Below are positions 1 through 35,721 of a DNA stretch of 35,721 nt, in pieces. The translations under genes and the position numbers were made by a program. Position 1 is the first letter of the stretch, and each line of letters begins with the position of its first letter. Source of the stretch: Gammaproteobacteria bacterium (GTDB lineage: Bacteria > Pseudomonadota > Gammaproteobacteria > Magnimaribacterales > Magnimaribacteraceae); the NCBI GenBank assembly GCA_015660645.1, contig DQKS01000093.1, positions 1 through 35,721 of the forward strand. The letters run 5' to 3'. Under the pieces are notes generated by a model. That model saw nothing but the letters and a program-made list of their open reading frames with translations, was not told the origin of the DNA and ran no database searches.

Positions 1-462
1 AATAGAATTTATAGACAGAAAGCTGGATATGAGGTTTTTTCATTATTTAAATCAAACTTAAATAATTTTTATTATATAAACAGAGGATGGATAGACAAGA
101 AAGATATACCGACTATAGGCTCAAGTAAAATAGTAAATATTCAAGGGCTATATACGCCGTTTGTAAGATTTGGACTGAGTTTGTCTAGTGAACCTTTGAC
201 ATATGACTGGCCTAAGGTTGTTCAAGAATTAAGCTTTGAACAGGCCGTTAGAGATTTAAGTGATGGCTACTACGAACTACAACCAGCAGTAATTCAACTG
301 TCTGCAGGATCTCCAGGGGCATTTGAGCCTATTTGGAAACCTACAATATTTAAAGCCTCTAGGCACTATGGGTATGCTGTGCAGTGGTTTGGATTGGCAC
401 TTGTCCTGTTAGTTGCCTATATTTATTTTGGAATACGACGGGGTAAGAATGAAAACAACTAA
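1..462 (+). CDS. SURF1-family cytochrome oxidase assembly protein (C-terminal part, 5' end outside window)
   Basis: The reading frame is open from the first base, so only the last 153 residues are present. Two SURF1 landmarks are visible: the periplasmic NRGW segment near residue 31 of the fragment, and the C-terminal HYGYAVQWFGLAL motif that runs into the second membrane helix. The fragment ends in a short basic cytoplasmic tail. SURF1/Shy1 proteins are two-helix inner-membrane factors that help insert heme A into subunit I of aa3-type cytochrome c oxidase. The four downstream genes (SCO-like protein, ctaA, ctaB, SCO1) belong to the same process, which supports the call. The next gene starts inside this one with a 14-nt overlap, which suggests translational coupling. 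A TTG at 181 is an internal codon, because the SURF1 motif NRGW lies upstream of it. Confidence 0.85.
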   Translation, partial: NRIYRQKAGYEVFSLFKSNLNNFYYINRGWIDKKDIPTIGSSKIVNIQGLYTPFVRFGLSLSSEPLTYDWPKVVQELSFEQAVRDLSDGYYELQPAVIQLSAGSPGAFEPIWKPTIFKASRHYGYAVQWFGLALVLLVAYIYFGIRRGKNENN

Positions 463-1033
463 ACAAACTTCTGGACGACTTAAAGCGGCTTTAATTTTTT
501 TAACACCTATAATAGTTTTGATAGCAAGCACAGTTCTTTTTTATAGCGGGTTCTCGCCAGATGGAAAAACTAATAACGGCATGCTTCTTGAGCCCCCAAT
601 AGAACTGAATGAGTTAAATGCCTCTGCATCCTCAGGACCAATTAATAAGAATTTTCCAGGTAGGTGGATAATAGTCCATATTTTAAATGGCGCATGTGAA
701 GAAAATTGCTGGAAAACCCTTTATTCTACGAGGCAAGTTAACATAAGGCTTGGCAAAAACAGTGCAAGAGTGGTTCGATATTTATTATTAACACAGAATG
801 CAAAATTAACAGATAGAGATGCCGAGAGACTGTCTTCTGAATACCCAATGCTTAATTTAGGAAAGGTTAGCCTAGAAGATCTTTCGCAAGAAGCTAAGGA
901 CGGATTGCCTTACAATTCCTATATTCTCTTTGACCCATTGGGCAATGGGGTGCTCATGTACGACGTTCGTCTTCCCGGCGGAGAGTTGTTAGAAGATCTA
1001 AAAAAATTATTACAAAACTCCAAAGTGGGATAG
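449..1033 (+). CDS. SCO-like thioredoxin-fold membrane protein of the cox cluster
   Basis: A 194-residue protein with one N-terminal membrane helix (about residues 12-33) and a periplasmic domain. The domain resembles a reduced SCO/thioredoxin fold: GRW at 71-73, a CEENC (CxxxC) motif at 83-87, and a C-terminal FDPLGNGVLMYD strand pair matching the IDPQG region of SCO1. The SCO copper-ligand histidine has no obvious counterpart; the equivalent stretch reads PYNSYILFDP. I start it at the ATG at 449, which overlaps the SURF1 gene by 14 nt; a TTG at 413 would only add residues that do not resemble a signal. A gene of this kind between SURF1 and ctaA is, to my knowledge, common in gammaproteobacteria, usually called hypothetical. 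A role in thiol or copper handling for the oxidase is inference from position and the CxxxC motif. Confidence 0.7.
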   Translation: MKTTKQTSGRLKAALIFLTPIIVLIASTVLFYSGFSPDGKTNNGMLLEPPIELNELNASASSGPINKNFPGRWIIVHILNGACEENCWKTLYSTRQVNIRLGKNSARVVRYLLLTQNAKLTDRDAERLSSEYPMLNLGKVSLEDLSQEAKDGLPYNSYILFDPLGNGVLMYDVRLPGGELLEDLKKLLQNSKVG

Positions 1034-1037
1034 TTCA

Positions 1038-2015
1038 ATGAATTTAAAGAATCTAACTTTATTTTCTGGTTTTTTGGGTTTTATAGTTGTTGCTTTGGGC
1101 GCATGGACAAGACTTGCTGATGCAGGTTTAGGCTGTCCTGACTGGCCAGGATGTTATGGTTTTATGACAATGCCTATAAATCCAGAAGACATAGAAATTG
1201 CTAATAGCCGATTCCCGGGCACACCTTATGAGCTAGTAAAAGCCATCCCCGAAGTTGTTCATAGATATTTTGCGGCATCCTTAGGTTTATTAATTGTAGG
1301 TATATTTTTGGCCGTAAATAAGAAGAAAGAAAACATAAAAAGCCTGAGAGTGTTGTCAGTGTTTTTAGTTTTTTGGGTTGTTTTGCAAGGGTTGTTCGGT
1401 TATTTAACAGTTAGTTTAAAGCTTTGGCCTCAAGTTGTAACAATACATTTGTTATCGGGTTTTCTTACTACTCTCATTATTTGGATTATTTATTTTAAGG
1501 TTAAGGACTTAGATAATGCTGCCAGAGAGCCTTGGGTTTTTAATATAAGAATAAAGAGACTGATAAGCATGGGGATAGTTTTAGTAGGGTTGCAGATATT
1601 TCTAGGCGCTTGGACCAGCACAAATTATGCTTCTCTATCTTGTACTGATTTTCCTCTTTGCCAGGGTCAAATATTGCCGCCAGCTAACTTCTCTGAAGGT
1701 TTTAATTTTTTTCAAAATGTTGGCCCCAATTATTTAGGCGGATTGATGGATTATGAATCAAGAGTTGCGATACATCTTACGCACCGATTAGGAGCTTTAG
1801 CTGTTACTGTTTTTTTAATCTATTTAATTTGGTCTTTATATCTGGAGGGGATAAAAAGAGTACCGGCTGTACTAGCAGGCGTGCTTGTTTTTCAAATAGG
1901 TCTAGGAATATCAAATGTTATTTTTGGCCTACCTTTATTAATAGCCGTAGCGCATAATCTAGGTGGACTCTTGCTAATAACTTGTTTGAGTGTTTTGAGA
2001 TTTAGAGACCAATAA
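1038..2015 (+). CDS. ctaA: Heme A synthase (COX15/CtaA family)
   Basis: Converts heme O to heme A by oxidising the C8 methyl group, in the inner membrane. The 325-residue protein shows the eight-helix pattern of the family: GAWTRLADAG at 21-30, cysteine pairs C33/C39 and C202/C208 in periplasmic loops, and histidines H75 (EVVHRY), H137, H246/H249 (IHLTHR) and H306 (AVAHNLGG) that match the heme ligands of CtaA/COX15. Length is in the usual range for the proteobacterial form. It begins 4 nt after the preceding stop and ends 4 nt before ctaB, so it is part of one transcription unit. Confidence 0.95.
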   Translation: MNLKNLTLFSGFLGFIVVALGAWTRLADAGLGCPDWPGCYGFMTMPINPEDIEIANSRFPGTPYELVKAIPEVVHRYFAASLGLLIVGIFLAVNKKKENIKSLRVLSVFLVFWVVLQGLFGYLTVSLKLWPQVVTIHLLSGFLTTLIIWIIYFKVKDLDNAAREPWVFNIRIKRLISMGIVLVGLQIFLGAWTSTNYASLSCTDFPLCQGQILPPANFSEGFNFFQNVGPNYLGGLMDYESRVAIHLTHRLGALAVTVFLIYLIWSLYLEGIKRVPAVLAGVLVFQIGLGISNVIFGLPLLIAVAHNLGGLLLITCLSVLRFRDQ

Positions 2016-2019
2016 TAAA

Positions 2020-2898
2020 ATGAATAGCACAAGCACTCCTATATGGAGAGACTATTTAGAATTAACCAAGCCAGGCGTTCAGGCTTTGTTGTTTGTTTCT
2101 TGCATAAGCGGAATGTTAATAGGGTCTAACTTCAGCCCGCCCTTACTAATTTTTATTTTTGGTCTTTTAGGGATTAGTTTTTTAGCTGGCTCTGCTGGTG
2201 TAATAAATCATATTTTTGATTCTGAAATAGATGCAAAGATGAACAGAACTTCATCCAGGCCGCTTGTACAAGGCTCCATAACAGAATTTTCGGCTTCTAT
2301 GTTTGCTGCAGGGCTCTATATTTCTGGAAGCTTAATGCTGCTTGTTTATGTTAATGCGTTAACGTGGATTCTTACCTCGCTTACTTTTATTTTTTATGCT
2401 TTTATTTATACAAGGTACTTAAAATTTATGACCAGTCAGAATATCGTTATAGGCGGGTTGGCAGGTGCCATGCCTCCTCTACTTGGTTGGACGGCTGTTT
2501 CAAATACTATAGAACCAAATGCCTGGTTGTTGGTCTTGATTGTTATGGTTTGGACACCGCCACATTTTTGGGCTCTTGCTGTTCACCGCGTGGAAGATTA
2601 TGCAGAAGCCGGTGTGCCAATGCTGCCGGTTCAAAAGGGCATAGCTTTTACCAAGCAACACATTCTTCTTTATACTTTATTGTTATTGGTTTCTACAATG
2701 CTTCCTTACGCAGTAGGTATGTTTCATGAATTGTACTTAGTGATAGCGTTAATTTTAGGCTTAGGTTTTCTATATTTTTCTATCAAACTTTACAGAGATG
2801 AAACCAATGCCTCTGCGATGCAAACCTTCGCTTATTCAATTTCTTATTTAGCAGTGCTTTTTGGAGCTATGCTAGTTGATCGGTATTTATATTTATGA
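2020..2898 (+). CDS. ctaB: Protoheme IX farnesyltransferase (heme O synthase)
   Basis: UbiA-superfamily prenyltransferase that adds a farnesyl group to protoheme, giving heme O for CtaA. The 292-residue protein has about nine membrane helices. The first Asp-rich motif is visible as NHIFDSEIDAKMNRT (N63, D67, D71), followed by SRPL; the conserved YTRYLK segment comes later. Its stop overlaps the start of the SCO1 gene in an ATGA junction, which points to coupled translation. The name cyoE is used for the same enzyme when it sits with a bo3 oxidase; ctaB is preferred here because the neighbours are heme A-type assembly genes. Confidence 0.95.
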   Translation: MNSTSTPIWRDYLELTKPGVQALLFVSCISGMLIGSNFSPPLLIFIFGLLGISFLAGSAGVINHIFDSEIDAKMNRTSSRPLVQGSITEFSASMFAAGLYISGSLMLLVYVNALTWILTSLTFIFYAFIYTRYLKFMTSQNIVIGGLAGAMPPLLGWTAVSNTIEPNAWLLVLIVMVWTPPHFWALAVHRVEDYAEAGVPMLPVQKGIAFTKQHILLYTLLLLVSTMLPYAVGMFHELYLVIALILGLGFLYFSIKLYRDETNASAMQTFAYSISYLAVLFGAMLVDRYLYL

Positions 2899-3530
2899 AT
2901 AAAGGTATTTTTTGGACTGTTGGTAGCTGCATAGCTTTTATGTCAGTTATTCTGGGCCTATTTTTTAACCAATGGACTACCCCAAGAGAGTTATCTGCAG
3001 AAGAGTACAAAGATTTAGGGGCTTACTTTATAGAACCAAGCAGAAACTTAACTAAATTAACCCTTATTGATGACACAAATAGCTATTTTGAGTTTCAGAA
3101 TTTTAAGGGCAAATGGAACGTCCTATTTTTTGGCTTTACGTTTTGTCCAGATATTTGCCCTGTAACCATGAAGCAACTTCAGGAAATTAAAAAAGGGCTG
3201 GGCGATGAATCAGAAAAAGTCAGGTTCTTTTTAGTCTCAGTTGATCCAATTAGAGATACCCCTGAGAAATTAAGAGTTTATTTAGATAATTTTGATGAAG
3301 AGTTTATAGGTTTGACTGGGAGGATAGATCGTATCTATAAATTTGCCACTCAAGTCAATGTGCCTTTCTCGCCCGTTGTTGAAAGCGATGACCCTTTTTA
3401 CACTGTTGACCATACTGGCAGTTTGGTCTTGATTGATCCGCAAGGCAGATATGCTGGTTTTTTCAGGGCTCCTCATGACCCAGAAAAAATTATATTAGCG
3501 TTAGAGTCTTTATTGAAAAGAAAGAATTAA
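2895..3530 (+). CDS. SCO1/SenC/PrrC copper chaperone for cytochrome c oxidase
   Basis: A 211-residue membrane-anchored thioredoxin-fold protein that delivers copper to the CuA site of cytochrome c oxidase. There is an N-terminal helix (about residues 7-25), and the copper ligands are all present: CPDIC at 84-88 and H173 in VDHTGS. The fold core GKWNVLFFGFTFCP and the SVDP strand are typical. It is the last gene of the oxidase-assembly operon and overlaps ctaB by 4 nt. The convergent DoxX gene ends only 10 nt downstream; I see no clear intrinsic terminator between them. Confidence 0.93.
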   Translation: MNKGIFWTVGSCIAFMSVILGLFFNQWTTPRELSAEEYKDLGAYFIEPSRNLTKLTLIDDTNSYFEFQNFKGKWNVLFFGFTFCPDICPVTMKQLQEIKKGLGDESEKVRFFLVSVDPIRDTPEKLRVYLDNFDEEFIGLTGRIDRIYKFATQVNVPFSPVVESDDPFYTVDHTGSLVLIDPQGRYAGFFRAPHDPEKIILALESLLKRKN

Positions 3531-3540
3531 AGCCGTTTTA

Positions 3541-3960
3541 TTATTTTTGGTTACCTTTTATTGCGAAGTAGATCCCAAGCAATAACAGAAATAACTGTTC
3601 ACTCGCAAAAAAAGTTCGCCCTTCTCCAAAAAATATACCCCAGTTTGAATGAGCGATAAGAATTGCACCTATCATGATTATCCCAATAACCCCTCCAGAT
3701 ATTCGGGTTAATAGATTTCCAATTATCCCTGAAAGCAATCCACCTAGAATAATACCTAGTCCAGCTAAGACTTCTCCCCATGCAACCATTAGAGCGGTTG
3801 GATAGCCTATGTTGGATGCTAACCATCCAGATTCATCTAAAGGTAGTTTTCCAAACCCATGCAAAAAGAAAGATATACCAAGGCCAAGCCTTATTAGCCA
3901 ATCAGCAACACCATTTAATGGTTTTGCCAGTTTTTCTAAAAAATTATTTAAAGTCTCCAT
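3541..3960 (-). CDS. DoxX family inner-membrane protein
   Basis: A 139-residue protein with four predicted membrane helices. The N-terminal RLGLGISFFLHGFGKL pattern is typical of DoxX/DoxD-like proteins, as are the later glycine-rich helices (GEVLAGLGIILGG, IMIGAILIAH). The family is loosely tied to quinone- or thiol-linked redox at the membrane; no specific reaction can be assigned here. The start ATG lies only 2 nt after the terminal stop of a degraded Bax-inhibitor-like gene, so it may once have been co-translated with it downstream of typA. Confidence 0.8.
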   Translation of the reverse strand: METLNNFLEKLAKPLNGVADWLIRLGLGISFFLHGFGKLPLDESGWLASNIGYPTALMVAWGEVLAGLGIILGGLLSGIIGNLLTRISGGVIGIIMIGAILIAHSNWGIFFGEGRTFFASEQLFLLLLGIYFAIKGNQK

Positions 3961-3962
3961 AT

Positions 3963-4211
3963 TTACCCCATTGCTTCAAGAAGTTCTAATAGTAAGTTTA
4001 TAACATCTAAGTAAATAGAAAAACCTATCTAAAAGGCCGTGTTCCAATTATTAATACCTGCATCAGATTGTTGTTTCAATCTGTTGAAGTCATAAAGCAA
4101 ATAAAAGATAAAAGTTATACTTCCAAAAATTCCCATGGCTCTTTTTTTCCAGCTAGAAAAATTAACAAATATGCTCAGCAAATTCCACGAAACAAGAATG
4201 CCTAAAGGAGA
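3963..4211 (-). pseudogene. Remnant of a Bax inhibitor-1/YccA-like membrane protein with an in-frame stop
   Basis: The gap between typA and doxX is not empty. On the minus strand one frame encodes 60 residues, a TAG at 4029-4031, then 21 residues ending in TAA at 3963-3965. The two parts read through as one protein end: a membrane helix (GIFGSITFIFYLLY), a YDFNRL segment, NNWNTAF, the stop, then IGFSIYLDVINLLLELLEAMG. YD-x-RL followed by a final SxYLDxINLxLxLL helix is the C-terminal pattern of Bax-inhibitor-1/YccA proteins. A full gene would be about 220 codons, so the N-terminal two thirds are missing (typA ends at 4223) and the rest carries a nonsense codon. Recognition is by eye, and an assembly or sequencing error at the stop cannot be excluded. 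Confidence 0.6.
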
Positions 4212-4222
4212 TTATAAAATAT

Positions 4223-6001
4223 TTAGTTTCTTTTACGAAGTCTTATAGATTTAGGTGTTACTTCAACCAACTCATCATCTTCAACGAATTCAAGGGCTTG
4301 TTCCAGCGTGTGTTGGATGTGCGGAGTGAGTATAAGGTTTTCGTCGGTTCCGGCTGCCCTTACGTTTGTTAATTGCTTTGCTTTTGTAGGATTGACAGGT
4401 AAGTCATTGTCTCTAGAGTGCAAACCAACTATCTGACCTTTGTAGACCTCATTGCCATGCCCAACGAACATTCTTCCTCTTTCTTGAAGGTTGAAGAGCG
4501 AGTAGGCCAAAGTTTTTCCAGAGATCATAGAAACGAGAACACCATTTTGCCTTTTTGCTACTTCTCCTACCTTGGCTGGACCATAATGGTCGAAAACACT
4601 AGTCATGATTCCTGTGCCGTTGGTAAGTGTTAGAAAATTAGACCTAAAACCTATCATGCCTCTTGAGGGCGCTATAAAATCAAGCTTCAGTCTTCCTCTT
4701 CCGTCGGGTTCCATATTTTGAAGATCTGCTCTTCTTAGGCCCATTTCTTCCATAATTGACCCTTGGTGCTGCTCTTCAATATCAATAACAATTTGCTCAA
4801 AAGGTTCATGAATTTCGCCGTTTATTTCTTTTTGTATAACTTCAGGTCGAGAAACACCAACTTCATAATTCTCTCTTCTCATATTTTCTATCAAAACTGA
4901 TAGGTGCAACTCTCCTCTACCAGAAACTATAAACTTATCTGGGCTATCTCCAGGCTTTACTCTTAAAGCAACATTGTGTATCAACTCTTGTTCCAGTCTT
5001 TCTTTTAAGTTCCTAGACGATATGTATTTTCCTTCTCGGCCAGCAAAAGGGGAATCATTGACTTGGAAAGTCATGCTCACAGTGGGTTCGTCAACGGAGA
5101 GAGGGGGTAGAATTTCTACGGATTCAGGATCACATATTGTGTCAGAGATGTTAAGTTTGTCTATGCCAGTTATGCAAACTATATCTCCTGCTTGAGCTTC
5201 TTTAACATCAACCCGCTCTAGCCCTCTGTAACCCATCACTTGAAGTACTCTAGCCTTCTTTTTTGAACCATCAGTACCTGCAACAATTACTTGCATGTTA
5301 GGTTTCATCTTACCTCTTTTTATGCGACCAACCCCTATAACCCCTACATAACTGTTGTAGTCAAGGGCGCTTATTTGCATTTGAGTAGGCCCTTCATCAT
5401 TTACTTCGGGGGAACTAACCTTATCTATTATTAAGTTAAGTAAAGGCGTCATGTCGTCAGCAAGATTCTGATCATCCAAACCTGCCACTCCATTTAGAGC
5501 TGAGGCATATATAATTGGGAAGTCTAATTGTTCGTCGGTTCCCCCCAACCTGTCAAATAAATCAAATACTTGATCCAAGACCCAATCTGGTCTTGCTCCC
5601 GGTCTGTCAACTTTGTTTATAACAAGAATAGGATTGAGGCCTTGATCAAATGCTTTTTGCGTTACAAATCGAGTTTGAGGCATGGGCCCTTCAACCGCAT
5701 CGACTAATAGCAATACAGAATCAACCATAGAGAGGACTCTTTCTACCTCTCCTCCAAAATCAGCGTGCCCAGGGGTATCAACGATATTAATACGATGACC
5801 ATTCCATTCTATTGAAGTATTTTTTGCAAGAATTGTGATTCCTCTTTCTCTCTCTTGATCATTTGAGTCCATGATTCTTTCAGTTGTCATGCTCTTTCTG
5901 TCCAAAGTCCCTGATTGTTGTAGTAGCCTATCGACAAGAGTAGTTTTCCCGTGATCTACATGGGCAATGATAGCTATATTTCTAAGGTTTTTAACGGTCA
6001 T
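4223..6001 (-). CDS. typA: Ribosome-associated GTPase TypA/BipA
   Basis: Translational GTPase that binds the 70S ribosome and is needed for growth under stress or cold and for late 50S assembly. The 592-residue protein has the G1 motif AHVDHGKTT near residues 13-21, G3 DTPGHADF, and G4 NKVD, followed by EF-G-like domains II, III and V and the BipA-specific C-terminal domain ending in basic residues. Length fits the family. The start ATG is directly preceded by a plausible -10 box (TATAAT at 6022-6027), giving a short leader. It is flanked downstream by the Bax-inhibitor remnant. Confidence 0.96.
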
Positions 6002-6021
6002 GATGTTCCTAAAAAGGCGCG

Positions 6022-6027
6022 ATTATA
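6022..6027 (-). promoter_or_regulatory. typA: -10 box of the typA promoter
   Basis: On the minus strand a perfect TATAAT is followed by C-GCGCC, a GC-rich discriminator, and the typA ATG starts about 20 nt downstream. The -35 region is weak (GTAGAA at 17-nt spacing). The same TATAAT-plus-GC pattern recurs before other genes in this window. Confidence 0.5.
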
Positions 6028-6089
6028 AGCGTTTCCTAAGAAACTTCTACGAATTATTTAATTAATAGAAGTATTTATGAAACTAGAAG

Positions 6090-6569
6090 CTATTTATAAA
6101 TTTTAGATCTGTCTACCATCCCGTGAAGTAGGGGGTCGGGGCAACATAGAGTCTTGAGGGCTTCTATTTGGTTTTTTGCATTTAAAGAATAAAGCTCATT
6201 CAAGAATAACTTGGCATTTAAATTCCCCCTATGGGCAGAAATTTCAAAATACTCCAAGGCTGCAGGAAGGTCTTGATTAACGCCTTTTCCTTTGGCATAA
6301 ATTATTGCTAAATTAAAGGGAGCTTTAGAATGTCCTTGCTCGCTTGCTCTTTGATACCAATAAACAGATTTTTGTATTTCCGCACTAATTCCTCTGCCAA
6401 GAGAATAATTTATACCTGTATTGTACTGACTAACTGACACTCCTTGGGTTGCCAGTGCCAGATCATACACAAAGTCTTTTTTATCATCAGAAAATAGATT
6501 TAAAGAAAAGAATAAAAAAACACCAATGAACAAAAGGGTTTTTAAAGGATTTCTTAAACTTACTTTCAT
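6090..6569 (-). CDS. Exported Sel1-repeat protein
   Basis: A 159-residue protein with an N-terminal hydrophobic export signal (about residues 11-27), followed by Sel1-like TPR-type repeats. Two are clear: the one with GISAEIQKSVYWYQRASEQG and the one with GVNQDLPAALEYFEISAHRG, each about 36 residues. Such repeats form an alpha-helical scaffold for protein-protein contacts; no partner can be named. Its ATG overlaps the stop of the upstream oxidoreductase gene (ATGA junction), so the two are probably co-translated. Confidence 0.7.
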   Translation of the reverse strand: MKVSLRNPLKTLLFIGVFLFFSLNLFSDDKKDFVYDLALATQGVSVSQYNTGINYSLGRGISAEIQKSVYWYQRASEQGHSKAPFNLAIIYAKGKGVNQDLPAALEYFEISAHRGNLNAKLFLNELYSLNAKNQIEALKTLCCPDPLLHGMVDRSKIYK

Positions 6570-7558
6570 TCCATGCTTACTACAACCTTCCCCAAAACCT
6601 TCCTATCTTCTAATGATTTAATGGCTTTGGCTGTATCTTCCAAAGAAAAGCTTTGGCTAATAAAAGGCTTTATTTTGCCTTCGGCATGCATTGCAAAAAG
6701 CTCCTTGAAGTTTTGCGCATTTAACTCAGGTTCCATCCCTGCGAATTGACCCCAAAAAACACCAATTATTTGACATTCTTTTAGAAGAGTTAAGTTTAGG
6801 GGCATCTTTGGAATTCCTGCTGTAAAACCAATTACTAAATACTTTCCATGGCGTTTGATTGCCCGCAGCGACGGTTCAGCGTAGTCTCCTCCTACTAAGT
6901 CATAGATCATATCAACCCCGCCTCCTGAGGCTTCTTTAATATCATTCGAGAATTTTTTCTGTAAATCTCTATCCATGTCTCTTTGATAGAGAATCGTTTC
7001 ATCGGCGCCCTCTTTTTTGCACAGATCCAGTTTGTCTTGCGAAGAAGCGGCAGCAATAACTTTAGCTCCCATGGCCTTGCCTACATGAACTGCAGTTATT
7101 CCAAGACCGCCACCGGCTCCAAGAACTAATAAAGTTTGTCCTGGTTGTAGTTCGCCTCTTTGTTTTAAACCATGGTAGGTGGTGCCATAATTCAATGGAA
7201 AGCCTGCGGCCGTTTCAAAATCCATTGTTTCTGGCAGTGGCATTAGTTGCTGTTCAAAGTAGGCACCTTTTTCACAAAGCCCACCAGAACCCACACTACC
7301 CATGACTCTGTCTCCTTCTTTATACATAGTTGCACCTTCTCCAACGGATGACACAACACCTGCTAGTTCTCCTCCAGGGCTAAACGGAAATGGGGGTTTG
7401 AATTGATAAAGTCCTTGAACAATTAAAACATCAGGAAAACTAATTCCTGTTGCTTTTATATCAACGACCACTTGACCAGGTCCTGCAACAGGGTCAGCAA
7501 CATTTTCAATCTTATGGGATTCAACCGGTCCAAATTCGTTACAAACAAATGCTTTCAT
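6566..7558 (-). CDS. Zinc-independent NADPH:quinone oxidoreductase-like MDR protein
   Basis: A 330-residue member of the medium-chain dehydrogenase/reductase superfamily. The N-terminal GroES-like domain carries GTGISFPDVLIVQG-type residues in place of zinc ligands. The Rossmann domain has LVLGAGGGLGITAVHVGKAM near residue 145 and a following AAASSQDK segment suited to an NADP phosphate. No structural zinc cysteine cluster is seen, consistent with the quinone reductase/crotonyl-CoA-reductase-like branch. The true substrate is unknown. An SD-like GAGG lies just upstream of the ATG. Confidence 0.85.
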   Translation of the reverse strand: MKAFVCNEFGPVESHKIENVADPVAGPGQVVVDIKATGISFPDVLIVQGLYQFKPPFPFSPGGELAGVVSSVGEGATMYKEGDRVMGSVGSGGLCEKGAYFEQQLMPLPETMDFETAAGFPLNYGTTYHGLKQRGELQPGQTLLVLGAGGGLGITAVHVGKAMGAKVIAAASSQDKLDLCKKEGADETILYQRDMDRDLQKKFSNDIKEASGGGVDMIYDLVGGDYAEPSLRAIKRHGKYLVIGFTAGIPKMPLNLTLLKECQIIGVFWGQFAGMEPELNAQNFKELFAMHAEGKIKPFISQSFSLEDTAKAIKSLEDRKVLGKVVVSME

Positions 7559-7610
7559 ATTTTTCCTCTATCTAAAATTATTTATCAAGTTACCTTTTCT
7601 TTAAAAAACG

Positions 7611-9170
7611 TCAAGCTGTCTGACTAAAATAGTTTTTTAGAAAGGTTTCAAAGTCAGGCTCGTCTCTTGATTCTATTATTTTTTGCTTTGTTATGGACTC
7701 TTTTGCAGCTTCTTTAAAGAATTTATTCTCATAGTCATGCTCAACTTTAAAATGGTGAGAATGCTGGGTAGCTAGTTTTAAGCCAAATTCCTTGAAAGAT
7801 TTGTTGTTTTTGAGCAAGTCTTTCAGGATTTTACTGCTTAGAGTTTCATCTAGATTTTCTAATTTTTTAATTTGTAGGTTTGTAGACGCTAACCAATTAT
7901 TTGTAGTGTCCTTAAAGACGGCCTCTCCTGCAATCGTAGATATTTTTTTCAAATCAAATAAAATTTCTTTTGCAAAATTTATAGCTGAGTCTTCTCGGCC
8001 GTGAAGAACAATAGGCTGGTTCTTATCCCTTCCATTATTAATAATATTTTCATGGTTTTTCTTTATTACCTCAACCTCTTTATCTTCAATGGGAAGGCTT
8101 TCATTTAGAAGGCAATACATCAAAAGGGTATCCATAAAATCAAGTTGCTCTCTTTGAATACCAACAGGGTTAAAAGGGTCAAGATCAATGCATCTAAGCT
8201 CTAGATAATCGATGCCTTTTGCTCGCAGAACATTTATAGGTCTTTCACCAGTCGGGCAAACTCTTTTAGGTCTTATGGTGCTGTAATACTCGTTCTCAAT
8301 TTGGATTACTGAGGTATTTAGCTGGACTCTATCATTATTTGTAAACTCTCCAATTTCTTGGTATTTCTTATAGGGAGTCGTCAAGGCATTTTCTAAATCA
8401 AAACAATAGTCTTTTAAGTTATTGTATGAAATATTTAGTTCATCTTGTGCTTTGCTGATATAACCTAAATCTCCCATCCTTAAAGACGTTGAGGTAGGTT
8501 TGTAAAGACCTCCGCCTGGCAAACTATCAAGGCCATGTTCAGCCTTTCCTACGAAAGAGTCACAAACAGCTGGAGATGCCCCATAAAGAAAGAAATACAA
8601 CCAGCCGAACCTCTTAAAGTTTCTTGCCACATGAAGGTAAACTTCATTTTTGAGTTCTTTTTCGTTGTCGTACTTTCCCAAAGAAAGAATAATATTAAAA
8701 AATTTATCAGAGAATGAAAAATTATAATGAATACCCGCAATAGTTTGCATCATACTCCCATACCTTTTTGACAAGCCTCTTCGGTAAATTGTTTTTATCA
8801 TTCCAGAATTTGACATACCGTAGTTGCCTATAGGTATATCTTCAGAAGCATCTACTGGGCATGGCATACTACAAGGCCACAATATTTCATCTCCAATATT
8901 ATTGTAAACAAAGGCATGTAGATCGTTTAAAAAATTTAAACAAGACTGTGCGTCATTAAAAGTAGGAGTTATAAGCTCAAGCAGAGCTTCTGAGAAATCT
9001 GTAGTTATGTAAGGGTTGGTCAGAGCAGAACCAAGAGATTTTGGATGAGGTTTTTTAGAAAGTTCTCCAGAACTTAGAATCCTTAAACTTTCTTTTTCTA
9101 TTCCTCGGTTTATAAAACGCAGTTCTTCAAGTGCGCCGGATTGCTCAAGCTTTTCTAGGGTAAGCTGCAT
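7611..9170 (-). CDS. gshA: Glutamate-cysteine ligase
   Basis: First and rate-limiting enzyme of glutathione synthesis, joining glutamate and cysteine with ATP in the cytoplasm. The 519-residue length matches the proteobacterial type 1 enzyme (about 518 in E. coli). Recognisable blocks are GIEKESLRI near residue 23, TTDFSEALLELITP, WPCSMPC, and YGTxMQTIAGIHYNFS-like residues in the middle. gshB is not in this window. The gene starts 19 nt after the pckA stop and is probably co-transcribed with it. Confidence 0.95.
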   Translation of the reverse strand: MQLTLEKLEQSGALEELRFINRGIEKESLRILSSGELSKKPHPKSLGSALTNPYITTDFSEALLELITPTFNDAQSCLNFLNDLHAFVYNNIGDEILWPCSMPCPVDASEDIPIGNYGMSNSGMIKTIYRRGLSKRYGSMMQTIAGIHYNFSFSDKFFNIILSLGKYDNEKELKNEVYLHVARNFKRFGWLYFFLYGASPAVCDSFVGKAEHGLDSLPGGGLYKPTSTSLRMGDLGYISKAQDELNISYNNLKDYCFDLENALTTPYKKYQEIGEFTNNDRVQLNTSVIQIENEYYSTIRPKRVCPTGERPINVLRAKGIDYLELRCIDLDPFNPVGIQREQLDFMDTLLMYCLLNESLPIEDKEVEVIKKNHENIINNGRDKNQPIVLHGREDSAINFAKEILFDLKKISTIAGEAVFKDTTNNWLASTNLQIKKLENLDETLSSKILKDLLKNNKSFKEFGLKLATQHSHHFKVEHDYENKFFKEAAKESITKQKIIESRDEPDFETFLKNYFSQTA

Positions 9171-9189
9171 TTTATAAAAAATTTTCTTA

Positions 9190-10719
9190 TTATTTTGGAC
9201 CTGCGTTAATTATGTCTTCAGAAACATTAAATTTTTTAAAATTAGTTTTAAATTGATTAATCAATTGTTCTTCGTAAGTACCGTATGATCGTTGGTCTTC
9301 CCAATTTCTTGTTGGATTCAGCAGTTTTTTATCTACACCTTCAACTTCAAGCGGAATATTTAAGTTCATCCCTTCTATTTTCTCAGTTTTTGCTCCAGCT
9401 AATTTACCTGATTGTATAGCGCTTATTATTGCTCGAGTTACTGGGATATCAAATCTTTTTCCTGTCCCATAAGGTCCTCCCGTCCAGCCGGTGTTTACTA
9501 AGTAGACCTTGCTTTCAAAAGCTTCTATCCTTTTCATTAGTAAATCTGCGTAAACTCCTGCAGCTCTTGGAAAGAAAGGGGCGCCATAACAAGTAGAGAA
9601 AGTGGTTTTGAAAGCCTCAGTGGAGCCTACTTCTGTTGATCCAATTGCAGCTGTATAGCCGCTTAAGAAATGATAAGCAGCAGCTTCCTTTGAAAGGAAG
9701 GAGACTGGTGGTATTACTCCAGATAAGTCACAAGTTAAAAAGATAACTGCTTTTGGCTCTCCCGCAGCATTTTCTTCAACTCTTTTTACTATATGTTCCC
9801 TTGGATATACTACCCTTGTATTTTCAGTTAAAGCAGAGTCACTGTAGTCAGGCATTCCTGTTTCAGGATCAATAACAACATTTTCCATTACGCTGCCTTT
9901 TTTAATGGCATCCCAGATTACAGGTTCGTTCTTTTGGGTTAAATCAATGCATTTTGCATAGCAACCGCCTTCAAAATTGAAGACAGTTCCTGGCCCCCAG
10001 CCGTGCTCATCATCTCCGATCAAATTTCTATTTGGATCTGCAGAGAGGGTGGTTTTGCCAGTTCCAGATAAACCAAAGAACAAGCAAACCTCACCTTCTG
10101 ATCCAACGTTAGAAGCGCAGTGCATAGGTAGAACATCTTTTGCAGGTAGAAGAAAATTTTGCACTGCAAACATGGATTTTTTCATCTCTCCTGCGTAGGG
10201 CATTCCAGCAAGTAAAACCTTCTTTTCTGTAAAGTTTAGAATTACTACACCATCACTATTTGTACCGTCTTCTTCAGGGTTGCAAATAAATTCAGGCGCA
10301 CTCATAACCTGCCATACGTCTTTAGAATTTGCGTTAAAGTCCGTCGGTCTAATAAACATCTGACGTCCAAAAAGGTTGTGCCATGCCCATTCTGTCTTAA
10401 TGGTTACTGGTACATAATATTCAGAATGTTCCCCTACGTGCAAGTCAGACACAAAAGTATCTTTTTGAGATAAATACACTTCAACCTTTGTCCAAAGTGC
10501 AGAAAATTTCTCTTGATCAAAAGGCCTGTTTACATCACCCCAGTCTACTACGGAAGTTGTGGTAGCATCTTTTACAATAAATCTATCAAGAGGGCTTCTA
10601 CCTGTTCTTTTTCCTGTTTTTACTAGAAGAGAACCATTGGCAGCGATTTCACCTTCTCCACGTGACAGAGACTCTTCTATCAACCGATCAATAGAAATAT
10701 TTTCGTAAGTTTTAGTCAT
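9190..10719 (-). CDS. pckA: Phosphoenolpyruvate carboxykinase (ATP)
   Basis: Decarboxylates and phosphorylates oxaloacetate to PEP, the entry step of gluconeogenesis. The 509-residue protein shows [10 protein letters not shown] at 38-47, the P-loop [14 protein letters not shown] at 216-229, and the metal-binding LIGDDEHGW at 233-241. These are the signatures of the ATP-dependent class rather than the GTP class. A TATAAT at 10758-10763 lies about 39 nt upstream, just after the dsbB stop, so it may have its own promoter. Confidence 0.97.
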
Positions 10720-10757
10720 TTAAGTTAAGCGTGAAGCGATTAGATTTTAAGTGCGTC

Positions 10758-10763
10758 ATTATA
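10758..10763 (-). promoter_or_regulatory. pckA: -10 box of the pckA promoter
   Basis: A perfect TATAAT on the minus strand followed by GACGCAC, in the short gap between the dsbB stop and the pckA ATG. No strong -35 box is visible at normal spacing. Confidence 0.4.
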
Positions 10764-10765
10764 GA

Positions 10766-11293
10766 TTATCTATAAAGTTTTTGAGAATGAATTCCATTAA
10801 CAATATGGAGTGCTTTCAGCAAATAAGCAAGAACTACAAGAAAGCCAATCAACGTCCAGCCGGGTATGCTTATACCCAGAAAATTCCATAGGACTTCCGC
10901 ACAATTTCCATCGCCTTGAATAGCCATTAAAAGGACCTCAAAGAAAGGGAGGGAATCAAGCAAATACCCCATATCAGGTAGACAACTTGGGACTAATTCT
11001 ACAGGGAGACTTTGCAAGTAAAGTTGTCTAATTGAAAGCCCAATGCCCAACAAGATAGAAACAATAGACATTCCTAAATACGTTTTAAAGAAAATAATTT
11101 TTTTTGAGTTATGTATAAATCCGATAAAACCAATCAATCCAACAAGAATAGCTGCAAATCTTTGCAGATAACAAAGCATACATGGCTTCAATAAAAGGGA
11201 ATATTGAAAAAAAAGAGCTATGGCCATGAGTCCTATGCTGTAGCCAACCATTAACATATAAACCCTTCTAGGGTTTTTAAATAAAAGATTCAT
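10766..11293 (-). CDS. dsbB: Disulfide bond formation protein DsbB
   Basis: Four-helix inner-membrane protein that reoxidises DsbA and passes electrons to quinone. With the ATG at 11293 it has 175 residues. The first redox pair is C38/C41 (CMLC), followed by the YLQR segment that resembles the quinone-site arginine; the second pair is C104 (PSCLPDMG) and C131 (GDGNCAEVLW). I reject a TTG at 11311: the ATG at 11293 forms a one-base TAATG junction with the polA stop, and MNLLFKNPRR is a normal N-terminus for the family. Its partner DsbA is encoded at 15484-16152. Confidence 0.9.
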   Translation of the reverse strand: MNLLFKNPRRVYMLMVGYSIGLMAIALFFQYSLLLKPCMLCYLQRFAAILVGLIGFIGFIHNSKKIIFFKTYLGMSIVSILLGIGLSIRQLYLQSLPVELVPSCLPDMGYLLDSLPFFEVLLMAIQGDGNCAEVLWNFLGISIPGWTLIGFLVVLAYLLKALHIVNGIHSQKLYR

Positions 11294-13998
11294 TAGTGAG
11301 CTTGGTCCCAATTTTTTCCAATTCCTATATCTACTTCCAGCGGGACACTTAGTTTAGCTGCTTTAGACATAGATTTTTTAACGATCTCTACAACTAACTT
11401 TGTTTCTTTAGGAGAGGATTCAATTATTAATTCATCGTGTACTTGCAAGGTCATTTTTGCATCTAAATTAGCTTCCTTTAAGGCTGAGTGCGTATTAATC
11501 ATAGCTATTTTCATAATGTCAGCTGCAGTGCCTTGAACCGGAGCATTGATAGCTGCTCTCTCCGCCGCTTGCCTTCTTATTCCATTGCCTGCATTTATAT
11601 CTCTTAGATAAAGCCTTCTTCCAAATAAAGTTTCTACATAACCAAGATCCCTAGCTGATTGCTTAATAGCTTCCATATAATCTTTAACGCCAGGATACTT
11701 TGCGAAATACATTGCCATATATTCTGCTGCCAGATTCCTATTTATGTTTAATTGTTTGCCTAAACCGAAGGCAGAGATTCCATAGATTAGGCCAAAGTTT
11801 ATGGCTTTGGCATTTCTTCTTAAATCCTGAGTAACCGCGTCTTGATTAATAGAAAATACTTCACTTGCCGTTAAGCTATGAATGTCTTCGTTGTTGTTGA
11901 AAGCAGCAACAAGACCTTTATCTTCAGAAAGGTGGGCCATAATTCTTAATTCTATTTGTGAATAGTCCGCTGAGATTAATTCTTTGTTTTTTGAAGCCTC
12001 GAAGGCCTGCCTTATCCTTCTCCCGTCTTCTGTCCTAATAGGTATATTCTGTAGGTTAGGATCAGAGGAGGAAAGTCTTCCTGTTGTGGTAACAGCTTGA
12101 TGGAAAGAAGTATGCACTCTGCCAGTATTATTAGAGATTTGATCTGGTAGTTTATCAGTATAAGTAGATTTTAATTTGTTAAGCGTTCTGTGTTCTAAAA
12201 GAACTTTCGGAAGATCGTAATCATCTGCTAATTGCTGAAGAACATTTTCGTCAGTGGAGGGCTGTCCTCCTGGAGTTTTTTTAATTACAGGGTATTCAAA
12301 TTTTTCAAAGAAAATTTCTCTTAATTGCTTTGTTGACCCTAGATTAAATTCTTCTCCAGCGATTTCATAAGCTTCCTTTTCTAATTTAATAAGTCTTTCT
12401 CCCAAGTCTTTAGATTGTGCTTTTAGAACTTTCGAATTAACCAATGTGCCCGTTTGTTCCATGTCGGAAAGAACGTTAATTAGAGGAATTTCAATATCTT
12501 CAGCTAATTTCTTTAATGAAATTTGTTTTTTTAGTAACGGATTTAGCTTTTCATATAGCCGGAGAGTTATATCTGCATCTTCAGCGGCATAATCTCCAGC
12601 CTGCTTTAGAGGCACTTGATCAAAAGTAATTTGTTTGACTCCTTTTCCTGCAACTTCTTCAAAAGTAGTGGTTTTATAGTTTAGATAAAATTTAGCCAAA
12701 GCATCGAGGTTATGTCTTGTTGCCGAAGCATCTAAAACATAACTCATCAACATCGTGTCTTGCTTTATAGAGCCAAGATTTATCCCGTTTTGCGAAAGAA
12801 TATTCCGGTCAAATTTTAAATTTTGTCCTACGATCTTCTTTTCACTTTTTTCAAGCAAAGGTTTAAGCCTGTCTAGTACAATTTTTTCTGGTAGCTGTTC
12901 TACCCCTTCTTGTTTCTCATGACCAAAGGGAATATAAGCCGCTTCGCCAGGTTTCGTTGATATAGATATACCTACCAATTTTGCATCCATATAATCGAGA
13001 CCAGTTGTTTCTGTGTCTATAGCAACTGTTTTGGCTTTCTCAGCTTTTTTTATCCATTTATCTAGGTCTTTTTCATTAAGTATTAATTTATAATCAACCT
13101 TAATCTTTGAGTTTTTTATCTCCGGTTCGCTTTCCATTTTGTTGAGCCAACTTTTAAATTCCAGTTTCTTATAAATTTCATTTAATCCTATTTCGTCGGT
13201 TGGCTGTACTTTTAAGTCTTCAATAGTTACGTTTAAATCAACGTCTCTTTTTATCGTCACAAGTTCTTTTGAAAGAGCAAGCTGGTTTAAACCTGACCTT
13301 AGATTTTCTCCAACTTTCCCTGATATATTTTTTGAATTCTTAACAATGCCATCAAGATTTTTATATTCGGTAAGCCATTTTACAGCTGTCTTCGGCCCTA
13401 CTTTTTCTACCCCGGGGACGTTATCGGAAGTATCTCCGATTAAGGCAAGATAATCTATTATAAGCTCAGGAGGAACGCCAAATTTTTCTTGCACTCCTTT
13501 CCCATCTAACAATTCACCTGTCATTGTGTTAACAACTTTAACGTTTTTACAAACTAGTTGAGTCATGTCTTTATCGCCTGTAGAAATTACAGTATCTAAT
13601 TCTTTTTGCCTGGCTTGGTCTGCTAATGTTCCAATTACATCATCGGCCTCTACACCAGTTATGGCTATAAGCTTAATACCCATTAGTTCTATAATTTTAT
13701 GAATAGGTTCTATTTGCTCTACAAGGTCCGTTGGCATCGGAGGCCTGTTGGCCTTATATTCTTTATACATTTCATGACGAAAGGTTTTCCCCTTCGCGTC
13801 AAAAATAACTGCTACAGGGCTATTTGGATGATCAATTAAGATTCTCTTAATCATGCTAATTACACCTTTTATTGCCCCAGTTGGCTGGTTGTTGCTTGTT
13901 AATAGTGGCGGCAAGGCATGATAAGCCCGGTAAAGATAAGAAGAACCATCAACAAGAATAATTGGATCTTTTTCTTCTAGATTTTCTGTTATAGCCAT
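11293..13998 (-). CDS. polA: DNA polymerase I
   Basis: A 901-residue repair and Okazaki-fragment polymerase with all three domains. The N-terminal 5'-3' exonuclease starts with ILVDGSSYLYRAYHALP. The proofreading domain carries an intact DEDD set: DTETTGLD, then NLKFDRN, then AAEDADITL. The polymerase domain has motif A SADYSQIELRI, O-helix RRNAKAINFGLIYG and motif C QVHDELIIE. The start is the ATG at 13998; the TTG one codon upstream is unlikely. It lies downstream of engB with a 189-nt gap, and its stop shares one base with the dsbB ATG. Confidence 0.97.
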   Translation of the reverse strand: MAITENLEEKDPIILVDGSSYLYRAYHALPPLLTSNNQPTGAIKGVISMIKRILIDHPNSPVAVIFDAKGKTFRHEMYKEYKANRPPMPTDLVEQIEPIHKIIELMGIKLIAITGVEADDVIGTLADQARQKELDTVISTGDKDMTQLVCKNVKVVNTMTGELLDGKGVQEKFGVPPELIIDYLALIGDTSDNVPGVEKVGPKTAVKWLTEYKNLDGIVKNSKNISGKVGENLRSGLNQLALSKELVTIKRDVDLNVTIEDLKVQPTDEIGLNEIYKKLEFKSWLNKMESEPEIKNSKIKVDYKLILNEKDLDKWIKKAEKAKTVAIDTETTGLDYMDAKLVGISISTKPGEAAYIPFGHEKQEGVEQLPEKIVLDRLKPLLEKSEKKIVGQNLKFDRNILSQNGINLGSIKQDTMLMSYVLDASATRHNLDALAKFYLNYKTTTFEEVAGKGVKQITFDQVPLKQAGDYAAEDADITLRLYEKLNPLLKKQISLKKLAEDIEIPLINVLSDMEQTGTLVNSKVLKAQSKDLGERLIKLEKEAYEIAGEEFNLGSTKQLREIFFEKFEYPVIKKTPGGQPSTDENVLQQLADDYDLPKVLLEHRTLNKLKSTYTDKLPDQISNNTGRVHTSFHQAVTTTGRLSSSDPNLQNIPIRTEDGRRIRQAFEASKNKELISADYSQIELRIMAHLSEDKGLVAAFNNNEDIHSLTASEVFSINQDAVTQDLRRNAKAINFGLIYGISAFGLGKQLNINRNLAAEYMAMYFAKYPGVKDYMEAIKQSARDLGYVETLFGRRLYLRDINAGNGIRRQAAERAAINAPVQGTAADIMKIAMINTHSALKEANLDAKMTLQVHDELIIESSPKETKLVVEIVKKSMSKAAKLSVPLEVDIGIGKNWDQAH

Positions 13999-14114
13999 CA
14001 ATCTAATTTTGTTCCCTAGTTTGTCTGTAAAATTTTAACTTACTATTCAATTAAATTTTAAAAAAGAATATTAATTTGAACTTTTTTGAAAACTGGGTGT
14101 CGTAGATATGTGAG

Positions 14115-14189
14115 TTAGAACATTTTCTAATGAACAAAATAAAGCAAGGAAAGCTCTAAGTTTATCCCCAATAGACTTGGAGCTTTTTT
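14115..14189 (+). ncRNA. Candidate small RNA 3' part in the polA-engB gap (two hairpins ending in a U-run)
   Basis: The gap between engB and polA carries, in plus-strand order, a perfect 6-bp hairpin (TTAGAA/TTCTAA, 14115-14130), an A-rich single-stranded stretch, and a 12-bp hairpin with six Ts. Both flanking genes are on the minus strand, so a plus-strand terminator has no protein gene to serve. The same locus holds the sRNAs Spot 42 (spf) in E. coli and ErsA in Pseudomonas. Positional similarity only: I see no sequence match, no good promoter at normal spacing, and the 5' end is undefined. It could instead be the engB terminator read from the other strand. Confidence 0.3.
14150..14189 (+). 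terminator. Strong intrinsic terminator-like hairpin between engB and polA
   Basis: A 12-bp stem (14150-14161 with 14175-14186, one G-T wobble) encloses a 13-nt loop and is followed by six Ts on the plus strand. On the minus strand the hairpin follows the engB stop directly, but the downstream tract there is only moderately T-rich (CCTTGCTTTATTTT). It could act in both directions. Confidence 0.6.
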
Positions 14190-14796
14190 ACAACAAAAGA
14201 AGTCTCTCCAAAGATTTGTGAAGTTCATTTAATCCGTTTAGGTCTTTTGACGAGAAGGCCATAATTTCAAAATCAATGGAGATTTCTTTTATAAGTTTCT
14301 TTGATTTTTCAAGCTCAATACGGGACTGGTTCTTTGATAACTTGTCTGCTTTGTTAAGAATTACTAAGAGAGGAGTTTTTGTTTTTTTACTCCAATTGAT
14401 AAGAATTTTATCGGAATCTTTGAAGGGATGCCTTATATCCATAATGACAACTAAACCCTTTAAAGACTTCCGAGAGTTTAAATATTCATCAATAATCAAA
14501 CCCCATTCAGTCCTTGTGGATTTAGATACTTTTGCGTAGCCGTAGCCAGGAAGATCAATAAGGCGCTTATTTTCGTTATTCTTTAGGCAAAAAAGGTTGA
14601 TTGATTGTGTTCTTCCTGGTGTTTTACTGGTTTTCGCAAGTTTTTTATTGTTGGTTAATGCATTAATTACACTAGACTTTCCAGAGTTTGATCTGCCACA
14701 AAATGCTATTTCATCGCCTAAGTCTTCTGGCAAACCCTTATGCGAAGGAAAGCTTCCAATAAACATTGCATTAGTAAACGTATCTTTAGCTGTCAT
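14188..14796 (-). CDS. engB: Ribosome biogenesis GTPase EngB (YihA/YsxC)
   Basis: Small essential GTPase acting in late 50S subunit assembly. The 202-residue protein shows the P-loop GRSNSGKSS at 34-42, TPGRTQSINLF as switch I, DLPGYGYAKV as switch II, and the G4 motif NKAD. Its position between polA and the divergent cytochrome c4-dsbA pair matches a neighbourhood I know from other gammaproteobacteria. The 81-nt gap upstream must hold divergent promoters for engB and the cytochrome c4 gene. Confidence 0.95.
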   Translation of the reverse strand: MTAKDTFTNAMFIGSFPSHKGLPEDLGDEIAFCGRSNSGKSSVINALTNNKKLAKTSKTPGRTQSINLFCLKNNENKRLIDLPGYGYAKVSKSTRTEWGLIIDEYLNSRKSLKGLVVIMDIRHPFKDSDKILINWSKKTKTPLLVILNKADKLSKNQSRIELEKSKKLIKEISIDFEIMAFSSKDLNGLNELHKSLERLLLL

Positions 14797-14834
14797 GTCT
14801 CTCTTAAATTGCAGAATGCTTTCTTAGGTTAGTA

Positions 14835-14840
14835 TATAAT
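14835..14840 (+). promoter_or_regulatory. -10 box of the cytochrome c4 promoter
   Basis: A perfect TATAAT in the engB/cytochrome c4 divergent gap, followed by CTTTGCGC and then the ATG 38 nt downstream. A TTGCAG at 14809-14814 would need a 20-nt spacer, so the -35 is uncertain. Confidence 0.45.
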
Positions 14841-14877
14841 CTTTGCGCATCACATCAATTTTACAAATTTTTCACTA

Positions 14878-15474
14878 ATGAGATTAAGATTATTAATTAT
14901 TTTAGCGGCTTCACTTGTTACAATTGGGGCTGGTAACGCAGATTCAGGAAAAGATAAAGTAGCTACCTGTGCTGCTTGTCACGGCCAAGATGGTAATAGC
15001 ATGGTAGGGCTTTGGCCGTCATTGGCAGGACAGAATGTTAACTATTTGGTCAGGCAATTGCAGCATATAAAAAGCGGCAAAAGACCTATAACTGAAATGA
15101 TAGGATCCTTGGACAATTTTTCTCAAGAAGATTTAGAGGATATAGCTGCTTTTTATGCTTCGCAAAATAATGCTATTGGTCAAGCTGCATCAGATAAAGT
15201 TGAATTGGGAAGAAAGCTTTATTATTCAGGGAGTTTAGAGAAGGGTGTGCCTGCCTGTACTGCATGCCATTCGCCAAAGGGCAAGGGCAATAGCCCAGCC
15301 GGCTATCCTCTTTTAAGCGGACAGCAATCAGACTATATTGCGAAGGCTCTTAAGAATTATAGAACTGGCGAAAGAAACAATGATGAATCTTCACAAATGA
15401 TGATGGCTATTGCCTATAAGCTAGACGATGTTGAAATAGACGCTCTTTCAAGTTTTATAAATGGTCTTCATTAA
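14878..15474 (+). CDS. Diheme cytochrome c4
   Basis: A 198-residue periplasmic electron carrier with a Sec signal peptide (residues 1 to about 21, cut near GNA-DS). Two CxxCH heme sites mark two class I domains: CAACH at 31-35 and CTACH at 127-131. Methionine axial ligands can be proposed in MIGSL and in the MMMAIAYKL region. Cytochrome c4 passes electrons toward terminal oxidases, which fits the cox assembly block at the window start. The DsbA-like gene begins 9 nt downstream, and thiol redox control is relevant to CxxCH heme attachment. Confidence 0.94.
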   Translation: MRLRLLIILAASLVTIGAGNADSGKDKVATCAACHGQDGNSMVGLWPSLAGQNVNYLVRQLQHIKSGKRPITEMIGSLDNFSQEDLEDIAAFYASQNNAIGQAASDKVELGRKLYYSGSLEKGVPACTACHSPKGKGNSPAGYPLLSGQQSDYIAKALKNYRTGERNNDESSQMMMAIAYKLDDVEIDALSSFINGLH

Positions 15475-15483
15475 TTTATTATT

Positions 15484-16152
15484 ATGAACTTAAAAATTCT
15501 TAAATTCCTATCCCCTTTTATACTCCTTGGGGTTTTTTCTTGCTCAGAAAATGAAGCCGGTACACTGGAAGAAGAGCTAGAAGAAAAATATAAAGAAGGA
15601 GTTCATTACGAATTACTGAATAAACCTTCGTCTGTCCGCGATAGTAGCAAAATAGAGGTAGTAGAAGTTTTTTGGTTTGGGTGTAATCATTGTTACGCAT
15701 TAGAGTCTTATTTAACTAAGTGGAAACAAGATTTACCTAAGGATATAGATTTTTGGAAATCGCATGCTACTTGGAATGAGATCCTCAAGATCCATGCAAG
15801 AATGTTTTATACAGCAAGAGCTTTGGGAATTGACAAGCAATTAGTTCCTGCAGCCTTTAAGACTATTCAAACTGAAGGGAGAAGTTTAACAGGGAACACA
15901 GAGTTGGAATATTATTTTAAAGGCTTTGGGATAGAAAGAGAAAAATATAAATCTGTAGCATCTTCGTTTGGAGTGAAAAGTGCTGTCAAACAAGCAGACC
16001 AAAGAATGAAACTATGGAACATCACTGGAGTTCCTACCCTTATTGTTAATGGAAAGTATAGAGTATCGGCTTCAAGAGATTTAGGTACCCATGAGATATT
16101 GGATGCAGTTAATTTTTTAATAGAAAAAGAAAGAAAGTATTTAACTAACTAA
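15484..16152 (+). CDS. dsbA: Thiol:disulfide interchange protein DsbA-like, probable lipoprotein
   Basis: A 222-residue periplasmic oxidoreductase of the DsbA family. The thioredoxin core begins at KIEVVEVFWFGCNHC, with the redox pair at C67/C70 and the cis-proline loop GVPTLIVNG near residue 180; the helical insertion lies between. Two features are unusual. The active site reads CNHC rather than the CPHC of E. coli DsbA. The signal sequence ends in VFSC with C20 followed by SENE, so it may be a lipid-anchored protein. It pairs logically with dsbB at 10766-11293. The next gene is in the same frame 9 nt after the stop. Confidence 0.88.
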   Translation: MNLKILKFLSPFILLGVFSCSENEAGTLEEELEEKYKEGVHYELLNKPSSVRDSSKIEVVEVFWFGCNHCYALESYLTKWKQDLPKDIDFWKSHATWNEILKIHARMFYTARALGIDKQLVPAAFKTIQTEGRSLTGNTELEYYFKGFGIEREKYKSVASSFGVKSAVKQADQRMKLWNITGVPTLIVNGKYRVSASRDLGTHEILDAVNFLIEKERKYLTN

Positions 16153-16161
16153 AAGCCACCC

Positions 16162-16980
16162 TTGAAGTTCCCTGTTTGCCCAATTTTTATACCCGCTAAT
16201 AAGTTAGATTGGATACCAAAAATTTTAACATCCAATGCTGATTGTATAATCTTTGATCTTGAAGATTCCGTGGTATTTGAAGATAAGGAAGCTTCAAGAA
16301 ATTCACTTTACAATTATCTAAAAGAGAATAAGTTAAATATTTCTATTTTAGTCCGAATTAATAGTTTGGATTCAGAAGAAGGTCAAGCTGATTTATCTTT
16401 GTTTTCAAAAAACCTAGATATATTTGATGCCCTGGTGTTGCCTAAGATTGAGGACCCCGTCGCATTGGTAGATTTACCCAAGTTAAATATTGTTTTGTTG
16501 ATAGAAACGCCGCTGGCCATAAAAAATCTAGCGTTATTAGCAGAGAGTGATCGGGTTGTCGGGATAGCTCTTGGAGGAGCAGATCTGAGCGCAAGTCTTG
16601 GTTCAGATATGTCTTGGGATTCTTTGCTGTTTCATCGTTCAAAAGTTATTCTTGAGGGAGCAATAAATAATTTATTTACGATTGATAGCCCTTTTATGGA
16701 TATTGCTTCTCCGGAAAGACTAAAACAAGAATCACATCTTTCGAGCAAATTAGGCTTTAATGGCAAGGCAGTAATTCATCCTACACAAATAGATCATGTG
16801 CTTGATGCTTTTCTTCCTTCAGCTGAAGAAATAGAAGAGGCAAAAGATATTTTGATTGCATTCTCAGGTTCTTCCGAAGGCGCTTTAACGGTTAATGGCA
16901 AGATGGTTGACCTACCGGTAGTTAAGTCTATGGAAAAAAGATTGCTGTTAGCAGGTATGGATCCTGATGACTTCAAGTAG
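16162..16980 (+). CDS. CitE-like HpcH/HpaI aldolase/citrate lyase beta-subunit family protein
   Basis: A 272-residue TIM-barrel lyase of the citE family. Visible blocks are IFDLEDSV (metal/active-site region), VRIN, LPKIED, LLIETPLAI, GGADLSASLG and GFNGKAVIHPTQ. No citrate lyase alpha or gamma subunit is nearby, so it is more likely a stand-alone malyl-CoA, citramalyl-CoA or beta-methylmalyl-CoA lyase or thioesterase; which one cannot be read from sequence. The start is the TTG at 16162. Only AAG CCA CCC separates it from the in-frame dsbA stop, no ATG precedes the conserved core, and no clear SD is present, so translation may be coupled to dsbA. Confidence 0.8.
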   Translation: MKFPVCPIFIPANKLDWIPKILTSNADCIIFDLEDSVVFEDKEASRNSLYNYLKENKLNISILVRINSLDSEEGQADLSLFSKNLDIFDALVLPKIEDPVALVDLPKLNIVLLIETPLAIKNLALLAESDRVVGIALGGADLSASLGSDMSWDSLLFHRSKVILEGAINNLFTIDSPFMDIASPERLKQESHLSSKLGFNGKAVIHPTQIDHVLDAFLPSAEEIEEAKDILIAFSGSSEGALTVNGKMVDLPVVKSMEKRLLLAGMDPDDFK

Positions 16981-17112
16981 TCCAATAATTAAGCTGGGTA
17001 AATACTCTAAATAGATATCATCAAGAAGATGAGATAGATTATTAAGAAAGTACTACTAAATATATCTAAATTTGTTATAAATCCTTAATAAAAAAAATAT
17101 GTGAGGAGTGAT

Positions 17113-18471
17113 ATGGGAGATATAGCGGGGAAAAATACAAAAAAAGATTTACTCTGGCATTTACAAGGAAACTGGGCGCCTGTAGATAAAGAAATTTCTG
17201 AATTGAATTTAGAAATAAAAGGAGAGATACCAAAGGATCTTAATGGCCTATTTTTAAGGAATGGAATGAATCCGAAATCAGGTCATAGTGATCACTGGTT
17301 TTTTGGCAATGGGATGCTTCACGGTTTGTATCTAGAAAATGGCAAGGCTAGTTACAAGAATAGGTATGTGGTTACGCCCTATTTAGAAAAAGATTTAGAT
17401 GTAATCAGCTCTTTTGGTGATTTGACTGCTTCGCCTGCTAATACGCATATAGTTGAACACGCTGGGAAAGTGCTAGCTTTAGAAGAGGCTCACCTCCCTT
17501 GGGAGGTAGATAAAGATTTAAACACCATAGGTGCATATGACTTTGCAGGAAAGCTCAAGGGTGCAATGACGGCCCATCCAAAGATTTGTCCAGAAACAGG
17601 TGAAATGTTTTTTTTCTCTTACTCTATGATGGGGGAACCTTTTTTAAATTATTACAGGGTTGATGATACTGGCCAGTTGATTCAATCTGAACCTATAGAA
17701 ATTCCTAGACCCGTTATGATGCACGATTGGAGCATAACAAGGAATCACGTTATTTTTATGGATTTACCTATAGTTTCTGATATGGACCTTGCCGTAACTA
17801 CAGGCTCTCCTTTTGGTTTTAAACCAGAGTGCGGTGCAAGACTTGGTGTTATGCCAAGGGATGGTGGCAATAAGGACATAAAGTGGTTTGAAATAGATCC
17901 TTGTTATGTCTTTCATTCTTTTAATTCTTTTGAAGAAGATGAAAAAATTATTTTATATGTATCTAGGCAACAAGAAGCAATGGTAGGAGGTTTTCAAGAT
18001 ATTTATGGAGGTGAATCTACTGTTGCTAGGCTTTGGAGGTGGACGATTGATCTTAAAACAGGGCATGTTAAAGAAGAACAAATGGATGATGGAGCTTGTG
18101 ATTTTCCAAGAATAGATGATAGAAGGGTAGGTCTCAAATCAAGCTTTGGCTACTCGTTACAAATAGAAACAGATGTAGAGTCTCTTACTTTTGGGAATCA
18201 TTTCTATAAGTACCAGTTAGAAACTGGATTAAGAATAGACCACGATTTGGGAAATAATATAGCCGGTGGAGAACCAGTTTTTGCACCCTGCAGCGACGTT
18301 TCAGAAGAAGACGAAGGATGGGTGATGTCTTTTGTTCATGAAAGAGATACAAGAAAGTCAAAGCTCGTGATTATAGATTCCAGGGATTTTGAGTCCCAGC
18401 CTGTGGCCGAAGTTTATCTTCCGCAAAGAATTCCTTACGGAGCTCACGGTAGTTGGATGCCTAATAAATAA
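17113..18471 (+). CDS. Carotenoid oxygenase (RPE65/CCD family)
   Basis: Iron(II) dioxygenase of the seven-bladed propeller family that cleaves alkene bonds of carotenoids, apocarotenoids or stilbenes. All four iron-binding histidines are present, numbered from the ATG at 17113: H155 (TAHPK), H204 (MHDWSIT), H268 (VFHSFN) and H445 (PYGAHG). The GNGMLHG segment after residue 64 matches the family's GDGM(L/V)H motif. I choose the ATG at 17113 (452 residues) over the GTG at 17101 because GAGGAG at 17103-17108 then serves as the SD. No signal peptide is seen, so it is cytoplasmic. It leads a three-gene operon with an acyl-CoA synthetase and a nitroreductase. Substrate unknown; retinal-forming Blh-type enzymes are a different family. 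Confidence 0.92.
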   Translation: MGDIAGKNTKKDLLWHLQGNWAPVDKEISELNLEIKGEIPKDLNGLFLRNGMNPKSGHSDHWFFGNGMLHGLYLENGKASYKNRYVVTPYLEKDLDVISSFGDLTASPANTHIVEHAGKVLALEEAHLPWEVDKDLNTIGAYDFAGKLKGAMTAHPKICPETGEMFFFSYSMMGEPFLNYYRVDDTGQLIQSEPIEIPRPVMMHDWSITRNHVIFMDLPIVSDMDLAVTTGSPFGFKPECGARLGVMPRDGGNKDIKWFEIDPCYVFHSFNSFEEDEKIILYVSRQQEAMVGGFQDIYGGESTVARLWRWTIDLKTGHVKEEQMDDGACDFPRIDDRRVGLKSSFGYSLQIETDVESLTFGNHFYKYQLETGLRIDHDLGNNIAGGEPVFAPCSDVSEEDEGWVMSFVHERDTRKSKLVIIDSRDFESQPVAEVYLPQRIPYGAHGSWMPNK

Positions 18472-18485
18472 TTTAAGGAGATTTT

Positions 18486-20111
18486 ATGGAAGCTCATTAT
18501 GCAACAGTATTTGAAAAGAATGCGGATGCTATCCCAAACGAGATAGCTGTAGTTTGTGGAGAAAATATAAGAACCTGGAAAGAGTACGATGACAGAGCTG
18601 CTAGGCTTGCCACACTTTTAACTTCTTATGGCTTAGGGAGTGATTCTAAAGTTGGTCTGTATTTGCACAACTCTAATGAGTTTTTAGAAGCTCAATATAG
18701 CGTTTTTAAGGTAGCAGGAGTACCCATCAATGTGAATTATCGCTACAAGGAAGAAGAACTGATTTACCTTTTAGATAATTCGGATTCCGAAGCAGTTTTT
18801 TTCCAGGGTTGTTATGCACAACAAATAGAATCCATAAAAGACAAGTTAGATAAAGTTAAGGTTTTTATACAAGTAGATGACGGAACTCCACAATTAGAAT
18901 GCGCTGAAAATTATGAGCAAATAATATCTTCTAATGAACCAATGGAGAGATTTGAAAGGTCTGAGGACAATATCTACATGCTCTATACAGGCGGAACTAC
19001 AGGTATGCCTAAAGGAGTGATGTATACCCACGGAGGTCATCTAGGCGCAATGTTTAATACTGCTGGAGCCTGGGGTATGATACCCATTCAAGAAAAGATA
19101 GAAATTGAAAATATTTCTAAAGAAGTCTTAAGAATATCAGAAGAAGAAAGCCTCACCGTTAGCATCCCTGCCTGTCCTTTAATGCATGGAACGGGTATGT
19201 GGTTGGGTGCTTTAATACCTCACTTAGTAGGTGGACGTGTAGTTACTATGCCTCAATTGGGATTTGACCCTGACTTCTTATTTAAAGAAGTTGAAAGAAC
19301 TAAAGTAAATAATATAGTGATAGTAGGAGATGCTTTTGCTAAACCTATGATGGATGCTTTGGACAAAGCAAAGGCTGAGAATAGCCCTTATAATTTAGAG
19401 AGCGTGAATACCATCATATCTAGTGGAGTTATGTGGAGTGCAGAAGTTAAGGAGGGCCTCTTAAAACACCACGAAATGGTACTGATAGATGCCATGGGGT
19501 CTACAGAAGGCGGTATGGGCTCTTCCGTCTCTTCTAGAGACGAGTCACCTGGAACTGCTAAATTTACCATAAACCCTGGCGTGATAGTTATAACCGATGA
19601 AGGAGAACATGTAGAGCCAGGCTCTGGAAAAATGGGAAAAATTGGCACAAGCGGCCTTGTTCCTCAGGGTTATTTCAAAGATGAAAAAAAATCGGCAGAA
19701 ACCTTTAAAGAGTTTGAAGGAGTCAGGTACAGCTTTCCGGGAGACTATGCTCTTGTAGAAGCAGATGGAACAATTACTCTTTTGGGGCGGGGCAGTAACT
19801 GCATTAACACTGCTGGTGAGAAGGTTTATCCAGAAGAAGTAGAAGAAGCCGTTAAAAGACATCCTGAAATATATGATTGCTTGGTTGTGGGGCTTAAAGA
19901 CGATAGATTTGGTCAAAGAGTTGTCGCCTTGGCATCTTATCAAGACGATAAGGAAATATCAGAACAGGATTTGATAGGATTTACCAGAGAGCACTTAGCC
20001 GGATATAAATTGCCTAAACAAGTCTTGTTTGTAGATGAGGTTATGAGAGCTCCTAATGGCAAAGCTAATTACAAATGGGCTAAGCAAAGAGCAGAAGAAG
20101 AACTTGGATAG
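18486..20111 (+). CDS. Acyl-CoA synthetase (AMP-forming, FadD-like)
   Basis: A 541-residue ANL-superfamily ligase that activates a carboxylic acid with ATP and CoA. The P-loop YTGGTTGMPKG is near residues 167-177, the A5 region DAMGSTEGG follows, GDYALVEADGTITLLGRG marks the hinge, and the conserved C-terminal lysine lies in APNGKANYKW. An AAGGAG SD lies a few bases before the ATG and 14 nt separate it from the carotenoid-oxygenase gene. The enzyme may activate an acid derived from the aldehyde product of that oxygenase (inference). The chain length or ring specificity cannot be told from the motifs. Confidence 0.88.
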   Translation: MEAHYATVFEKNADAIPNEIAVVCGENIRTWKEYDDRAARLATLLTSYGLGSDSKVGLYLHNSNEFLEAQYSVFKVAGVPINVNYRYKEEELIYLLDNSDSEAVFFQGCYAQQIESIKDKLDKVKVFIQVDDGTPQLECAENYEQIISSNEPMERFERSEDNIYMLYTGGTTGMPKGVMYTHGGHLGAMFNTAGAWGMIPIQEKIEIENISKEVLRISEEESLTVSIPACPLMHGTGMWLGALIPHLVGGRVVTMPQLGFDPDFLFKEVERTKVNNIVIVGDAFAKPMMDALDKAKAENSPYNLESVNTIISSGVMWSAEVKEGLLKHHEMVLIDAMGSTEGGMGSSVSSRDESPGTAKFTINPGVIVITDEGEHVEPGSGKMGKIGTSGLVPQGYFKDEKKSAETFKEFEGVRYSFPGDYALVEADGTITLLGRGSNCINTAGEKVYPEEVEEAVKRHPEIYDCLVVGLKDDRFGQRVVALASYQDDKEISEQDLIGFTREHLAGYKLPKQVLFVDEVMRAPNGKANYKWAKQRAEEELG

Positions 20112-20125
20112 TAAGGAGACATTAA

Positions 20126-20785
20126 ATGGATGTAACTGAAGCAGTTCTATCTAGACAATCTATAAGAGCTTATTTGGATAAGTCCGTGTCTGATGAAATT
20201 ATTAAAGAACTTTTAGAGAAATCATCCCGGGCTGCATCTGGAGGTAACTTACAGCCGTGGAAGGTTTATGTCATTAATAATAAAACTATGGATTCTTTTT
20301 TAGAGTTTCAAAAAAATTGGAGCGAACCCGAAACCCCTGCTTATCCAATTTATCCTGAGAACTTAACCGAGCCGTACAGAACTTCGCGATACGAAGTTGG
20401 CGAACAAATGTATTCTTTATTGAACATAGAAAGAGAGGATAAAGAGAGCAGGGTTAAACAAATGCTTAAAAATTATGAATTCTTTGGAGCCCCTTCTGCT
20501 TTCTTCTGCTTTGTAGATAGACAAATGGGATTGCCGCAGTGGTCTGATCTAGGAATGTTCTTGCAGACCTTTATGTTACTAGCCAGAGAGGCTGGCTTAG
20601 ATACTTGCGCTCAAGAAGCTTGGTCTTTGAAACAGGAGAGTATTACCTCTTTTGTGGAGGCGCCTGAAGAGATGATGCTTTTCTGTGGCATGTCTATAGG
20701 CTATCAAGACGAGGAGGCAGTCATAAATAAACTTAGGACTAATAGACGTCCTATTGATGATTGGGCTACTTTTTTATCTAAGTAA
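20126..20785 (+). CDS. Nitroreductase-family FMN oxidoreductase
   Basis: A 219-residue flavoprotein of the nitroreductase fold. The N-terminal SRQSIRAYLDK and ASGGNLQPWKV blocks are the FMN-binding signatures; the GLDTCAQEAW segment is the usual mid-domain motif. Natural substrates in this family include quinones, enones and nitro compounds, so the annotation says little about the true role. It follows the synthetase by 14 nt with its own strong SD (AAGGAG) and ends the operon. The convergent amidohydrolase ends 15 nt downstream; no clear terminator hairpin is visible between them. Confidence 0.85.
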   Translation: MDVTEAVLSRQSIRAYLDKSVSDEIIKELLEKSSRAASGGNLQPWKVYVINNKTMDSFLEFQKNWSEPETPAYPIYPENLTEPYRTSRYEVGEQMYSLLNIEREDKESRVKQMLKNYEFFGAPSAFFCFVDRQMGLPQWSDLGMFLQTFMLLAREAGLDTCAQEAWSLKQESITSFVEAPEEMMLFCGMSIGYQDEEAVINKLRTNRRPIDDWATFLSK

Positions 20786-20800
20786 TAAGAAGCTGGCTAT

Positions 20801-22468
20801 TTAAGAAACATGTCTTAGGACTTCGCCATTAGCAACACCCGTCATCTCTCCATCAAGGAAATTTATTTTTCCGTTCACTACAGTAGCTTTATAACCCTTG
20901 GAGCCCTGAACATATCTTGGTGCGCCTCCAGGAAAGTCATGGGCTATTTCTGGCTGCAATTCACTTACTGTCGCGGGATCAAAAATATTGATGTCAGCTT
21001 TTTTACCTACCTCAAGTAAGCCTCTATCCTTGATACCAACTATTCTTGCTGGTGCTGAAGTTATTCTCCTTATACCTTCTTCTAGAGAATATATCCCTGC
21101 TTTTCTAACCCAATGAGACAAAACAAAAGTTGCCCAGCCTGCATCGCAGATTTGTGAAACGTGAGCTCCTGCATCACCAAGCCCTGGAAAAATTCTCTTA
21201 CTCTTAAACATTTCACCAGCCTCTTCAAGATTTTGATTAAACATTCTGTAATTGAATAAGGTTTTTCCATCTGACTCATCTGATAAATTTAGAAACAGTT
21301 CTGATGGATGAATACTTCTCTCTTTTGACATGTTGGCAATACAGCTTTCCTTGCCGGCTGTATAATTCGGTGTCTCGCCATCGCCAAGCCAAAACACAAG
21401 GTTATAAGGAAGAGATTCTTTTGAAGAAGAAGCTTCTTTAATAAGTTTACTTCTTGTTACACTATCTCTTATGGCAGAGAGCCTGCCGTCTAAGTCAAGC
21501 TTTCTAATAGCATCCCACGTTTCTCCGGAAAAAGGCAATGATGATTGCAAGCCGAACATAAAACCTGAAGATCTGGGCATCGAGATAGCAGTAATATCTC
21601 CTCCATCACTACAAAGCTCATCAATCATATTACATAATCTTTTACCCGAACCTTTGTCGGGTCCAGCCGCCATACTAAATAAAATTCTTTCCTTAGTTGT
21701 TGCTGCTAGATCTTTAAGTAATTGCCTGGAGAAGTCTGGCTCTCCTCCAAAATCAAGTACATTTTGCATAAGGCCTTTTTTTTCACCTACCACTTTAGCT
21801 ATTTCAATTAATTCTTTTGCTGCTGCGTAAGTTCCAGGTATGGATCTACCATCAGGCCCTACATGAGGAGGGTATCTATTCGTAGAGAAACCAACAGCTC
21901 CAGCATCCATAGATACACCAACTATTTCTGCCATTTGTGCTATCTCTTCATCAGTAGCCATTTCTTCTACAGATCTTTCTCCCATAACGTAATACCTAAC
22001 TGCTGCGTGGCCAACCATTCCTGCTACATTGATTCCTAAATCAAGGTTCTCTATAGAATTCAGATAGCCTCCGTAATCTTCCCAATCCCATGGTAGGCCT
22101 CCCAAAATAGCTTCTTTGGGTATGTCTTCCACGGTTTGCATCATGTGAGCTATTAATTCACGATCTTCTGGTTTGCAAGGAGCAAAAGTTACTCCACAAT
22201 TCCCCATTAAGGCTGTCGTCACTCCGTGTTGGCTAACTGGTCTTAATTCAGGATCCCAGCCTATTTGTGCATCTAGATGAGTATGTATATCAACAAATCC
22301 AGGAGTCACAGCCATTCCATCAGCGTCAATCTCCTCTTTTGCTTGTGGAGAAGAAAGTTCACCTATTTCAGTTATAACTCCATCATCTATAGCAATATCG
22401 CCGTGTGTGGTTTTTGCGCCGGTGCCGTCAATAATTTCCCCATTCTTAATTATTAAATCATGTTCCAT
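20801..22468 (-). CDS. D-aminoacylase-like amidohydrolase (N-acyl-D-amino-acid deacylase family)
   Basis: A 555-residue metal-dependent hydrolase of the amidohydrolase superfamily. The beta-sandwich start is followed by the metal motif HTHLDAQ (H62, H64), GNCG with C91, a metal ligand position in D-aminoacylases, VGHAAVR, and the late DAGAHVSQ block that supplies the catalytic aspartate. Proteins of this branch split N-acyl-D-amino acids or dipeptide-like amides, but many annotated members lack proven substrates. An AGAGGA SD precedes the ATG. It faces the three-gene operon tail to tail and stands back to back with the FG-GAP lipoprotein; a functional link is unproven. Confidence 0.82.
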   Translation of the reverse strand: MEHDLIIKNGEIIDGTGAKTTHGDIAIDDGVITEIGELSSPQAKEEIDADGMAVTPGFVDIHTHLDAQIGWDPELRPVSQHGVTTALMGNCGVTFAPCKPEDRELIAHMMQTVEDIPKEAILGGLPWDWEDYGGYLNSIENLDLGINVAGMVGHAAVRYYVMGERSVEEMATDEEIAQMAEIVGVSMDAGAVGFSTNRYPPHVGPDGRSIPGTYAAAKELIEIAKVVGEKKGLMQNVLDFGGEPDFSRQLLKDLAATTKERILFSMAAGPDKGSGKRLCNMIDELCSDGGDITAISMPRSSGFMFGLQSSLPFSGETWDAIRKLDLDGRLSAIRDSVTRSKLIKEASSSKESLPYNLVFWLGDGETPNYTAGKESCIANMSKERSIHPSELFLNLSDESDGKTLFNYRMFNQNLEEAGEMFKSKRIFPGLGDAGAHVSQICDAGWATFVLSHWVRKAGIYSLEEGIRRITSAPARIVGIKDRGLLEVGKKADINIFDPATVSELQPEIAHDFPGGAPRYVQGSKGYKATVVNGKINFLDGEMTGVANGEVLRHVS

Positions 22469-22525
22469 AAAAATCCTCTTTATAACAGCAGTATATTGTT
22501 AAGATATTAATAGAAAAGTACTATT

Positions 22526-22545
22526 AGGAATATAATTTTATTCCT
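22526..22545. repeat. Short inverted repeat in the divergent promoter region
   Basis: AGGAAT and ATTCCT, separated by 8 AT-only bases, lie between the divergent amidohydrolase and lipoprotein genes. It could be an operator or chance in AT-rich DNA. Confidence 0.25.
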
Positions 22546-22556
22546 TTCAACAAATT

Positions 22557-24371
22557 ATTAATAATCTAAAAAATAATATTTATGTAATTCTTCTGAGTTT
22601 TCTATTTTCTTGTGGAAGTAATTCAGAGAATGTAGAGCCACCTTTATTTTCTTTAGAAATCACATCTCCAGAAACCTCATATGATTATTCAGAGGTAGAA
22701 ATATTCATCTCATCTAATAGATCTATATCAAAAATAGAATTCATTTCGGAAGAACTCGAGCTGCTATCAGTTTCTGGAAATACCTTGGTGGTGCTGACGC
22801 CAGTATCTCCCATAGAAAGACAAATAGAATTTTTAATTAAAGTTACGGATCTTGAAGGCAATGTGGTTTCAAAAGTTGACACCCTTTCAATAGTGTCTTA
22901 CAAACATAATCTTCCTCACTTTACTACTTTGAGCCAGAATCATACTGAGAACTATATTTCAGAAGATTATTCAGTGTTTAACTTTTCTTTTGAAGCCATT
23001 CATACTAATGAAAGTTACACCCAAACTTTGTGCTATCCGACGGTAAATGATTGTTCAGAGCAAGATGGTACTTTCACGCACGATATGCACAATTCAAATT
23101 ACGGAGATTTCAATGGAGATGGTTACGAAGATTTAGTAGTTAGTTGGGCAGTTTTTCCTCATACCTTAGAAAGAGAAACAACAAAAAGTACTATAGAGAT
23201 CTACCTGAATGATCAAAAAGGTAGATTAATAAAAGATCATGACTTCTTTTTTGACAGACTACCACCAGAGAGGATGATGAATTACAGGGTATTAGTAGAT
23301 GATTTTAATCAAGACGGTATTGATGATATTTTTGCAGGTACAAGCGGATTACACAAAAGAAATTCTGATGGAACATGGTATTTTAAGGGAGATTCCCATG
23401 TTCTTTTAATATCAGATACTGGGGTAATGGTGGATGCTTCTTCAATTATTGAAGGCAATGATGGGCTATCGGCTCATGATGCTTCTTCTGGAGATGTAAA
23501 TGGCGACGGGTATCCTGATATTCTCTCCGGTAGAAAATTATTTATAAACAACAAAGGTATTAGCTTTACAGATGATACTGAAAAACTTCCGGAGGTTTGG
23601 AAGCAAAACTACCAAAAATATCAGTACCCTATGTCTTCTTTATTGGAAGATTTTAATGGAGATGGTTTGGCAGAGATAGTGATATTTTGGAATGATGATG
23701 AGGAAAATACAGACCCTCCTTTGCCAGAAATTTTAATGAGTGATATAAATAAACCAGTAAAATACTGGGAAATGCAGACCTTAACAGAGGGTTATTTTGG
23801 CAGTGGTAGAACGAAATTTAATTATGCTGCTGCAGAAGATATAGATTCCGATGGAGATAAAGATATTGTTGTTGGAACTACAAGATCAACTCCTTATTAT
23901 GTAGGTCGATTTATTCAAATCTTTATTAATGATGGACTGGGGTATTTTACCGATGAAAGCCTCTCTAAAATGGGAGAGCAACCAAGATCTTTAAACAGCG
24001 ATGATCCCTCTGTAAATGTAGAATGCATTACACATGGAGAAGGGGCATTATTTCTTCGTGATTATGAAGGGGATGGAGATTTAGATATCTTTGATCAAAC
24101 AGCAGCCAATTCTCCATCCCAATGCCCAGGGATGAATATTTATATAAACGACGGAACGGGCACTTTCAAAAAAGATTCTACAACTCAATTTGCATGGGTA
24201 ACAGGCAATCAAATTTCAGATTTTGATTATGAGGTAGACGGTTCCCCAATCAACAGGGCTATCCCGTTAGACCTTGATAAAAAAAATAGATTAGATTTTG
24301 CAGCTGAAGTTCATGCTCCATCTTCTGAGAATATTAGATACCTTTACCAAATAATATCTGATTCAGATTGA
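22557..24371 (+). CDS. FG-GAP/VCBS-repeat lipoprotein with a non-canonical start
   Basis: The frame that contains the repeat domain stays open upstream to a TAA near 22533. It encodes a lipoprotein signal: LKNNIYVILLSFLFSC, with the lipobox cysteine codon at 22611-22613, then SNSENVEPP and a beta-rich region. No ATG, GTG or TTG precedes the signal, so I place the start provisionally at the ATT at 22557 (604 residues); the ATT at 22578 or a mutated ATG at 22566 (now CTA) are alternatives. The C-terminal part holds about seven propeller repeats with calcium-type DxNxDG loops: DFNGDGYED, DFNQDGIDD, DVNGDGYPD, DFNGDGLAE, DIDSDGDKD, DYEGDGDLD and a degenerate DLDKKNRLD. This suggests a seven-bladed integrin-alpha-like propeller on the cell envelope. 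Partner and role unknown. Confidence 0.7.
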   Translation: MNNLKNNIYVILLSFLFSCGSNSENVEPPLFSLEITSPETSYDYSEVEIFISSNRSISKIEFISEELELLSVSGNTLVVLTPVSPIERQIEFLIKVTDLEGNVVSKVDTLSIVSYKHNLPHFTTLSQNHTENYISEDYSVFNFSFEAIHTNESYTQTLCYPTVNDCSEQDGTFTHDMHNSNYGDFNGDGYEDLVVSWAVFPHTLERETTKSTIEIYLNDQKGRLIKDHDFFFDRLPPERMMNYRVLVDDFNQDGIDDIFAGTSGLHKRNSDGTWYFKGDSHVLLISDTGVMVDASSIIEGNDGLSAHDASSGDVNGDGYPDILSGRKLFINNKGISFTDDTEKLPEVWKQNYQKYQYPMSSLLEDFNGDGLAEIVIFWNDDEENTDPPLPEILMSDINKPVKYWEMQTLTEGYFGSGRTKFNYAAAEDIDSDGDKDIVVGTTRSTPYYVGRFIQIFINDGLGYFTDESLSKMGEQPRSLNSDDPSVNVECITHGEGALFLRDYEGDGDLDIFDQTAANSPSQCPGMNIYINDGTGTFKKDSTTQFAWVTGNQISDFDYEVDGSPINRAIPLDLDKKNRLDFAAEVHAPSSENIRYLYQIISDSD

Positions 24372-24378
24372 ATAAAAT

Positions 24379-24456
24379 TGGTGGGCTAGACAGGATTTGA
24401 ACCTGTGACCTTCTGCTCCGGAGGCAGACGTTCTATCCGTGCTGAACTACTAGCCC
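24379..24456 (-). tRNA. tRNA-Arg (anticodon CCG)
   Basis: The minus strand folds as a full cloverleaf. The acceptor stem is GGGCTAG/CTAGCCC, the D stem GTTC/GAAC, and the anticodon stem TCTGC/GCAGA with loop CTCCGGA, giving anticodon CCG, which reads the Arg codon CGG. The T arm is ACAGG-TTCAAAT-CCTGT. Discriminator A and the CCA end are encoded (24379-24382). A TATAAT at 24466-24471 on the same strand lies about 10 nt upstream of the 5' end and may be its promoter. It sits alone between two plus-strand genes. Confidence 0.97.
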
Positions 24457-24465
24457 TATTCATGG

Positions 24466-24471
24466 ATTATA
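24466..24471 (-). promoter_or_regulatory. -10 box for tRNA-Arg
   Basis: A perfect TATAAT on the minus strand, with the mature tRNA 5' end about 10 nt downstream. No clear -35 box is visible. Confidence 0.4.
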
Positions 24472-24551
24472 TAGAACTTCATAGTTGTATTTTATTAATT
24501 GAGAGCTCCTGCTATTATTCCCTACCTCTTTTAGAGACACATGGAGTAATA

Positions 24552-25736
24552 ATGGCCGCTAAGAACAAATGGCAAGCATTGAACTGGAAAGATCCATTTT
24601 TATTAGATCAGCAGTTAACCGCAGATCAACGCTTGATCCGCGATACAGCGCATCAGTATGCTCAAGGAAAGTTATTACCGAGGGTTAGGGAGGCTTTTAG
24701 AAATGAAGAAACTGATCCTGCCATATTTCAAGAGATGGGTTCTCTTGGTTTATTAGGTTCAACCATTGAGGGATACGATTGCCCCGGTGTGGACTACATG
24801 AGTTATGGATTGATAGCCAGGGAAATCGAAAGAGTGGATTCAGGATATAGATCGATGATGAGTGTTCAGTCTTCTCTAGTCATGTACCCCATTTATGCCT
24901 TTGGCACAGAAGCTCAGCGTAAAAAATACCTTCCCAAGCTTGCGTCCGGAGAGTTGATAGGGTGTTTTGGTCTAACCGAGCCAGACTATGGGTCTGATGC
25001 AGGTGGATTAATAACACGAGCAAAATCAGTAGAAGGTGGTTACTCCCTTTCTGGAGCTAAGATGTGGATTTCCAACAGCCCAATAGCAGATGTGTTTGTA
25101 ATATGGGCTAAAAATGATGATGGGATTATAAAAGGTTTTATATTAGAAAAAGGCATGGAAGGTTTAAGTGCACCAAAAATTGAAGGAAAACTTGCCTTAA
25201 GAGCTTCAATAACTGGACAGATTGTAATGGAGGATGTTTTTGTAACTGAGGAGCAGCTTCTTCCAGAAGTTGAAGGTTTAAAAGGCCCTTTTAGCTGTTT
25301 AAATAACGCACGCTATGGAATAGCTTGGGGAGCTTTGGGAGCAGCAGAGACTTGTTGGATAACATCTAGAGACTACGTTATGGATAGAAAGCAGTTTAAT
25401 AAGCCTCTAGGAGCTAATCAACTTATTCAATTAAAGCTTGCCGATATGCAAACTGACATCGCACTTGGTTTGCAGGGATGTTTTAGGGCAGGCCAATTAA
25501 TGGATGAAGGAAATATAGCACCGGAATTAATTTCCTTAATTAAAAGGAATTCAACCGGCAAGGCTTTAGAAATAGCTCGTCAATCTCGAGACATGTTGGG
25601 TGCTAATGGTATATCAGAAGAATACCCTATTATGCGACACATGGTAAATCTTGAAGTGGTAAATACCTATGAAGGCACGAACGACATTCATGCTCTTATC
25701 TTAGGAAGAACCCAAACAGGTATAGCTGCTTTTTAA
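24552..25736 (+). CDS. gcdH: Glutaryl-CoA dehydrogenase (acyl-CoA dehydrogenase family)
   Basis: Flavoenzyme that oxidises and decarboxylates glutaryl-CoA to crotonyl-CoA in lysine and aromatic catabolism. From the ATG at 24552 it has 394 residues, the usual GCDH length. The N-terminal [13 protein letters not shown] pattern is typical of GCDH, as are [22 protein letters not shown], and the catalytic glutamate in [16 protein letters not shown]. The start is fixed by GGAG at 24543-24546; the open frame continues upstream through the tRNA gene on the other strand, which cannot be coding. No dedicated LysR regulator or CoA transferase lies next to it here. Confidence 0.9.
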
Positions 25737-25770
25737 CCAATTGAATGAAGACTGTAGTTCTATCTTCATT

Positions 25771-25776
25771 TATAAT
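25771..25776 (+). promoter_or_regulatory. -10 box of the cytochrome c5 promoter
   Basis: A perfect TATAAT followed by GCCGTCGCC, 33 nt before the cytochrome c5 ATG. The TTGAAT at 25741 is too far (24 nt) to be its -35. Confidence 0.4.
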
Positions 25777-25808
25777 GCCGTCGCCTAACTTTAACAATTT
25801 AAAGATAT

Positions 25809-26222
25809 ATGAGTCATTCAAAAATTTTAATTACTTTCTTAGCAGTTTTCTTTGTTTTGGGAATTAATTCTTCAGAAGCTGAAGAGGCTATCAAGAAAAG
25901 AATTGCACCAGTAGGATCTGTCTGTATTCAAGGACAGGACTGTGCGAATGCAGTTGCTGCAGCTGCTCCAATTAGCTCTGCCTTAAGGACTGGAGAAGAG
26001 ATTTATGTAAATGCTTGTACGACTTGTCATAGTATTGGACTAGCAGGCGCACCAAAATTTGCTGATGCTTCTACTTGGGGTGTAAGGCCGGATAAAGGTA
26101 TAGCGGCTTTAACAATGTCGGTCAAAAATGGACTCAACGGCATGCCCCCAAAGGGAATGTGTATGGATTGTTCTGAAGATGAATTATCATCAGCCGTTCA
26201 ACACATGCTCGATAGTCTTTAG
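25809..26222 (+). CDS. Cytochrome c5
   Basis: A 137-residue periplasmic monoheme cytochrome. A Sec signal peptide (cleavage near SEA-EE, residue 24) is followed by the RIAPVGSVCIQGQDC segment common in c5 precursors, the heme site CTTCH at 70-74, a likely axial methionine in NGMPPKGM, and the C118/C121 pair that forms the c5-type disulfide. It is a likely electron donor to the aa3-type oxidase whose assembly factors start the window. Its stop overlaps the stop of the convergent HAD gene by a few bases, so no terminator fits between them. Confidence 0.9.
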   Translation: MSHSKILITFLAVFFVLGINSSEAEEAIKKRIAPVGSVCIQGQDCANAVAAAAPISSALRTGEEIYVNACTTCHSIGLAGAPKFADASTWGVRPDKGIAALTMSVKNGLNGMPPKGMCMDCSEDELSSAVQHMLDSL

Positions 26223-26911
26223 AAAGTTTGTACGGCCTCTTTTAAATCTGACCAATATTTAACTTCCAGAACTTGAATGTCTGAGAGAGGCCATTCTGAC
26301 TTATTTCCATTGTACCAAATAGATTTCATGCCGAAATCTAGACTTGCCTTCACGTCATTGATTGGGTGATCTCCTACGTGACATATTTCGTGTGCATCAA
26401 GACCAGTGTGTTTTGTAGCAGCCTCAAACATGACAGGATCTGGTTTGCTAGCATTTAGATCAGACGAAGAAAAAGAGAAATTAAAATAATGATCAATTCC
26501 TATTTTTTCTAAGTCAGCATTGCCGTTAGTGATAACACCCAAGGAATATTCCTTTTTTAACTCCTCTAAAGTTTCTTCAACTCCCTCATAAAGCTTAACT
26601 TCATTTCTGGCTGTAAAAAATATTTTAAAAGACTCGATTGCCATTGTTTCGGCACCTTCTCGAGAGTATCCTGCTAATAAACCAAGCTCTACAAATGAGA
26701 GTCTTCTTAGCTCAGAAAGTTGATTCACTAGATTAGGATTTTTAGAAACAAGCTTATCTCTTATAGCAAAAATATCTTTGGTATTTATAAGTGAAGCCGC
26801 GCCAGGGTAGTTGTCTTTTATCCAGCTATTAGTTTTTCTCTCTGCATTTAGGATCGTTGGCATGATTGGCCACAAGGTATCATCTAAGTCGAACGAAATG
26901 GCTTTTATCAT
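26219..26911 (-). CDS. HAD-superfamily phosphatase, YigB-like
   Basis: A 230-residue haloacid-dehalogenase-like hydrolase. Motif I is FDLDDTLWP at 8-16, motif II is VITNGN, motif III has KPDP, and motif IV is HVGDHPINDV. The helical cap fits subfamily I. In E. coli the related yigB follows xerC and dephosphorylates FMN; the same position here (2 nt after xerC) supports an orthologous role, but substrate choice in this family is broad. It is the last gene of the long minus-strand run. Confidence 0.85.
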   Translation of the reverse strand: MIKAISFDLDDTLWPIMPTILNAERKTNSWIKDNYPGAASLINTKDIFAIRDKLVSKNPNLVNQLSELRRLSFVELGLLAGYSREGAETMAIESFKIFFTARNEVKLYEGVEETLEELKKEYSLGVITNGNADLEKIGIDHYFNFSFSSSDLNASKPDPVMFEAATKHTGLDAHEICHVGDHPINDVKASLDFGMKSIWYNGNKSEWPLSDIQVLEVKYWSDLKEAVQTF

Positions 26912-26913
26912 GT

Positions 26914-27819
26914 TTATTTATCTGTTTTTTTAGCTCTTGGATGCGATTTATCATAAACTTTTGATAAGTGTTGAAAATCTAATTTGGTGTAAATTTGTGT
27001 AGTTCCAATATCTGAATGGCCTAACATTTCTTGAACTGCCCTTAGATCTCCACTGGATTCTAAAATATGACTCGCAAAAGAATGTCTTAGCATGTGAGGA
27101 TTAACAGAAGGTAGTCCTCTCATTTTGCTCAATTTTGCCAGTCTAAGTTGTACGGATCTTGGCGATATTCTTTTACCTTTATTGTTAAGAAAAAGGGCTT
27201 TTTCCCTATTAATATCAGGTTCTTTTATAAATTCACTTCTATGTACCAACCAGTCTCTAATTGCTTGAATAGCTTTTCTTCCTATGGGCAGATCTCTTGT
27301 TTTATTTCCCTTACCAACAACCCTGCAACTTCTTTCTTTTATAGAAATACTGGTTAAGTCTAAGTTGCAAAGTTCTGCTAGCCTTAGACCAGAAGAATAA
27401 AGGAATTCAGCCATCGCCTTATCCCTTATTTCAATAATGCCTTTTGGTTTGAAATCTAAAAGTCTTTGTACTAGGTCTGTGTCCATTGCTTTAGGAAGTA
27501 GTTTGGCCGCTTTTGGAGAACTTATACCATGAGCAGGGTTTGTACTTATTAGCCCTTCATCAGCTAGGTAATTAAAGAAACTTCTTATTGAAGAAAGTAG
27601 TCTCTGAAGACTTCTGGGGTTTAAACCTCGCCTTCTCTCTTTGTTCACATAGCTTCTTACATCATGTTCGCTGACCTTAAGCCAGCTCGAAACTTCTTGT
27701 TCATCTATATAGTTTTTAAACTTTTGCAGATCTCTTTTATAACTATCTAGGGTATGAAAAGAAAGTTGTTTAACAATTTCTAAGTGAGAAAGAAATTGGT
27801 TAATTTGAATTTGGAGCAT
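26914..27819 (-). CDS. xerC: Site-specific tyrosine recombinase XerC
   Basis: Chromosome dimer resolution recombinase acting at dif with XerD. The 301-residue protein has the N-terminal SAM-like core-binding domain (SHLEIVKQLSFHTLDSYKRD) and the catalytic set: R in SGLRLAEL, H-x-x-R in HMLRHSF, the second H in LGHSDIGTT, and the nucleophile Y in QIYTKLD. Its place after dapF and DUF484 is the standard housekeeping location, which separates it from phage integrases. It abuts the DUF484 stop with no gap. Confidence 0.95.
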   Translation of the reverse strand: MLQIQINQFLSHLEIVKQLSFHTLDSYKRDLQKFKNYIDEQEVSSWLKVSEHDVRSYVNKERRRGLNPRSLQRLLSSIRSFFNYLADEGLISTNPAHGISSPKAAKLLPKAMDTDLVQRLLDFKPKGIIEIRDKAMAEFLYSSGLRLAELCNLDLTSISIKERSCRVVGKGNKTRDLPIGRKAIQAIRDWLVHRSEFIKEPDINREKALFLNNKGKRISPRSVQLRLAKLSKMRGLPSVNPHMLRHSFASHILESSGDLRAVQEMLGHSDIGTTQIYTKLDFQHLSKVYDKSHPRAKKTDK

Positions 27820-28482
27820 TTACTTATTAGATTTTTCAATCAACTTGTTAATTACTTCTGCCGCGAAGTCCAGGAAAAGGGTATCTTTTGTGGAGTCGTA
27901 TTTTCCTTTTGTATTTGATCCTAAGGCTAAAACACCTGGGCACTCCGAATTTCTTAGAGGGACCAATGCACACTCAATAATCTTTGCTGATTTTCCGAAT
28001 ATGAATTGTGCCTGTTCTTTAGATAAGGGGCCACAATAAATGTCTTTCGTATTATATAAGTCACCAAAGTTCTTATGTGCTAACTTCAATTTTCTATAAC
28101 GTCCTCTGGGTAAGTATTTTTGTTCTTTAAAAAACAAGAGCTGGCATTTGTTAGCATCAAACTTTTTTTCGAAAGCTTGTTCAGTTTTAGTTACAATTTC
28201 AGTAGCATCTTGACAGTCGATCAACTCTACGATTAGTTGTTTGGTTAACCCGAAGATGTCTTCATTATTTTTAGCAATTGTTAATAGATTTAATAGGTTG
28301 TTGGTAGTTGAGTTGTAATTATCTCTCAGAATTTCTACTTGTCTCTGAATTAAAGAAACCGCCCCACCGGCATCATGGATGACTTCTAACGATTTAAGGA
28401 CTTCTGGATTCTTGCTTAGAAAGTCCGGATTTAGCAATAGGAATTCTTGTACTTGCTTGTTAGTAAGGTTTTTTTGACTCAT
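27820..28482 (-). CDS. DUF484 family protein (YigA-like)
   Basis: A 220-residue protein of the DUF484 family, found between dapF and xerC in many gammaproteobacteria. The N-terminal FLLLNPDFLSKNPEVL pattern is typical, as is LIQRQVEILRDNY, which looks coiled-coil; a GAF-like domain fills the rest. No biochemical role is firmly known. The start overlaps the dapF stop by 4 nt and the end touches xerC, so it is embedded in the operon. Confidence 0.85.
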   Translation of the reverse strand: MSQKNLTNKQVQEFLLLNPDFLSKNPEVLKSLEVIHDAGGAVSLIQRQVEILRDNYNSTTNNLLNLLTIAKNNEDIFGLTKQLIVELIDCQDATEIVTKTEQAFEKKFDANKCQLLFFKEQKYLPRGRYRKLKLAHKNFGDLYNTKDIYCGPLSKEQAQFIFGKSAKIIECALVPLRNSECPGVLALGSNTKGKYDSTKDTLFLDFAAEVINKLIEKSNK

Positions 28483-29306
28483 ATTTCTAAAGACAATTGA
28501 TTTATATAATTTGCTTTTCCAATTGCAAGCAACTCCCCAGTATCTTTGGTGTACTCTACTTGTAAAGAACCTTCTGTGAATCTAACTTCAACACTTCGGT
28601 TAAGGAGATTCAACTCATTCCCAGCAACTACTGCAGCACACGCTCCGCTTCCACAAGCCAAAGTTTCTCCTACACCCCTTTCGAATACTCTTAATTCAAT
28701 TTTGTCTGGAGATAAAGTTTTAGCAATACCAAAGTTAATACCTTCAGGGAACCAGTTAGAACCTTGAAGTTCAGCACCCACCTCCGGCAAGGGGAAGTTT
28801 GTTATCTCCTCTACAAAGCAAATAGCATGAGGATTGCCGATGTTCAGAAAATAAATATCAATATCCGCCTTAGCAGTAGTTAAAGATATAATATTTTCGA
28901 AGTTAGCTTGCGGCAAGTTTTCTCGGCCTAATGTAAAATTTGGTGGAGAGATCTTTGCTGAATAACATCCATTTGAGGCTTCCTGCAAGTTCCAGATTCC
29001 ACCTAAAGTACTTACGGAGAACTTTTCGTGTGGGAGCAGGCCACTATCAATGACATACTTTGCTAAACATCTGGCACCATTAATACAGTTTTTTGCTTCA
29101 GAGCCATCGGTATTAAAAATTCTTGCTTTTAAATGAAGTTCTGGATCTTCGGGAGGTTCAATTGTAATAAGTTGATCAAAGCTGACTTGCTCTTCAGATA
29201 TAATTTTTAAAATTTGTTCTTGATGAATGACCCCGTCTTGCCTTATTAAATCAACAATAACTACTATATTACCTAGACCAGATAGCTTGTGTGCTTCAAG
29301 TTCCAT
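28479..29306 (-). CDS. dapF: Diaminopimelate epimerase, divergent
   Basis: Converts LL-DAP to meso-DAP for peptidoglycan and lysine synthesis. From the ATG at 29306 it has 275 residues. The catalytic cysteines are C74 (NCINGARC) and C218 (ETLACGSGAC), and FNTDGSE and GNPHA are conserved. Two signature positions differ from the usual pattern: GLGNIV instead of GxGNDF at 10-15, and CING instead of CGNG at 74-77. I reject the TTG at 29330 because MELEAHKLSGLGN aligns with the normal family start. The gene overlaps lysA by 11 nt. Confidence 0.9.
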   Translation of the reverse strand: MELEAHKLSGLGNIVVIVDLIRQDGVIHQEQILKIISEEQVSFDQLITIEPPEDPELHLKARIFNTDGSEAKNCINGARCLAKYVIDSGLLPHEKFSVSTLGGIWNLQEASNGCYSAKISPPNFTLGRENLPQANFENIISLTTAKADIDIYFLNIGNPHAICFVEEITNFPLPEVGAELQGSNWFPEGINFGIAKTLSPDKIELRVFERGVGETLACGSGACAAVVAGNELNLLNRSVEVRFTEGSLQVEYTKDTGELLAIGKANYINQLSLEI

Positions 29307-30543
29307 TGTTGTTGGTTTCCAATGAAACAAGTTCTTTAAAACTCTCTCTTCTTTTAATTACTTGGACCGTCGAGCCTTCAATCAAGATTTCAGGAGGTCT
29401 AAGTCTGGTGTTGTAATTAGAGGACATAACGTACCCATAAGCACCTACATCATGAATTGCCAAAAGCGATCCTTCTTCAACTTTAAGTGCCCTATCTTTT
29501 GCTAAACTATCCGCACTTTCGCACACCGGCCCAACCACTTGATAGATTTTTTCTTCAAGTTCTTTAGAGTCCAGGGTGGAGACATTATGCCAGGAGGAGT
29601 AGAGAGAAGGTCTCATCAAGTCATTCATTCCTGCATCTATGATGGCAAAATTTAAATTTTCAGTTTCTTTGATGTATTCAACTTGGGTTAAGAGCACACC
29701 GGCATTGCCTATAATGGACCTACCAGGTTCAAGAATTAGATCAAAGTTTAAATCACCCAACCTGTTTAGGGTTTGGCTGATAATTTCAGAAGGGTTTGCT
29801 CTTTCTTCGTCTTTATAAGTAATACCAAGACCGCCCCCAATATCAAGAAAAGTAACAGTGTTTAGATCCCTATTAACTTCATCTGCTAAATGAATTAAAT
29901 GTTCCAGGCTATCAAGGATTAATTCAGGTTTTATTATTTGAGAGCCAATATGACAAGCCAACCCTATAAGGTTTATATTCTCACTGGTTCTAATTTTTTG
30001 AGACATATTTAATGCAACTTCTTTTGTTACTCCAAATTTAGAAGTTTTTAAGCCTGTCTCAATATAAGGATGAGATTCTGCAGAAATATCAGGATTAACT
30101 CTAATGGCACAATTTGCCTCCACTCCCATCTCTTTCGCTATCTCTATAATTCTATTAAGTTCATTCTCAGATTCTATGTTGATAGAAAAGATATTTTCTT
30201 TCAGAGCGAGTTGGATCTCTGCTTTAGTTTTCCCTACTCCAGAAAACACTATGTTTTTTGGGTCGGCGCCTGCTAAAAGGCACCTTCTAAGTTCGTTACC
30301 GGATACCACATCAAATCCAGACCCCATTTCATTTAAGAGTTTTAGAATATTGATATTAGAGTTAGATTTAACGGAGAAGCAAACTTTATCGTCCTGCCTT
30401 AATGCATCTTTGTATTCGAGGAATCTAGACCGAATCAGCGAGGCAGAATAAACGTAAGTTGGAGTTCCATAAGAAACCGCTAAATCAGATAACAGAATAT
30501 CGTCTAGAAATAGCTCTCCATTGTTTCTATTAAACCCTTTCAT
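29296..30543 (-). CDS. lysA: Diaminopimelate decarboxylase
   Basis: PLP enzyme that makes L-lysine from meso-DAP. From the ATG at 30543 it has 415 residues; an in-frame ATG three codons upstream (30552) is possible, but MKGFNRNNGELFLDDILL looks like the usual N-terminus. The PLP lysine lies in CFSVKSNSN, the phosphate-binding region includes LDIGGGLGI and EPGRSIIG, and the active-site cysteine is in GPVCESAD. The final DVGAYGYVMSSNYN block is typical. Its start overlaps the end of lptM by 14 nt and its end overlaps dapF, so the three are likely co-translated. Confidence 0.95.
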   Translation of the reverse strand: MKGFNRNNGELFLDDILLSDLAVSYGTPTYVYSASLIRSRFLEYKDALRQDDKVCFSVKSNSNINILKLLNEMGSGFDVVSGNELRRCLLAGADPKNIVFSGVGKTKAEIQLALKENIFSINIESENELNRIIEIAKEMGVEANCAIRVNPDISAESHPYIETGLKTSKFGVTKEVALNMSQKIRTSENINLIGLACHIGSQIIKPELILDSLEHLIHLADEVNRDLNTVTFLDIGGGLGITYKDEERANPSEIISQTLNRLGDLNFDLILEPGRSIIGNAGVLLTQVEYIKETENLNFAIIDAGMNDLMRPSLYSSWHNVSTLDSKELEEKIYQVVGPVCESADSLAKDRALKVEEGSLLAIHDVGAYGYVMSSNYNTRLRPPEILIEGSTVQVIKRRESFKELVSLETNNNGT

Positions 30544-30658
30544 GAGGCGCATTATATGTGTCTATGGGGAGATACAGAGGTCCTTTTTGACCACATCCAT
30601 CAAGAAAGGCAATACACACTAGTGTAAATACAACAATTTTAAGCGTTGAACTAAGCAT
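30530..30658 (-). CDS. lptM: LptM-like small lipoprotein (LppL/YifL family)
   Basis: A 42-codon gene too short for most ORF callers. The protein has a short signal (residues 1-21) and the lipobox cysteine C22 followed at once by the family hallmark GQKGPLYLP, then a short polar tail. LptM (formerly YifL) is an outer-membrane lipoprotein that assists maturation of the LptD/LptE lipopolysaccharide translocon. A gene for this protein directly upstream of lysA is a conserved arrangement. It starts on the base after the argH stop (TAAATG) and overlaps lysA by 14 nt. Confidence 0.92.
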   Translation of the reverse strand: MLSSTLKIVVFTLVCIAFLDGCGQKGPLYLPIDTYNAPHERV

Positions 30659-32059
30659 TTACTTTCTTTTATTTAGAATTTTTACAGCCCTTTCGATTTG
30701 CCTTTTTACTTGGACTGGTGCTGTGCCACCTACAAGATTTCTAGCCTTTACGGCTTGAGATGGGTCCAGATATATTTTTACATCGTCGGTTATAACCTTT
30801 GAAAATTTTCTTAGTTCATTGGTTGATAAATCAAAAATTTGGAGTCCTTTGCTTTCTGCATGTTTTACAATTCTTCCTACCACTTCATGGGCTTTTCTAA
30901 ACGGCACATCCTTTTCAACCAGGTAGTCTGCCAAGTCAGTTGCCGTTATTTGCCCGATATTACAGTCAAGCCTCATCTTTTTTGTATTGGCATTTATGCT
31001 AGTTACCATGAGAGAGAAAATCTCAAGACTGGTTGTGCAGTAATCAGCTGCATCAAATATAAAACTTTTATCTTCTTGCATGTCTCGGTTGTAAGCCAAA
31101 GGTTGATTTTTCATTAATGACAATATTCCCATTAGGCTGGCAATGGTTTTTGAAGAACCTCCTCTTATGAGTTCGGCAACATCCGGGTTTTTCTTTTGCG
31201 GCATTATAGAAGAGCCCGTACAGAATTCGTCTGAGAGTTGTACGTAATTAAATTGAGAAGAAGACCACAAGACTAATTCTTCACAGATTCTAGATAGATG
31301 AACTCCTAATATGCTCGCATTAGCAGTAAACTCCATAGCAAAGTCTCTATCACTCACTGCATCTATTGAATTATTAGATATGCCTTTAAAGTTTAATCTT
31401 TTTGCTAGCATAGCCCTGTCTACTTTAAATCTACTACCTGCAAGGGCAGCAGAACCCAATGGCATTACACTCATCCTTTTTTGAGAGTCGGAGAATCTAG
31501 AAAAGTCCCTATCAAGCATTTCAAACCAAGACATTAAGTGATGGCCAAAAGTTATAGGTTGAGCAATTTGCATGTGGGTAAAGCCAGGCATGATATCTTC
31601 AGCATGCTTTTTTGCTTTTTTTACAATAGACTTTTGGGCTTGGTTAATAAGAGTCAGTATTTCGGAAATAGTAGAATCAAGATGTAGCCTAAGATCGGTA
31701 GAGATCTGATCGTTCCTAGATCTTCCGGTGTGTAGTTTTTTAGCTGCATTTCCTGCTTTTTTAAATAAAGCAGACTCTATGTTCATGTGCACATCTTCAA
31801 GTTCATGTTTCCATTCAAACTTTCCAGATTCTATTTCTAATAAAATAGATTTAAGTCCTTTGCTGATCTTCAAATAGTCTTTCGCAGATATGACTTTTGC
31901 TTCTTTCAATGCCAATGCATAGGCCAAAGAGCCCGCTATATCTTCTTTATACAATCTTTTATCAACATCCACGGAGCTTGTGTAGTTTTGTGTTATTGCG
32001 CCGGCACCTTGTGAGAACCTGGCGCCCCACAACGGGTTAGTTGTAGATTTATTACTCAT
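30659..32059 (-). CDS. argH: Argininosuccinate lyase
   Basis: Splits argininosuccinate into arginine and fumarate, the last step of arginine synthesis. The 466-residue protein has the fumarase/aspartase-superfamily signature SSIMPQKKNPD, the substrate-binding SRNDQISTDLRL segment, and the HMQIAQP histidine region. Its start shares one base with the metF stop (TAATG junction) and lptM begins directly after its stop, placing it in the middle of the long minus-strand operon. Confidence 0.96.
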   Translation of the reverse strand: MSNKSTTNPLWGARFSQGAGAITQNYTSSVDVDKRLYKEDIAGSLAYALALKEAKVISAKDYLKISKGLKSILLEIESGKFEWKHELEDVHMNIESALFKKAGNAAKKLHTGRSRNDQISTDLRLHLDSTISEILTLINQAQKSIVKKAKKHAEDIMPGFTHMQIAQPITFGHHLMSWFEMLDRDFSRFSDSQKRMSVMPLGSAALAGSRFKVDRAMLAKRLNFKGISNNSIDAVSDRDFAMEFTANASILGVHLSRICEELVLWSSSQFNYVQLSDEFCTGSSIMPQKKNPDVAELIRGGSSKTIASLMGILSLMKNQPLAYNRDMQEDKSFIFDAADYCTTSLEIFSLMVTSINANTKKMRLDCNIGQITATDLADYLVEKDVPFRKAHEVVGRIVKHAESKGLQIFDLSTNELRKFSKVITDDVKIYLDPSQAVKARNLVGGTAPVQVKRQIERAVKILNKRK

Positions 32060-32895
32060 TATTCTGACCTCAAAGATTCTACTATAGTTTTTGTAGGCTC
32101 TAATTGGTTTATTGTATAGAAATGTATTCCAGGCGCACCAAAGGCGAGTAAATCATTGCTTAGATAGGTTAAAAACTCTATTCCATATTTAACAACATCT
32201 TTTTCATTTAGTTTTTCTAAATCTTCAATAATTTTATTCGGTATCTTAGCTCCACAGTTACCTGCCATTCTGATCAGGGAGTCTTTATTAGTTATGGTTA
32301 TTAAGCCCGGAGTAATAGGTATGTTTAAATTTGCCTTTTCACACCTGTCAGCAAAATCATAATAAGCTTCGGCTAGAAAGAAAAACTGAGTAATAGCTCC
32401 ATCGGCACCTGCCTTAACTTTATTAGTAAAATGTTCAAAGTCTTTGTCGGCGCTTAGTGCTTGAGGGTGTACTTCAGGGTAAGCACCAACTTCAATATGA
32501 AATTGGTTATTGTAAGAATTTTTAATAAACTCAACTAGCTCATTTGCGTAAGGGAACTCACTATACCCTCCTACTCCAGAAGGCAGATCTCCTCTCAACA
32601 CAACAAGTCTTTTAAAACCAGCTCGCACATAAGCATCAAGTATGGATTTTATTTCTTGTTTTGTAGAGCCAACCCCAGAAATATGAGGGCAAGGATCAAT
32701 ATCCGTACTTTCTTTTATAGCTAGACAAGTATTGAGAGTACCTTCTTGAGTCGTCCCTCCAGCCCCAAAGGTAACGGAGAAGTACTCTGGCGATAAGTCT
32801 TCTAAATTTTTTGTAAGGGATATGAGTTTCTCTTTTCCCAAGTCTGTCTTGGGAGGAAAAAACTCAAAACTTATTGTTTTGGAGTTTATTTCCAT
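32059..32895 (-). CDS. metF: 5,10-methylenetetrahydrofolate reductase
   Basis: FAD enzyme that makes 5-methyl-THF for methionine synthase. The 278-residue TIM barrel has the start motif SFEFFPPKT, then SVTFGAGGTT, the LVVLRGDLP substrate/FAD segment and AITQFFF. Length is in the range of the bacterial catalytic domain without the eukaryotic regulatory part. It follows ahcY by 12 nt and precedes argH with a one-base overlap, so it joins methyl-cycle genes to arginine synthesis in one transcription unit. Confidence 0.95.
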   Translation of the reverse strand: MEINSKTISFEFFPPKTDLGKEKLISLTKNLEDLSPEYFSVTFGAGGTTQEGTLNTCLAIKESTDIDPCPHISGVGSTKQEIKSILDAYVRAGFKRLVVLRGDLPSGVGGYSEFPYANELVEFIKNSYNNQFHIEVGAYPEVHPQALSADKDFEHFTNKVKAGADGAITQFFFLAEAYYDFADRCEKANLNIPITPGLITITNKDSLIRMAGNCGAKIPNKIIEDLEKLNEKDVVKYGIEFLTYLSNDLLAFGAPGIHFYTINQLEPTKTIVESLRSE

Positions 32896-32907
32896 AATGC
32901 TTACAAC

Positions 32908-34311
32908 CTAATATTTATAAATTTCTGTTTTAAAAGGTCCTTCATTTGGGACGTTTATATAGTCTGATTGTTGATCCGATAGTTTTGTCATTACACCGCC
33001 AAACCCTTCAACCATATAACCTGCTACCTCTTCATCTAATTTTTTGGGTAGAACTTCAACTGTGATAAGTTCTTTCTTAACCTCTTCATCGTTAATGTTT
33101 GCAAATTTCTTTTCGTACAGATGCATTTGGGCAAGAACTTGGTTGGCAAAAGAACCATCCATGATTCTTGAGGGATGCCCAGTGGCATTTCCTAGATTAA
33201 CCAGCCTGCCTTCTGAAAGAAGGATTAAATAATCCTTGCTTTCCAGATCAGGAGTATCTCCCGCCTTGGTGTCTTTGAAGATTTTATGTACCTGCGGTTT
33301 TACTTCTTCCCAGGCCCATTCTTCTCTCATAAATGCAGTGTCAATCTCTGTGTCAAAATGTCCAATATTGCAAACAACCGCTCCTTTTTTAAGGGCTTTA
33401 AGCATGTGTTTATCACAAACTTTGTAATTGCCTGTTGCAGTGACAACTAGGTCAGTGTCTGCCAGTAATGTTTTATTAATAGATTCTTCATTATCCTTAT
33501 TAATTCCATCTATGTAAGGTGAAACAACTTCATATCCATCCATACAAGCTTGCATGGCACAAATGGGATCAATCTCCGTAACTCTAACTATCATGCCTTC
33601 TTGCTTCAGACTTTGTGCTGATCCTTTGCCAACATCTCCATAACCTATAACAAGAGCCTTTCTTCCAGCTAAGAACATGTCTGTTCCTCTTTTTATTCCA
33701 TCATTTAAGCTGTGTCGAGTACCATATTTGTTATCATTTTTTGATTTTGTCACTGAATCATTTACGTTTATAGCAGGAACTTTTAGTTGATTATTCGCTA
33801 TCATTTCATGAAGTCGAACAACTCCTGTAGTAGTTTCTTCGGTGATTCCATGAATATTGTTTAATATTTCTGGATACTTAGTATGGGCCATTGCTGTTAA
33901 GTCCCCACCGTCATCTAAGATCATGTTGGCCTCCCACGGCGAACCGTCTTTTAAGATTGTTTGCTCAATACACCAATCAAATTCTTCGTCTGTTTGACCT
34001 TTCCAGGCAAAAACAGGTATGCCAGCAGCTGCTATTGCAGCAGCAGCATGATCTTGAGTAGAGAATATATTACAACCTGACCACCTTACTTCTGCTCCAA
34101 GAACGACAAGCGTTTCTATTAGCACGGCAGTTTGTATGGTCATATGAATACAACCTAGCACCTTTGCATCTTTCAGAGGTTTCTCATTACCGTAACGCTC
34201 TCTTAGCTTCATCAAAGCTGGCATTTCAGACTGAGCTATTACAATTTCTTTCCTGCCCCATTCTGCTAAAGATATGTCGGCTACTTTAAAATCTTGGTTA
34301 TTTTTTTCCAT
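32908..34311 (-). CDS. ahcY: S-adenosylhomocysteinase
   Basis: NAD-dependent enzyme that hydrolyses SAH to homocysteine and adenosine and so relieves inhibition of methyltransferases. The 467-residue length includes the bacterial-type insertion. The NAD Rossmann motif is [10 protein letters not shown], the substrate site has [12 protein letters not shown], and the C-terminal lysine-tyrosine tail is [12 protein letters not shown]. It lies 18 nt downstream of metK, forming a compact SAM-recycling pair. No SAH riboswitch could sit in so short a gap. Confidence 0.97.
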
Positions 34312-34329
34312 TTTTATTTTTTTATTTAA

Positions 34330-35487
34330 TTAAGATTGGAGGGCTTCAACTTTATCGGTTTTTTCCCATGTAAAGGCTTCTTCTTCTCTTCCAAAATGAC
34401 CATAGGCAGCAGTAGCTTGATATATTGGTCTCTTTAGGTCGAGCATGTTTATTAATTGTCTTGGCCTAAGATCAAAATATTCTCTAATAAGATTTGATAT
34501 TTTTTCTTCAGATATTTTTGATGTTCCAAAAGTATTAACACTAATAGAAGTTGGTTCAGCAACTCCAATAGCATAAGAAACTTGTATTTCACACCTGTCT
34601 GCAAGTCCAGAGGCCACAATATTTTTGGCTACATATCTTCCTGCATAAGCGGCCGAACGGTCTACTTTCGAAGGGTCTTTACCAGAAAAAGCACCGCCCC
34701 CATGTCTGGCCATACCCCCATAGGTATCAACAATAATCTTTCTTCCGGTTAAACCACAATCTCCAGCAGGCCCCCCAATAACAAATTTCCCAGTAGGGTT
34801 GATGAAATATTTTGTATCTTGCGTAAGCCAGTTCGAAGGAAGAATAGGTTTGACTATTTCTTCCATAACCCCTTCTTTTAGATCAGCCTGAGAAACATCT
34901 GGGTCGTGTTGAGTTGACAGGACTACAGCAGATATAGATTCAGGCACTCCATCTTCTCCGTAGACAAAACTCACCTGGCTTTTAGCGTCAGGTCTTAACC
35001 AGGCTAGTTTCCCAGATTTTCTTATAAAAGCTTGCCGCTCAACCAGTCGGTGCGAATATGTTATTGGAGCTGGCATCAAAACTTCAGTCTCGTTTGTGGC
35101 ATAACCAAACATCAAGCCTTGATCTCCCGCTCCCTGATTTAAATCCTCTCCTTCTCCTTCGTTTACACCTTGTGCAATATCTTGAGATTGTTTACCTATT
35201 ACATTCATGACTTTACAAGTAGCTCCGTCTGTTCCGGTCGCTATGTCGTCATAACCTATATCAGTGATCACTTTTCTAGTGATTGATTCTAAATCTGGTG
35301 TAGAAGAACTCGTAATTTCTCCCGCTAACACAACCAAGTTATCTTTTATTAGTGTCTCACAGGCTACCCTTGATTCAGGGTCATCTCTTAGCATTGCATC
35401 TAAAACTGCATCGGAGATCTGATCTGCCATTTTATCGGGATGTCCTTCAGAAACTGACTCAGATGTAAAAATCTTATATTCAGACAT
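34330..35487 (-). CDS. metK: S-adenosylmethionine synthetase
   Basis: Makes SAM from methionine and ATP. The 385-residue protein has [14 protein letters not shown] near residue 13, [12 protein letters not shown] in the middle, and the P-loop-like [19 protein letters not shown] late in the chain; all are MAT signatures. It leads the metK-ahcY-metF-argH run and is divergent from transketolase across a 145-nt gap. A -10 box TAGAAT with GC-rich discriminator lies about 25 nt upstream of the start. Confidence 0.97.
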
Positions 35488-35510
35488 TATATTTCCTTAA
35501 AAAAGAGCGC

Positions 35511-35516
35511 ATTCTA
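35511..35516 (-). promoter_or_regulatory. metK: -10 box of the metK promoter
   Basis: TAGAAT on the minus strand followed by GCGCTC and a T-run, about 24 nt before the metK ATG. The -35 is weak at normal spacing. Confidence 0.45.
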
Positions 35517-35632
35517 ACCTTTTAGAGCTATTTTTTACTAATTTTTAAGATTTTATGGACTTCGCTATATACACACATTTTCTTATCGGCGAAAATGCCT
35601 TTTATAAAGCTCAACAATAAGGCTACTTCATT

Positions 35633-35721
35633 ATGGTAAAAAGAAATTCCAAAACGCAGCTTGCAAATGCACTGAGGGTTCTTGCAATGGATGCCGTAGA
35701 GAGAGCAAAAAGTGGTCACCC
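35633..35721 (+). CDS. tkt: Transketolase, N-terminal fragment (runs off the window)
   Basis: The last 89 bases open with ATG and encode 29 residues: QLANALRVLAMDAVERAKSGHP is split by family landmarks, with LANA, AMDAV and KSGHP typical of the transketolase N-terminus, where the histidine contacts the thiamine diphosphate site. The enzyme moves two-carbon units in the pentose phosphate pathway. Divergent metK-tkt placement is known in other gammaproteobacteria. A TATAAA at 35603-35608 may be its -10 box. Only the start is visible here. Confidence 0.88.
   Translation, partial: MVKRNSKTQLANALRVLAMDAVERAKSGH

Follow-up and report, generated by a model that had tools for sequence, protein, structure and literature searches.

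A truncated, stop-interrupted remnant of a Bax inhibitor-1-type gene at the typA-doxX locus of a SAR86 genome

The window, the stretch of 35,721 nt analysed here, is a whole contig of a 1.4-Mb MAG that is 86% complete and consists of 102 contigs. Near one end of the window, typA and a doxX-family gene are neighbors on the minus strand and both are intact (Table 1). The interval between them has 262 nt and is the second largest gap between main genes in the window, where the median is 14 nt. It contains a reading frame for the C-terminal end of a Bax inhibitor-1 (BI-1) type protein, which is interrupted by one TAG and ends at a TAA separated from the doxX ATG (at 3960, minus strand) by nucleotides 3961-3962. 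None of the other frames is open along the length of the interval, in which neither promoter-like nor terminator-like sites were found. The earlier note had described a degraded gene at 3963-4211 on the minus strand with these two stop codons, and its coordinates proved to be exact. It had also stated that the N-terminal two thirds of the gene were absent. The remnant corresponds to residues 198-279 of the intact 279-aa protein of G010 (L098:9158-9994), so the first 71% of the gene is indeed missing, and the rest is joined about 12 nt past the typA stop codon.

Table 1. Features of the typA-doxX region of the window
Feature	Position	Strand	Remarks
typA/bipA, upstream neighbor	4223..6001	-	Intact, 592 aa
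Deletion junction	4212..4222	-	typA 3' flank resembling that of G002, then the middle of A
C-terminal remnant of BI-1 paralogue A	3966..4211	-	82 codons, one TAG
In-frame TAG	4029..4031	-	Sense codon at this place in intact A copies
TAA, original stop of the lost gene	3963..3965	-	Separated by 2 nt from the doxX start codon
doxX-family gene, downstream neighbor	3541..3960	-	Intact, 139 aa

Since the TAA is so close to the doxX start codon, any ribosome binding site of doxX would have to fall within the final bases of the remnant, and the fragment might have been retained for its 3' end, as the leader or the ribosome binding site of doxX. We consider this very improbable. About 20 nt would be enough for such a role, but the fragment has 246 nt, and a sigma-70-like promoter was not found between typA and doxX.

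The family of the remnant was identified with profile searches. When the TAG was replaced by X, the 82 residues matched PF01027 (Bax1-I) with an E value of 7.4e-9 and 36.1 bits, which is above the gathering score of 34.1, and the match covered positions 133-206 of the 207 in the profile. This upheld the earlier assignment of the fragment to the C-terminal end of a Bax inhibitor-1 protein. The intact A and B proteins of related genomes, including A of G017, scored 51-56 bits against the same profile. Furthermore, a profile of the A/B family together with the remnant matched the YetJ chains in the PDB (E = 6e-8) over its C-terminal 108 positions. YetJ of B. subtilis (PDB 4PGR/4PGW) is the solved bacterial member of the Bax inhibitor-1/TMBIM family (PF01027). 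The remnant matches this family in its C-terminal region, but only the last 82 residues are left and they contain a stop. The intact A and B proteins are longer (254-287 aa) and match PF01027 over their C-terminal part only. The remnant can be aligned without gaps to the C-termini of five intact syntenic A proteins, with 68-78% identity (74-78% for the copies of genus g4 and 68% for G017), whereas A and B are 43-46% identical overall. The PF01027 match and the gap-free alignment to intact syntenic proteins exclude a chance resemblance, and the identity values assign the remnant to the end of paralogue A. NCBIfam gave no match for A, B, or doxX. A structure prediction of intact A (AlphaFold2, five sequences) was poor (mean pLDDT 56.6, pTM 0.35) and was not used for a fold search.

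The C-terminal acidic pair, which consists of the aspartates in the L-x-D-F/L-N and Y-L-D-x-I-N motifs, is retained in the remnant. Both aspartates align with YetJ through the profile, and we take the two to be the pH-sensing pair of YetJ. As the frame is open on either side of a single stop and conserved residues including this pair are kept, the fragment could in principle still be translated as a small BI-1 protein, either with the TAG read through or in the form of two short peptides. However, no ATG leads into the frame and the only possible starts are a TTG or an internal ATG. The TAG falls between the two aspartates, and just the last two to three of the seven membrane helices remain, so the remnant is not a complete seven-helix membrane protein. 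Translation of the fragment as a small BI-1 protein is therefore highly improbable.

The earlier note had read the fragment as a step of gene loss, and the typA-doxX interval was compared in relatives. In G010, which belongs to the same SAR86 family, the gene order is typA, abm, B (254 aa), A (279 aa), and doxX. A is also directly upstream of doxX in G005, G018, G020, and G017, and thus all five genomes have an intact homolog at this locus. In other SAR86 genomes (e.g. AG-319-O13, L098), the intact A and B genes share with the remnant their position close to doxX and their orientation, but unlike the remnant they are full length and open. The two congeners of the window differ from this arrangement. 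G002 has typA, a 395-aa dehydrogenase-like gene, an intact B, and doxX, and so it has B only. In G001 (SAR86B bin FRAM18_bin302), typA is followed by a remnant of B that starts at residue 113, and then by doxX. This remnant (L030:592-1018) begins at the base right after the typA stop. Similar to the remnant in the window, it is an N-terminally truncated and decaying BI-1 gene just past the typA stop, but it derives from paralogue B, is longer, and contains both a frameshift and a stop. In genus g6, most members lack a BI-1 gene at the typA-doxX locus. We also considered a decayed B in the gaps between abm and A of G005 and G020, which was rejected; another small open frame is found there. Across the family, genes are gained and lost in this interval, and its content differs from genus to genus (L033-L037, L070-L085), with different combinations of abm, the 395-aa dehydrogenase-like gene, BI-1 A/B, and genes for a ~350-aa His/Met-rich protein and a small membrane protein of 131 aa. 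G041 has doxX and the last part of the dehydrogenase-like gene on two contigs, C17 and C27 (L084, L085), perhaps as a binning duplicate.

The TAG and the junction are known from one assembly, a single MAG of the species, and assemblers can be confused by tandem paralogues such as those of G010, which has both. The true genome might thus carry a full-length A, with the contig collapsed over a tandem of B and A and a base error at the TAG. A collapse of this kind would leave a gene that starts as B and ends as A, but the BI-1 N-terminus is missing for both paralogues. In addition, the junction sits in the 3' flank of typA, and the other paralogue is truncated in a similar way in a congener with a separate assembly. 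An assembly artifact is therefore improbable. We conclude that the sequence is very probably a pseudogene of paralogue A that derives from a putative ancestral tandem of B and A and would yield no functional BI-1 protein.

How the pseudogene arose can be proposed from the direct results, which are the homology, the synteny, the truncation, the stop codon, and the parallel remnant of B in the sister species. We infer that the ancestor had tandem BI-1-type (TMBIM/YetJ-like) genes B and A between typA and doxX, together with abm and the dehydrogenase-like gene. Subsequently, either one deletion or several, a number that belongs to the reconstruction as does the order of the events, would have eliminated B and the other inserted genes along with the first 71% of A, with an endpoint just past the typA stop. 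The C-terminal third would have been left without an ATG start and would later have acquired the stop codon. The process as a whole would be the neutral decay of a dispensable gene. Since G002 has B only, G001 has a remnant of B, and the window has a remnant of A, the losses of the two paralogues were separate and took place inside a single genus. In the window and in G001, which have the truncated copies, the deletion reaches almost to the typA stop, and deletions that end there would be expected if typA is under selection. Whether the typA-doxX interval is a recurrent deletion site is an even call; at such a site tandem BI-1 paralogues would be lost reciprocally, with deletions repeatedly ending a few bases from the typA stop, and close species would keep different paralogues.

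A PF01027 search of the whole assembled genome found no intact copy of A or B elsewhere. An intact BI-1 gene of a different type (PF12811 type) is located on contig C23, and it is 56% identical to its counterpart in G002, which is PF12811. Because other BI-1-type genes remain in the genome, the decay of A does not imply a loss of BI-1 function as such. A third, classical BI-1 gene (E = 3.7e-52) was found at 4093-4509 of contig C37 (G000:C37, L039), where it is cut by the contig end. This 4.5-kb contig also contains Hsp20-like and glycosyltransferase-like genes. No close relative of its BI-1 gene or of the neighboring gene was found in the SAR86 genomes searched, so C37 may not belong to this genome and may be a contaminant of the MAG.

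Between the remnant and the intact A copies of genus g4, pN was 0.21-0.22 and pS was 0.78-0.83. The intact A of G017 gave 0.19-0.22 and 0.71-0.75, respectively, against the same copies. Therefore, protein change in the remnant is not in excess, as its pN is near that of the intact G017 gene although typA of the window is more distant (84% identical to genus g4, compared with 90-91% for typA of G017). With 82 codons the resolution is low, and an excess of a few changes would escape notice. Conservation similar to that between intact copies points to a recent inactivation, as the earlier note had proposed, and selection must have acted on the gene over most of the period since the genera split. 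A fragment that was still of some use would be well conserved too. As for a role as the leader of doxX, recent descent accounts for conservation of the coding type. A recently inactivated pseudogene remains the preferred reading.

The locus gives a small but clear view of ongoing gene loss in an uncultured marine lineage with small genomes, and its best feature is that, at the same locus, sister species carry what is left of different tandem paralogues. A further lesson is that the fragment should not be counted as a BI-1 gene, nor the gap as empty. The step of gene loss had been described as rare; the loss itself stands, and the decay is ordinary in kind. The remnant is a fairly recent dead gene in an interval of variable gene content, and no new mechanism is involved. 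Open papers on SAR86 and Bax inhibitor were not found, and those on SAR86 and pseudogenes had nothing on the typA-doxX locus in their titles or abstracts. Elsewhere in the window, the minus strand carries a tRNA-Arg gene (CCG) at 24379-24456, which extends over the beginning of the plus-strand open reading frame 24405-25736; the true start of this frame probably lies further downstream.
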